49,155 nt of DNA from Acidimicrobiales bacterium (GTDB lineage Bacteria; Actinomycetota; Acidimicrobiia; Acidimicrobiales; MedAcidi-G1): positions 1 to 49,155 of the forward strand of contig JASLKK010000011.1 in assembly GCA_030747595.1 (NCBI GenBank). Reading direction: 5' to 3'. Below are positions 1-49,155 of this stretch, one piece after another. How positions within the stretch are numbered: the first letter of the stretch is position 1; every line of letters begins with the position of its first letter. A model generated the notes under the pieces. It did no database searches and had not been told where the DNA came from. It saw only the letters and a program-made list of their open reading frames with translations. The translations under genes and the position numbers were made by a program.

Positions 1-468
1 GACCCTGATTGACCGGAGCCATCGCTCCATCCCTTTCGCAGTCAACGACTTTTCTGGGGTTACAGATCTCGTCTCAGACACATACTCAATAACAAAGTCA
101 AGTAACTCCTCGTCGTTCCACTTCCTGGAGTAGTTGCTGTGGAGCTTTTTCCCGGATCGAATACCAGCCGTGGCGCATGCAGCGGACCAGCTACCGAACA
201 CCTTGATAAAAATTGATGTTGTCGGACCATTCAGAAGCCCGAGGGTTCGAAGGTCGGAATACCGCTGAGCAGTCAATGGTTCTTGATGTGTGGCCGCCAG
301 GCGCAAAACTGCCAATAATTCGTCGGACTCCCACGGCCTACGTCGGCTCCGGCCTCTAGGGCGTTCGCCTCTCAGCAGCTCAGCCTTCTGGTCTGCATAC
401 TCCGCTTTGGTGATGGCACCGCGGTCGAGTAGATCAGCAAGTTTCGACAGTTCGTCCGCAACAGCCAC
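1..468 (-). CDS. SHOCT / HNH-associated-repeat protein, truncated by window edge
   Basis: Read directly from the minus strand: an open frame of 156 codons from a GTG at 468 to the left edge with no stop, so the C-terminus is missing. An in-frame TAA lies four codons upstream, so GTG 468 is the only usual start. Residues about 5-32 (LADLLDRGAITKAEYADQKA) match the SHOCT oligomerisation motif. Residues about 50-105 (PLTAQRYSDL ... FGSWSAACATAGI) match the homing-endonuclease-associated repeat (HNH_repeat), and KWNDEELLDFVIEYVSE begins a second copy. Such repeats bind DNA next to HNH nucleases or stand alone in mobile elements. G+C here is near 50 percent, well below the rest of the window, which suggests transfer. 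Function unknown; the domain calls are pattern recognition. Confidence 0.7.
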   Translation of the reverse strand, partial: MAVADELSKLADLLDRGAITKAEYADQKAELLRGERPRGRSRRRPWESDELLAVLRLAATHQEPLTAQRYSDLRTLGLLNGPTTSIFIKVFGSWSAACATAGIRSGKKLHSNYSRKWNDEELLDFVIEYVSETRSVTPEKSLTAKGMERWLRSIRV

Positions 469-599
469 GTAAAGAGATTAGAGGGATGGAACTTTGGGCC
501 GAAAGTGCCCTCTACGCACACCTACCCGGCGAATGGCCACCAGTTGACCACCAAACGGCCTGTTTTCGGGGTCTGGTAATGCTGTGACCTGCGCTTATG

Positions 600-644
600 T
601 GGTGTCGGAGGGGGGACTTGAACACCCCCCTCTTCGACGCAGAG
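600..644 (-). other. tRNA-Leu-like 3' fragment (relic or attachment site)
   Basis: On the minus strand this reads as the 3' part of a class II tRNA. It shows a variable arm (CTCT/AGAG with a 7-nt loop), a T arm with the loop TTCAAGT flanked by GGGTG and CCCCC (one mismatch), an acceptor strand CTCCGAC, discriminator A and an encoded CCA at 602-600. The matching 5' half (GTCGGAG plus D arm) is not found at the expected distance, so this is not a working tRNA. Such 3' ends are typical attachment sites left by integrative elements. Confidence 0.45.
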
Positions 645-704
645 TGGTCGCCCCATGCTGTCCGCTGTGTCGCATGGTCCCTAGTTCTCTAGGGGGTCGA
701 CCAC
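644..704. repeat. Three-way-junction inverted repeats
   Basis: An outer perfect 7-bp stem (GTGGTCG at 644-650 with CGACCAC at 698-704) encloses two perfect 6-bp hairpins: CCATGC 653-658 with GCATGG 672-677, and CCCTAG 679-684 with CTAGGG 689-694. All arms are exact, and no convincing coding frame covers the stretch. It could be a structured RNA, a recombinase site or the relic of one. Confidence 0.5.
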
Positions 705-891
705 GCTCCGTGTGCATGGTGTCCCACGTTGTGTGCCCAGTTTTCGCCGTTGGGCACCAACTAGGCGTCCCGGCTTCAGGTCGCAAGGGCGTGGGGTTAC
801 AAGTGCCCCCTCCTACCCCACCCAGGAACTGTCTGGACCGGTTCGGCCAAACCAGTTCAGGGCACTGTGAGACATAGAGGGCCATAGGAGA
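705..891. other. Non-coding stretch with three further hairpins
   Basis: The gap between 469 and 891 holds no gene I can support. This part contains GTGCCCA 733-739 with TGGGCAC 751-757, GTGGGG 791-796 with CCCCAC 816-821, and GAACTG 826-831 with CAGTTC 853-858. Open frames on both strands here have compositions unlike any family and no plausible start signal. From 469 to 599 I see nothing. Confidence 0.35.
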
Positions 892-1086
892 TCAGTCCCG
901 GTAGTCAGGCTTGGTGCCCTTCCCGAGATTGTGCCACTCGCAGCGGACGCAGAGGTTGTCGAAGTCATTTGTCCCACCCTTAAACAAGGGCACTTTGTGG
1001 TCGAGGTGCATTTTGACGCCGTCATCGGGAGGGTGGCGCGAAACCTCCAGACCCCTGTAACGAAGGGGTTCCCGGGTGCACTCCAA
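892..1086 (-). pseudogene. HNH endonuclease remnant
   Basis: A 64-codon frame starting at TTG 1086. The core LDHKVPLFKGGTNDFDNL followed by CVRCEWHNLGKGTK is a recognisable HNH beta-beta-alpha metal finger: the His of the DH pair, the central Asn, and the CxxC-WHN end. The usual N-terminal zinc knuckle (a CxxC some 15-20 residues before the DH) is absent, and an in-frame TGA sits only about ten codons upstream of the TTG. The domain is therefore 5'-truncated and probably dead. It lies beside the tRNA-like fragment and the hairpins, and the HNH-repeat protein at 1-468 is close by, which supports a decayed mobile element. A very small active HNH protein is possible but less likely. Confidence 0.55.
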
Positions 1087-1142
1087 TGACGCTGGGAACG
1101 CGTCAAGGGCGAATCAGGAACGCGGCCACGGCGTCTGGGACG

Positions 1143-1775
1143 TCACGCAGCTCCGCTGAGTTCACTTTCGAGGTCCCGTATGACGTGCAGCAGCTCGTCC
1201 CGCGTGTCATCGGTGGCCACGGCGAGCAGGCAGACACACATCGAGTAGAGCGCTTTGGCCCGGAAACCGGCCGGGTCGACCTCGCCCCGCGCCCACGAGA
1301 CTGCCGCCCGGCGGAAGCCCTCGTAGCCCTCGGCGACCAGCAGATCGACACGGAGATCGCCGCGCAGCTTCCCCTCGTCAATCGCCTCCTCGACGGCAGT
1401 GTGTAGCCGTCTGATCGCGCGGGGGCCCTTGCGGAAGTCGTAGCCCTCGAGGAGCGCGGGCCGGGTCTTGTCGGCGCCGCGAACGACCCTTGCGACGCCC
1501 CGCTCGACCACCGCGAGCGCTCGGTCGACCGGCCGATCTACGGACCGGTCGACGTCGAGCCCACGATCGAGGTCGTCGAACGCACCGTCCCAGATGGCCG
1601 ATCGGATCTCGTCCTTGGACCCGAACAGGTTGTAGATCGTGGGGACCGACACGTTCGCGGCGTCGGCCACCTTTCGCATCGACCACCCGTCGACGCCGTC
1701 GCGCTCGATCAGCTCACGCGTCGCGGTGAGGATCCGCTGACGGCGTCGCTCGATGTTGTCCTGCCGCAGTCCCAT
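1143..1775 (-). CDS. TetR/AcrR family transcriptional regulator
   Basis: A 210-residue TetR-type repressor. The N-terminal helix-turn-helix is clear: RRRQRILTATRELIERDGVDG, then SMRKVADAANVSVPTIYNLFGSKDEI, at about residues 9-55. It is followed by a helical ligand-binding domain. I chose the ATG at 1775 because the possible longer form (to 1853) would translate the palindromic operator. It is divergent from the O-methyltransferase operon (start 1841), with the operator at 1778-1813 in between, so it most likely represses itself and that operon. The ligand is unknown; an aromatic or lipophilic drug-like compound would suit the methyltransferase-exporter-reductase targets. Confidence 0.9.
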   Translation of the reverse strand: MGLRQDNIERRRQRILTATRELIERDGVDGWSMRKVADAANVSVPTIYNLFGSKDEIRSAIWDGAFDDLDRGLDVDRSVDRPVDRALAVVERGVARVVRGADKTRPALLEGYDFRKGPRAIRRLHTAVEEAIDEGKLRGDLRVDLLVAEGYEGFRRAAVSWARGEVDPAGFRAKALYSMCVCLLAVATDDTRDELLHVIRDLESELSGAA

Positions 1776-1777
1776 TG

Positions 1778-1813
1778 TTTGCACAGTGTACAAAAGATTG
1801 TACGGTGTGAAAA
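1778..1813. promoter_or_regulatory. TetR operator, 16-4-16 palindrome
   Basis: The left arm TTTGCACAGTGTACAA (1778-1793) and the reverse complement of the right arm, TTTTCACACCGTACAA (1798-1813), match at 13 of 16 positions around the spacer AAGA. It begins three bases upstream of the regulator's start codon and lies 28 bases before the methyltransferase start. It also covers TACAAT (minus strand, 1802-1797), a likely -10 box for tetR. Confidence 0.75.
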
Positions 1814-1840
1814 GCAACTCCCCCCGGAACGGAGACACCC

Positions 1841-2494
1841 ATGGCGAAGGCACTCGGCCTCGACGACCTCCACACGTACGTCGTCGAACACAGTACGCCG
1901 CCCGACGAGATCCTCGAACGACTCACCGCCCGCACCGTAGAAGCAGCCGGCGTTTTCGCTCGGATGCAGATCGCTCCAGAACAGGGCGCCTTCATGACCT
2001 GGCTCACCCGCTTGATCGGCGCCGGCCAGGTGCTCGAGATCGGCACGTTCACCGGCTACTCCGCGATCTGCATCGCCCGCGGACTCTCCGCCGAGGGTCG
2101 GCTCGTGTGCCTCGACATCTCCGATGAGTGGACCTCCATCGGCCGAGAGGCATGGCGGGAGGCCGGCGTCGACGACCGCATCGACCTCCGCATCGGACCG
2201 GCTGCCGAGAGCCTCGCCGCGATGCCCGAGCAAGAGCAGTTCGACATGGCATTCATCGACGCCGACAAGGCGGGCTACGAGACCTACCTCGACCTCGTGT
2301 TCCCGCGGCTCCGGCCCAACGGCGTCGTGCTCGTCGACAATGTGTTGCGGAATGGTCGGGTCTTGGACCGCTCGGCCACCGACGACGACACCGTCGCCAT
2401 CCGGGCCTTCAACGACGCCCGCGTCGGCGATCCCCGGTGGGATCTCGCCATGCTTCCGATCTCCGACGGACTCACCCTGCTTCGGAAGCGCTAG
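1841..2494 (+). CDS. SAM-dependent O-methyltransferase (COG4122, caffeoyl-CoA OMT type)
   Basis: 217 residues. The SAM motif I is VLEIGTFTGYSAICIARGL at about 66-84, and the metal-binding region FIDADKAGY is at about 137-145. VVLVDNVLRNGRV follows, as in cation-dependent catechol-type O-methyltransferases. The length is normal for the family. The start ATG has a GGAG-type ribosome site (GGAACGGAGACACCC). First gene of a three-gene operon under the divergent TetR operator; the MFS exporter begins 3 nt after its stop. It probably methylates a hydroxylated aromatic substrate. The substrate cannot be read from the sequence. Confidence 0.88.
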   Translation: MAKALGLDDLHTYVVEHSTPPDEILERLTARTVEAAGVFARMQIAPEQGAFMTWLTRLIGAGQVLEIGTFTGYSAICIARGLSAEGRLVCLDISDEWTSIGREAWREAGVDDRIDLRIGPAAESLAAMPEQEQFDMAFIDADKAGYETYLDLVFPRLRPNGVVLVDNVLRNGRVLDRSATDDDTVAIRAFNDARVGDPRWDLAMLPISDGLTLLRKR

Positions 2495-2497
2495 CGG

Positions 2498-3775
2498 TTG
2501 CGCCAGTCCCTCGCGCCAGAACCGACAAGTGGGCGGGACCCCCGTCGCACCTTCGCGTCGCTGAGGTTCCGAAACTACCGGCTGTACTTCTTCAGCCAGA
2601 TCGTGTCGTTCAGCGGCACATGGATGCAGTCACTCGCCACCGCCTGGCTCGTCATCGAGCTGACCGGCAGCGGCACGGCGCTCGGCACGGTGATGGCGGC
2701 GAGGTTTGCCCCCACACTGTTTCTGGCTCCGTTCGGCGGCGTCATCGCCGACCGACTGGACAAGCGTCGGCTGATCGCAGCGACCCAGGCACTCCAGGGC
2801 GTGCTCGCGTTGATCTTCGGCCTCGTCACCGTCGCCGGAGTGGTTGAGCTCTGGATGGTCTACGCCCTGTCCGCCGGTTTCGGGGCCATCACCGCGCTCG
2901 ACAATCCGAGCCGCCAGACCTTTGTGATGGAAATGGTCGGCCCCGACGACGTCAGCAACGCCGTGACGCTGAACAGCGTCGTCACCAACGGTGCCCGCGT
3001 GGTCGGCCCTGCCGTGGGTGGAGTCGTCATCGCCACCATGGGAGTGGGCGAGTGCTTCCTCATCAACGGTGCGAGCTACCTCACCGTCGTGATCGCGATG
3101 TACCTGATCCGGCGCGAGGACCTCCACCCGGCGGCACGCACGCCGCGCGCGCCGCGTCAGCTCCGGGACGGACTCCGGTATGTGTGTAGCGAGCCGATCC
3201 TTCGCACCACCCTGGCCATGCTGGTGCTCATCGGCACCCTCACCTTCGAGTTCGCCACGACCTTGCCGATGCTCGCCGAGTTCACCTTTGCCGCCGGCCC
3301 ATCGGGCATCGCCGGCCTCACGTCGCTGATGGGACTCGGCGCCGTTGTCGGCGGGCTGATCGTCGCTTCGACGGGACCACCGACGCCGCGGCGCCTCATC
3401 GCCGTCGCGGCCGGATTCGGGATCGCCGTCGGCATCGTCGCGGTGATGCCGAGCATCGAACTCGCCTACCTCGCGATGCCCCTGGTCGGCGCAACGAGCA
3501 TCGCCACCACTTCGCTCTCGAACGCAACCTTGCAGCTCAACTCCGACCCCGCGTTTCGGGGCCGCGTGATGGCCTTGTTCTCGGTCGCGATGATGGGATC
3601 GACACCCATCGGCGGCCCGATCGTCGGTTGGGTCGGCGGACACATCAGCCCCCGCGCTGCGCTCCTCGCCGGTACAGCCGGGGCTCTCCTCGCCGCTGCG
3701 ATCGGCTGGTCACAGTTCCGCCGGCCAACACCGACCCCCGCCCACCGACCCGCTGAACAGGAGGCCCATCAATGA
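2498..3775 (+). CDS. MFS transporter, EntS-like exporter family
   Basis: 425 residues with about 12 hydrophobic segments. The N-terminus (FASLRFRNYRLYFFSQIVSF, then GTWMQSLATAWLV) is characteristic of the MFS_3 / enterobactin-exporter-like group, and the A-type loop FGGVIADRLDKRRLI is at about 84-98. The start is a TTG at 2498, three nucleotides after the methyltransferase stop. No ATG or GTG precedes the conserved N-terminus, so translational coupling is likely. Its stop overlaps the next start as ATGA. Probably exports the compound, or the methylated product, sensed by the TetR. Confidence 0.88.
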   Translation: MRQSLAPEPTSGRDPRRTFASLRFRNYRLYFFSQIVSFSGTWMQSLATAWLVIELTGSGTALGTVMAARFAPTLFLAPFGGVIADRLDKRRLIAATQALQGVLALIFGLVTVAGVVELWMVYALSAGFGAITALDNPSRQTFVMEMVGPDDVSNAVTLNSVVTNGARVVGPAVGGVVIATMGVGECFLINGASYLTVVIAMYLIRREDLHPAARTPRAPRQLRDGLRYVCSEPILRTTLAMLVLIGTLTFEFATTLPMLAEFTFAAGPSGIAGLTSLMGLGAVVGGLIVASTGPPTPRRLIAVAAGFGIAVGIVAVMPSIELAYLAMPLVGATSIATTSLSNATLQLNSDPAFRGRVMALFSVAMMGSTPIGGPIVGWVGGHISPRAALLAGTAGALLAAAIGWSQFRRPTPTPAHRPAEQEAHQ

Positions 3776-4908
3776 GCGCCGTCGACCAAGCCCTCCCGAC
3801 GACGACCCTCGAACTCCGCTCGACCGTGGCCGACGACGCAACCGTCACGATGTCGCTGCACGAGGCCGGCGTAGCCCCACCCGACCGCCACGAAGTGACG
3901 GTCCGGATCGAAGCCGCGCCGATCAACCCCTCCGACCTGGGGGTGATGCTCGCCCGTGCCGATGTCGCCACCGCTCGGCCGCTTGCCGGTGAGACCACCG
4001 GGCTCCAGGCCGACCTGCCCCTGGGCGCGGCCGGGGCGCAGGCCGCCCGGCTCGGTCGGGCGGTGCCTTGTGGCAGCGAAGGCGGCGGAGTCGTCATCGC
4101 TGCGGGATCCTCTCCCGAAGCTCAGGCACTGCTCGGACTCACGGTCGGATTCGCATCTGGCAACTCCTACGCGCAGTTCCGCACCATCCCCGTCGCACAG
4201 TGCTTCCCCATGCCCCCGGGGACGACGCCCGAGCAGGCGGCGGCTCCGTTCGTCAACCCACTCACGGCGCTGGGGATGGTGGAGACGATGCATGAAGGGG
4301 GCCACCGTGCGATCGTCCACACCGTCGGGGCATCAAACCTCGGCATCATGCTCAACCGACTCTGCCAAGCCGACGGCATCCAACTGATCAACATCGTGCG
4401 GAGGGCCGAGCAGGCGGAGGTCCTGCGCGATCTCGGGGCCGAACACGTCCTCAATTCGACCTCTGACAACTTCGAGGACGACCTCGTCGAGCTACTCGGA
4501 GCCACTGGCGCGACGATCGGCTTCGACCCGATCGGCGGCGGCGAAATGACATCGACACTGCTCGCCGCGATGGAGCGCGCCGTCAGCACTCGCTACGACA
4601 CGTACAGCCCACCTACGCACAAGCAGGTGTTCATCTACGGAGGCCTCGACCGCTCCCCGACGATGCTCCGACGCGACTTCGGAACCTCGTGGTCGGTGGG
4701 TTCCTGGCGACTCCGACCCTTCCTCGCTCGCATCGGCCCAGACCGTGCCGAGCCGCTCCGCCGGCGCGTTGCCAGCGAGATCACGACCACGTTCGCGAGC
4801 TCCTACGGCCTTCGGCTCTCACTTGCAGACGCCGTCGACCCCGACCGAGTACGCATCTACTCCCAGATGACCACCGGCAAGAAGGCGCTCATCGCCCCAC
4901 AGGTCTGA
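3772..4908 (+). CDS. MDR-family zinc-less alcohol dehydrogenase / quinone oxidoreductase
   Basis: 378 residues. The N-terminal GroES-like half includes VTVRIEAAPINPSDLGVML. The Rossmann half has HTVGASNLGIMLNRLCQADGIQLINIV and LRDLGAEHVLNS, as in medium-chain dehydrogenase/reductases. No catalytic-zinc pattern (GHE with Cys/His) is visible, pointing to the quinone-reductase / enoyl-reductase side of the family. The ATG overlaps the MFS stop (ATGA), so it is translationally coupled in the TetR-controlled operon. A detoxifying reduction of the same substrate is a reasonable inference. Confidence 0.85.
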   Translation: MSAVDQALPTTTLELRSTVADDATVTMSLHEAGVAPPDRHEVTVRIEAAPINPSDLGVMLARADVATARPLAGETTGLQADLPLGAAGAQAARLGRAVPCGSEGGGVVIAAGSSPEAQALLGLTVGFASGNSYAQFRTIPVAQCFPMPPGTTPEQAAAPFVNPLTALGMVETMHEGGHRAIVHTVGASNLGIMLNRLCQADGIQLINIVRRAEQAEVLRDLGAEHVLNSTSDNFEDDLVELLGATGATIGFDPIGGGEMTSTLLAAMERAVSTRYDTYSPPTHKQVFIYGGLDRSPTMLRRDFGTSWSVGSWRLRPFLARIGPDRAEPLRRRVASEITTTFASSYGLRLSLADAVDPDRVRIYSQMTTGKKALIAPQV

Positions 4909-5155
4909 GGGGCGGGGACTCGGGCCCGGTCCGGCGAGCCGTCCGAGTCGTTGGTCGACACTTCGACGCTCCGCGGGAGAGACCATCGAGATCGATACGC
5001 AGCCTCGTTGAAGTGGCCCAACGTGCGTGCATCGCCATCGACGACGGCAACCGCACCAAAGCTCGATCCCAAAGGGCCAAACCAGCCCCACCGGTAACCT
5101 TCACAGCGAGGAAGACCGTTATCGGCAGTAACGCGCCACATAACGCGCCGCCCTC

Positions 5156-5232
5156 GCCCTCGTAGCTCAGTCGGATAGAGCGACCGCCTCCTAAGCGGTA
5201 GGCCACAGGTTCGATTCCTGTCGAGGGCGCCA
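5156..5232 (+). tRNA. tRNA-Arg (anticodon CCT)
   Basis: A complete cloverleaf: acceptor GCCCTCG (5156-5162) pairs with CGAGGGC (5222-5228). The D arm contains AGCTCAGTCGGATAGAGC, the anticodon loop CTCCTAA sits between ACCGC and GCGGT, and the T loop is TTCGATT. The discriminator is G5229 and CCA is encoded at 5230-5232. The last A is also the first base of the next gene's ATG. Nothing else is seen in the 247 nt upstream. Confidence 0.97.
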
Positions 5233-6152
5233 TGAACCAGCCCTTAGACCCGACCCCGCAGGGCCCGACCTCACACCAAGACGCGCCTGCCTGGTACCGA
5301 CACGCGCTAGACGTCCCACACGGTGACAGCACCGTCACTGTCGACGGTGCCGACATCCACTACCTCACCTGGGGCGAGCCCGACCGGCCCGGCCTCGTCT
5401 TCGTGCACGGCGGCGCCGCCCACGCCCACTGGTGGACTCACGTGGCCGCCCTGTTCGCCAGCAACTACCGCATCGCGGCGATCGACCTGTCCGGTCACGG
5501 TGACAGCGACCGTCGTGCCGTCTACTCCCTCAACGCCTGGACGGACGAGGTGGTAGCTGTCGCCGACGCCGCCGACATGGCCGGCCTGCCAATCGTCATC
5601 GGCCACTCCATGGGCGGCTTCGTCACTCTGGCCACCGCGGCCCGCCACTCCGACCGCCTAGCCGGCGGCGTAGTCATCGACTCGCCCGTCGTGAAGGCCG
5701 ACCCCGAGATGGATACGGGCCGCCGTGACAACTTCCGGAATCCCAAGGTGTACCCGGACGCCGCCACGGCCATCGCCCGCTTCCGCACCGTGCCCGAACA
5801 GGACCACTACGAGCCCTTCGTGATGGCCGACGTAGCCGCCCGATCCCTGCACCCCTGCAACGGCGGCGTCACCTGGAAGTTCGACCCGCGGATCTTCCTG
5901 CCCGACCGCGCTGCCGCCGACGACCTGCTGCCCAGCATCACGTGTCGCATCGCCCTCTTCCGCGCCCAGCACGGTCTCGTCACCGCCGACATCGGCGCCT
6001 ACATGTACGAACAGCTCGGACGGGTCACCCCGGTCGTCGAAATTCCTCTGGCCGGCCATCACGTCATGCTCGACCAGCCCCTGCTACTGGTCACCGCCCT
6101 TCGCACCCTGCTGGCCGACTGGGAACACTCTGTCCCGTTCGAGCGGGATTGA
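5232..6152 (+). CDS. Alpha/beta hydrolase
   Basis: 306 residues with the oxyanion HGG (59-61), the nucleophile elbow GHSMGG (Ser126), an acid after strand 6 and the catalytic His near 276 (LAGHHVMLDQP). It resembles haloalkane-dehalogenase/epoxide-hydrolase or lactonase-like soluble hydrolases; the substrate is unknown. The start must be the ATG at 5232, because no other ATG, GTG or TTG lies in frame before the conserved core. That ATG overlaps the 3' CCA of tRNA-Arg, so cleaving out the tRNA would destroy the start codon. No ribosome binding site is possible except inside the tRNA. Confidence 0.88.
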   Translation: MNQPLDPTPQGPTSHQDAPAWYRHALDVPHGDSTVTVDGADIHYLTWGEPDRPGLVFVHGGAAHAHWWTHVAALFASNYRIAAIDLSGHGDSDRRAVYSLNAWTDEVVAVADAADMAGLPIVIGHSMGGFVTLATAARHSDRLAGGVVIDSPVVKADPEMDTGRRDNFRNPKVYPDAATAIARFRTVPEQDHYEPFVMADVAARSLHPCNGGVTWKFDPRIFLPDRAAADDLLPSITCRIALFRAQHGLVTADIGAYMYEQLGRVTPVVEIPLAGHHVMLDQPLLLVTALRTLLADWEHSVPFERD

Positions 6153-6211
6153 CCCAGGGGTTCACTGGTCCGTTTCTCCCGGTGGGTCCCGCATCGGCCT
6201 CCCACGACCAC

Positions 6212-6217
6212 TACCGT
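6212..6217 (+). promoter_or_regulatory. Putative -10 box (TACCGT), leaderless mshC
   Basis: TACCGT ends 8 nt before the mshC ATG, matching the TANNNT-N6-8-start pattern seen across this window. No -35 is evident. Confidence 0.4.
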
Positions 6218-6225
6218 CGCCGGCC

Positions 6226-7431
6226 ATGGGAATGCGCCTGCATGACACCGCTATAGGCGAGGTCGTCCCCTTCGAACCCGGCCCCAGGGTGACCATGTAC
6301 GTCTGTGGCATCACGCCGTACGACGCCACCCACCTCGGACACGCCTTCACCTACCTGACGTTCGATCTCGTCGTCCGTCGACTGGAAGACCTGGGTCACG
6401 AGGTCCGCATGGTTCGCAACGTCACCGACGTCGACGACTCAATTCTCCCCAAGGCCCGCGAGCTCGGCATCGACTATCTCGAGTTGGCCGCCCGGGAGAT
6501 GGACCACTTTCGCGCCGACCTGGCCGCGCTAAACCTGCGACCCGCCACGTCTGAACCCACGGCCACCGGTTCGATCGACGCCATGCTCGACCTCATCGGC
6601 CGCCTCGAAGCCAACGGCCACACCTACACCGTCGAGGGCACGACCTTCTTCGACGTCTCCACGTGGGACTCCTTCGGTTCGATGACCGGCTACGACGAAG
6701 CCACCATGCGGGCGTTCGCCGCCGAACGGGGCGGCAACCCCGACGACCCCCGCCTGCGCAACCCCCTGGATTTCGTACTCTGGCAGGCCAGCGCCGACGA
6801 CGAACCCTCGTGGGACTCGCCCTTCGGCCCGGGGCGACCGGGCTGGCACATCGAGTGCTCGGCCAGGGCCAGGGCCGACCTCGGTGAGACCATCGACCTC
6901 CACGGCGGAGGTAACGACCTGACCTTCCCCCACCACGAGTGCGAAGCCGCCCAGAGCGAAGCAGCCACCGGCCAACCGTTCGCCCGCCACTGGATGCACG
7001 TCGGGATGGTCGCCTACGAGGGCACGAAGATGTCAAAGTCGCTGGGCAACCTCGTCTTCGTACGCAACCTGAGACACATCCACGACCCAAGGGCCATCCG
7101 CCTAGCCCTCATGGCCCATCACTACCGGGCCGGCTTCGAATGGTTCGACTGCGACATCGACGACGCGATCATCCGCCTCGACCGCCTCGTCACCGCAGCC
7201 CGACGCCCCAAGGGTCCGAACCCGGCACCCACGCTGGCTGCCGTGCGGGCTGCACTCGACGACGACCTCGACGCGGCCACCGGCTGCGAAGCCCTAGACA
7301 TACTGGCCGGGGGGATCCTCTCGGGCACCGGCGACGACCCAACAGCCGCCGCCGGTCTGGCCACCGCAGCAGCCCTACTGGGCATCCACCTCGACGCCAC
7401 CCTTCCCGAATCCTGGTCACGAACTACGTGA
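6226..7431 (+). CDS. mshC: L-cysteine:GlcN-Ins ligase (mycothiol biosynthesis)
   Basis: 401 residues. MshC joins cysteine to 1D-myo-inositol 2-amino-2-deoxy-alpha-D-glucopyranoside, the third enzymatic step to mycothiol in actinobacteria. The signature YVCGITPYDATHLGHA (25-40) is MshC-like, where CysS has [14 protein letters not shown]. Other motifs are WHIECSARAR (Cys211), FPHHECEAAQSEA (His236/237) and [12 protein letters not shown] (268-279), with IRLALMAHHYRAGFEWFD near the end. It is shorter than CysS and lacks its C-terminal anticodon-binding extension. The N-terminus is shorter than in many homologues. A second ATG two codons in could also serve. It lies directly upstream of its paralogue cysS. 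Confidence 0.9.
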   Translation: MGMRLHDTAIGEVVPFEPGPRVTMYVCGITPYDATHLGHAFTYLTFDLVVRRLEDLGHEVRMVRNVTDVDDSILPKARELGIDYLELAAREMDHFRADLAALNLRPATSEPTATGSIDAMLDLIGRLEANGHTYTVEGTTFFDVSTWDSFGSMTGYDEATMRAFAAERGGNPDDPRLRNPLDFVLWQASADDEPSWDSPFGPGRPGWHIECSARARADLGETIDLHGGGNDLTFPHHECEAAQSEAATGQPFARHWMHVGMVAYEGTKMSKSLGNLVFVRNLRHIHDPRAIRLALMAHHYRAGFEWFDCDIDDAIIRLDRLVTAARRPKGPNPAPTLAAVRAALDDDLDAATGCEALDILAGGILSGTGDDPTAAAGLATAAALLGIHLDATLPESWSRTT

Positions 7432-7514
7432 TTCCCGGTCCACCCTCGGTAACCGAACCACCCCAGACCTGAGTCGGGCTGGTCATCACAGGCGGGCCGG
7501 TGGCGAGCGGACCG

Positions 7515-7520
7515 TATCCT
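7515..7520 (+). promoter_or_regulatory. Putative -10 box (TATCCT), leaderless cysS
   Basis: TATCCT ends 6 nt before the GTG at 7527. It supports that start rather than the in-frame GTG at 7500, which would lie upstream of this box. Confidence 0.45.
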
Positions 7521-7526
7521 GATCCG

Positions 7527-8912
7527 GTGCTGCGATTCACTGACAGCCTGACTGGCGAAAAAGTCGACTTCGTCCCACGCGAAGAGGGAAAGGCATCCGT
7601 CTACTGGTGCGGGCCCACCGTCTACGACGTCCCCCATCTCGGGCACGCCCGCAGCACGCTGGCCTTCGACCTGCTCGTCCGCTATCTGCGCTGGACGGGA
7701 CTGGACGTCACAGCAGTGTCCAACATCACCGACATCGACGACAAGATCATCAACCGGGCGGCCGATGAGGACTCGACCGAACCCGAGGTGGCCCGCCGCT
7801 ACGAGGTCACCTTCATTGAGCAGATGGATCGCCTCAACGTCGCCCACCCCGATCTACGACCCCGGGCCACCGAGTACGTCGACCGCATGGTCGAAGTGAT
7901 TGGAGAGTTGGTCGAACGGGAGATGGCCTACACCACCGATTCGGGCGTCTATTTCGACGTCGATCGACTCGGCGAGTACGGCGCTTTGGTGGGCCGCTCG
8001 GTCGACGACCTCCGCGAGGGTGCAGGCGCCCGGGTCGACGTCGACGACGACAAGGCCGACCCGCTGGACTTCGCCCTCTGGAAGGCCGCCAAGCCCGGCG
8101 AACCCACCTGGGACTCGCCGTGGGGTCCGGGTCGCCCCGGCTGGCACATCGAGTGCGTGGCCATGTCGCTGCACCTCCTGGGTGACAGTTTTGACATCCA
8201 CGGCGGCGGCGATGACCTCGTCTTCCCCCACCACGAGAATGAACGGGCCGAGGCACTGGGCTGTGGCCGGCCCTTCGCCCGCTACTGGGTCCACAACGGG
8301 ATGGTCCAGGTCGACGGCGAGAAGATGTCCAAGTCGCTGGGTAACTTCACCACGCTGGCCGGCCTGCTCGACACGTGGGACCCAAGGGCGTTACGTCTGC
8401 TGGTGCTCCAGACGCACTACCGACGGACCATGGAGATCGGATCGACCACACTCGACCAGTCGGCCGCCGCACTGGCCCGCCTCGACCAGTTCTCCGATCG
8501 GATGGCCAACGCCGACCTACCCGAGGTCGGACCCGACGCCGACGTAGTGGCTCGGTTCCGGGCCGCCATGGACGATGATCTCGGCTCACCACAGGCCCTG
8601 GCCGTGATCTTCGACGCCGTCCGTGACGCCAACCGGGCGTTGGACGCCGAGGACGACAATGCCGCTGCTGCGTTATCGACCGCCGCCCTGGAACTGGCTG
8701 GCGTTCTCGGCCTAGTGCTGGGGCGAGCCGCTCCTACCGATGCCAGTGGCAACTCCGACGACGACGCCGAGATCGACGCCCTGGTCGATCGCCGCCTTGA
8801 CGCCAAGGCGAAGAAGAACTTCGGAGAAGCCGATCGGATACGCGACGAGTTGACGGCCCGCGGCGTGGTGCTCGAGGACACGCCACGCGGCACCGCCTGG
8901 CGACGGGGCTGA
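7527..8912 (+). CDS. cysS: Cysteinyl-tRNA synthetase
   Basis: 461 residues. Class I aminoacyl-tRNA synthetase charging tRNA-Cys. [16 protein letters not shown] gives the zinc Cys28 and HIGH motif (37-40). Further motifs are [20 protein letters not shown] and the KMSKS loop KMSKSLGNF. The C-terminus carries the DALR/anticodon region with [20 protein letters not shown], ending [16 protein letters not shown] as expected. I chose GTG 7527 ([10 protein letters not shown] by translation) because CysS proteins begin this way and because of the -10 box just upstream; an extra nine residues from GTG 7500 are possible. It follows mshC by about 95 nt. Confidence 0.95.
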
Positions 8913-8978
8913 GGGACTTGTTCTCCCAAGGCACTGTTCTCTGGAAGCTCTGGCACACTCCATCGTCCTGACGGGCCT

Positions 8979-9170
8979 ATGGAGACGACGGCCACGCGTG
9001 CGAGGCCTGAGGACCTGGCCCGATCCGTCGCCGCCCTCGCTGACGCTCTGGCCTATGGCTGGGTGACCCTCACTGAGGCCGTGGCCGCAGCGACGCTGGA
9101 AGTCGGTGGCGACCCTGATCGGGTCGACCGGATTCTGGACTGCTTCGAGATGCCGTCGCTAGCAGGCTGA
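8979..9170 (+). CDS. Small hypothetical protein
   Basis: 63 residues, acidic, predicted largely helical (PEDLARSVAALADALAYGWVTLTEAVAAATLEVGGD). It fills the gap between cysS and the converging nucleoside hydrolase without overlapping either, and its codon use fits the genome. I recognise no family. There is no strong ribosome site; the ATG follows CATCGT by about 12 nt. It could be a genuine small ORF co-transcribed with cysS or a chance frame. Confidence 0.45.
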   Translation: METTATRARPEDLARSVAALADALAYGWVTLTEAVAAATLEVGGDPDRVDRILDCFEMPSLAG

Positions 9171-9181
9171 CCCACGATTCG

Positions 9182-10108
9182 TCAGTCGGAGCAGGCAGCG
9201 TAGAGGCGGTCCTTGAAGGCGGCTTCGTCGACTTGCCAGACCACCCGGAGATTGGGCAGATCAGCCAGGAACCGGCGATCGGGGAGAGCCGCGCCACGGG
9301 TGGGCTCATCGAGCCCGACGATAAGTCGTTCTTCTGTGGATTCTGTGACGATCGACTCGTCGAGGGCGACGGCCATAGCGACCGGGTCCGGTAAATCCAT
9401 ACCAACCAGACCTCTGCCGCGACAGAACCGGTCGACCTCTGAATTGATGTCCACCGCGAACTCGCCGAGCCGGCCACACGACCGGAGTCGAGCCGACTCC
9501 TGAGGTGCCATGACCGCGTAGGTGCGGCTGATATTCCAGCCAATCATGGTCTTGGCCCCATTGGCGTCGAACACAATGGAAGCCGCTTCCGGATCAGCCC
9601 ACACGTTGTACTCGCCGAGGGCGTTCATATTGCCCACACCGTCAGGAGAGCCAGCCATCAGGTAGGTGTGGGTGAAGCGAGTGAGTAGGTCGGGATTCTC
9701 GTTGAGGGCCATGGCGATGTTGGTGAGTGGTCCGAGTGTTACCAAGCCGTGCCGGTCGGGTTCGTCCGCGGCTACCCGAAGCAGCGCTTCGACGGCATCC
9801 TCGGCGCTAGGCCCGCGCGAAGGGGCGGGCAAGTCTGCGCCTCCCATCCCGTCTTCACCGTGTACCGACTGTGCCGTTTCCAGCGGCCGTCGCAGGGGCC
9901 GATCAGCTCCTACATGAACTGGTACCGAGCAGTGGTCAACGAGGTCAAGGGTGACAATTGCGTTTCTTACAGCCAGATCCAGCGGGACGTTGCCGGCAAC
10001 GACCGTGACCATGCGGATTTCCACCTCTGGATCGCGTGCCGCGAGCACGATGGCTACAGCATCGTCGGAGGCGGTGTCAGTGTCGATGACAAGGCTCCGG
10101 TCCGTCAC
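9182..10108 (-). CDS. Inosine-uridine preferring nucleoside hydrolase family
   Basis: 308 residues. The N-terminal calcium-binding signature is DTDTASDDAVAI (9-20), a variant of the DTDxGxDDxxA motif with Thr and Ser in place of Pro and Gly. VTLGPLTNIAMAL, YLMAGSPDGVGNMNALGEYNVWADPEAA and GWNISRTYAV match the IUNH fold (calcium and ribose-binding residues). It hydrolyses the N-glycosidic bond of ribonucleosides. I chose GTG 10108: the longer form to 10273 has shadow-like sequence and overlaps the upstream gene. The start overlaps the cupin-like gene's stop as GTGA, so translation is coupled. Confidence 0.85.
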   Translation of the reverse strand: MTDRSLVIDTDTASDDAVAIVLAARDPEVEIRMVTVVAGNVPLDLAVRNAIVTLDLVDHCSVPVHVGADRPLRRPLETAQSVHGEDGMGGADLPAPSRGPSAEDAVEALLRVAADEPDRHGLVTLGPLTNIAMALNENPDLLTRFTHTYLMAGSPDGVGNMNALGEYNVWADPEAASIVFDANGAKTMIGWNISRTYAVMAPQESARLRSCGRLGEFAVDINSEVDRFCRGRGLVGMDLPDPVAMAVALDESIVTESTEERLIVGLDEPTRGAALPDRRFLADLPNLRVVWQVDEAAFKDRLYAACSD

Positions 10109-10629
10109 GTGCTGGCTCCATGGAGGTCGGTGATGGCTGGCCTCGGTGGCACGTCGGCCGGAGCCCGTTGCGACGCGCGTTCCTCGAGATACTCCTTGTG
10201 GTCCTGGTAGTTCCCGTCGATGACGAAGCCCCAGCCGCGGCCGTGTGGCTTGCCGGCAGCGAAGATCGTCCATACCGGACGGTCGCCCAAGGTGCTGACG
10301 ATGCGGTGGATGGTGTCCGCGTCAATTCGGTTGACCTGCCCTGGGCGGTACCTGCGTACGTCGTCGCCATAAGGACCGCGTTCTTCGATGTAACTGCCCT
10401 TCACGATAAGGCTGCGTGACCACGAGAACGGATGGGTATGGGGGTAGGGGTCGCGGTCGGGAAGATTGATGGAATGCAGGAAGATCGAACCGAACGGTGT
10501 GTCGAATCGCCACCGCTCCAGATAAACCCGCTCCGGTTCGACAACGTCGTAGATGAGTTGTCGTCGGGCAAACGACCATCGCCATTCGCCATCGACCAGA
10601 TTTTCTCTACGACGCCAACTCCATTTCAT
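10105..10629 (-). CDS. Cupin-fold small protein
   Basis: 174 residues. The section PFGSIFLHSINLPDRDPYPHTHPFSWSR has the HxH of a cupin metal site (PHTHPF), followed by a glycine turn with IVKGSYIEERGP. RYRPGQVNRIDADTIHRI is the second cupin box, and VWTIFAAGKPHGRGWGFV comes after it. It is probably a metal-binding cupin of unknown substrate, similar in outline to phage or plasmid-borne cupin-like proteins. It is coupled by a GTGA overlap to the nucleoside hydrolase, so a nucleoside or sugar-related role is plausible. G+C of the 5' part is near 52-55 percent, lower than its neighbours. Confidence 0.7.
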   Translation of the reverse strand: MKWSWRRRENLVDGEWRWSFARRQLIYDVVEPERVYLERWRFDTPFGSIFLHSINLPDRDPYPHTHPFSWSRSLIVKGSYIEERGPYGDDVRRYRPGQVNRIDADTIHRIVSTLGDRPVWTIFAAGKPHGRGWGFVIDGNYQDHKEYLEERASQRAPADVPPRPAITDLHGAST

Positions 10630-10637
10630 TACGGCTC

Positions 10638-10643
10638 AGGGTA
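10638..10643 (-). promoter_or_regulatory. Putative -10 box (TACCCT), leaderless cupin gene
   Basis: On the minus strand TACCCT ends 8 nt before the ATG at 10629. Confidence 0.4.
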
Positions 10644-10788
10644 CCGAATCTCTTCCTACGGATCAGAAGGTTGGAGGGTCGAGCCCTCCCCGAACATCAA
10701 GTCACGCCTGCCCTGATGGCTACTGATGCCCAGAGGGATAGTTGAATGATCCACCGCCAACAATTGAAGCGACCCGAAAGACCCATCC

Positions 10789-11757
10789 ATGACCCGTCTC
10801 GGCTATCAGATTCCGAACTTCACCTACCCAGGTACTTCGGAAGCAGGCATTTTCGATTTAGTCGTAGCCCAAGCCAAGGCGGCAGAAGCTGCCGGGTTTG
10901 ACAGGGTCTTCGTCATGGACCACTTCTACCAACTTCCGGGAATTGGAAACCCGGAAGAACCGATGCTTGAGTGCTACTCGATCCTGTCAGCACTCGCCCA
11001 GCACACGAAGACAGTCCGTCTCTCGGCGTTGGTGACTGGCAACACCTACCGGCATCCCACCCTTTTGGCTAAGGCGGTAACCGCTCTTGATCACGTTTCA
11101 TCGGGCAGGGCAACTCTGGGGATCGGTGCCGGTTGGTTCCAACTCGAACACGACTCCCTCGGCTTTGAGTTCGGCACGTTCACCGACCGGTTCGAAAAGC
11201 TCGAAGAGGCATTGCAGATCGTGATCCCAATGCTTCGCGGGGAAACAGTGAGCCTTGCGGGAAAGCACTACCAGGTTTCTGAGGCAGTCAACTCTCCGCG
11301 GCCTGTTTCCCGTATCCCGGTCATGATCGGTGGCAGCGGTGAGAAGAAGACACTCCGAATGGTTGCCCAGTACGCCGACGAGTCCAACCTCGCGACCGGC
11401 CCAGTCAGCGACATTCCTCACAAGCTTGAAGTACTAGAGGAACACTGCGACCGCCTGGGACGCGACAGATCTGAGATCGTGGTCACCAAACTGCAGATGG
11501 TTTGTGTTGCCCCAACCATGGAAGAGGCGGAATCGGACTTACGTGAGATTGGAGCAGCGAAAGGGTGGTCCGACGAGGTCATCGAGATGGCCAAGATGAT
11601 CCTGATCTACGGAGATTCCGACACCGTCGGAGAAAAACTCCAGGCGTGCATGGACACCGGCATCGACGGGATGACCATCTGCCTCCCGGCCAATGGGCAC
11701 AAGATCGAGCGCATTGGCCTCCTCGGCGAAATCGGATTGGCAGCAACGGCGAGTTGA
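10789..11757 (+). CDS. LLM-class F420-dependent oxidoreductase
   Basis: 322 residues. A TIM-barrel luciferase-like protein of the F420-using group. Visible segments are GYQIPNFTYPG at the start, AAEAAGFDRVFVMDHFYQLPG, RLSALVTGNTYRHPTLLAKAV, DHVSSGRATLGIGAGWF and IPVMIGGSGEKKTLRMVAQYAD. These match the subfamily annotated as TIGR03560-type oxidoreductases. The cofactor is inferred from the family, not seen. It is divergent from the cupin gene. The base composition is a little lower in G+C than its neighbours. The substrate is unknown; the next genes (Baeyer-Villiger monooxygenase, acyl-CoA dehydrogenase) suggest ketone or terpenoid/steroid-like catabolism. Confidence 0.88.
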   Translation: MTRLGYQIPNFTYPGTSEAGIFDLVVAQAKAAEAAGFDRVFVMDHFYQLPGIGNPEEPMLECYSILSALAQHTKTVRLSALVTGNTYRHPTLLAKAVTALDHVSSGRATLGIGAGWFQLEHDSLGFEFGTFTDRFEKLEEALQIVIPMLRGETVSLAGKHYQVSEAVNSPRPVSRIPVMIGGSGEKKTLRMVAQYADESNLATGPVSDIPHKLEVLEEHCDRLGRDRSEIVVTKLQMVCVAPTMEEAESDLREIGAAKGWSDEVIEMAKMILIYGDSDTVGEKLQACMDTGIDGMTICLPANGHKIERIGLLGEIGLAATAS

Positions 11758-11853
11758 CCATTGGGATCGGTTGAAACCTGTCGACCCACTCGGACAGTCG
11801 GTTAGCCCACTCGTCCTGCGGTCCGGGTTTTTCGGCGGATGTTCCGCCGGGGG

Positions 11854-13683
11854 TCAGTCGGTGAACTCCAACCCGTCGAAGTTCCCGTCGGCCCGCCACC
11901 CTTCGAGGAGTTGGAAAAACTCGATGGATCCGCCCCCGTAGGGCGCGGCCTGGATGGCGCTTGGTTCGCGGGCTTGCCCTTCGTTGTTGTAGTAGCCGGG
12001 GGTGCAGTCCGCGCCGCCGAGCGTTCCCATGGCGCCGAGGCCTTTTTCGACGATGGTGGCTACCCATGCTTCTTCGCCTTGTTCGGACACTTCGACGGTG
12101 GCCGCTCCCTGTTGGAGGGCGTGGCCGATGATGTGGGCCAGGTGGGTGGTGAGTTCGTCGAGGAGGTGCGGGAAGTTCGCGGTGAACGCGGCTTGGCTGA
12201 TCTGCATGAAGAAGCAGTTCGGGAACCCGCGGCTCTGCATGCCGTGCAGTGTCGACATGCCGGTGGCCCATTTTTCGGACAGGGTCTGGCCGCGGCTTCC
12301 GACGATTTCGTAGCCGGCCCGGCGGGCGTAGGAGGTTCCCACTTCAAAGCCGGTGGCGAAGATGATGCAGTCGACTTCGTATTCGACTCCGTCGACCACC
12401 AGGCCGTGTTCGGTGATCCGGTCGACGCCTTTCCCGGCGGTGTCGACGAGTTCCACGTTGGGTCGGTTGAACGCCGGCAAGTACTCGTCGTTGAACGTGG
12501 GGCGTTTGCAAAACATCCGGTAGTAGGGCTTGAGTTTCTCAGCGATTTCCGGGGAGTCGACGAGGCCGTCGACCCGGGATCGGATTTCGTTCATCTTGTC
12601 GAAGTTGGCCATCTCGAGGATCTCGGCAATGTCGGCGCTGCCGTCGGCTTGGGCGTCGCGGAAGCGGCGGATCATCATGCCGATCAGATCGGTCCACCCG
12701 TCGTCGACCAGGTCTTCGGTTTGGGGCACGCCGGAGACGAGGCCGTTGAAGTTCTCCATTCGCTGTTTCTGCCATCCGGGTTGAAGACCGGCGACCCATT
12801 GGGAGTCGGTGGGTTTGTTGCCTCGCACATCCACCGACGAGGGGGTGCGTTGAAACACGTAGAGGTGCTGGGCTGTCTCACCGAGAAACGGCACGCATTG
12901 GATGGCGCTGGCACCGGTGCCGATCACCGCGACCCGCTTGTCGCCCAACCGGTCAAGGTCCCCGCCGGGCCCGCCGCCGGTGTAGTCGTAGTCCCATCGG
13001 CTGGTGTGGAACGCGTGGCCTTGGAAGTCGCTGATGCCGGGGATGCCGGGGAGTTTCGGCCGGTTGAAGGGCCCGTTGGCCATGGCCACGAACCGGGCTC
13101 GCAGAGCGTCGCCCCGGTTGGTGGCGACGATCCACCGGGCGGCATCTTCGTCCCAGGTCATACCGGTGACTTCCGTTTGGAACATCACCCCGTCGTAGAG
13201 CCGGTAGTGCTCGCCGAGCCGCCGGCTGTAGTCGAGGATCTCCCGGGCGTACGAGTATTTCTCCTGGGGGATGTAGCCGACTTCTTCGAGGAGCGGCAGG
13301 TAGATGTAGGACTCGATGTCACACTGGGCTCCCGGGTACCGGTTCCAGTACCAGGTGCCGCCGAAATCGCCGCCTTTTTCGATGATCCGCAGGTCTTCCA
13401 CGCCGGCTTCGCGGAGGCGGGCTCCCATCTGGAGGCCACCGAAGCCGCCTCCGACGACGATCACGTCGACCTCGTCGGTGAGCGGCGGCCGGTCGATGGG
13501 AGATTCGACGTACGGGTCGTCGGTGTAGTGGGCGAACTCTCCGACGACCTCTATGTACTGGTCGTTTCCGTCGGCGCGCAGCCGTTTGTCCCGCTCGACG
13601 CGGTAGCGGTCCCGCATAGCGTCGGGATCGAAGCGGCCCTCGGCGGGGCTGGCAGTTTCAGCCTGCCGGCTGGTGGTACTCAG
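11854..13683 (-). CDS. Baeyer-Villiger type flavin monooxygenase
   Basis: Numbering here counts from the ATG at 13617 (587 residues); the CTG start adds 22. FAD site DVIVVGGGFGGLQMG near 51-65, then DFGGTWYWNRYPGAQCDIES. The Baeyer-Villiger fingerprint FQGHAFHTSRWDYDY is near 199-213, and the NADPH Rossmann VAVIGTGASAIQ follows. It inserts oxygen next to a carbonyl using NADPH and O2. I prefer a CTG start at 13683: a strong Shine-Dalgarno (GGAGAAGG, 13700-13693) lies 9 nt upstream of it, and the intervening residues (RFDPDA before the ATG) belong to the usual family N-terminus. No ATG, GTG or TTG lies in frame between the upstream TGA (in the preceding gene) and ATG 13617. It follows the acyl-CoA dehydrogenase gene by about 80 nt on the same strand. 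Confidence 0.88.
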   Translation of the reverse strand: MSTTSRQAETASPAEGRFDPDAMRDRYRVERDKRLRADGNDQYIEVVGEFAHYTDDPYVESPIDRPPLTDEVDVIVVGGGFGGLQMGARLREAGVEDLRIIEKGGDFGGTWYWNRYPGAQCDIESYIYLPLLEEVGYIPQEKYSYAREILDYSRRLGEHYRLYDGVMFQTEVTGMTWDEDAARWIVATNRGDALRARFVAMANGPFNRPKLPGIPGISDFQGHAFHTSRWDYDYTGGGPGGDLDRLGDKRVAVIGTGASAIQCVPFLGETAQHLYVFQRTPSSVDVRGNKPTDSQWVAGLQPGWQKQRMENFNGLVSGVPQTEDLVDDGWTDLIGMMIRRFRDAQADGSADIAEILEMANFDKMNEIRSRVDGLVDSPEIAEKLKPYYRMFCKRPTFNDEYLPAFNRPNVELVDTAGKGVDRITEHGLVVDGVEYEVDCIIFATGFEVGTSYARRAGYEIVGSRGQTLSEKWATGMSTLHGMQSRGFPNCFFMQISQAAFTANFPHLLDELTTHLAHIIGHALQQGAATVEVSEQGEEAWVATIVEKGLGAMGTLGGADCTPGYYNNEGQAREPSAIQAAPYGGGSIEFFQLLEGWRADGNFDGLEFTD

Positions 13684-13692
13684 CGTTGGGGT

Positions 13693-13700
13693 CCTTCTCC
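13693..13700 (-). promoter_or_regulatory. Strong ribosome binding site GGAGAAGG for the monooxygenase
   Basis: On the minus strand GGAGAAGG is followed 9 nt later by CTG (13683-13681), with the usual ATG 75 nt further on. It decides the start of the monooxygenase. Confidence 0.6.
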
Positions 13701-13761
13701 ACGGAGCTGCGGTGCTGTCAACAAACGCATCGGTGAACGGTCTTTCAAAATACTCGACTGG

Positions 13762-14970
13762 TCAGTTGCGGGGCACGTCAGCCCAGGCGATCTCCTTGTC
13801 GACCCGCACGTCGCCGGGCAGGCCCAAGATCCGTTCGCCCAGGATGTTTCGCATGACCTCGGACGTTCCACCCTCGATGGTGTTGGCCCGAGACCGGAGA
13901 AATGCGTACCTGGGATGGATGCCCGGCCCCCGGAGGCCGGTAGGCCGCTTGCGTTCGTATCCGGCCTCGTAAACCATTCCGTCGGCACCCAGGAGGTCCA
14001 TGCAGGTCTCGTAGATCCGCTGGTTCATCTCAGCCGACATCATCTTGGTGACCGACCCCTCGGGGCCAGGGTTGCCGGACTTAGAGGTCTCCCGGGCCCG
14101 CCAGTTCGTTAGGCGAAGTGCCTCGGCCTGACTCCACAAGTCGGTGACCCGGTCGCGCATCACGGTCCGCGTTACCGGGTCCAGCGAGTCCCTCGTCTCG
14201 CCCCACAGATTCACCAGGTCGCCAATGGGGCCCGAACCCTTCTTCGGCACGCCACCACCAAGGGCCACCCGTTCATTCATCAACGTGGTGACCGCCGCGG
14301 CCCAGCCGTTGCCGACCTCGCCGAACACCCGGTCGTGGGGAATCCGCACGTCGGTCAGGAAGATCTCGTTGAACTCGGCTTCACCGGTGATCTGGTGCAG
14401 GGGTCGAACTTCAACGCCCTCGGACTCCATGTCCAACAGGAAGTACGTAAGTCCCTTGTGCTTCGGCTGGTCCGGATCGGTTCGGGCAACCAACATCCCC
14501 CACCGAGATACATGGGCCAGCGTCGTCCACACCTTCTGGCCGTTGACGATCCACTCGTCGCCGTCACGAACCGCCCGACTGGACAGCCCCGCCACATCCG
14601 AGCCAGCACCCGGCTCACTGAACATCTGGCACCAGACCTCTTCACCCGTGTACATCGGACGGAGAAGGCGCTGCTTCTGTTCATCGGACGCGTAGGTGAG
14701 CACCACCGGCGCGCCCATCCCGATGCCGATCGGGTTGATGTTGAGATCGTGGTAGGTCACCCCGGCAGCCCGTAACTCACCGTCGACCACCGTCTGGAGC
14801 CGCCGGCTGGACAGACCCAGACCGCCCAGCCCCTCGGGGAACTGCACGAGGGCGAGGCCGCGATCGAACTGCGCGCCCCGGAACTCGAACTGGTCAACCT
14901 GGTCCGGCGGCACGTCGGCCACCAGCTGCCGCGCCATCTCCCGGACCTCTGCTTCGGTCACCTCAGTCAT
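13762..14970 (-). CDS. Acyl-CoA dehydrogenase
   Basis: 402 residues. FAD-dependent alpha,beta-dehydrogenation of an acyl-CoA. Visible are WCQMFSEPGAGSDVAGLSS (FAD/substrate loop), GDEWIVNGQKVWTTLAHVS, and the C-terminal NTIEGGTSEVMRNILGERIL with the likely catalytic Glu. The middle segment resembles actinobacterial FadE proteins of steroid or long-chain catabolism. The ATG is preceded by GGGAG. It is transcribed with the downstream monooxygenase; the pair suggests breakdown of a cyclic ketone or side chain, which is inference. Confidence 0.9.
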   Translation of the reverse strand: MTEVTEAEVREMARQLVADVPPDQVDQFEFRGAQFDRGLALVQFPEGLGGLGLSSRRLQTVVDGELRAAGVTYHDLNINPIGIGMGAPVVLTYASDEQKQRLLRPMYTGEEVWCQMFSEPGAGSDVAGLSSRAVRDGDEWIVNGQKVWTTLAHVSRWGMLVARTDPDQPKHKGLTYFLLDMESEGVEVRPLHQITGEAEFNEIFLTDVRIPHDRVFGEVGNGWAAAVTTLMNERVALGGGVPKKGSGPIGDLVNLWGETRDSLDPVTRTVMRDRVTDLWSQAEALRLTNWRARETSKSGNPGPEGSVTKMMSAEMNQRIYETCMDLLGADGMVYEAGYERKRPTGLRGPGIHPRYAFLRSRANTIEGGTSEVMRNILGERILGLPGDVRVDKEIAWADVPRN

Positions 14971-15132
14971 GATCGCTCCCGGTTCACATGGTTGTCCGGG
15001 CGGTCCCGGAGCCGGGCGCGAACCTACCCAGCGGCAACTGTCAGCCCCGAACCGGGGACCCGCAGCTTGCGCCGAAGCAGTCGTCCGCTAGCTGACTCAG
15101 ATGCCCAGACAGCCAGGCTGACTTAGCCGGGA

Positions 15133-15798
15133 TCAGGCGACCGGGTCGCCACCGAACGTGAGCTGGCCCGTCATCTGCGGACTCGCCGGCGAACCGGTCT
15201 CAGGAGCGGTCGACGCAGCCATCTCCGTGTCCCACTCGTCGCTCTGGTCCCACTGGTGACCGGCGAAGGGGTCCTCATGGTTCAGTGGTTCTTCTCCCGG
15301 CTGACCGCCGGCATCGGCGGGTGTCGCGCTACCTGTCGCAGGATGCCGGTCGACGCCGAGGAAAGCCCTAGCTAGGAGCGGGGTCTCCTCCGTGTCGGGA
15401 ATCAACTCGGCGACGGGTTCGTCGGCCTCGGTAATCGCCTGTCGGGCCTTCTCGAGGGGATGAACCGCCGCCTCCGATCGAACACCAGGGCGAATGGGCT
15501 CCACGTCGGCTACCGGACGAAGAACCTCGCTGGACCTGTCGCCCGCCATGTCGGCTGCCTCGTCGGTCGTCATGGAGCGCCCCGGCAGCGGAATCACCGT
15601 GCCGACCCCACGGGCATCGATCAGTTCCCATCCGACTGGCGCCCGGAGACGGTCTATGTGGGTCGCACACAGCACCACGGCACCCGGTCCATCCACCTCG
15701 TCGAGATCGTGGATGGTGAAGGTCAGATTAGAAACGTCCATCACCACCAGGACGTCAGCCGGGCCCAGGCAGGCCGAACGCATACACAGATCCCGCAT
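15133..15798 (-). CDS. DUF3499-like zinc-binding protein
   Basis: 221 residues. The N-terminal 65 residues (LCMRSACLGPADVLVVMD ... VVLCATHIDRLRAPVGWEL) have the paired Cys (CxxxxC) and the later C-x-x-H of DUF3499, a short actinobacterial protein. The remaining ~150 residues are acidic, low-complexity and proline/aspartate-rich (WDQSDEWDTEMAAST), probably disordered. I chose ATG 15798 because the conserved region begins there and a -10 box lies just upstream. It is divergent from the HAD hydrolase. Function unknown. Confidence 0.75.
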   Translation of the reverse strand: MRDLCMRSACLGPADVLVVMDVSNLTFTIHDLDEVDGPGAVVLCATHIDRLRAPVGWELIDARGVGTVIPLPGRSMTTDEAADMAGDRSSEVLRPVADVEPIRPGVRSEAAVHPLEKARQAITEADEPVAELIPDTEETPLLARAFLGVDRHPATGSATPADAGGQPGEEPLNHEDPFAGHQWDQSDEWDTEMAASTAPETGSPASPQMTGQLTFGGDPVA

Positions 15799-15806
15799 GG
15801 GGCTCA

Positions 15807-15812
15807 AAGGTA
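15807..15812 (-). promoter_or_regulatory. Putative -10 box (TACCTT), leaderless DUF3499-like gene
   Basis: On the minus strand TACCTT ends 8 nt before ATG 15798, supporting the shorter start. Confidence 0.4.
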
Positions 15813-15893
15813 CTTCCGGACCTGCTTCTCGACGGGGACACCCCCGGACCCCCACCCGGCCCTCAAGCCCTTCGGCGGAACAGCCATGAGCCC

Positions 15894-15899
15894 TAGGCT
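15894..15899 (+). promoter_or_regulatory. Putative -10 box (TAGGCT), leaderless HAD gene
   Basis: TAGGCT ends 6 nt before ATG 15906. TTCGGC lies 17 nt further upstream, a poor -35. Confidence 0.4.
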
Positions 15900-15905
15900 C
15901 GCCGG

Positions 15906-16595
15906 ATGCTGCCCGTACTCGGCGTCGATGCCGATGACACCCTGTGGGAAAATGAGGAACGCTTCCACGAGGTGGAGCAACGCTTCCGCGACCTCGTGAC
16001 CCCGTGGGCCGACAGTGAGACGGCCGATGCCGCCCTCCTGGCCACCGAGCGGACCAACATTGCCCGCCACGGCTATGGCATCAAAGGTTTCGTCCTGTCG
16101 ATGGTGCTCACCGCTGTCGAGATCTCCGACGCTGCGATCGACGCCCGTTCACTGGCCGGCATCGTCGGCTGGGGTCACGAGATGCTGGCCCATCCAATCG
16201 AACTACTCGACGGGGTGCCCGAGGCCCTCGACGCGCTGGGCTCTACCCACCGACTGCTCCTCATCACCAAGGGCGACCTGGGCGACCAACTGAGCAAAGT
16301 CCGACGCAGTGGTTTGGCTGACCGGTTCTGGCGAGTCGAAGTGGTCCCCGAGAAGGACCCACAGACGTACCGAGACGTGCTGGACCGCCACGGTGTCGAC
16401 CCCGCCGAGTTCACCATGGTCGGCAACTCGGTGAAGTCAGATGTGCTGCCCGTCCTGGCCATCGGCGGACGGGCTATCCACGTGCCCCACACCACCACCT
16501 GGGTGTTCGAGGAACCCAACCCTGACGAACTGGCCGGCGTGGAGTTCCCCATCGTGGATCGGCTCGGAGACGTGTCCAGACTCATAGCCGGCTAA
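15906..16595 (+). CDS. HAD-superfamily hydrolase
   Basis: 229 residues. Motif I is VDADDTLW (nucleophile Asp8 and Asp10). A helical cap follows. Motif II is LLLITKGDL with Thr, motif III is Lys in VVPEKDPQTY, and motif IV is FTMVGNSVKSDVLPVLAIGG. A phosphatase or dehalogenase of the Gph/YjjG type; the substrate is unknown. The ATG immediately follows a -10-like box, so the mRNA is likely leaderless. A hairpin resembling a terminator follows at 16611. Confidence 0.88.
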   Translation: MLPVLGVDADDTLWENEERFHEVEQRFRDLVTPWADSETADAALLATERTNIARHGYGIKGFVLSMVLTAVEISDAAIDARSLAGIVGWGHEMLAHPIELLDGVPEALDALGSTHRLLLITKGDLGDQLSKVRRSGLADRFWRVEVVPEKDPQTYRDVLDRHGVDPAEFTMVGNSVKSDVLPVLAIGGRAIHVPHTTTWVFEEPNPDELAGVEFPIVDRLGDVSRLIAG

Positions 16596-16610
16596 ACCCG
16601 GCCCGAACAC

Positions 16611-16632
16611 CCGAGTCCGAGAACAGACTCGG
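16611..16632 (+). terminator. Hairpin after HAD gene
   Basis: CCGAGTC (16611-16617) pairs exactly with GACTCGG (16626-16632) over an 8-nt loop, followed by TTTC. It lies between converging genes and has only a weak T tract. Confidence 0.45.
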
Positions 16633-16699
16633 TTTCGGATTCCAACTCACGGCCCGCGGCTCAAGTCTTCCTCGCAACCCTCAAGCCCACTTCCGGAAC

Positions 16700-17776
16700 T
16701 CAGACCCTCCCCGGGAACACGTACGCGCCGTCGGCGGCTACCCGGGCCATCACATCGGCCACGTCCACCACCCGGGGCCCGTCGCGCACCACCGACAGGT
16801 AGACCCGTTCGCCCGCCACCAACCGCCGCTTCCGCTCCCCGTCAAAGGCCAGTAGTAACGGTCCGTTGACCTCCACCTCCTCGCCGGGCGCCAAGCGCCG
16901 TGCCTCGGCGAGCCCCAGATCGGCGTAGTGCCCAGGAGCGGTCGGCCCCCGCACCACTCGGTCACAATCCTCAGCCGGGCCGAATCGCAGCAACAGGCCC
17001 GCATCCTCGTCCAACCCCACCGGTTCGACCAGTCCACCCACTCCGGCGAAACCGACTGATGCCGGGTCGGCTCTCGATAAAACAGCAGTCCGCAGGTTCG
17101 CCGGCTCAAACAACTCGAAGGAACCCAGATACGGATCGTCCACCGCCACCGCGTCGACCAACGCCAGGTCATCTGGGGTCGAAGCACCGTCGGGCCGGAC
17201 CCGCACCACCATTGCCCGCCGGGTCACCTCATCGACCGGCACCCGTCCAGTAGCCACGTGGCCAGCCGCCGCCCCGGCAATCGTGGCTTCGGCGAGCACC
17301 GGGAAGGCATTGTTCGTCCCCGTCGACAACGGAACCACCACCAGATCGGGCCATGCGCGCGCTGCGGCCCGGTTCGTCCCATCACCACCCAGCACTACGA
17401 CCACCCCGCAGCCGAGATCCCGCATAGCGGCCACCGCGGCCACCGTGTCCTCCTCGGTGAACGTCATCTCGTAATCCAGCCAGTGGAGGTCGAGGCCCCG
17501 CATGGTCTCGGTGGCCCGCTGCACGATCCGATGGGTGTCGGTGTGTACGACGAACCGATCGACCCCCGCTTCCCGGGCCCCCAGCACGACGCGCCGAACC
17601 ACGTTGGCCTTGTCCTCGATGGTCACCGCCCCAGCCGCAGCCACCGCCCGTCGCACGTCGGTGCCCGACCGGGGGTTGACCACCAGGCCGACCGCCAGAG
17701 GAAGCGGGAGCGGTGATCCGGCGCTGCCGATCGCGGTGTCGGTACCGGTCGCTGCGTCTGTGTTCGCGTTCATCAC
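16700..17776 (-). CDS. ATP-NAD kinase family protein (AcoX-like)
   Basis: 358 residues. VGLVVNPRSGTDVRR near the start, VVVVLGGDGTNRAAARAW (the GGDGT kinase motif) and VVPLSTGTNNAFPVLAEATIAG place it in the NAD-kinase/diacylglycerol-kinase fold, nearest to AcoX proteins linked to acetoin catabolism. Its substrate is unsettled in the family. I chose GTG 17776 because a TANNNT box ends 8 nt upstream; ATG 17773 is the next codon and equally possible. It is divergent from the MFS gene. Confidence 0.78.
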   Translation of the reverse strand: MMNANTDAATGTDTAIGSAGSPLPLPLAVGLVVNPRSGTDVRRAVAAAGAVTIEDKANVVRRVVLGAREAGVDRFVVHTDTHRIVQRATETMRGLDLHWLDYEMTFTEEDTVAAVAAMRDLGCGVVVVLGGDGTNRAAARAWPDLVVVPLSTGTNNAFPVLAEATIAGAAAGHVATGRVPVDEVTRRAMVVRVRPDGASTPDDLALVDAVAVDDPYLGSFELFEPANLRTAVLSRADPASVGFAGVGGLVEPVGLDEDAGLLLRFGPAEDCDRVVRGPTAPGHYADLGLAEARRLAPGEEVEVNGPLLLAFDGERKRRLVAGERVYLSVVRDGPRVVDVADVMARVAADGAYVFPGRV

Positions 17777-17784
17777 GGCAGGTG

Positions 17785-17790
17785 ACCGTA
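17785..17790 (-). promoter_or_regulatory. Putative -10 box (TACGGT), leaderless AcoX-like gene
   Basis: On the minus strand TACGGT ends 8 nt before GTG 17776. It lies 50 bp from the divergent box at 17841. Confidence 0.38.
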
Positions 17791-17840
17791 GCCACTCGGT
17801 CATGCCCGGGTCCGCTAGGGGCCCCGTCAGAGAGCACACC

Positions 17841-17846
17841 TATGGT
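17841..17846 (+). promoter_or_regulatory. Putative -10 box (TATGGT), leaderless MFS gene
   Basis: TATGGT ends 8 nt before ATG 17855. Confidence 0.4.
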
Positions 17847-17854
17847 CGATCCGG

Positions 17855-19309
17855 ATGGACGACCATGCCGATCACGCCGATACCGGCGAGCCCCCTCCCG
17901 GGCGGTGGCTATCCAGAACACGTGAGCGGATCCGCCGACGGCCGGACTACCGACGCCTCGTCCTCATCACCGCCCTGTTCGGCACCGCAGCTGGCAGTTA
18001 CCCGGTCACCGTGCTGTCGGCCTCACTCCCCCACATCGCCCGGGATCTGGGCACCACCGACGACATCATCACCTGGGTCATCGCCGCACCCATGCTGGCC
18101 TTTGCCGTGATCACGCCGATCATCGGCAAGATCGGCGACCTTTACGGCCACCGCCGCACCTACCTGGTCAGTTTCTCTCTGGGCACGGTTCTGGCCCTGG
18201 CCACCTCGCTGGCCTGGGGCATCACCTCACTGATCGTGCTGCGGACACTCGCTCAGGCCGCCAAGGCCGCGTCAGGCCCGTCGGCCATGGCGATGATCCT
18301 GTCGGTCTTCCCGCAGCGCGACCGGACCCGGGCGCTCGGCATCTGGGCAGCGGTGGTCGCCCTGTCACCAGCCGTCGGCGTCGTCACCGGCGGACCGCTC
18401 GTCGAGTGGTTGGGCTGGCGGATCCTGTTCGTGGTGCAGGGCCTCACCGTGGGCCTGGCCCTGTTGGCCGCTCTGCTCGTCGCCCCGGAGACCCCGCGGC
18501 GGTCCGGCATCCGCTTCGACGTGCCCGGCGCCATCACCCTCGGGATCGGGGTCAGCGGACTCCTGCTGGCCGTCAACCGGGGCATCAGTTGGGGCTGGAC
18601 CAACCCGATCGTGCTAGTCGCCGCGATGACGGCTCCCGTCAGCCTCGGGTTGTTCGTGGCCGTCGAGAACCGGTCCAATGCGCCGCTTCTACCACCGGCA
18701 CTGTTGCGACGACGGGCCTTCACCCGCCCCATGACCTCCCAGGCGGTCCTGCAATCGGGCTACATGGGGGCCATGGTCATGGCGCCGTTCCTCCTCGAAC
18801 GGCGCTGGGGGTTCCGTCCCACGGTCATTGGACTGGTGATGCTTCCCCGACCCCTGTCGTTTGCCTTGTGCGCCCGACTGGGGGGCCATCACGACCCGAA
18901 GCATGGGGCGCGACGGGTGACTGTCACCGGAATGCTGGTATTCGCGTTTGCCATGGTGCTCGCCGGGGTGGGCGCCCAGCAGCGATGGCTGCCGATGTTC
19001 CTCAGTGGGGCGATGCTGGCCGGCGCTGGGAGCGGTTACATCCGGCCTACGGTGGCCAACTCGGTCACCGCTGCCGCCGGAGACGCCGACATCGGGATCG
19101 CCGGTGGATCGATGAACATGCTTCAGCAGATCGGCGCAGCGGTCGGTATCACCGTGCTGACCGCTCTGATGGCCGACTCCCTGAGCGGCACCCGGTTCCT
19201 GTTGTTGCACCTGGCGGCGGCCGGAGCGGGGCTCGTGGCGGCCTGGTTGGCTCTAGGCATCGAAGACACGCCGGCGGGCAGTGACCCAACTCACCCGCGT
19301 CAGCTGTAG
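17855..19309 (+). CDS. MFS transporter, DHA2 (EmrB/QacA)-like
   Basis: 484 residues with about 13-14 hydrophobic segments. After a short charged N-terminus come VLSASLPHIARDLGTTDDIITWVI (motif D1 region), PIIGKIGDLYGHRRTYLVS (motif A) and SPAVGVVTGGPLVEWLGWRILFVV (motif C), typical of proton-drug antiporters. LSFALCARLGGHHD is a repeated motif A in the second half. The 3' end overlaps the converging 3-hydroxyacyl-CoA dehydrogenase by 10 nt. The substrate is unknown. Confidence 0.88.
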   Translation: MDDHADHADTGEPPPGRWLSRTRERIRRRPDYRRLVLITALFGTAAGSYPVTVLSASLPHIARDLGTTDDIITWVIAAPMLAFAVITPIIGKIGDLYGHRRTYLVSFSLGTVLALATSLAWGITSLIVLRTLAQAAKAASGPSAMAMILSVFPQRDRTRALGIWAAVVALSPAVGVVTGGPLVEWLGWRILFVVQGLTVGLALLAALLVAPETPRRSGIRFDVPGAITLGIGVSGLLLAVNRGISWGWTNPIVLVAAMTAPVSLGLFVAVENRSNAPLLPPALLRRRAFTRPMTSQAVLQSGYMGAMVMAPFLLERRWGFRPTVIGLVMLPRPLSFALCARLGGHHDPKHGARRVTVTGMLVFAFAMVLAGVGAQQRWLPMFLSGAMLAGAGSGYIRPTVANSVTAAAGDADIGIAGGSMNMLQQIGAAVGITVLTALMADSLSGTRFLLLHLAAAGAGLVAAWLALGIEDTPAGSDPTHPRQL

Positions 19310-20157
19310 TCGTAGAAGCCGCGACCGGTCTTGCGGCCCAGGTGTCCCGCGGCGACCATGCGACGTAGAAGTGGGGGCGGCAGATAGAAGTCGTCGCCGT
19401 ACTCAGCGAACAGCGTCTCGGCCACCAGCATCATGGTGTCCAGGCCAATCATGTCGCTGAGTTCCAGCGGGCCCATCGGATGGGCGGCACCCAACTTCAT
19501 ACCATTGTCGATGTCGGCGGCCGTGGCGTGGCCGTCGGCATACATCCGCATCGCGGCATTCAAATACGGCACGAGCAACATGTTGACCACGAAGCCCGCC
19601 CGGTCCTTGGCGGCCACCACGACCTTGTCCAGCACGTCGGTGGCGAACGCCGTCATCGACGCTGTCACCGCCTCGTTGGTCCGCACCGACGGGATGACCT
19701 CGACCAGCTTCATCACCGGCGCCGGGTTGAAGAAGTGGAGGCCGATTACCTGTTCCGGCCGTCCGGTAGCCATGGCGATGTCGATGATCGGAATCGACGA
19801 CGTGTTGCTGGCCAGCACGGCATCCGGTGAGGTGACCGCCTCGTCCAATGCGGCGAAGATCTCCGCCTTTAGGTCGAACGACTCGACCACCGCCTCAACC
19901 ACCAAGTCGGCGTCGGCTAGGTCTTCGTAGTCAGTGGTGAAGGTGAGGTTGGCCAGCGCCGCTGCGTGGGCCGCCTCGTCGAGCTTTCCCCGCTCCAAGG
20001 CTCGGTCCAAGGAACGTCGGATCCCGACCTCGCTGCGCTCGGCGGCCTCGGCGGACACCTCCTTGATCACTGTGGAGAGTCCCGCCTTGGCTGTGAGCTC
20101 GGCCACACCACCGCCCATCTGGCCACCGCCAACCACAGCGACTCGCTGAATGCCCAT
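19300..20157 (-). CDS. 3-hydroxyacyl-CoA (3-hydroxybutyryl-CoA) dehydrogenase
   Basis: 285 residues. The NAD site is RVAVVGGGQMGGGVAELTAKAG. DLVVEAVVES, ASNTSSIPI and GLHFFNPAPVMKLVEVI (catalytic His) follow, with GFVVNMLLVPYLNAAMRM and HPMGPLELSDMIGLD in the C-terminal domain. The length is normal for the one-domain FadB2/PaaH/Hbd enzymes, which oxidise 3-hydroxyacyl-CoA in beta-oxidation or butyrate/PHB metabolism. It is coupled to the upstream cyclophilin gene (TGATG); a GTG one codon upstream is an alternative start. Confidence 0.93.
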   Translation of the reverse strand: MGIQRVAVVGGGQMGGGVAELTAKAGLSTVIKEVSAEAAERSEVGIRRSLDRALERGKLDEAAHAAALANLTFTTDYEDLADADLVVEAVVESFDLKAEIFAALDEAVTSPDAVLASNTSSIPIIDIAMATGRPEQVIGLHFFNPAPVMKLVEVIPSVRTNEAVTASMTAFATDVLDKVVVAAKDRAGFVVNMLLVPYLNAAMRMYADGHATAADIDNGMKLGAAHPMGPLELSDMIGLDTMMLVAETLFAEYGDDFYLPPPLLRRMVAAGHLGRKTGRGFYDYS

Positions 20158-20714
20158 CACTCGGCCTCGGTCACGGTCACGGACTCGATCACTACGTCGG
20201 CCGTCGGCCTATCGCCGGGCCCAGTGGCCACCTCCTGGATGGCGGTCGCCACCTCGACGCCCTTGATCACCTTGCCGAACAGCGCATAGGCGGGCGGCAG
20301 GCCGACACCGCTCGGACCAGTAACGACGAAGAATTGGCTGCCGTTGGTGTCCGGACCGGCGTTGGCCATGACCAACGAACCGATCTCGTAGCGACCGGGC
20401 TTGGGTAGCTCGTCGGCGAAGCGGTAGCCAGGGCCGCCGCGACCCGAACCCTCGGGGCAACCACCCTGGATCACGAACCCGTTGATGACCCGGTGGAAGA
20501 TCAGCCCATCGAAGTAGTGCCAGCGCGCTAGGTACACGAAGTTGTTGACCGTCTGGGGGGCAGCGATGGGATCTAGGTGGATGGTCATCGAACCCATGGA
20601 GGTGACCATCTCGGCGGTGTATGTCTTTGCCGGGTCGATGACCATCGGCGGGGCGGCCGGGAAGGTGGTCCGTCGTTCGCTGGAACCGTCGACTTCGGGA
20701 ATCAGATCGGACAT
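20157..20714 (-). CDS. Peptidyl-prolyl cis-trans isomerase, cyclophilin type
   Basis: 185 residues. Cytosolic cyclophilin: TVNNFVYLARWHYFDGLIFHRVINGF, VIQGGCPEGSGRGGPGYRFADE, SLVMANAGPDTNGSQFFVV and YALFGKVIKG are all family hallmarks, including the catalytic FHR Arg and the QF pair. There is no signal peptide, and the start has GAGGAGG upstream. It is followed with overlap by 3-hydroxyacyl-CoA dehydrogenase. Confidence 0.95.
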   Translation of the reverse strand: MSDLIPEVDGSSERRTTFPAAPPMVIDPAKTYTAEMVTSMGSMTIHLDPIAAPQTVNNFVYLARWHYFDGLIFHRVINGFVIQGGCPEGSGRGGPGYRFADELPKPGRYEIGSLVMANAGPDTNGSQFFVVTGPSGVGLPPAYALFGKVIKGVEVATAIQEVATGPGDRPTADVVIESVTVTEAE

Positions 20715-20832
20715 GGGGCCTCCTCGGCCTACGGGTTGCTCTTCATCGGCACTGGGCCGGGGTGCAGGCTACGGCGACCCAGCCTTACCTCCGACCGGCC
20801 ACGGCATCACCCAGTGACGCGCGGGCCTTCGC

Positions 20833-20838
20833 TACGGT
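20833..20838 (+). promoter_or_regulatory. Putative -10 box (TACGGT), leaderless zinc-ribbon gene
   Basis: TACGGT ends 7 nt before ATG 20846. Confidence 0.35.
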
Positions 20839-20845
20839 GCCGCGC

Positions 20846-21097
20846 ATGGCACCCCGGTCGACACCGAGGACTCCAGACCCCCGTGTCCTGGACCCCTCGT
20901 TGGACCATCCGCTACGGAACGGACCCCTCCATCGGCGCCCTGCCTTCCGCAGGGGGACTCCGTCTGAACCGGCCAACTGGGTTGGTCTGGTATGCCCGTC
21001 GTGCGAGGTGGCGTGGCGAGGAGACCCGATCGAGCCGTGCTGGTCCTGCGGATCGGCTGGTAGACGCCCAGCCGGCACCACCGTCGTCAGCGAGTAG
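20846..21097 (+). CDS. Small zinc-ribbon protein
   Basis: 83 residues. The N-terminal half is basic and proline-rich. The C-terminus holds WVGLVCPSCEVAWRG followed by CWSCG, a CxxC...CxxC zinc ribbon. No further domain is visible and no name applies. ATG 20846 follows a TANNNT box; an upstream in-frame extension (from 20762) looks like intergenic sequence. Its 3' end converges on the GNAT gene with a 22-nt gap. It is probably an actinobacterial conserved small protein, but the function is unknown. Confidence 0.6.
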   Translation: MAPRSTPRTPDPRVLDPSLDHPLRNGPLHRRPAFRRGTPSEPANWVGLVCPSCEVAWRGDPIEPCWSCGSAGRRPAGTTVVSE

Positions 21098-21119
21098 ACC
21101 TGCCCCGGGCACGCGCCGG

Positions 21120-21614
21120 TCAAAGTTTCCGGGCGTACATCCGAACGGTCTTCCCGGTTCCCTCATCAGACTGTTCCCCGACGTCCGAAAACCCCATGGC
21201 GTCGTGGAAGGCCAAGGACCGTTCGTTGCGGGGCACCGTGTTGACCTCGGCACACAGGTGGGTATGCCCGTCCGAGGTAGCCATGAACGCCTCGTAGAAG
21301 GCACGACCTACGCCGGCGCGGTAAGCCGATGGATCGACCACCACCCTGTCCACATACAGAAACCTGTCGAAGCGCTCGCTGAACCACCTGTAGTTGCGGC
21401 TGTCGTAGCCGATGCCGGGGCCATCGAGGCCTACCAGCAGGGCCGCTGGTCCCGAGACCGTGGAACTGGGCACCTCGGCCACCACGCAGCACCGAGCCAC
21501 GGCGAAGAACCAGGCCATCTCATCCGGGGTCAGTTCATTGACCGCCGGAACCGCGGCGTTGTTCAACTCGAGCATGCGGTCCAGATCGTCGGAGGTAGCG
21601 GGTCGAATCAACAC
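21120..21614 (-). CDS. GNAT family N-acetyltransferase
   Basis: 164 residues. The opening LIRPATSDDLDRMLELNNAA is typical of GNAT proteins. The acetyl-CoA site follows VDRVVVDPSAYRAGVGRAFYEAF (the R/Q-x-x-G-x-G/A motif as YRAGVGRAF), and NERSLAFHDAMGF is the usual C-terminal signature. I chose GTG 21614 because it gives a standard family N-terminus with GGTGGG upstream; GTG 21638 adds eight residues. The substrate is unknown. Confidence 0.85.
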   Translation of the reverse strand: MLIRPATSDDLDRMLELNNAAVPAVNELTPDEMAWFFAVARCCVVAEVPSSTVSGPAALLVGLDGPGIGYDSRNYRWFSERFDRFLYVDRVVVDPSAYRAGVGRAFYEAFMATSDGHTHLCAEVNTVPRNERSLAFHDAMGFSDVGEQSDEGTGKTVRMYARKL

Positions 21615-21740
21615 TCGTAAATCCCACCACGGATCCACGACGGGGTGCCACCCGGCGACACCGGGATGACCCCAGATCCAAGGTTTTTGTTCTTTACGCG
21701 CCCCTAACGCTTTGGCTGCTTCTTTTGACTATTCGACTCC

Positions 21741-21746
21741 TACGAT
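21741..21746 (+). promoter_or_regulatory. Putative -10 box (TACGAT), leaderless ABC ATPase
   Basis: TACGAT ends 8 nt before ATG 21755. TTGACT at 21725-21730 lies only 10 nt upstream of it, too close for a standard -35. Confidence 0.38.
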
Positions 21747-21754
21747 TCGACTCC

Positions 21755-22519
21755 ATGACCTCTACGAAAACCGGTGAAAGCACCACGCCCATGGAAACTG
21801 CTGCCGCCCGCATGGTCAGCGGCTCAAAGGTCTACGGAACCGGAGACACCGAGGTTCGTGCCCTCGATGGCGTGGACGTCGAATTCGAACGGGGCCGGTT
21901 CACCGCCATCATGGGTCCATCGGGGTCGGGCAAGTCGACACTCATGCACTGCTCGGCGGGGCTCGACGACCTGACCTCGGGAACCGTCCACATCGGCGAC
22001 GTTGAACTCGGTGACCTCTCCGAGCGAGACCTCACTCTCTTGCGACGCGACAAGGTCGGGTTCGTCTTCCAGGCGTTCAACCTCATCCCGACCCTGACGG
22101 CTGAGGAGAACCTCACACTGCCGTTGGACCTGGCGGGACGGAAGCCCGATGCCTCCTGGATGGTCGACATCATCGAGACGGTCGGGCTTCAGGACCGCCT
22201 CCGACACCGGCCAGATGAGCTGTCCGGCGGTCAACAGCAACGGGTCGCTGTGGCACGGGCCCTGGTCAGTAGACCCGAGATCGTCTTTGCTGACGAGCCG
22301 ACCGGCAACCTCGACTCGGTAACTGGAGGCGAAGTCCTCAAGTTCCTGAGGGGTGCGGTCGACGATCTGGGGCAAACACTCGTAGTGGTCACCCACGATG
22401 CCGGTGCCGCTGCGATGGCCGACCGCGTGCTGTTCCTTGCTGACGGACAGATCGTCGACGAGATGTCAAACCCGGACGCCGACCGTATTCTCGATCGCAT
22501 CAAGGCCATCGGCGGCTGA
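21755..22519 (+). CDS. ABC transporter ATP-binding protein (MacB/LolD type)
   Basis: 254 residues. Walker A is GPSGSGKST (54-62), and FVFQAFNLIPTLTAEEN is the Q-loop. The signature is LSGGQQQRVAVARALV, and Walker B with the D-loop is EIVFADEPTGNLDS. VVVTHD is the H-loop. The LIPTLTAEENLTLPLDL stretch is typical of LolD/MacB/FtsE-like ATPases that power FtsX-fold permeases, and one follows 4 nt downstream. The ATG at 21755 is preferred over a TTG at 21725 because of the -10 box between them. Confidence 0.95.
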   Translation: MTSTKTGESTTPMETAAARMVSGSKVYGTGDTEVRALDGVDVEFERGRFTAIMGPSGSGKSTLMHCSAGLDDLTSGTVHIGDVELGDLSERDLTLLRRDKVGFVFQAFNLIPTLTAEENLTLPLDLAGRKPDASWMVDIIETVGLQDRLRHRPDELSGGQQQRVAVARALVSRPEIVFADEPTGNLDSVTGGEVLKFLRGAVDDLGQTLVVVTHDAGAAAMADRVLFLADGQIVDEMSNPDADRILDRIKAIGG

Positions 22520-22523
22520 CCGG

Positions 22524-25250
22524 GTGCTCCGACTCACCTTCCGGAACATCACGCGCCGCAAGCTGCGGTTTGCCCTCACGACTCTGGCGGTTGTGCTGGG
22601 CGTCGCATTTCTGTCGACGTCGTTCTTCCTGACGGACCGACTCCGCGACAGCTTCGATGAGCTCGCTACCGACATCAGTGGGGATATAGACCTCGTCGTC
22701 AGAACGTCGATCGACGAAGGGGGCGACCGGATCAACCGTCTCCCCTTTCCGGAAGAGGTTCTCGACCTCCTGACTGATGTCCCCGGTGTCCGAAATGTGT
22801 GGCCGACGGTCCAGGCGTGGAACGTGGTTCCCCTCTACATCGACGAGGACGGCGATCTCAAAGCGATCGGCACCAGCGGTGGGGCACCACAGTTCGGCTT
22901 CAACGTCACGCCTCCGGACGGATCCGACTACGGAAACACGACGAATGTGAGCGAAGGGAGCCAGCTCTTTCTCACCGATGGCCGCCTCCCAAGCCGCACC
23001 GAGTCGGTGTTGGACCCCGCCACCGTCGGCGAGTTCGCACTCGACAACAAAACCGCTGATGATTTCGGGTTTGAAATTGGCGAGACCTACACCGTCAGTG
23101 CACCTGGCGGTAACCGCCAGTTCGTCCTCGTAGGAACGGCCAACTTCGGCGACCCGGATGAGGACAAGAACTTTGGCGCCAACCTCAGCCTCTTCGACGA
23201 GGAAACCACCCAGGAGATTGCCAACAAGGTCGGGCTCTACGACGAGATCTCGATCTACCTCGAGGACGGAGCGGACGAGGCCGCGACAATGGGTCAGATC
23301 CAGGAACGACTCGACCTGGCGACAGACGAATTCAGGGCCGTCCTAGCGGGCCTCCCGGAAGATCAGCAGATCCAACTTTCGGCGTTCGGCCAAACCGAGT
23401 TGGAGGTGGTCACAGCTGAAACCAAGATCGCCGAAGACCAGAGCGACTTCGACCAGTTCATAGACATCATCTCTTCGGTATTGCTGGCTTTCGCCATCAT
23501 CGCCGTGGTGGTCAGTGCGTTCATCATCAACAACACGTTCTCGATCGTGATCGGGCAACGGGTGCGCGAACTGGCCCTACTACGGGCGCTGGGGGCCACG
23601 GGTCGCCAGATCAGCAGGTCGGTGAAGTTGGAAGCAGTCGTGATTGGCGTGGTCGCCACAGCCCTCGGCCTCGTCGCCGGCTACCTGCTATCGACGTTGC
23701 TCGTCTGGGTCCTCGTGAACATCGGCTTCGGCGATTTGCCTGGTTCGATCCCGGTCCGGCCTCGGACCATTGCGGCTGCCTCGATCGTGGGGGTAGGCGC
23801 CACCCTCCTCTCCGCGATCGGACCCTCACGCCGAGTCCGCAAGATTCCACCGGTTGCAGCCCTCCGAGACGACGTTCGACTTACCCCCACCGGTATGCGA
23901 CGACGCCTCATCGTGGGTAGCGCTGTCGCCCTGGCCGGCATTGGGGCCCTCGCAGCAGGGATGACCATCGAACTGTCCACCCGCGCCGTACTGACTGCAA
24001 TCGGCGGAGGGGCCCTTGCGGCATTCATGGGCGTCTACCTACTCAGTCCAGCAGTGACCCGGCCGGTCGCCATGGTGCTTGGGTGGCCCATCCGCAAGGT
24101 GTACCGGATACCAGGACGACTGGCGACTGACAACGCCCGTAGAGCCCCACGCCGCACAGCGGCGACCGCCGCAGCCCTGACCATCGGACTCGCCCTGGTG
24201 AGCCTCGCCGCGGTTGTGAGCGACTCCATCAAGGCGACGTTCCTAAGCACCCTCGACCAGAGTGTCGAAGCCGATCTCTTCGTCTATCCAGGAACGTTCA
24301 ACCCGCAGGCAGGCTTCTCAGCCGAGTTGGGTTCCGACCTCCAGAACCTCGCAGCCGAACAGCCCGACCTCGTCGAGTCGGCCATGACGATGCGTTGGAC
24401 CATGGGTGGGGTGAAGATCGGGGGTGACTTCAAGGACTTGGTGGCCGCCGAGTTGGAAATTCTGGCCGAACATATGAACATTCAGGTGATCGAAGGCTCC
24501 GAGTCCGGCGCCGGAACCAACGGATTGCTGGTCCACGTTGATCCGGCAGGTGACCTGGGACTTGCAGTTGGCGATCCAGTCCCCATTGATTTCCCAGGTG
24601 GTCGAACGAGCGAGTTGACCGTGGCGGCGATCTTCGAGGACTCAGCCCTTCTTGGGAACTGGGTGGTTGATGTATCGGTCTTCGACACCTACCTTCCAAC
24701 CGCTCCTGTTTCTTGGATCTCGGTTTTGTTCCCTGATGGCGCTGACGACATTTCCTCCCGAGCTGCTGTCGAGGTGTACACCGACTCCTACCCTCAGGTC
24801 GCCGTTGAGGACCAATCCGAATTCCGCAAGTCCCAAGAAGATCAACTGGACCAGTTGCTGTCCATCATCCAGGTATTCCTCGGCCTTTCTTTGCTCATTG
24901 CCGTTCTGGGCATCACCAACACCCTCGCCCTGTCGGTCTACGAACGGACCCGGGAACTGGGCCTGCTTCGAGCGGTCGGCATGACCCGACGCCAACTCCG
25001 GCGCATGGTCCGCTGGGAAGCGGTCATCATCGCCCTATTCGGTGGCCTCCTCGGCGTAGCCATGGGCGTGCTGTTCGGCCTAGCCGCCATCGCGGCGATC
25101 CCACAGGAGTTCGTCGACATCGTGTCGATCCCTTACCAAAGCCTGCTGGGCTACCTGGTGGTGTCGGGAATCTTCGGCATGGTGGCAGCCATCCTCCCAG
25201 CCCGCCGGGCGGCCAGACTCAACGTGCTTGACGCCATCTCCCACGCATAG
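22524..25250 (+). CDS. FtsX-like ABC transporter permease, duplicated
   Basis: 908 residues. It begins with a membrane anchor (LRFALTTLAVVLGVAFLSTSFFLTDRL) and a large extracytoplasmic domain to about residue 300. A first FtsX core follows (IIAVVVSAFIINNTFSIVIGQRVRELALLRALGATG), then a second anchor near 550, another external domain, and a C-terminal FtsX core (VFLGLSLLIAVLGITNTLALSVYERTRELGLLRAVG). This two-unit layout is common in actinobacterial lipoprotein/antimicrobial-type exporters; no MacA-like partner is seen here. The GTG start follows the ATPase stop by 4 nt, with a weak ribosome site. The likely role is mechanotransmission or export at the membrane, with unknown substrate. Confidence 0.92.
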   Translation: MLRLTFRNITRRKLRFALTTLAVVLGVAFLSTSFFLTDRLRDSFDELATDISGDIDLVVRTSIDEGGDRINRLPFPEEVLDLLTDVPGVRNVWPTVQAWNVVPLYIDEDGDLKAIGTSGGAPQFGFNVTPPDGSDYGNTTNVSEGSQLFLTDGRLPSRTESVLDPATVGEFALDNKTADDFGFEIGETYTVSAPGGNRQFVLVGTANFGDPDEDKNFGANLSLFDEETTQEIANKVGLYDEISIYLEDGADEAATMGQIQERLDLATDEFRAVLAGLPEDQQIQLSAFGQTELEVVTAETKIAEDQSDFDQFIDIISSVLLAFAIIAVVVSAFIINNTFSIVIGQRVRELALLRALGATGRQISRSVKLEAVVIGVVATALGLVAGYLLSTLLVWVLVNIGFGDLPGSIPVRPRTIAAASIVGVGATLLSAIGPSRRVRKIPPVAALRDDVRLTPTGMRRRLIVGSAVALAGIGALAAGMTIELSTRAVLTAIGGGALAAFMGVYLLSPAVTRPVAMVLGWPIRKVYRIPGRLATDNARRAPRRTAATAAALTIGLALVSLAAVVSDSIKATFLSTLDQSVEADLFVYPGTFNPQAGFSAELGSDLQNLAAEQPDLVESAMTMRWTMGGVKIGGDFKDLVAAELEILAEHMNIQVIEGSESGAGTNGLLVHVDPAGDLGLAVGDPVPIDFPGGRTSELTVAAIFEDSALLGNWVVDVSVFDTYLPTAPVSWISVLFPDGADDISSRAAVEVYTDSYPQVAVEDQSEFRKSQEDQLDQLLSIIQVFLGLSLLIAVLGITNTLALSVYERTRELGLLRAVGMTRRQLRRMVRWEAVIIALFGGLLGVAMGVLFGLAAIAAIPQEFVDIVSIPYQSLLGYLVVSGIFGMVAAILPARRAARLNVLDAISHA

Positions 25251-25399
25251 GCACTACCCCGGCCTGGTGATGGCCATAGCGGCCAGCGCCCGGCCCCAGG
25301 ATTCGGACGCCGTCATGAGAAAACCGGTGACCGGCTCTCGTGAAACCGTGGGGAGAAGGGTTGTGATAGCGGCGGGCGCACCCAGCCGACCGACCCCAA

Positions 25400-27496
25400 T
25401 CAGTCAGACAAGGCGGCAGGGAGAGGCTCGGTGTGAACCACGGCCACTCGCTTGGTGGCGCGGGTGAGCGCCACGTACAACGCCCGCATGCCCTGGGACT
25501 GCTCCCGCAGGATTCGGGCTGGTTCGACCACGACCGCCCCGTCCACCTCCAGGCCCTTGACCAGTCCGACGGGCACCACGGTTACCCGGGCGTCAAGGCC
25601 ACGACGGGTCGGGCGACCGAAGGCCACGCCGGCCCGCTCGAGAGCCTCCTCGACGTCATTGGTCTGGGAATCGGCAGCGATCACGGCGAGGTTGCCGGCA
25701 CCTACCGACTCCAACTCGACACGCACCACTTCGACCAGGCCTTCAAGCTTCTCGGCCTGTTCGCCGGTCAACCCGATGAAGCGGGGTGCCTCGCCGTCAC
25801 CGCGCACAGAGCGGGGTGGAGCGAGGTCCGGTGCGGCCACGGCCAGCACCCGGGCCGCCACATCCATGATGGGCCCCGGGATCCGGTAGCCCACGGTGAG
25901 CTCGTGGCGGACTGTCGGCTTCCGATCAGGAAGGTGGGCGAGGATCCCCTCCCAGTCATCGTGGGCCCACGAACCCGTGGCCTGGGCGATGTCGCCCACC
26001 ACAGTCATGGACCCGTTCAACGACCGGCGGTCCAGCATCCGCAGGTCCATCGGTGAGAGGTCCTGAACCTCGTCAACCACGATGTGCCCGTAGGTACGGA
26101 CCGCATCACGGGCCTTGCAACCTGGTCGGGCCCCCAATACAGCGCGGGCCTCGTCCAGCAGAGGCGCATCTGACGCCGTCCAGTACACGTCGTCGGCCAC
26201 CTCCTCCCGAGGCCGGAAAAGTGCGTCGACCTGATCGGCGGTGAGGGTCCGGTCGGCAGCCCGGATCAACGCACGCGACCCGAACAGATCGTTCAGCAGT
26301 TGCGCCGGCGTGAGAACCGGCCACATCCACTCCAACGCCTCACGCACGATCATTTCGCCCCGGATCCGTTCGCGCACCGCCTCGGGATCGAGATCGCCCC
26401 GACCCGATGCGACCAGCGCCTTGTAGAACTCTCCCTCCACGAACTTGCGAGCAGCGTTGTGGGTCCGGTAACGACGCCTCGCTTCGGACACGATGCGACT
26501 CGACTCCTCAACCGACAGGCCCAGCCACTGCAGGCCGTACCCAAGCCGCAGATCGGAGCGGAGCGGACGCTGACGGGTCCTCACGGCTCGCGAGATGAAC
26601 CTGACCATGCGGAGGTCACCCTTAAGGCGACCCTTGTTGGCCACCTCACGACGGTCGTCGATCCGAACGCCGCCGACGACATCGCCAACGGTGGCCAGCG
26701 TGACCCCGGCCTCGCCGAGCGACGGCAGAACCTGCTCGATGTAGGCGAGGAACAGTCGGTTGGGCCCGACGACCAGCATGCCCTGGCCCTCCAACGGGAA
26801 GCGGTGGGTGTAGAGCAGGTAGGCCGCACGGTGGAGGGCTACCACGGTCTTGCCGGTCCCCGGGCCGCCCTGCACGGCGTGCACCCCGGACAGGGGTGCA
26901 CGGATGATGTCGTCCTGCTCGGACTGGATAGTGCCGATGATGTCACCGAGACGTCCGGTTCGGCTCGTCTCCAACGCGGCGATGAGCGCACCCTCGCCCT
27001 TGAGGCGGGTGCCATCGCCGTCACCCTCCCGGAACCGTTCAAGGTCACCGAACAACTCGTCCTCGAGGCCCAGCACGGTACGACCGCGGCTCACGATGTA
27101 GCGACGGCGCTGGAGGCCCATGGGCGCCAGACCGGTAGCCCGGTAGAAGGCCTCGGCCACCGGGGCCCGCCAGTCCACTACCACCGGGTCCTGTTCCTCG
27201 TCCCAGACGCCGACCCGGCCGATGTGGAACACGCCGCCCCCAGCTTCGACCTCTTGGTCTATACGGCCGAAGACCAACGAGGCATCGCCCAGATCAAGGT
27301 GCTCGAGACGGGCCACCACTGACTCGATGATGGCCTCGCGTTCGAAGCGGGCCTGGTTGGTCCCACCCTTACCGACCTCGACCATGCGGGTCAGCTCGAG
27401 GGCTCGTTCACGGGCTGCATCGAGGCATGCATGGGCGTGGTCGATGTGGGCCTGCTCGGCCTCCAGTTCTGGGTGCTCGTGGACGTTGTCGCTCAT
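25400..27496 (-). CDS. helD: HelD-like UvrD/Rep-family helicase (RNA polymerase associated)
   Basis: 698 residues. The N-terminal coiled coil (LEAEQAHIDHAHACLDAARERALEL) is typical of HelD. IDQEVEAGGGVFHIGRVGVWDEEQDPVVVDWRAPVAEAFYRAT is also a HelD-family signature. Walker A is VQGGPGTGKTVVALHRAAYLLY (208-229), and the DE motif is IVVDEVQDLSPMDLRML. In actinobacteria HelD/HelR dissociates or protects RNA polymerase, and some forms give rifamycin tolerance. Which class this is cannot be decided here. It stands alone, transcribed towards the FtsX permease, and its start lies opposite the patatin gene. Confidence 0.85.
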   Translation of the reverse strand: MSDNVHEHPELEAEQAHIDHAHACLDAARERALELTRMVEVGKGGTNQARFEREAIIESVVARLEHLDLGDASLVFGRIDQEVEAGGGVFHIGRVGVWDEEQDPVVVDWRAPVAEAFYRATGLAPMGLQRRRYIVSRGRTVLGLEDELFGDLERFREGDGDGTRLKGEGALIAALETSRTGRLGDIIGTIQSEQDDIIRAPLSGVHAVQGGPGTGKTVVALHRAAYLLYTHRFPLEGQGMLVVGPNRLFLAYIEQVLPSLGEAGVTLATVGDVVGGVRIDDRREVANKGRLKGDLRMVRFISRAVRTRQRPLRSDLRLGYGLQWLGLSVEESSRIVSEARRRYRTHNAARKFVEGEFYKALVASGRGDLDPEAVRERIRGEMIVREALEWMWPVLTPAQLLNDLFGSRALIRAADRTLTADQVDALFRPREEVADDVYWTASDAPLLDEARAVLGARPGCKARDAVRTYGHIVVDEVQDLSPMDLRMLDRRSLNGSMTVVGDIAQATGSWAHDDWEGILAHLPDRKPTVRHELTVGYRIPGPIMDVAARVLAVAAPDLAPPRSVRGDGEAPRFIGLTGEQAEKLEGLVEVVRVELESVGAGNLAVIAADSQTNDVEEALERAGVAFGRPTRRGLDARVTVVPVGLVKGLEVDGAVVVEPARILREQSQGMRALYVALTRATKRVAVVHTEPLPAALSD

Positions 27497-27673
27497 AGTG
27501 CTCGGCCCCGCCGGGGCGCCGTACGTTCATCAAAACTGGCCGATTCGGCGAATTCAGCCGAAGATCGATCCTATCGGTGGTCCGTGGGGCGACCTCAGCA
27601 CACCGGAAGGCCCACAGGTGGCGGAAAAGCCCGGTCCACGTGCGACGATGGGCGTCGTGATTCTGGTGTGCAC

Positions 27674-28708
27674 ATGACAGCCGTCGGCCTGGTGCTCGGC
27701 TCCGGAGGTCTCCACGGCGCGGCCCAACACGCTGGCGCGCTCGCTGCACTGGTCGAGGCGACCGGATGGGATCCACGAACAGCCGACGTCGTGGTGGGTA
27801 CGTCGGCCGGTGCCACCACCGCTGTGAGTCTCCGGGCCGGCCTGTCGGCCGCCGACCTCCACGCTCACTACGCCGGGACGCCGCTGTCAGACGAGGGTCG
27901 GGCCATCGTCGACCGGGTAACCACGCCCCTCGACCTCGGCGGGCAGGTAACCGGGGAACCGGCCGCTGAAGAACGGTCCGGTTCCAGTTCCGGCGGCCCA
28001 TGGTCCTGGCGGCCGGCCAATCCGTTGCTGGTATTGCGGGACCTGTGCTCCACCGCTCGGCCCCGCCCTGTGGTCGCCCTCGCTGGGCTGCTTCCGACGG
28101 GCACCCGCGACGGTTCGTCGCTCAGCGCCCGCAATACCGAGATCCATCCTGATCCGTGGCCCGACCAGCCAACCTGGATCTGCACGGTGGATCTCCAGAC
28201 GGGTAAGCGGGTCGTGCTGGGACGTGACGATGTGGACGTGGCGATCGGGCCGGCGGTGCAGGCATCGGCGGCCATTCCCGGCTGGTTCCGACCGGTGGAG
28301 GTCGACGGCCGTCGTCTGGTCGACGGCGGCGTGCACTCGACCACCAATGCCGACCTGGTGGCCGCTCTCGGCCTCGATGTCGTGGTGATCTCGTCGGTCA
28401 GGACGGTCGGGGGTACGGCCGGGCCCACCGACTACCGGGGCACCGTGGCCCGCGCCTGGCACGCCCGGACCCTATGGCGCGAAGTTCAGGCCATCCGTCG
28501 CCGGGGTACCGCTGTTCTGGTCTTGGACCCCACGGCCAGCGACCTGGCCGACCGCAAAGTGCTGGCCGACGGATCTTCGGATCGGAATAAGCATGGCCTG
28601 TCCGATATCTGTGAGGCAGCCCGGGTCTCCGCTCTGGCCCGCCTCGCCTTGCCTGAAGCCACCCGGGCACGGCGACTCCTGACCAGTGCCGCCGAAACTC
28701 CCCGGTAG
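27674..28708 (+). CDS. Patatin-like phospholipase
   Basis: 344 residues. The glycine-rich oxyanion loop GSGGLHGAAQHAG starts at residue 9, the nucleophile elbow is GTSAG (Ser44), and the dyad Asp lies in VDGG (217-219), as in the patatin/RssA family of serine lipid hydrolases. A long insertion (about 80-160) is rich in Ser, Pro and Gly. No signal peptide or membrane segment. I chose ATG 27674 over a long upstream frame (from 27431) whose sequence looks non-coding. The TAG stop also forms the first bases of the hemE -10 box. Confidence 0.88.
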   Translation: MTAVGLVLGSGGLHGAAQHAGALAALVEATGWDPRTADVVVGTSAGATTAVSLRAGLSAADLHAHYAGTPLSDEGRAIVDRVTTPLDLGGQVTGEPAAEERSGSSSGGPWSWRPANPLLVLRDLCSTARPRPVVALAGLLPTGTRDGSSLSARNTEIHPDPWPDQPTWICTVDLQTGKRVVLGRDDVDVAIGPAVQASAAIPGWFRPVEVDGRRLVDGGVHSTTNADLVAALGLDVVVISSVRTVGGTAGPTDYRGTVARAWHARTLWREVQAIRRRGTAVLVLDPTASDLADRKVLADGSSDRNKHGLSDICEAARVSALARLALPEATRARRLLTSAAETPR

Positions 28709-28711
28709 CGT
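28706..28711 (+). promoter_or_regulatory. Putative -10 box (TAGCGT), leaderless hemE
   Basis: TAGCGT begins with the patatin TAG stop and ends 6 nt before the hemE GTG. Confidence 0.42.
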
Positions 28712-28717
28712 CGATCC

Positions 28718-29761
28718 GTGGACGATCCCTCCCTCAGAACCAGCCCCTTCTTGGCCGCGTGTCGGGCCGAACCACACGACCACACTCCTGTCTGGTTCAT
28801 GCGCCAAGCCGGCCGGTCGCTCCCCGAATATCGGGCCGTTCGGGGGACGGGCAGCATTCTGGACGCCATTGCCGATCCGGAGCTATCCGCCGAGATCACC
28901 ATGCAGCCGGTCCGACGCTACGGCGTCGACGCGGCCATCCTCTACTCCGACATCGTCGTCCCGGCCCACGCCGTCGGCTTCGGTGTCGACGTGAAGCCCG
29001 GCCTCGGGCCAGTAGTAGACCGACCCTTCGAGCGGGCCGCCGACCTCCAACGTCTCCGCCCGCTGGAACCCGAGATCGATACCCCGTACGTGCTTGAAAC
29101 GGTCCGACAGGTGGTAACCGAGGCCGACGTACCGCTAATCGGCTTCGCCGGGGCGCCATTCACCGTGGCCTCCTATCTGATCGAGGGTGAACCGTCCCGC
29201 ACCTATGGGAAGACCAAGGCCCTGATGCTCGGTGATCCGGGCCTATGGCACGACCTCATGGAACGTCTGGCCGACATGGCCATTACGTCGTTGCGGTCCC
29301 AGATCGACGCCGGGGTGTCGGCCATCCAGCTGTTTGACAGTTGGGCCGGAGCGCTCAGCCCACCGGTCTACGAACGATGCGTCCTGCCGTACAGCCGACG
29401 GGTGTTCGAAGGGGTGGTCGACACCGGCGTGCCCCGCATCCACTTCGGCGTGGGAACCGGTGAGATCCTTCCCCTGATGGCCGACGCCGGCTCCGACGTG
29501 GTCGGTGTGGACTGGCGGGTGCCGCTGGACGAGGCACGTCGTCGACTCGGGCCGGACGCCATCCTCCAGGGCAACCTCGACCCCGCGGTCTGTCTCGGTC
29601 CCCTCGAGGTCATCGAAGCCGAGGTGGCCGACGTCCTGGCCCGCAACGGTGGTCACCCCGGGCACGTGTTCAATCTCGGCCACGGCGTGCTTCCCGAGAT
29701 CGACCCTGCCGTCCTGGAACGGGTCGTTTCTCAGGTCCACGCCTTTCCACTCGGGGCCTGA
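28718..29761 (+). CDS. hemE: Uroporphyrinogen decarboxylase
   Basis: 347 residues. Converts uroporphyrinogen III to coproporphyrinogen III in haem synthesis. The hallmark [16 protein letters not shown] is near 25-40, then [20 protein letters not shown] and [16 protein letters not shown], with the [11 protein letters not shown] and [13 protein letters not shown] ends. Full length. Starts with GTG close behind a -10 box, so probably leaderless. The next gene, a protoporphyrinogen-oxidase homologue, begins 3 nt after its stop. Confidence 0.96.
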
Positions 29762-29764
29762 TCA

Positions 29765-31240
29765 ATGGTCAGCCGGATGCCTGAGCGACGGGTACCTGCA
29801 CGTCAGATATTGGTGATCGGTGGCGGCATCACCGGCCTGACCGCCGGATACCGACTAGCCGTCGACCACCCTGAGATCGACGTCACGGTGCTCGAGGCAT
29901 CAGACCGGCCCGGTGGTTACCTGCGTACTGGGCCTCTAGACGACCCGATGCTGGACGGGCTGCCGATCGATGCCGGCGCCGATGCGTTCCTGGTTCGGGT
30001 GCCGTGGGCCCTGGACCTGTGCGTGGAGCTCGGCATCGATAACGAGCTGGTCTCTCCGTCGGCCCGAAAGGCCTCGTTGTGGTTGGACGACGCCCTGTGG
30101 CCCATCCCGTCACCCAACGTTCTAGGCGTGCCACTCGACCCTCGAACGGTCGCCCCCGGGCTGCTGGCACCAGCCGACCTAGAACGGCTGGCCGGCGACG
30201 GCGTGCCCGACGTGCCTATCGGCGGCACCCTTGACGGCGCCCGTGGAACGAGCGGCGATCTCAGCGTCGGGGCGGTCATCCGGGCGTGTGTCGGTGACCG
30301 GGTGTTCGAACGGCTCGTGGATCCGATGCTCGGCGGGATCAACGCCGGACGGGCCGACGACCTGAGTTGCGCCGTCATGGCGCCCCAACTGCTGGCTCCT
30401 GCCCGATCCACCGAGGGCCTACTGGCCGGTCTACGGCGGACCGCGGCCGCTCCTGCCGCTCCGGTCTTCAACTCACCGGCGGCCGGGATGGAACGAATCG
30501 TCGAGGCCCTGGTGGCCGTCCTCGAGGATCGCCTCCGCACCGGATCTCCGGTCACCCGCCTGGATCGTGCACCTGACGGCGACACTTCTGATCGACAGGT
30601 CGCGGGCTGGGTAGCCACCACCGCGTCTGGGACCTATCGCGCCGACGCCGTGGTCCTCGCCGTCCCGGCCCACGTGGCCGCCACGCTTGTGGCTCCCCAT
30701 AGCAGCGACGCCGGTCAGTTCCTTGCCGGCTGGCGCCACGCCTCGGTGGCGTTGGCCACCTTCGCCTTCGACCGGGCCGACCTCGAGGTTCCCGCCGACC
30801 AGAGCGGCTTCCTCGTTGGTCGGGCCACCAACCAGGGACCGAGCCCACTCATGACCGCCTGCTCGTTCGCCGGATCCAAGTGGGCCCATCTCGACCACCC
30901 GGAACGCACCGTGCTGCGGGTGTCGTGCGGTCGGATCGACGACAAGCGTCCCGCCGGGCTGACCGATGATGAACTAATCGCCGCGCTGCGGGCCGACCTG
31001 GCCACCACCCTGGGCGTCGAGGCGCCACCCACCGCCATCCGCCTCGAACGTTTCCCCGACTCGCTCGTGCAATTCCCGGTGGGTCACATCGACCGGATCA
31101 CCGCCCTCGACAGCCTGCTGGACGACGCAACGCCCGGCCTATTGGTGACTGGAACCGTCCGCAACGGGGTGGGCATTCCGGCGTGCATCCGGTCGGGCAC
31201 CGAGGCCGCCGAGGCAGCGGTAGCCGCAGCAACCAGATGA
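29765..31240 (+). CDS. hemY: Protoporphyrinogen/coproporphyrinogen oxidase
   Basis: 491 residues. The FAD-binding N-terminus is ILVIGGGITGLTAGYRL, followed by VLEASDRPGGYLRT and the family region DAGADAFLVRVPWALDLCVELG. The C-terminus VTGTVRNGVGIPACIRSG is the usual HemY/HemG end. In actinobacteria such proteins usually oxidise coproporphyrinogen (CgoX) in the coproporphyrin route with HemQ; no hemQ is seen here. It is in an operon with hemE, starting 3 nt after its stop. The exact substrate is not decidable from sequence alone. Confidence 0.92.
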   Translation: MVSRMPERRVPARQILVIGGGITGLTAGYRLAVDHPEIDVTVLEASDRPGGYLRTGPLDDPMLDGLPIDAGADAFLVRVPWALDLCVELGIDNELVSPSARKASLWLDDALWPIPSPNVLGVPLDPRTVAPGLLAPADLERLAGDGVPDVPIGGTLDGARGTSGDLSVGAVIRACVGDRVFERLVDPMLGGINAGRADDLSCAVMAPQLLAPARSTEGLLAGLRRTAAAPAAPVFNSPAAGMERIVEALVAVLEDRLRTGSPVTRLDRAPDGDTSDRQVAGWVATTASGTYRADAVVLAVPAHVAATLVAPHSSDAGQFLAGWRHASVALATFAFDRADLEVPADQSGFLVGRATNQGPSPLMTACSFAGSKWAHLDHPERTVLRVSCGRIDDKRPAGLTDDELIAALRADLATTLGVEAPPTAIRLERFPDSLVQFPVGHIDRITALDSLLDDATPGLLVTGTVRNGVGIPACIRSGTEAAEAAVAAATR

Positions 31241-31344
31241 AATCCGGGCCTCTGGGCAGGCTCGCGGACGGCGACTGTGTGCCCGGACCGGGATTTCCTC
31301 CAAACCGCCGTGGTCCGGGGCCTCCGGCGTGGTTCGATGGAGGG

Positions 31345-31944
31345 ATGTCCCCGGCGACCACCCCCGCACGCGACGCTGCCGACTCCCGCCCTGGCAGCGG
31401 CACCGAACACCCAGACGAACTCGGCCTCCTCGATGACGAGACCTCCGTGCACCTGTCAGTCGAGCGGACGTTCTGCTTCGCCGACCTCAGCGGCTTTACC
31501 CGCCTAACCGAGGAGAAGGGGCCCCACGAATCTGTCGAGATCCTCGAGGAGTTTCGTGCGATGTCCCGTCGAGTGGCGGCATGGCGGGGCGTACGGGTGG
31601 CCAAGTGGTTGGGCGACGGCGTGATGCTGGTCGGCACCGAACCAACGCCGACCATTGCCTGGGCTGGACATCTGATCGACCACTTCGCCACCGCCCGCAA
31701 GATCAACCTGCGGGTCGGGCTGGCCACCGGCGAGGCCCTGTTGTTCGAAGGCGACGACTACATCGGTAAGCCGGTGAACTTGGCAGCCAAACTCTGCGCG
31801 GTGGCAGCACCGGGCGAGATCCTGGCAAGCTGCGAGGTAGCCGACCTACCGTCGTGGATCCGCGTTGAGTCGGTCGACGACCTCAATATCCGTGGTGCGG
31901 GCACCTTCGGGGGCATCCAGCGCCTGGCCGTCGTGGCCCACTGA
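31345..31944 (+). CDS. Single-domain adenylate/guanylate cyclase homologue
   Basis: 199 residues, essentially one class III cyclase domain. Metal-binding Asp47 is in FCFADLSGFTRLTEE and Asp91 in KWLGDGVML. GKPVNLAAKLC (143-151) has Asn145 and Lys149, where the catalytic Arg of typical cyclases would be NxxxR. There is no transmembrane, HAMP, PAS or TPR domain, so it may be a cytosolic partner or a degenerate cyclase. Replacement of the transition-state Arg by Lys lowers confidence in activity. GGAGGG directly abuts the ATG, an odd ribosome-site spacing. Confidence 0.75.
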   Translation: MSPATTPARDAADSRPGSGTEHPDELGLLDDETSVHLSVERTFCFADLSGFTRLTEEKGPHESVEILEEFRAMSRRVAAWRGVRVAKWLGDGVMLVGTEPTPTIAWAGHLIDHFATARKINLRVGLATGEALLFEGDDYIGKPVNLAAKLCAVAAPGEILASCEVADLPSWIRVESVDDLNIRGAGTFGGIQRLAVVAH

Positions 31945-31956
31945 CGTGACTACTCA

Positions 31957-33477
31957 TTGACGGTTGATCGTGAAGTCTGGGTGCCCCGGGGGCTGGCCGC
32001 TGGGCTGCTGATCGCCGCGGCGGTCCCCCCGTGGGGATGGTGGCCGGCCGCCTTTATAGGGCTGGCCCTTCTGGATCGTCTGGTGGCCGACCGGCCGCTC
32101 TCATCGAGGTTCCGTCGGGGCCTGCTGGTAGGAGCAGCCTGGGCCTTCCCGTCAACGGTCTGGATGCTGGACCTGACCCCGGTCGGCTGGCTGGCCGCCG
32201 GCCTGCTTCACGCCGGATGGCTGGGCCTGGCCGCCGCCGCCGTCCCACCCGGGAGATGGCGACGCCTTGGCCTTGTCGGCACAGTGACCCTCGCCGAACT
32301 CGTTCGGTGGAGTGTGCCGTTCGGCGGTGCCCCGTTGGCCAGCATCGCGCTCGGACAGGCCGGTGGTCCGCTGGCACCGGTAGTCCGAATCGCCGGCCCG
32401 CTGCTGCTGGTGGCGCTCACAGTGGCCGTCGGCATGGGCCTGTCGGTGCTGTTTGACGGGCGTCGGGCCGACGGTGCCTCGGCAGCCACCGGGGCCGTGG
32501 TCGTCGCCGTGCTGGCCGTAGCAGTCGTCCTGTCCGCCGTGGCTCCGACCGGCCGACCGGTGGGCACCCTTGACGTGGCCGTTGTCCAGGGCGGCGGACC
32601 TCAGCGCACACGGGCCACCCCGACCGGTGCCGCCCGTGTGTTCGCCAACCAGTTGGAGGCCAACCAGCAGGTGGCGACACCGGTCGACCTGGTGCTTTGG
32701 CCCGAAAACGTGGTCAACCCGGTGCCGCTGCCTACCTCCGGATGGCGTCTTGAGGACCGCCTCTACGCTGACGACGCCATGACCGCCCTGACCGCCGAGG
32801 CGGCCCGCCTGGATGCCGTGCTGGTGCCTGGCTGGTTTCACCGGGCGGCCGACGATCCGACGGCCAACCTCAACTACCAGACGGCGATCGAGCCCGACGG
32901 CACGGTGGCCGACCGGTACGACAAGGTTCGCACGGTGCCGTTCGGTGAGTTCGTGCCCATGCGGGGGCTGGTCGAGTTGCTGGCCGCCGACATGCTTCCG
33001 TCGAGGGATCTCAGACCCGGGACGGGCCCAGCGGTGCTGGAGACTTCGATAGGGACCATGGGGGTGACCATCTCATGGGAGGTGTTCTTCGACCACCGGT
33101 CACGCGACGCGGTCCGCCACGGCGGCGAGGTCATCCTCAACCCGACCAACGGAGCCAGTTACTGGATGACCCACGTTCAGACTCAGCAAGTGGCCTCAAG
33201 TCGTCTACGGGCGCTAGAGAACGGACGGTGGGTGCTCCAGGCCGCACCCACCGGATTCAGCGCTGTCGTGGACCCGCAGGGCCGGGTGCTGCAGCGCACA
33301 GCAGTCAGCGAACAGGCGGTGCTCCATCACCGGATCGAACGCCGGACCGGCCTGACGTGGGCTACTAGGGCAGGGGCGTGGCCCATGGCCATCCTGGCCC
33401 TGGCACTTTGGTCAGGCAGCCTGGTCGGCAGCCGATTCTCGACAGATCTCGCTTCAGCCAGGCGATCGAGCAACTGA
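31957..33477 (+). CDS. lnt: Apolipoprotein N-acyltransferase (Lnt) homologue
   Basis: 506 residues. About six N-terminal membrane segments (VPRGLAAGLLIAAAVPPWGWW onward) precede a nitrilase domain. VLWPEN provides the catalytic Glu and YDKVRTVPFGEF the Lys and second Glu. VTISWEVFF replaces the usual C-Y-E motif: Ser stands where the catalytic Cys is expected. The later LNPTNGASYW and SRLRALENGRW segments are normal. In the family the enzyme N-acylates lipoproteins at the membrane. TTG 31957 starts 12 nt after the cyclase stop; GTG codons a few residues later are alternatives. The 3' end overlaps the converging methyltransferase by 24 nt. Confidence 0.8.
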   Translation: MTVDREVWVPRGLAAGLLIAAAVPPWGWWPAAFIGLALLDRLVADRPLSSRFRRGLLVGAAWAFPSTVWMLDLTPVGWLAAGLLHAGWLGLAAAAVPPGRWRRLGLVGTVTLAELVRWSVPFGGAPLASIALGQAGGPLAPVVRIAGPLLLVALTVAVGMGLSVLFDGRRADGASAATGAVVVAVLAVAVVLSAVAPTGRPVGTLDVAVVQGGGPQRTRATPTGAARVFANQLEANQQVATPVDLVLWPENVVNPVPLPTSGWRLEDRLYADDAMTALTAEAARLDAVLVPGWFHRAADDPTANLNYQTAIEPDGTVADRYDKVRTVPFGEFVPMRGLVELLAADMLPSRDLRPGTGPAVLETSIGTMGVTISWEVFFDHRSRDAVRHGGEVILNPTNGASYWMTHVQTQQVASSRLRALENGRWVLQAAPTGFSAVVDPQGRVLQRTAVSEQAVLHHRIERRTGLTWATRAGAWPMAILALALWSGSLVGSRFSTDLASARRSSN

Positions 33478-34239
33478 CGCCCAGACTCTGTGCGGTGCAA
33501 TCAGGTAGTCGCCCGGGAACTGTTCGGTCAGTACCTTTCGGAGCTGGGCATCGAAGGCGGCAGCGGCTTCGGCGCTGAGATCCAAAATTGCCGCGCTGGC
33601 TCCAATACGCCGATGCCAGGACTCCACTGCGTACGGGACGTCGATGTCGAAAGTGAAGGTCTCGAGCACCTCAAGGCCCGCATCTTCTAGTTGGCGTCTG
33701 ACCGACGGACCGGGGTCTCTGATGCCTCCCAGCTTCCACGATGGGTTGTGGGTCTCTATGAGTGCCTCTGTAACCCCTGAGACCGTGCCAGGTAGAGGCA
33801 ACCAATCGAACCCGCAGACTGCCACGAGTCCGCCAGCTAACAACAAGCGTCGCACTTCAGATGCAGCTGCCTCGCCGTCGAACCAGTGCCAGCACTGGGC
33901 TGCGGTGATCACATCGAACGACCCCGGCGAGAAGCCTGTTTCCTCTGCGTGGCACTCCAACCACTCGATCTGCAAGTCCGCTTCAGCAGCCAGGTCACGG
34001 GCTGCGGCGAGCATCCGTACGTCTATGTCAACGCCGGTAACCGTGCAGCCCCTAGAAGCAAACTGCCTGGCAAGGGTTCCTGTACCGCAGCCCAGATCCA
34101 AAAGCCTCTGCCCAGAAATCCCGACACCTAGAGCCACCAAACGCTCAATCCCCGCTACTGGAAAGTCAGCCCGGTGGAGTGCGTAGTCATCTGCTAGCGA
34201 CCCAAACTGGTGGCCGCTGACACCCCACTTTTCGACCAT
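33454..34239 (-). CDS. Class I SAM-dependent methyltransferase
   Basis: 261 residues. Motif I is LLDLGCGTGTLARQFASRGCTVTGVDID (about 46-73), and QCWHWFD with LLAGGLVAVCGFDWLPLP follows the UbiE/YcgJ-like type. It resembles methyltransferase-domain proteins of the Methyltransf_11 group; the substrate is unknown. It begins 1 nt after the dtd stop region (TGA-g-ATG), so it is likely co-transcribed with dtd. Its 3' end overlaps Lnt by 24 nt. Confidence 0.85.
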   Translation of the reverse strand: MVEKWGVSGHQFGSLADDYALHRADFPVAGIERLVALGVGISGQRLLDLGCGTGTLARQFASRGCTVTGVDIDVRMLAAARDLAAEADLQIEWLECHAEETGFSPGSFDVITAAQCWHWFDGEAAASEVRRLLLAGGLVAVCGFDWLPLPGTVSGVTEALIETHNPSWKLGGIRDPGPSVRRQLEDAGLEVLETFTFDIDVPYAVESWHRRIGASAAILDLSAEAAAAFDAQLRKVLTEQFPGDYLIAPHRVWASVARSPG

Positions 34240-34240
34240 C

Positions 34241-34702
34241 TCAGGTCTCCAACATCAGTGTGGCCGGCCCCTCGTTGATCAGGTCGACGACCATGTCGGC
34301 CCGGAATCGGCCCGTAGCCACCTCGATCCCCCGCTCCCGCAGGCTCGCGACCAGCCGGTCGATCAGCGGTTCAGCCTGGTCGGGCTTCGCCGCGGCCAGC
34401 CACGTAGGTCGTCGCCCCTTGGAGGCGTCCCCGTAGAGGGTGAACTGGCTGACCACCAGCACGGCCCCGTCCACGTCGACCACCGAGAGGTTCATCACCC
34501 CGTCGGCATCGTCCATGATCCGCAGCCCGGCCAGCCGCTCGGCCAACTGATCGGCCTCGGTGGGACCGTCATCGTGGGTCACCCCCACGAACACGCACAG
34601 ACCATGGCCGATGGCGCCCACTAACTCATCAACTGCATTACCAGCCGGCGTCCCAGGCACCGTGACCGAGGCCCTCGAAACTCGCTGCACCAAAGCTCTC
34701 AC
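34241..34702 (-). CDS. dtd: D-aminoacyl-tRNA deacylase
   Basis: 153 residues. Hydrolyses D-amino acids (and glycine on tRNA-Ala) from mischarged tRNAs. It opens MRALVQRVSRASVTV and has the family motif VVSQFTLYGDASKGRRP (Ser-Gln-Phe-Thr) and VVDLINEGPATLMLET at the end (NxGPxT). Full length. GTG start at 34702, 6 nt after a TAGGTT box, so it is probably leaderless. Confidence 0.96.
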   Translation of the reverse strand: MRALVQRVSRASVTVPGTPAGNAVDELVGAIGHGLCVFVGVTHDDGPTEADQLAERLAGLRIMDDADGVMNLSVVDVDGAVLVVSQFTLYGDASKGRRPTWLAAAKPDQAEPLIDRLVASLRERGIEVATGRFRADMVVDLINEGPATLMLET

Positions 34703-34708
34703 GGTGTG

Positions 34709-34714
34709 AACCTA
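34709..34714 (-). promoter_or_regulatory. Putative -10 box (TAGGTT), leaderless dtd
   Basis: On the minus strand TAGGTT ends 6 nt before GTG 34702. Confidence 0.42.
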
Positions 34715-34798
34715 TGACGCGAAAAGCGCATCCCGCAGCCACACACCCCGATACCGACTGACACCACGCCCGGTGGAGGGATCAACGCCCGACGCCGC

Positions 34799-34804
34799 CA
34801 GACT
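34799..34804 (+). promoter_or_regulatory. Putative -10 box (CAGACT), glycosyltransferase gene
   Basis: CAGACT ends 6 nt before ATG 34811. It is a C-variant of the TANNNT pattern and is repeated exactly before the class II aldolase gene. Confidence 0.33.
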
Positions 34805-34810
34805 TGACGG

Positions 34811-36106
34811 ATGTCCAATTTCCCCGGCGACGCCCCTACCGGCCATACAGACGAACCGCTTCGCATCGCCTACCTGGCATACCGCGGTAAGCCCCACTGT
34901 GGCGGCCAGGGCGTCTACACCCGACACCTGACGAAGGCCCTCGCCGACCTCGGGCACCACGTTGAGGTTTTGGCCGGCCCCCCCTACCCGGTGCTCGACG
35001 AGCGGGTCGGGCTGGTCACGCTGCCCAGCCTCGAATTGTTCAACGACTACTTCCCAATGCGCAAGGCACGAGTCTGGGAGATGAAGTCCAAGTGGGACGT
35101 CGCCGAGGCGATGTCGTTCAACACCGGCAACTTCTCCGAGCCCATGGCCTTCTCGATGCGAGCCTGGGAGCACCTTCGTGGCCGTCGCGGCGAGTTCGAC
35201 CTTGTGCACGACAACCAATGCCTGGGCTGGGGGCTGCTGCTCATGAAGCAGCGCGAACAGTTGCCGGTGCTCTCCACCATCCACCATCCGATCACCGTGG
35301 ACCGACGGATCGAAATCGAGCACGCCCGGACCCGCTGGGAGGAGTTCGGCAAGCGTCGCTGGTACGCCTTCACGAAGATGCAGACACAGGTGGCCAAGCG
35401 GATGACCCGGGTCATGACCGTCTCTGAATCGTCGGCCGGCGACATCGCTGCGGACCACAAGGTCGACCCGGACCGCATCAACGTGGTGCCCGTTGGCGTG
35501 GACCCCGACCTGTTCCTCCCGGTGCCCGGCGTGGATCGCGTGCCGGGTCGAATCGTGACCACGGCCAGCGCCGACGTCGCCATGAAGGGCCTCAAGTACC
35601 TGCTGGAAGCCATCGCCAAGCTGCGTACCGAACGCCACGTCGAGCTGGTCATCATCGGGAAGCCGAAGGAGGACAGTGCCTCGACGAACGTGTTCGAGGA
35701 CCTGGGGCTCACCGACTGCGTGTCCTACGTGCACGGAGTGCCCGACGAACGCATAGTGGAGCTGTACAGCGAGGCCGAGCTGGCCTGCGTGCCCTCGCTC
35801 TACGAAGGGTTCTCACTGCCGGCTATCGAAGCCATGTCGTGTGGCGTGCCGCTGGTGGCCACCACCGGCGGGGCCCTGCCCGAGGTCACCGGTACCCACG
35901 GCGATACCTGCTTCCAGGTGCCGCCCGGCGACAGCGATGCCCTGGCCGCCATGATCCGCACTGCGCTGGACGACCCAGACGCCCGCCAGCGGGTGGGCGC
36001 GGCGGGCCGCCAGCGCGTCATCGACCAGTGGAGCTGGCGACACACTGCGCTTCGCACCGTCGAGCAATACCGCTCCCTTCTGGCAGAGACCCAGCAGGCC
36101 GGCTAG
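34811..36106 (+). CDS. GT4-family glycosyltransferase
   Basis: 431 residues. GT-B fold: LRIAYLAYRGKPHCGGQGVYTRHL with the glycine-rich loop at about 17-40, and HHPITVDRRIEIEHARTRWEE in the middle. MTVSESSAGDIAADHKVDPDRINVVPVGVD is the inter-domain link. The donor-site E-x7-E is YEGFSLPAIEAMSCGVPLVAT, with GGALPEVTG. It is retaining, probably nucleotide-sugar using, and cytosolic. First gene of a plus-strand run with a methyltransferase and an alpha/alpha-barrel protein; the acceptor is unknown. Confidence 0.9.
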   Translation: MSNFPGDAPTGHTDEPLRIAYLAYRGKPHCGGQGVYTRHLTKALADLGHHVEVLAGPPYPVLDERVGLVTLPSLELFNDYFPMRKARVWEMKSKWDVAEAMSFNTGNFSEPMAFSMRAWEHLRGRRGEFDLVHDNQCLGWGLLLMKQREQLPVLSTIHHPITVDRRIEIEHARTRWEEFGKRRWYAFTKMQTQVAKRMTRVMTVSESSAGDIAADHKVDPDRINVVPVGVDPDLFLPVPGVDRVPGRIVTTASADVAMKGLKYLLEAIAKLRTERHVELVIIGKPKEDSASTNVFEDLGLTDCVSYVHGVPDERIVELYSEAELACVPSLYEGFSLPAIEAMSCGVPLVATTGGALPEVTGTHGDTCFQVPPGDSDALAAMIRTALDDPDARQRVGAAGRQRVIDQWSWRHTALRTVEQYRSLLAETQQAG

Positions 36107-36139
36107 GCGCCTGATCACCTGCCTTCCAGAACCTGACCC

Positions 36140-36940
36140 ATGCTGACCGCCGACTACGAACGACTGGGCCTCATAGCCGGGGAGACCGTGCTGGACCTGG
36201 GCTGCGGATTTGGCCGCCATGCCTACGAGGCCCTGCGGCGCGGCGCCCACGTGGTGGCGTGCGATCTCGGCTTCGACGAGCTGCGTCAGGTCCGCTCCAT
36301 CGGCGACGTGATGCGGGCCGACGGCGAACTGACCAACGACGTCGTGCTGGAGACGGCCAACGGCGACGCCATGATGCTTCCCTTCGCCGACGGCTCCTTC
36401 GATCGGATCATTGCCTCGGAGGTCATGGAACACATCGACGACGATGCTGGCGCCCTAGCCGAACTGACACGCGTGCTGCGACCGGGAGGCGTGCTGGCCG
36501 TGACCATTCCGGCCCGTCTGCCTGAACGGATCTGCTGGGCGATATCAGACGACTACCACGCCCCAAATCAGCCCGGTGGCCACGTACGGATCTACGGCAA
36601 CGGCCAGTTGCGGGCCCTCATGGCCGACGCTGGCCTCGAGCCCACCGACGAACACCGGGTCCACGCTCTGCACAGTCCCTACTGGTGGCTTCGATGCGCT
36701 GTGGGGCCCAACCGTCCCGTTGCCGATAGCCGTCTCGTGTCGCTCTATCACCGGTTCCTGACATGGGACATCGTGAAGGCGCCCCGCACCACAAGGCTCG
36801 CTGAACGCCTCTTGGCCCCGGTGCTGGGCAAGAGCCTCGTGATCTACGCCCGCCGGCCCGTCGCTGGCGCCCCCCCGATCCCCCATCGAGACGCATCAGA
36901 CGGACCCGGGACCAGGGAGGGCGAGCATGTCGCTGCCTGA
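36140..36940 (+). CDS. Class I SAM-dependent methyltransferase (glycan cluster)
   Basis: 266 residues. Motif I is VLDLGCGFGRHAYEALRRGAHVVACDLG (about 18-45). SFDRIIASEVMEHIDDDAGAL and LRPGGVLAVTIPARLPE follow, typical of Methyltransf_11-type enzymes on sugars or lipids. The C-terminus extends past the fold with basic helices. It overlaps the next gene by 14 nt, so the two are co-translated. Given the glycosyltransferase partner, it likely methylates a glycan intermediate, which is inference. Confidence 0.88.
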   Translation: MLTADYERLGLIAGETVLDLGCGFGRHAYEALRRGAHVVACDLGFDELRQVRSIGDVMRADGELTNDVVLETANGDAMMLPFADGSFDRIIASEVMEHIDDDAGALAELTRVLRPGGVLAVTIPARLPERICWAISDDYHAPNQPGGHVRIYGNGQLRALMADAGLEPTDEHRVHALHSPYWWLRCAVGPNRPVADSRLVSLYHRFLTWDIVKAPRTTRLAERLLAPVLGKSLVIYARRPVAGAPPIPHRDASDGPGTREGEHVAA

Positions 36941-38048
36941 GGTCCCGGGCGTCCTGAACGCCGAACAGCTGGTGGTCACAGCCGGCACCATTGCCGAGTG
37001 GCAGCTACCCGACGGGATGATCCCGTGGGTCCCCGGTGGGCATGCAGACCCTTGGAACCACACCGAGGCCGCCATGGCTCTCGCGGTAACCGGCCACCTT
37101 GATCAAGCCGAGGCCGCCTACCAGTGGTTGATTGCAACCCAGCACGAGAACGGCGCCTGGCACCAGTACTACGTGGCCGACGGCGTGGAGGACCCGAAGT
37201 TCGACGCCAACGTGATCGCCTACGTGGCCACTGGGGTGTGGCACCACTGGCTGTTGACCGGCGACCGAGGCTTTCTTGAGTCCATGTGGGAGGTCGTAGA
37301 GCGGGCCATCGACTTCGTGCTCGACCTGCAGACGCCACGTGGCGAGATCCTTTGGGCCCGCCACCCCGACGGCACGCCGTGGTCCTTCGCCTTGCTCACC
37401 GGATCGTCCAGCATCTGCCACAGCCTCCGATGCGCTGTGGCGGTGGCCGAAGAGACCGGTCACGAGCGTCCCGACTGGGAACTGTCCCTCGGCCATCTGG
37501 CCCACGTGGTGCGGACCCGGCCCGATGGTGCGTTCACCCCCAAGGACCGGTGGGCCATGGACTGGTACTACCCGGTACTGGGCGGGGCGATCAGCGGCAG
37601 CGACGCTCTGGCCCATCTAGATGCCCGGTGGGACGAATTCGTGATCATGAACCCTGCCGACGGTGCCATCGATGGAGTTGCCGACGGCGGATCACTCGGC
37701 GTCCGCTGCGTATCGGACAAGCACTGGGCGACAGCGGCTGAGACCAGCGAGTGCGCTATGGCCTACCTGCTGGCCGGTGACCGGGCCACGGCGACCGACC
37801 TGTTCCGGGCCACGCTTCCCATGCGTCAGGCCGACGGCCGGTACCTGACCGGAATCGTCTACCCAGACCTGGTGACCTTCCCGACCGAGGAATGCTCGAC
37901 ATACACGTCGGCTGCGGTCGTGTTGGCCGCTGACGCTCTGGGCGGATGCAGCCCTGCTTCGGGGGTCTTCGTCGACCACCGCTCTCTGCCCGACCTGATT
38001 GCCGTGGACGGGCTACCTCTGAGAACACCGGTCACCGAGAACGACTGA
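36927..38048 (+). CDS. Alpha/alpha-barrel protein (prenyltransferase/squalene-cyclase-like fold)
   Basis: 373 residues without a signal peptide. Repeats of paired helices are visible: ADPWNHTEAAMALAVTGH, AYQWLIATQHENGAWHQYY, ANVIAYVATGVWHHWLLTG and DFVLDLQTPRGEILWAR, with DGTPWSFALLTGSSSICHSLR. This resembles terpenoid-cyclase/prenyltransferase-like or GH15-type (alpha/alpha)6 toroids. An Asp-rich cyclase DxDD or QW repeat is not obvious, so a glycan hydrolase or lyase role is equally likely. A clear GGAGGGCG ribosome site precedes the ATG inside the methyltransferase gene. Function unknown. Confidence 0.7.
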   Translation: MSLPEVPGVLNAEQLVVTAGTIAEWQLPDGMIPWVPGGHADPWNHTEAAMALAVTGHLDQAEAAYQWLIATQHENGAWHQYYVADGVEDPKFDANVIAYVATGVWHHWLLTGDRGFLESMWEVVERAIDFVLDLQTPRGEILWARHPDGTPWSFALLTGSSSICHSLRCAVAVAEETGHERPDWELSLGHLAHVVRTRPDGAFTPKDRWAMDWYYPVLGGAISGSDALAHLDARWDEFVIMNPADGAIDGVADGGSLGVRCVSDKHWATAAETSECAMAYLLAGDRATATDLFRATLPMRQADGRYLTGIVYPDLVTFPTEECSTYTSAAVVLAADALGGCSPASGVFVDHRSLPDLIAVDGLPLRTPVTEND

Positions 38049-38093
38049 GTTCCCGTTGTCGACCCGCCTCCAGTATGTGGCGGCAGTCCCGTA

Positions 38094-38105
38094 CCCGCTA
38101 GCGGG
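38094..38105. terminator. Perfect palindrome CCCGCTAGCGGG between converging genes
   Basis: A 12-bp exact palindrome midway between the two convergent stops (38048 and 38132). It may act as a bidirectional terminator, although there is no loop and no T tract. Confidence 0.3.
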
Positions 38106-38131
38106 CGTGTTGCCCAGACCGGGAAGCGGCG

Positions 38132-38836
38132 TCAGATGCCGGAGCCGGTGCGCCGTAGGACTCGGAGCGACCCGACCGCGTTGACCTCGGTGAACGCCCC
38201 CGATCCGACTGCTCGGCTCCAGATCTCGAACGGCGGGCGACCGCCATCGGCCGGAGACGCGAAGACGTCGTGGATCAGAAGGAGGCCGCCGATAGTTAGA
38301 TGCGGTACCCAACCCTCGTAATCCCGATGGGCCGGCTCGGTGCCGTGCCCCCCGTCGATGAACAACAGGGCGAGCGGGGTCTGCCACACGGCAGCCACCG
38401 ATGGTGAGTCCCCCACGATGGCCACCACGGTGCCCTCCAGCCCGGCATCGTGGATGGTGCGCCGGAAGATCGGCAGGGTGTCCATCCGACCGATAGCCGG
38501 ATCGACGAGGTCGGGTTCATGGTGTTCCCAGTCGGCCTGGTTCTCTTCTGAACCCCGATGATGGTCCAGGGTGAACAGTTGGCGACCGGCGGCTTCAGCC
38601 GCGGCGCCGAGGTAGCAGGCGGACTTCCCGCAGTAGCTGCCGATCTCCAACCACGGACCGTCGATGCCCTGTTGTCCGACGCTGCTGGCATGGTCGAACA
38701 GGGCGAGTCCCTCGTCGGGCGGCATGAAGCCGCGGGCGGCTACCGCATGGGCCAGTACCTCGGTGGAACGGTCCGACCGGGCGTCGTCTGTCGAGAAGAT
38801 GCCTCCGGGAGAGGGGGCTTCAGGTACAGAATCCAC
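38132..38836 (-). CDS. Class I SAM-dependent methyltransferase (Methyltransf_24 type)
   Basis: 234 residues. GPWLEIGSYCGKSACYLGAAA is the SAM loop, LFTLDHHRGSEENQADWEHH follows it, and LLFIDGGHGTEPAHRDYEGW carries the acidic loop, as in the Methyltransf_24 group (cephalosporin-hydroxylase-like relatives). It begins 4 nt after the GtrA gene's stop region on the minus strand, so the two form a pair. It converges on the glycan cluster and may act on the same product. The substrate is unknown. Confidence 0.85.
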   Translation of the reverse strand: MDSVPEAPSPGGIFSTDDARSDRSTEVLAHAVAARGFMPPDEGLALFDHASSVGQQGIDGPWLEIGSYCGKSACYLGAAAEAAGRQLFTLDHHRGSEENQADWEHHEPDLVDPAIGRMDTLPIFRRTIHDAGLEGTVVAIVGDSPSVAAVWQTPLALLFIDGGHGTEPAHRDYEGWVPHLTIGGLLLIHDVFASPADGGRPPFEIWSRAVGSGAFTEVNAVGSLRVLRRTGSGI

Positions 38837-38840
38837 CGAT

Positions 38841-39320
38841 TCAGATTCCGTTGGAGTCTCCGCCGGCGATCTCTCCCGCCGGGGCTTCAGCCTTGTCCCC
38901 CCAGATCACGTGATGAAAGATCAGGTACCGCACGATCCACAGGGCTGCGAAAGCGCCGGCGTTAGCCAGCTGAACCGACAGGGCACCGCCGAAGATGGAA
39001 TCGACCACGCCGACCGCTGCGGTCGACAGGAACAACCCGGCAAACGAGAGCATCCAGAACGGGGCGATCTCGCCCACCGTGTGTCCTCCTTGCTCCTGTT
39101 CCCAGACGTAGTGGCGGCTCAACCAGTAGGCGGGCCAACTACTGATGGCCACCGCCGCCATGTTGGCGAAGGCGCCGGGCCAGCCGATGACGCTGTGAAA
39201 CAGGAACAGCAGGGACTGGCCGATGAACACGTTGATGAGTGACACCCGGGAGAACCGGATAAGCGTCGCTCCATGTTCCCGCCAGAGTCGCACTGGAAGA
39301 GAGAGGGGGTTGGACACCAC
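38841..39320 (-). CDS. GtrA-family membrane protein
   Basis: 159 residues with four hydrophobic segments (INVFIGQSLLFLFHSVIGW, FANMAAVAISSWPAYWLS, FWMLSFAGLFLSTAAVGVV, GAFAALWIVRYLIFHHVIW) and the family's RYLIFHHVIWG ending. GtrA proteins are thought to flip or hold lipid-linked sugars across the membrane. GTG start at 39320, 8 nt after a TAGGCT box. With the methyltransferase downstream it fits export of a methylated glycolipid precursor. Confidence 0.88.
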   Translation of the reverse strand: MVSNPLSLPVRLWREHGATLIRFSRVSLINVFIGQSLLFLFHSVIGWPGAFANMAAVAISSWPAYWLSRHYVWEQEQGGHTVGEIAPFWMLSFAGLFLSTAAVGVVDSIFGGALSVQLANAGAFAALWIVRYLIFHHVIWGDKAEAPAGEIAGGDSNGI

Positions 39321-39328
39321 AGATGGGG

Positions 39329-39334
39329 AGCCTA
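39329..39334 (-). promoter_or_regulatory. Putative -10 box (TAGGCT), leaderless gtrA-like gene
   Basis: On the minus strand TAGGCT ends 8 nt before GTG 39320. Confidence 0.4.
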
Positions 39335-39358
39335 ACGATCCCCATCCGCGGCGCCGCC

Positions 39359-40405
39359 CTAGTACCCAGCTGGTTCACCCGCCGCACTGTCACCCTGGAT
39401 TCGATGGCCGAGGAGACGGTCGGCCACCCACTCAGAGAGCGAGCGGGCTACGACACCCGGAGCACCGCTGACGGGAAGGGTCCCAGCCGTAGCGCTGCGG
39501 GACGCGTCCAACAGCAGCCGGTCTAGGTGTGATCGGACCTCGGCGCGCCACCGATTCTCTCGGCGGCCTGCCAGGGCACCGGCAGCGACCTGGGCTACCA
39601 GGTGGGCATCGGCGACATCCGCGAGTTCGTCCACGCCGACCCCGGTGGTGGCCACCGTCGAGATGATCCTCGGACGGGTGCCCGTACCCGTGCCGGCGCG
39701 CCTATGGCCGGTCAAGTCCGAGAGGTCGAGCATGAGCTCGAGGTCACGCCGTGTATCCGCGGCATCGGGCCGATCAGACTTGTTCACCGCAAACACGTCG
39801 GCCACCTCGAGTAGACCGGCCTTGTTGGCCTGTACCGCGTCACCCATGCCCGGGGTCACCACCACCAGCACGGTGTCGGCCGTGGAGGCCACGTCGACCT
39901 CTACCTGGCCGACGCCCACCGTCTCGACGATCACCGGGTCAAATCCGGCCAGCTCTAGCACCCGCACCATGCCGGGCACGGCGAGCGCTAGGCCTCCTGC
40001 ATGACCCCGGGTGGCCATGGATCGGATGAACACGCCCGAAGCCGTGGCCTCCGCCATGCGAACCCGGTCGCCAAGGATGGCACCCCCGGTAAGTGGGGAC
40101 GACGGATCGACGGCCAGTACGGCCGGCCGTCGCCCCCGTTCGACCAGTCGGGTTGTCCAGGCGGCGACCAGGGTGGACTTGCCGGCACCCGGTGGCCCGG
40201 TCAGACCGATCACGTGGGAACGATGCCCGTTGCCAGTCGCTCCGCCAGAAGCCCTTTCGCCGAGTTCCGACCAGGCCCGTTCGGCCACCTCGTCGGCCGG
40301 TGGCCCGCCCCGTTCGACGAGGGTCAGGAGCCGAGCGGTGGCCCGACGTTCGCCACCCCGGGCGGCGGCCACTAGTTCGGCAATGGACCTGGTCTCCCCG
40401 GGCAC
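39359..40405 (-). CDS. meaB: MeaB-family GTPase, mutase chaperone
   Basis: 348 residues. G3E P-loop GTPase that loads and protects B12 in acyl-CoA mutases. Walker A is IGLTGPPGAGKSTLVAAW (67-84). VLAVDPSSPLTGGAILGDRVRM is the family fingerprint, with FIRSMATRGHAGGLA, ETVGVGQVEVDVA and FAVNKSD. Full length. It is last in the mutase operon, starting 6 nt after the B12-subunit stop. Confidence 0.95.
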   Translation of the reverse strand: MPGETRSIAELVAAARGGERRATARLLTLVERGGPPADEVAERAWSELGERASGGATGNGHRSHVIGLTGPPGAGKSTLVAAWTTRLVERGRRPAVLAVDPSSPLTGGAILGDRVRMAEATASGVFIRSMATRGHAGGLALAVPGMVRVLELAGFDPVIVETVGVGQVEVDVASTADTVLVVVTPGMGDAVQANKAGLLEVADVFAVNKSDRPDAADTRRDLELMLDLSDLTGHRRAGTGTGTRPRIISTVATTGVGVDELADVADAHLVAQVAAGALAGRRENRWRAEVRSHLDRLLLDASRSATAGTLPVSGAPGVVARSLSEWVADRLLGHRIQGDSAAGEPAGY

Positions 40406-40411
40406 CGCCGA

Positions 40412-40813
40412 TCAGCTCCGGGTGTCGGCGGCCGCCCGGATGCAGGCCACGACCTCCTCGGCCGAAGCCCCCGGACCGAGCACCCCGGCCACGCCGGCGG
40501 CGGCCATGGCGGGTCGGTCTTCGTCGGGGACGATGCCACCGATCACCACCGGCACGTCCAGTCCGGCGTCCGCCAGCGCCTGGACCATGCGGGGGGCCAG
40601 CGTCAGGTGTCCGGCGTTGAGCATCGAAATGCCGACCACGTCGACGTCCTCCTGCTCGACCGCGTCGATGATGGTGTCTGTGGTCTGGCGTAGGCCGAGG
40701 TACACGACCTCCACGCCGCCGTCACGCAACATCCGGGCCACCACCTTGAGGCCCCGGTCGTGGCCATCCAACCCCAACTTGGCCAAAACGACCCGCAACG
40801 GCGTCTCGTTCAT
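40412..40813 (-). CDS. B12-binding subunit of acyl-CoA mutase
   Basis: 133 residues. Free-standing cobalamin-binding domain with the base-off motif D16-x-H18-x-x-G21 in KLGLDGHDRGLKVVARMLRDGG, then EVVYLGLRQT, VGISMLNAGH and VVIGGIVPDEDRPAM. It is the small subunit of the mutase encoded just upstream; the stop of that gene overlaps the ATG (TGATG). A GTG one codon upstream is an alternative start. Confidence 0.93.
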   Translation of the reverse strand: MNETPLRVVLAKLGLDGHDRGLKVVARMLRDGGVEVVYLGLRQTTDTIIDAVEQEDVDVVGISMLNAGHLTLAPRMVQALADAGLDVPVVIGGIVPDEDRPAMAAAGVAGVLGPGASAEEVVACIRAAADTRS

Positions 40814-42444
40814 CACACCACCGCCCGTTCTACGTATGTCCCGAACTCGGCCTCGAGCGTGTCGACGACCTCGCCGACGGTGGCCCGGGCCCGGACGGCA
40901 TCGACCAGAGCAGGCATGAGGTTGACGGTGGGCTGGGCGGCGTTGGCGGCCACCTGGGCCAGCGTCGAGGCCACCACTGCGTCATCGCGCTCCTGTCTGA
41001 CGGTAGCCAGGCGTTTGCATTGGAGGTCCTCTGTGTCCTGACTGATGCGCAGCAAGCGGCGGCGCTCCGGATCATCGCCCTCGGTGAACGCGTTGACGCC
41101 CACCACGATCCGCTCTCCGGCGTTCACCTCACGCTCGTAGCGGTAGGCGGCATCGGCGATCTCGCCGACAAACCAGCCGCTGTCGATCCCGGCGTACACA
41201 CCCTCGAGCAGCGAGCCATCCCCTAGACCTTCGAGGTGGGCGAAGACCTCCTCGGCCCGGCGTTCCATCTCGTCGGTCATCCACTCCACGTAAGCCGAAC
41301 CGCCCAACGGGTCGGCCGTGTTGACCACACCGGTTTCATGGGCGATGACCTGCTGGGTACGGAGGGCGACACGAACCGCTTCCTCACTCGGAAGCGCCAG
41401 GGCCTCATCGTAGGAATCGGTATGGAGGCTCTGGGTGCCGCCCAGGACGCCGGCTAAAGCCTGGATGGCCACCCGGGCGATGTTCACCTCGGGCTGATGA
41501 GCAGTAAGCGACACGCCGGCGGTCTGCGTGTGGAACCGTAGCTTCAGGCTTCGTTCGTCATTTGCGCCGTAACGATCACGCATCCAGCGGGCCCAGAGGC
41601 GCCGAGCCGCCCGGAACTTACCCACCTCCTCGAAGAAGTCGTTGTGGCTGTTGAAGAAGAAGCTCAGCCGCGGGGCGAAATCGTCGACGTCCATGCCGGC
41701 GGCCACTGCCGCCTCCACATAGGCGAACCCGTTGGCCAACGTGAAGGCCAACTCCTGGGCGGCCGTCGAACCGGCCTCACGGATGTGATAGCCGGAGATT
41801 GACACCGGGTTCCAACGGGGCATTTCGGCGGCAGTGAATGCCATGACATCGGTGACCAGTCGAACCGACGGGCGTGGCGGGAAGATGTACTCCTTCTGGG
41901 CCTGGTACTCCTTGAGGATGTCGTTCTGGAGCGTGCCGCTCAGGTGACCCCGGGTGACACCACCCTCCTCGGCGACGACGACGTACATGGCAAGGAGGAT
42001 GGGCGCCGGCCCGTTGATGGTCATCGACGTGGACACAGTTCCCAGGTCGATGCCGGCGTACAGGTCGACCATGTCCTCGACGGTGTCGACGGCCACCCCG
42101 GCACGGCCAACCTCGCCAAGTGCCCAGTCGTGGTCCGAGTCGCGGCCCATGAGCGTGGGCATGTCGAACGCCGTGGACAGGCCGGTGCCCCCGGCGGCCA
42201 GTAGTTCGCGAAAGCGGGCGTTGGTGTCGGTAGCCGTGCCGAAGCCAGCGAACATCCGCATGGTCCACAGGCGGGACCGGTACATGTCGGCGTGCACCCC
42301 CCGGGTGTACGGAAACTCGCCGGGTAACGGTCCGTCGCCGTACACCCGGTCGACGGGAATCCCCGACAGGGTGCGATACCGGTCATCCGGTGACGATGCT
42401 TCCGAGGTGCGACCTCTGGCCCTACCGGTGTTCTTATCAGTCAT
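40813..42444 (-). CDS. B12-dependent acyl-CoA mutase, large (catalytic) subunit
   Basis: 543 residues, about the length of split mutase large subunits. [95 protein letters not shown] and [17 protein letters not shown] are family blocks. It carries out the radical carbon-skeleton rearrangement with the separate B12 protein. The [13 protein letters not shown] block differs from classical methylmalonyl-CoA mutase (FDLxTHRGYDSD) and is nearer to the 2-hydroxyisobutyryl/isobutyryl-CoA group. The substrate is therefore open. Probably leaderless, starting at ATG 42444 behind TACCCT. Confidence 0.9.
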
Positions 42445-42450
42445 CCCTCA

Positions 42451-42456
42451 AGGGTA
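42451..42456 (-). promoter_or_regulatory. Putative -10 box (TACCCT), mutase operon
   Basis: On the minus strand TACCCT ends 6 nt before ATG 42444. It is divergent from the MarR box at 42494. Confidence 0.43.
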
Positions 42457-42493
42457 CTAGGACATCCGACTATCTACCAACCAACTGTCCCGC

Positions 42494-42499
42494 TACGCT
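42494..42499 (+). promoter_or_regulatory. Putative -10 box (TACGCT), marR-type gene
   Basis: TACGCT is followed by GGAGGG and then ATG 42506, so either leaderless initiation or an abutting ribosome site is possible. Confidence 0.4.
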
Positions 42500-42505
42500 G
42501 GAGGG

Positions 42506-43012
42506 ATGCCTCCCCCGGACGCCCCCCTCCCCTTCGACCCGATCTCCGAGGCCCGTCGCAACTGGGAGGCCAGAGGTTGGGGAGCCGTGGACGCCATGGC
42601 AGCCGCCACGTCGATCACCCGGGCCCACCAGATCCTTCTCAAGCGGATCGACACGACCCTCGAGTCGTTCGACCTGATGTTCAGCCGCTTCGAGGCTCTG
42701 GCCCTGCTGTCGTTCACCCGGACCGGCACCATGCCCATGGGTCGCATGGGCGAACGGCTCCAGGTGCATCCCACCAGCGTCACCAACACCGTCGACCGGT
42801 TGGAGGCCCAAGGGCTGGTGGCCAGAATTCCCCACCCGACTGACCGGCGGACCACGCTGGTCGAGATCACTCCTGCGGGACGCACACGTGTCGAGAGGGC
42901 TGCCGCCGCGCTGGGCGACGTGGGGTTCGGTCTGGACGGCATGAAGACATCGGATCTGACCGCGGTCACCAACAGCCTCCACTCGCTGCGCGCCGCCGCC
43001 GGGGACTTCTGA
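42506..43012 (+). CDS. MarR-family transcriptional regulator
   Basis: 168 residues. Winged helix with FDLMFSRFEALALLSFT, MGRMGERLQVHPTSVTNTVDRLEAQGLVARI and PTDRRTTLVEITPAGR (the DxR wing), at about 55-130 as usual. It is divergent from the acyl-CoA mutase operon across only about 61 bp, so it is the likely regulator of that operon. No convincing palindrome was found in the gap. The ligand may be a mutase-pathway acyl-CoA or a phenolic acid; this is inference. Confidence 0.9.
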   Translation: MPPPDAPLPFDPISEARRNWEARGWGAVDAMAAATSITRAHQILLKRIDTTLESFDLMFSRFEALALLSFTRTGTMPMGRMGERLQVHPTSVTNTVDRLEAQGLVARIPHPTDRRTTLVEITPAGRTRVERAAAALGDVGFGLDGMKTSDLTAVTNSLHSLRAAAGDF

Positions 43013-43105
43013 TTCCGCTCATTACCCGTAACGGGTCCTCCTGCCACAGGTCCTCCAGTGCCCGGCCCTCCAGAAGCGGGTCCGACGGCAACGGGTCCGC
43101 TCCCC

Positions 43106-43111
43106 TAGGGT
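43106..43111 (+). promoter_or_regulatory. Putative -10 box (TAGGGT), leaderless small membrane protein
   Basis: TAGGGT ends 7 nt before GTG 43119. Confidence 0.4.
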
Positions 43112-43118
43112 CCGCCCC

Positions 43119-43316
43119 GTGATCGTCTCCACCGCTATCGGGCTTCTGGCCCTCGTGATCGGCCTCATCATCGGCTGGCCGGTGCTGGTGCTCCTGTCCA
43201 TCATCTTCACCATCGTGCAGATAGTGATGCTGGCGGCCAAGACCGCCGTAGAGCGAAACGACGTGAAGGTGGCCGAGCGCCTGGCGGCCAAAAAGGCCCG
43301 CCACGAACGCGGCTGA
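43119..43316 (+). CDS. Small membrane protein
   Basis: 65 residues. One or two membrane segments occupy the first 42 residues (AIGLLALVIGLIIGWPVLVL, LSIIFTIVQIVMLAAK), and the tail VERNDVKVAERLAAKKARHERG is strongly basic. It fits between the MarR gene and the next gene without overlap, and a -10 box precedes the GTG. I recognise no family. It may be a membrane-anchored regulator or subunit. Confidence 0.6.
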   Translation: MIVSTAIGLLALVIGLIIGWPVLVLLSIIFTIVQIVMLAAKTAVERNDVKVAERLAAKKARHERG

Positions 43317-43385
43317 GCACCCATCGCTGGATCCAATCGGTCCGGCGGCCTCCGGACCGATTGGACCTCCGGGCCGACGATCCGG

Positions 43386-43391
43386 CAGGCT
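43386..43391 (+). promoter_or_regulatory. Putative -10 box (CAGGCT), acetoacetate-decarboxylase-family gene
   Basis: CAGGCT ends 6 nt before ATG 43398, a C-variant of the TANNNT pattern. Confidence 0.3.
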
Positions 43392-43397
43392 GACACC

Positions 43398-44180
43398 ATG
43401 TCTGACACCACCTCAACCACACCCACGGCCCGGCCAGCAGATATCGCCGCCCACCCGAAGCTAAACATCGTCTACCGGACCGATCCTGACCGGATCGCAC
43501 CACTGCTGCCACCGGGGATTGAACCCACCGGCAGCCCGAACGTGTACGTCGGGATCTACTGCGTACCCATCCGCAACGAACCCGAGTACGGCGTGTCCAC
43601 CAAGGTCGACGCCGTGTGGAACGGAATCGAAGGCCAGTACTCGTTCGGGATCGGTATCGACCAGGAAGCGGCGATCTTCGTCAGCTCCGAGACCAACGGC
43701 CAGCCCAAGTTCCCGTGCACTACCCGCTACTTCCGCCTCGGTGACCGCATCGAGGCCACCTGTACCCATCAGGGGTACACGTTCCTGGAGTTCCGGGGCA
43801 CGGTCACCGGCGAAGCGGACACCGACGGGTCCGATGTCGTGCACGACGAGTGGTGGACGAAGTACTCCCGGGCCATCGGGGGCGCCGAGGGCCAGTGGGA
43901 TTTCCCCCCGCATGTGGTGCACGTCCACCAGGTCAGCGAACCGGTCCACGTCGAGACCCTCGACGGCGAGCTGGTGCTGCGGGACAGCCCGTGGGATCCA
44001 TACACCGAACTCCTGCCCATGGAAGACCTGGTTGATGCCCGACTGGTGACGTCCCGACACAAGGAACGCTCGATCACCAACGGCGGGCCCCTAGATCCAG
44101 TGACCTTCTGGCCGTACGCCGACACCATTGGCGGCTCGCGTTGGCCCGGCGAACGTGGCGGCCCGAAGTTGGCCTGGTAG
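43398..44180 (+). CDS. Acetoacetate decarboxylase family protein
   Basis: 260 residues. The segment NGQPKFPCTTRYFRLGD places a Lys (104) where the Schiff-base Lys of ADC lies, and YVGIYCVPIRNEPEYG with KVDAVWNGIEGQYSFGI resembles the ADC fold. A classical YPKK is not present, so the activity may be a different one (enol-lactone or aldol chemistry occurs in this fold). It ends 36 nt before a CrtC/AttH-like gene that has its own ribosome site; the two form a pair. The substrate is unknown. Confidence 0.75.
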   Translation: MSDTTSTTPTARPADIAAHPKLNIVYRTDPDRIAPLLPPGIEPTGSPNVYVGIYCVPIRNEPEYGVSTKVDAVWNGIEGQYSFGIGIDQEAAIFVSSETNGQPKFPCTTRYFRLGDRIEATCTHQGYTFLEFRGTVTGEADTDGSDVVHDEWWTKYSRAIGGAEGQWDFPPHVVHVHQVSEPVHVETLDGELVLRDSPWDPYTELLPMEDLVDARLVTSRHKERSITNGGPLDPVTFWPYADTIGGSRWPGERGGPKLAW

Positions 44181-44216
44181 CAACCGCATCTAGATCCGAG
44201 AAACAGGAGCACACCC

Positions 44217-45347
44217 GTGCTGAGCAGGTTTGACGACTATCCGATCCACCAGACGCCCGATCCGATCGCCATGCCGGCATCCAGCGACAAGGACGTCTAC
44301 GAGCGCTACTGGTTCAACGGCTACTCCACGACCGGCGATATGTACTTCGGGATCGGCACCGCCCTGTACCCCCACCTGGGGATCCGAGACTGCGGCATCA
44401 GCATCGCCGTGGACGGCGTACAGCACGCATTCCACGCCTCGTGTCGAATCGAGGGCGACCCGGCCGACCAGATCGTTGGACCGTTCCGCCTGGATGTCCT
44501 CGAGGCCATGCGTTCGTGCCGGGTGGTGCTCGAATCCAACGAGACTGACTTCGCGTGTGACCTGACCTTCGAAGGCCGGACCGGCAACGTGGAGGAACCC
44601 CGGCACCACTGGGGTGGCGACATCCGCCGCACCATGGACACCACCCGGTTCACCCAAATGGGTCGCTGGGCGGGTTGGATCGAGTTCGACGGCCGTCGCA
44701 TTGATTTCGATCCCGACACCACCCGGGGCACCAAGGACCGCTCCTGGGGCATACGGCCCCTGGCCGGCGGTGATCAGCGAGGCGCCCCGGTCCCGCCGGC
44801 CCGATCCAGCCTCTTCTTCCTGTGGGCACCGCTGAACTTCGACGACCTGTGCGTGCACTACCAACTCTTCGAGGATTCGCTAGGGCGGCCGCTGTCCAGC
44901 GTGGGCGCACTGCTGCCCACCTACGACACGCTGGCCGACCTGCCAGGCATCGAGGACCCGGGGGCCCGCCACATGCGGGCCCATGAGCACCGCCTGCAGT
45001 TCGACGCTGGCAGTCGACTGGCCCATACCGCCGACCTCTCGTTCACTGCGGTAGACGACGGATCACGCCACGAGTTCCATTTGGAACGGATCTTCACCTT
45101 CCGGATGAAGGGCATCGGCTACCACCACCCCGAATGGGGCCACGGCGCATGGAAGGGCGACCTGGCCATGGCTTCGGAGAAGTGGGACATGGACGCCGTT
45201 GACGACCAGGCATTCGAGAACCAGCACTGCCAGCACCTGATGCGGGCCGCTATGGGCGACCGGGTCGGCATCGGCGTGCTCGAGCAACTGTGCGTCGGGC
45301 CGTACAAGCCCTACGGATTCGACGGGTTCGTCGGCCGTTCCGGCTGA
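44217..45347 (+). CDS. CrtC/AttH-like lipocalin-type protein
   Basis: 376 residues. The two-lobed beta-rich layout (WFNGYSTTGDMYFGIGTALYPH, FEGRTGNVEEPRH, RWAGWIEFDGRRIDF, TTRGTKDRSWGIRPLA) resembles the tocopherol-cyclase / hydroxyneurosporene-synthase / AttH superfamily. These bind or hydrate hydrophobic isoprenoid-like molecules. GTG start with AGGAG 7 nt upstream, unlike the leaderless genes nearby. No signal peptide. Its role with the ADC-family neighbour is unknown. Confidence 0.65.
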   Translation: MLSRFDDYPIHQTPDPIAMPASSDKDVYERYWFNGYSTTGDMYFGIGTALYPHLGIRDCGISIAVDGVQHAFHASCRIEGDPADQIVGPFRLDVLEAMRSCRVVLESNETDFACDLTFEGRTGNVEEPRHHWGGDIRRTMDTTRFTQMGRWAGWIEFDGRRIDFDPDTTRGTKDRSWGIRPLAGGDQRGAPVPPARSSLFFLWAPLNFDDLCVHYQLFEDSLGRPLSSVGALLPTYDTLADLPGIEDPGARHMRAHEHRLQFDAGSRLAHTADLSFTAVDDGSRHEFHLERIFTFRMKGIGYHHPEWGHGAWKGDLAMASEKWDMDAVDDQAFENQHCQHLMRAAMGDRVGIGVLEQLCVGPYKPYGFDGFVGRSG

Positions 45348-45349
45348 GC

Positions 45350-46222
45350 TCAGCCAGCCGGGGTCTCCCCGGCGCCAGCAGCGCTCGCCCGCCTGCGAGC
45401 GGCGCGACCGGAACGGGCCGGTACCGGGGTAGGTGTCATCGAATGATCGAACCGTCGGTACCAAGCTCGAAAGGCTGAGAGGTCGGCTCCAGTCGGACCC
45501 ACGTCCGGGACCTGGGTGCCAGTGACCGTCCGGACCATCACGGAGAACCCGTCCACTGGGGTCACGTGCACCACTTCGTCCGCACCATCAGGCAGCCGGA
45601 CGACCAGCGCACCCGGGCCGCACACCCGGGCCCGTAGCCCGTCCGGCCCGATTCCCACCCACATACCGGGGTCATCAACGGAAGGTGCTCCGTCGATCGC
45701 CCCGGCATAGGCCAAGATTCCGGCCAGCACGTCCTCAGGATGCCCCGGACGGACCTCCGGTCTATAGCCGGCCTCAGCGGTGGTTCGATATCGGGTTTCA
45801 ACGCCGGTGTCTGCGACGGCGTCGAGAACAGGCGGTGGCGAGGTCGGCGGCTCACCCTCACGACCGTTGAACGCCCACACGGTGCCGCCGACCACCTCGG
45901 TGGGCCACACCCTCAACCGGGCCGTTTTCGGGATGGGGCCATCGGCGGCCGACGTGCACGCCCCACTGTGGCTGAAACACCACTCGTGCAGCGGGCACAC
46001 CACCTCGTCATCGTCGATCCGTCCGCCGACGGCCAAGTCGGCGCCCAGATGCGGGCAGACCGAGTGGGTGACCAGTGCCCGACCGTCCGGAGTCCGTCCG
46101 ACAGCCAGGTCCTGACCGAACACGGCCAACGGAACAAGGACACCCACGGGAAGATCGTCGACGCCAGCCACGGCGAACCAGCCCACAGGAAACGGCGGCC
46201 GATGCAGCGGCGGTCCGACCAC
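45350..46222 (-). CDS. Rieske [2Fe-2S] protein
   Basis: 290 residues. The Rieske motif is CPHLGA (Cys56-x-His58) and CPLHEW (Cys76-xx-His79), with GGRIDDDEVVCPLHEWCFSHSG and PKTARLRVWPTEVVGGTVWAF after it. The length is below that of full aromatic-ring dioxygenase alpha subunits, and a mononuclear iron site is not obvious. It may be an oxygenase-related electron-transfer or truncated-type protein. It starts 5 nt after the NTF2-like gene's stop region; the 3' end lies 2 nt from the converging AttH-like gene. Confidence 0.8.
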   Translation of the reverse strand: MVGPPLHRPPFPVGWFAVAGVDDLPVGVLVPLAVFGQDLAVGRTPDGRALVTHSVCPHLGADLAVGGRIDDDEVVCPLHEWCFSHSGACTSAADGPIPKTARLRVWPTEVVGGTVWAFNGREGEPPTSPPPVLDAVADTGVETRYRTTAEAGYRPEVRPGHPEDVLAGILAYAGAIDGAPSVDDPGMWVGIGPDGLRARVCGPGALVVRLPDGADEVVHVTPVDGFSVMVRTVTGTQVPDVGPTGADLSAFRAWYRRFDHSMTPTPVPARSGRAARRRASAAGAGETPAG

Positions 46223-46227
46223 CCCGG

Positions 46228-46731
46228 CTACTCCTCCTCCTCGTCGTCGGGCAGTCCGTCCCCGGCATCGAATTCGTCAGGGCTACCGGACACCACCGGG
46301 ATGAGAGCCTCGGCGGCCACCATCGGGTTGGGGAACTCCTTGACGCCACAGACCTTCCCATCCCGGAAACGCCAAAGGGCAATGTAGGTGTTTCGGTAGG
46401 GCCTACCGGTGTGGGTCACGTGGCCGTCGGACTCGTATTCCACGACCAGCAGATCGGGATCCAGGCACTCGTGCACGGTAGTCAGCGAGAGGGTGAACAC
46501 GAAGGTGCCCAGGCGCGAAGCCAGGTAGTTACCGATCTCACGACCGCCTTCGAGACGCACCGGTGGGTCGGCAAACGGGAGCTCGAGGACCCAGTCCGGG
46601 GTGTAGCACTCGGACAGTTCGCCTGCCCGGCCGGTCCCGAACAGCGAGATGACGTGCTCGAGCAACGCCCGGTTGGCCGCTCGTCGTTCGACCTGGCCGC
46701 CCGATGCACGATCGTCGGACGCCTCAGCCAC
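46228..46731 (-). CDS. SnoaL/NTF2-like protein
   Basis: 167 residues. It opens with an ANRALLEHVISLFGTGRAGELSECY helix typical of SnoaL-like folds, then PDWVLELPFADPPVRLEG and YRNTYIALWRFRDGKVCGVKEFPNP. The C-terminus ends in a glutamate run. Such alpha+beta barrels act as isomerases, cyclases or small subunits. It lies between the aldolase and Rieske genes with 3-5 nt spacing, so the three form one operon. Confidence 0.85.
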   Translation of the reverse strand: MAEASDDRASGGQVERRAANRALLEHVISLFGTGRAGELSECYTPDWVLELPFADPPVRLEGGREIGNYLASRLGTFVFTLSLTTVHECLDPDLLVVEYESDGHVTHTGRPYRNTYIALWRFRDGKVCGVKEFPNPMVAAEALIPVVSGSPDEFDAGDGLPDDEEEE

Positions 46732-46734
46732 GGC

Positions 46735-47523
46735 TTAGTCCCGGTACGACGGGTCGTCGCGGTCGAGCAGGGTCTTCTGCTCGGCGAAGTGGGCCACACC
46801 CTGGTCGGTGAACCGGGTCCACATGCGGGCCACCGAGTCGGCCAGATCGTCGCCCATGGGGCTGAGCGGTCGACCGGTGCTCAAGGCCAGCACCGTGGTC
46901 CGACAGGCTCGCTCCAAGAAGTAGAGCTCCTCGAACGCGTGGGCCACCGACTCACCGACCACGGTCACCCCGTGGTTGCCCATCATCATCACCGAGTGTC
47001 CATCGATGGCCTCGGCCACCCGGGCACCCTCGACCGGGTCGTCGGGCGGCCCGCCCATCTCCGAGTCGTAGACGATCCGGCCCCAAAACCGGGCCGGAGC
47101 CGGGTGCACCGGGGGAATGGTCGGATCGGTCAGACCGATCAGAGCTGCGGCGTACGGCGGGTGGCAGTGCAGAACGGCCCGGGCCGTGGGGATGCGCTGA
47201 TGGATGGCCCCGTGGATGCACCAGGCCGAAGGATCCGGCGCATCGGGTCGCTCCATGGTCGACGGGTCGTCGGCGTCCAACAGGATCAGTTCGCTGGCCC
47301 GAACCAGAGAGAAGTGCCGCCACTTCGGATTGCAGAGGAACCGCTTCCCGTCGGGCGAGACCGCAGCGCTGAAGTGGTTGGCCACCGACTCGTGAAGGTC
47401 GAATCGGGCAGCCAAACGAAAGGCAGCTGCCAGGTCGACGCGAATCTGAGCCTCGTCGAGTTCCTCCAAGCCTGACGGTTCACCCTCCGCGTAGTAGACG
47501 TCAGATTCGTCAATGGTGGTCAT
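46735..47523 (-). CDS. Class II aldolase/adducin family protein
   Basis: 262 residues. The zinc site HxH is in AVLHCHPPYAAALI, and a third His is in MMGNHGVTVVGESVAHAFEELYFLE. LHESVANHFSAAVSPDGKRF is the phosphate/substrate-side loop. These act on L-fuculose-phosphate, methylthioribulose-phosphate or small hydroxy-acid substrates; here the family alone is secure. It is first in the aldolase / NTF2-like / Rieske operon, with CAGACT 6 nt before its ATG. Confidence 0.88.
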   Translation of the reverse strand: MTTIDESDVYYAEGEPSGLEELDEAQIRVDLAAAFRLAARFDLHESVANHFSAAVSPDGKRFLCNPKWRHFSLVRASELILLDADDPSTMERPDAPDPSAWCIHGAIHQRIPTARAVLHCHPPYAAALIGLTDPTIPPVHPAPARFWGRIVYDSEMGGPPDDPVEGARVAEAIDGHSVMMMGNHGVTVVGESVAHAFEELYFLERACRTTVLALSTGRPLSPMGDDLADSVARMWTRFTDQGVAHFAEQKTLLDRDDPSYRD

Positions 47524-47529
47524 GGCGTC

Positions 47530-47535
47530 AGTCTG
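47530..47535 (-). promoter_or_regulatory. Putative -10 box (CAGACT), class II aldolase operon
   Basis: On the minus strand CAGACT ends 6 nt before ATG 47523, the same hexamer and spacing as before the GT4 gene. Confidence 0.33.
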
Positions 47536-47586
47536 GTCCAGTTCCGCCGTCGATACGAGCCCCGGATGGTCCAGCAGCCCAGCGGC

Positions 47587-48531
47587 TCAACGGCTACGGA
47601 GCTTGGGATCCAGTGCGTCCCGCAGGCCGTCGCCGATGAAGTTGACGCTGATCACGGTGAGTGAGATGAGCACCCCCGGTCCGACGACCCGCATCGGGGT
47701 CAGGTTGATGAAGTCCTTACCGTCGTACAGCAGCCGACCCCACGTCGGGAAGTCCGACGGGAACCCGAGACCCAGAAACGACAGCGCCGACTCGGTGATG
47801 ATGGCGACCGCCATGCCGAGCGCCGCGGCGACCATGACCGGGCTGAGGCAGTTGGGGAGAATATGGCGGAAGATCACGTTGCGGCGCCGGGTCCCGATGC
47901 TGTGGGCGGCGGCCACAAACTCCTGCTCCTTGATGGTCAGCACCGCGCCCCGTACCACCCGGGCGGTCTGCATCCAGCTGGTGATGCCGATGATGAACAC
48001 GATGAGCATGAAGATGCCCTGTTCCGGACCGAAGGTGGCCCGCAGACTGTCACGGAACAACATGATGATGACCAGCAAAAGGGGCAGCACCGGCAGGGCC
48101 AGGAACAGATCGGTGAGGCGCATGAGCACCCCGTCGAGCCGCTTGAAGAACCCGGCCAGAACACCGATCGTGGTGCCCAGGAAGACCGACAACGCCATGG
48201 CCGTGATGGCCACCAGCAGTGAAATACGGCCCCCAACCATGGAGCGGGCCACCATGTCACGGCCCAGATTGTCGGTGCCCAACGGATGGCTCCACGTCGG
48301 GCTCAAGTTTCGCATCTTGATGTCGATCTCGACCGCGTCGTAGGGCATCAGGTACGGCCCGACGAAGCTGGCCACCGTCACGAACAGGAAGGCACACAGG
48401 CCTACGAGAGCGCCCTTGTGACGGCGAAACTGGCGCCAGACGTCGCCGCGGAGCGACCGGTGCTTGGGGCCCGCTCCCGACGCGGTAGCGACGACCACCT
48501 CCGGGCTCGCGAGGACCTTGGACTCAGTCAT
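47587..48531 (-). CDS. ABC transporter permease, DppC/OppC type
   Basis: 314 residues. An N-terminal anchor (KGALVGLCAFLFVTVASFVGPYLMP), then the periplasmic HPLGTDNLGRDMVARSMVGG and the cytoplasmic EAA-like loop VAAAHSIGTRRRNVIFRHILPNCL, typical of DppC. ALSFLGLGFPSDFPTWGRLL follows. I chose ATG 48531; a longer frame to 48567 would run into the upstream permease's own coding sequence in another frame. The start overlaps the DppB stop by 8 nt. Substrate: oligopeptide or glutathione-like solutes by family, not by sequence. Confidence 0.93.
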   Translation of the reverse strand: MTESKVLASPEVVVATASGAGPKHRSLRGDVWRQFRRHKGALVGLCAFLFVTVASFVGPYLMPYDAVEIDIKMRNLSPTWSHPLGTDNLGRDMVARSMVGGRISLLVAITAMALSVFLGTTIGVLAGFFKRLDGVLMRLTDLFLALPVLPLLLVIIMLFRDSLRATFGPEQGIFMLIVFIIGITSWMQTARVVRGAVLTIKEQEFVAAAHSIGTRRRNVIFRHILPNCLSPVMVAAALGMAVAIITESALSFLGLGFPSDFPTWGRLLYDGKDFINLTPMRVVGPGVLISLTVISVNFIGDGLRDALDPKLRSR

Positions 48532-49155
48532 AACGGATCCTCGGGTCGAGCATCCCGTAGACCACATCGGCGACGAGGTTGAACAGCACCGTGAGTGCGG
48601 CGATCAGGAAGGACAGCGTCTGGACCATCGGAATGTCACCACCGTGGATCGAGCTGATCAGCAGGTGGCCAATGCCGTTGATCCGGAAGATCTGTTCGGT
48701 GATGAGGGCGCCGGCGAAGATCCCCGGCACCTGCAGGGCGATCAGGGTGACAACCGGGATGAGGCTGTTGCGCAACACGTGGCGCACCAAGACCCGCTTC
48801 TCCTTGAGGCCCTTGGATCGAGCTGTCCGGACGTAGTCCTCCGAGAGGTTGTCCAGCATCGACGACCGGGTGAATCGGCTTAGGGCCGCGGCGTTGAACA
48901 TTGAGAGCACGCCCACTGGGAGCACGATCTGTTTGATCTGGGCCACAAACGAACTCCAGTCGGTGACCTCGAGCGTCGTGTCGTAGTACGACGGGAACCA
49001 GCCCAGCTTCACGCTGAAGATGACAATGGCCAACAGGCCGGTGAAGAAGGTCGGCACCGAGTAGCCCACCATGGAGATGAAGGTGCCGATCTGGTCGAAC
49101 ACCGAGTACTGCCGGTAGGCGGAGATCACACCGACCGGGACGGCGATGAGGATCC
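48524..49155 (-). CDS. ABC transporter permease, DppB/OppB type, 5' end cut
   Basis: The frame stays open to the right window edge (residues ILIAVPVGVISAYRQYSVFD at the edge), so the N-terminal part is outside. Visible are MVGYSVPTFFTGLLAIVIFS, SVKLGWFPSYYD and DYVRTARSKGLKEKRVLVRHVLRNSLIPVVT (EAA loop), and LITEQIFRINGIGHLLISSI. This is the typical C-terminal two thirds of DppB. It is co-transcribed with the DppC gene, which overlaps it. Confidence 0.93.
   Translation of the reverse strand, partial: ILIAVPVGVISAYRQYSVFDQIGTFISMVGYSVPTFFTGLLAIVIFSVKLGWFPSYYDTTLEVTDWSSFVAQIKQIVLPVGVLSMFNAAALSRFTRSSMLDNLSEDYVRTARSKGLKEKRVLVRHVLRNSLIPVVTLIALQVPGIFAGALITEQIFRINGIGHLLISSIHGGDIPMVQTLSFLIAALTVLFNLVADVVYGMLDPRIRYD

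Follow-up and report, generated by a model that had tools for sequence, protein, structure and literature searches.

Positions 34,811 to 39,320 of a 49,155-nucleotide stretch from an Acidimicrobiales bacterium (hereafter, the window) carry five closely packed genes for glycan modification, and the question is whether they encode an undescribed pathway, as a first-pass annotation had proposed, or one that is already known. The coordinates and order of the five open reading frames, with genes overlapping or abutting on one strand and a pair converging on them, were confirmed in full (Table 1), and Pfam agrees with the original assignments of a GT4 glycosyltransferase, two methyltransferases (a class I methyltransferase and Methyltransf_24) and a GtrA protein, while returning zero matches above cut-off for the barrel protein. 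The convergent gap between mmpH and meT1 gave no sign of RNA structure, as 26 of 200 shuffles fold equally well (z -1.22).

Table 1. Features of the window discussed in the text, with predicted identities and the basis for each
Feature	Position	Strand	Basis and spacing
ManT (GT4)	34811..36106	+	Homology to PDB 7qsg; Pfam GT4
pMeT3 (putative; class I methyltransferase)	36140..36940	+	Pfam; L162 counterpart; 33 bp after GT4
MmpH ((α/α)6-barrel)	36927..38048	+	PDB 7qsj; 14 bp overlap with pMeT3 ORF
MeT1 (Methyltransf_24, PF13578)	38132..38836	-	PDB 6g7d; convergent with MmpH, 83 bp between ORFs
GtrA-family membrane protein	38841..39320	-	PF04138; 4 bp from MeT1
meaB	39359-40405	-	NCBIfam
B12-binding subunit	40412-40816	-	NCBIfam
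Acyl-CoA mutase large subunit	40813-42444	-	NCBIfam
Carbon-nitrogen hydrolase with Lnt-type acyltransferase domain	31957-33477		Pfam

We are highly confident that the genes constitute a methylmannose polysaccharide (MMP) cluster. According to PMC9883506, the MMP cluster of nontuberculous mycobacteria consists of four genes, meT1, mmpH, pmeT3 and manT, and is carried by both Mycobacterium hassiacum and M. smegmatis. The GT4 protein matches PDB entry 7qsg, which the same paper gives as the ManT structure, with E = 2e-120 and 48.8% identity over 400 residues, the next PDB sequence lying at 6.5e-24. Nine of 10 mapped residues are identical, the exception being Leu291, which is replaced by Val; His142, Lys240, Glu313 and Glu321 of the reference correspond to His158, Lys259, Glu332 and Glu340 in the window. 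We infer that this protein is ManT, the α-(1→4)-mannosyltransferase that would lengthen methylmannose chains. The barrel protein, in turn, matches 7qsj (E = 2.8e-100; 51.4% identity over 329 residues), an entry named in PMC9883506. A structural comparison of the barrel, which the first-pass annotation had advised, points the same way: its AlphaFold2 model (pLDDT 93.2) is closest to this MmpH structure (Z 56.1, rmsd 1.4, 345 residues; next best Z 34.7). It is predicted to be MmpH, the endo-α-(1→4)-mannosidase whose cleavage of mature MMP supplies the primers. The Methyltransf_24 protein matches 6g7d (E = 1e-66; 54.7% identity over 201 residues), and its only PDB matches up to E 1 are 6g7d, 6g80 and 6h40, all of which we take to be MeT1 structures; it would thus be MeT1, the 1-O-methyltransferase capping the reducing end.

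The methyltransferase encoded between manT and mmpH is a putative 3-O-methyltransferase of the chain, a function that is also putative in the literature. A gene at the same position and with the same start in the mycobacterium-like locus L162 encodes a protein 52% identical to it, and the ManT of that locus matches 7qsg with E = 2.5e-232; identity to seven rows of other classes is 47-58%, in a comparison that omits L167, L168, L178, L075, L130 and the second L054 range, and in which L063 is shortened. As judged from their sequences, four of the five genes are therefore the MMP kit, and the system is one already known.

The active site of MmpH merits closer attention. Asp47, Glu262 and Glu265 are kept as Asp41, Glu272 and Glu275 of the window protein, while Asp50, Trp315 and Phe102 are changed to Asn44, Tyr326 and Val96, respectively. 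After frames scoring below 200 bits, and rows that duplicated another in their middle part, had been removed from the alignment, 181 rows were left (the same genome may occur twice). Asp47 and Glu262 are retained in 161/161 rows of the Acidimicrobiia sets, and Asp50 is Asn in all 161; Asn also occupies this position in 6 of 20 rows from other classes. Trp315 is Tyr in 136/136 rows of the same-order and named sets, the latter being the best 80 of at least 595 relatives. According to PMC9883506, the Asp47Ala and Asp50Ala variants each lost most activity, and either residue could be the catalytic acid; the replacement of Asp50 by Asn thus favours Asp47 as the acid, or else implies altered chemistry. 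Neither the class-wide Asp50 to Asn nor the order-wide Trp315 to Tyr change was found in the literature searched, and together the substitutions offer a natural series of active sites.

By transfer from the Mycobacterium hassiacum enzymes (PMC9883506), MmpH would cut mature MMP internally to yield short methylmannosides, ManT would extend these primers with α-(1→4)-mannose from GDP-mannose, pMeT3 would methylate O3 of the newly added mannoses, and MeT1 would methylate O1 of free reducing ends. New MMP chains would thus come from old, a process referred to in that source as 'partially conservative replication'. The product in this organism is likely to be an intracellular 3-O-methylmannose polymer rather than the surface glycolipid originally envisaged: the same paper gives the location of MMP as intracellular, and GtrA is the sole membrane hint among the five genes. 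Chain length, methylation at O3 and a capacity to bind acyl-CoA are presumed, as is a contribution of GtrA. Weighing against the MMP reading are the three changed positions of MmpH, and a literature search that yielded no measurement of MMP in the class Acidimicrobiia. For GDP-mannose supply, model TIGR01479 was silent in the window's own genome, and also in the Corynebacterium glutamicum control, and is therefore uninformative.

The gene order recurs widely. Using domain-HMM coordinates, ManT-MeT3-MmpH lie on one strand in 71/72 loci of the named set (the best 80 of at least 595 relatives), 35/36 same-order genomes, 24/24 genomes from different orders within the class, and 19/19 from other classes; this recurrence across all four sets indicates that the grouping exceeds chance. 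Where meT1 was found nearby, it sits downstream of mmpH and points towards it in 69/69 of these best-80 named loci, 29/31 same-order genomes, 23/23 of other orders and 14/16 of other classes. Rather than scattering in relatives, then, the genes keep an order conserved across the phylum, and the proposal of a single gene unit for a methylated glycan proved correct. Of 96 genomes sampled from the window's order, 94 have MmpH, a frequency not found in the literature searched. Loci without room at an end were excluded from each denominator. As all loci were found through their MmpH, the named set was chosen as the best 80, and the pairs L032/L065 and L034/L081 are the same DNA in the named set and another set, the named and other sets were not added up. 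A rapid tree built on three proteins (86 rows) places the window's order on one side of a branch with support 89. In L101 and L105, further genes separate mmpH from meT1; by eye they look variable and unrelated. Spread by plasmid or by virus was considered and rejected: the plasmid collection yielded a single record, a 'plasmid' 11.85 Mb long, and none of six pattern matches in viral contigs is a relative.

The fifth gene encodes a GtrA-family protein (PF04138, 40.1 bits, cut-off 26.1) with no PDB match up to E 1; the published MMP pathway includes no such protein, a further point against the MMP reading. Its gene lies upstream of meT1, on the same strand and within 1.5 kb, in 64/65 named loci (best 80 of at least 595 relatives) and 12/30 same-order genomes, and in none of 22 genomes of other orders or 14 of other classes, i.e. 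in 0/36 testable clusters outside the window's order. The earlier inclusion of gtrA in the set thus stands for part of the order. Aquihabitans sp. G128, a cultured strain, has both the cluster and gtrA (locus L121). In 18 of the 30 same-order genomes that had room, gtrA was not found before meT1, so that the MMP core exists without it nearby. The minus-strand pair extends upstream into a tightly packed meaB/B12-binding/mutase run (39359-42444), unmentioned in the first-pass annotation and identified by NCBIfam models TIGR00641, TIGR00640 and TIGR00750 above cut-off; the best PDB match is the 2-hydroxyisobutyryl-CoA mutase 4r3u. From its spacing, this run, reading into gtrA-meT1, is possibly co-transcribed with the pair. 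A mutase lies within 4 kb upstream of meT1 in 15/21 loci from different orders within the class, 19/58 named loci (again the best 80 of at least 595), 1/27 same-order genomes and 0/13 in other classes; in those other orders it is often beside meT1, and in the window near it. These counts use domain coordinates; whole stop-to-stop frames gave lower GtrA and mutase counts. All 35 mutases compared carry Phe and Gln at two positions, a pair that presumably marks isobutyryl-type mutases; a literature search on these residues found nothing, and typing the mutase on this basis was dropped. Neither the linkage of gtrA to meT1 nor the mutase-meT1 neighbourhood was found in the literature searched, and both gtrA and the mutase are candidate MMP partners. 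In genomes of family f73 (L165-L167), the ManT-MeT3-MmpH core is present and searches for GtrA and mutase gave no match, although two of these three loci end at or before meT1. Upstream of manT, an Lnt-like gene recurs in 47/52 named loci (best 80 of at least 595 relatives) and 14/33 same-order genomes; searches near manT did not find it in 20 testable loci of other orders and 17 of other classes.

A role in serving FAS-I has been proposed for MMP. As a marker, PF08354 was used, which matches in C. glutamicum; PF17951 was discarded because it was silent everywhere, controls included. PF08354 was not detected in the window genome, nor in 34 of 44 genomes with MmpH that were selected to cover a broad range, which makes it improbable that FAS-I is all that MMP serves. 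This absence was not found in the literature searched. Together with the frequency of MmpH in this environmental order, it argues against a polymer made mainly for FAS-I and suggests other bacteria in which the role of MMP can be tested.

The methylglucose lipopolysaccharide (MGLP) pathway, named in the first-pass annotation as one the genes might match, likewise yields an actinobacterial polymethylated polysaccharide through glycosyl- and methyltransferases. Three of the proteins, however, match MMP enzymes specifically, and the model for GpgS, the MGLP enzyme compared, does not rise above cut-off in the window genome (NF010496, best 72.8 bits against 262; genome 95.87% complete). A characterized pathway is indeed matched, but it is that of MMP and not of its sister, and we regard MGLP as extremely improbable. 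An undescribed pathway to a surface glycolipid or polysaccharide, which the GtrA-family protein in the unit might suggest, is very hard to credit: all four soluble enzymes have MMP counterparts, and none of the five genes shows, by Pfam, an exporter or a lipid-linked initiating transferase. The description of the cluster as uncharacterized fails because ManT, MmpH and MeT1 match enzymes of the MMP pathway described in PMC9883506.

Nested within the MMP reading is a variant that we consider unlikely, yet worth some weight, in which the same four enzymes would make a related polymer that differs in cleavage size, in methylation pattern or in attached acyl groups, while GtrA would hold or move the polymer, in lipid-linked or acylated form, at the membrane. 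The fixed MmpH substitutions at mapped positions, the tie, confined to part of the order, between gtrA and meT1, the two arrangements that bring meT1 close to a B12-dependent acyl-CoA mutase, the recurrent Lnt-like gene and the acetylated MMP mentioned below are all consistent with it. Against this, gtrA was not found before meT1 in most same-order genomes with room, Asp47 and Glu262 are invariant across the Acidimicrobiia sets, and the Lnt-like gene lies outside the core and resembles Lnt proteins, which are known for acting on lipoproteins. A broader proposal for Acidimicrobiia is more doubtful still: in the window's order, MMP would be an ancient trait present in almost every member and independent of FAS-I, in a membrane-associated (GtrA) or acylated variant; the capping enzyme would be expressed along with a B12-dependent acyl-CoA mutase of isobutyryl type, and the polymer would serve branched or short acyl-CoA metabolism without FAS-I.

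The MMP cluster that we favour can be set directly beside known systems. It differs from the mycobacterial cluster in having a GtrA gene ahead of meT1, an acyl-CoA mutase run nearby, the Asp50 to Asn, Trp315 to Tyr and Phe102 to Val changes in MmpH, and a genome without a detected FAS-I domain. MMP outside mycobacteria has a precedent in Streptomyces griseus, for which acetylated MMP is mentioned in PMC9883506. With M. hassiacum and M. smegmatis, the window shares all four genes; with the mycobacterium-like loci L161 and L162, it shares the convergence of meT1 on mmpH. Moreover, the three crystallized mycobacterial proteins are 49-55% identical to those of the window, and Asp47 and Glu262 of MmpH, and Lys240, Glu313 and Glu321 of ManT, are common to both.

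Three of the five proteins, namely the barrel protein, the GT4 transferase and the minus-strand methyltransferase, are identified at the sequence level by their matches to proteins of solved structure. The barrel protein matches the methylmannose polysaccharide (MMP) hydrolase MmpH (PDB code: 7qsj) with E 2.8e-100, against E 0.065 for the runner-up. The minus-strand methyltransferase matches solely 6g7d, 6g80 and 6h40 (E 1e-66), which carry the PDB title 'methyltransferase domain protein' and which we take to be MeT1. The GT4 protein matches 7qsg (E 2e-120; runner-up sequence 6.5e-24), titled 'D-inositol 3-phosphate glycosyltransferase' in the PDB and, according to PMC9883506, the structure of ManT. 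The methyltransferase between ManT and MmpH shares 52% identity and an equal start residue with its counterpart at the same place in a mycobacterium-like cluster (L162), and the ManT of that genome matches 7qsg with E 2.5e-232; the role of this protein, pMeT3, is putative here, as it is in the literature. We conclude that manT, pmeT3, mmpH and meT1 of the window are the four-gene MMP cluster described in PMC9883506.

The positions that the first-pass annotation gave for the five genes were borne out when the reading frames were re-derived in the window. The plus-strand trio is spaced by a 33-bp gap and then a 14-bp overlap, and the minus-strand pair, with 4 bp between its members, points towards it. 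Pfam recovers a GT4 transferase, a GtrA protein and two methyltransferases that belong to separate families. The barrel protein has no Pfam match over cut-off; in NCBIfam its top match, a partial one, is 'oligosaccharide amylase' (64.9 bits; cut-off 820.7). Superposed on 7qsj, the AlphaFold2 model of this protein (pLDDT 93.2) gives Z 56.1 and an rmsd of 1.4 across 345 residues; the second-ranked entry reaches Z 34.7.

Coordinates of the cluster, its neighbours and side observations
Feature	Sequence	Position	Strand	Match
ManT (GT4)	window	34811-36106	+	
pMeT3	window	36140-36940	+	
MmpH (barrel)	window	36927-38048	+	
MeT1	window	38132-38836	-	
GtrA	window	38841-39320	-	
Carbon-nitrogen hydrolase with apolipoprotein N-acyltransferase N-terminal domain (Lnt-type)	window	31957-33477	+	PF00795, PF20154
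MarR-family regulator	window	42506-43012	+	PF01047
Mycothiol ligase MshC-like protein and cysteinyl-tRNA synthetase	window	6226-8912	+	TIGR03447 (440.6 bits, under cut-off 485.1); TIGR00435 (above cut-off)
Acetoacetate decarboxylase-like and Rv3169-family proteins	window	43398-45347	+	PF06314; NF053593 (361.2 bits)
Extra genes between mmpH and meT1	L101	9051-13571		
Extra genes between mmpH and meT1	L105	9526-11327		
FAS-I-like domain	G190, contig C1	1678176-1679186		

With the window MmpH as query, 144/296 genomes of the class match at E 1e-10 or better, 94 in the window's order (its own genome and family included) and 50 in the remaining class; the corresponding shares, 94/96 and 50/200, rest on two order members leading the kinship-ordered list of match-free genomes, among those listed. 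One of these two has a MeT1 match, and the other has neither MmpH nor MeT1. Across the phylum, a profile search for MmpH matches 65/396 genomes. Among the named contigs (the best 80 of 595 relatives listed), the closest relative is isolate UBA12569 (L052; 99% identity), and the titles are mostly Acidimicrobiia, Acidimicrobiales or actinobacterium; four titles that do not fit (two 'Bifidobacterium breve', one 'Acidobacteria' and one 'Thermoanaerobacterales') are taken for mis-binned or mislabelled records. A tree of 86 rows, built quickly and with no bootstrap, included ten rows whose composition is odd and was midpoint-rooted for drawing only. In it, a branch with support 89 keeps the window's order to one side, and the other orders of the class, like the other classes, need two changes; mainly vertical descent would give such a pattern. 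A search of the open-access literature found no paper pairing methylmannose with Acidimicrobi-.

Gene order in the core is stable: at loci with room, ManT-MeT3-MmpH lie on one strand in 71/72 named, 35/36 same-order, 24/24 other-order and 19/19 other-class cases. MeT1 falls within the fetched stretch at 69/80, 31/36, 23/25 and 16/19 of all loci in the four sets, respectively, and, where found, is downstream and convergent at 69/69, 29/31, 23/23 and 14/16. Searching the whole genomes of the ten cases outside the named set with no MeT1 in the stretch gave a strong match in eight, some barely outside it, a weak 29% match in one and none in the last (85% complete). The gap between convergent mmpH and meT1 looks like an insertion site, as L101 and L105 carry extra, differing genes there; by eye, both loci carry a superoxide dismutase-like gene, and L101 has a cytosine DNA methyltransferase as well.

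The fifth gene, gtrA, is a lineage-specific partner and not a core member, since it is confined to part of the window's order: it precedes meT1 on the same strand at 64/65 named loci, those nearest the window, and in 12/30 same-order genomes spread over families, and was found so placed at 0/22 other-order and 0/14 other-class loci. Two further GtrA matches lie elsewhere in the window genome. The Lnt-type hydrolase occurs within 4.5 kb upstream of manT at 47/52 named loci and in 14/33 same-order genomes, and near manT at 0/20 other-order and 0/17 other-class loci.

Past gtrA, on the same strand, follow meaB, a B12-binding subunit and a mutase large subunit, the top solved relative of which is 2-hydroxyisobutyryl-CoA mutase. 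Such a mutase is encoded no more than 4 kb upstream of meT1 at 15/21 other-order loci (in nine of the 15, 12-30 bp from meT1 by domain coordinates), 19/58 named loci, 1/27 same-order genomes and 0/13 other-class loci. Two mutase-meT1 arrangements in separate orders suggest, as a lead, a functional tie; most same-order genomes, however, speak against a fixed link. A MarR-family regulator, divergent from the mutase-meaB-gtrA-meT1 run, could control it. Elsewhere in the window, an acetoacetate decarboxylase-like protein adjoins an Rv3169-family protein, and an MshC-like protein stands in tandem with cysteinyl-tRNA synthetase, the two being adjacent paralogs.

The FAS-I domain (PF08354) was sought in 44 MmpH-bearing genomes, hand-picked from the matches for spread rather than at random, with MmpH as the selection criterion and the full MMP cluster checked in part of them; it occurs in 10/44 (1/25 in the class and 9/19 outside it). 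Eight of the nine outside the class belong to one family (f78), which includes the mycobacterium-like L162 genome. By PF08354, the window genome has no FAS-I domain. Within the window's order, genome G190 carries a FAS-I-like domain in an open frame of 3082 codons, in contrast to the other 24 class members tested, which have none.

Residues of ManT and MmpH were mapped with the numbering in PMC9883506. In ManT, 9/10 are identical in the window, the exception being Leu291 (Val); those retained include Lys240, Glu313 and Glu321, alanine variants of which, according to that paper, lose all or most activity. In the window MmpH, Asp47 (the putative acid), Glu262 (the base) and Glu265 are all retained. 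The Phe102 position is mainly Val, Cys or Thr across the class, and Trp315 is replaced by Tyr in 136/136 same-order and named rows and is Trp in 25/25 other-order rows. Asp50 is Asn in 161/161 rows of the Acidimicrobiia sets (63 same-order, 25 from other orders and 73 named), and in 6/20 rows from other classes. By analogy, we infer that the MMP mechanism in the window organism would be that of the published enzymes, for which PMC9883506 leaves the catalytic acid of MmpH undecided between Asp47 and Asp50; the natural Asn at position 50 favours Asp47, provided that the enzyme is active.
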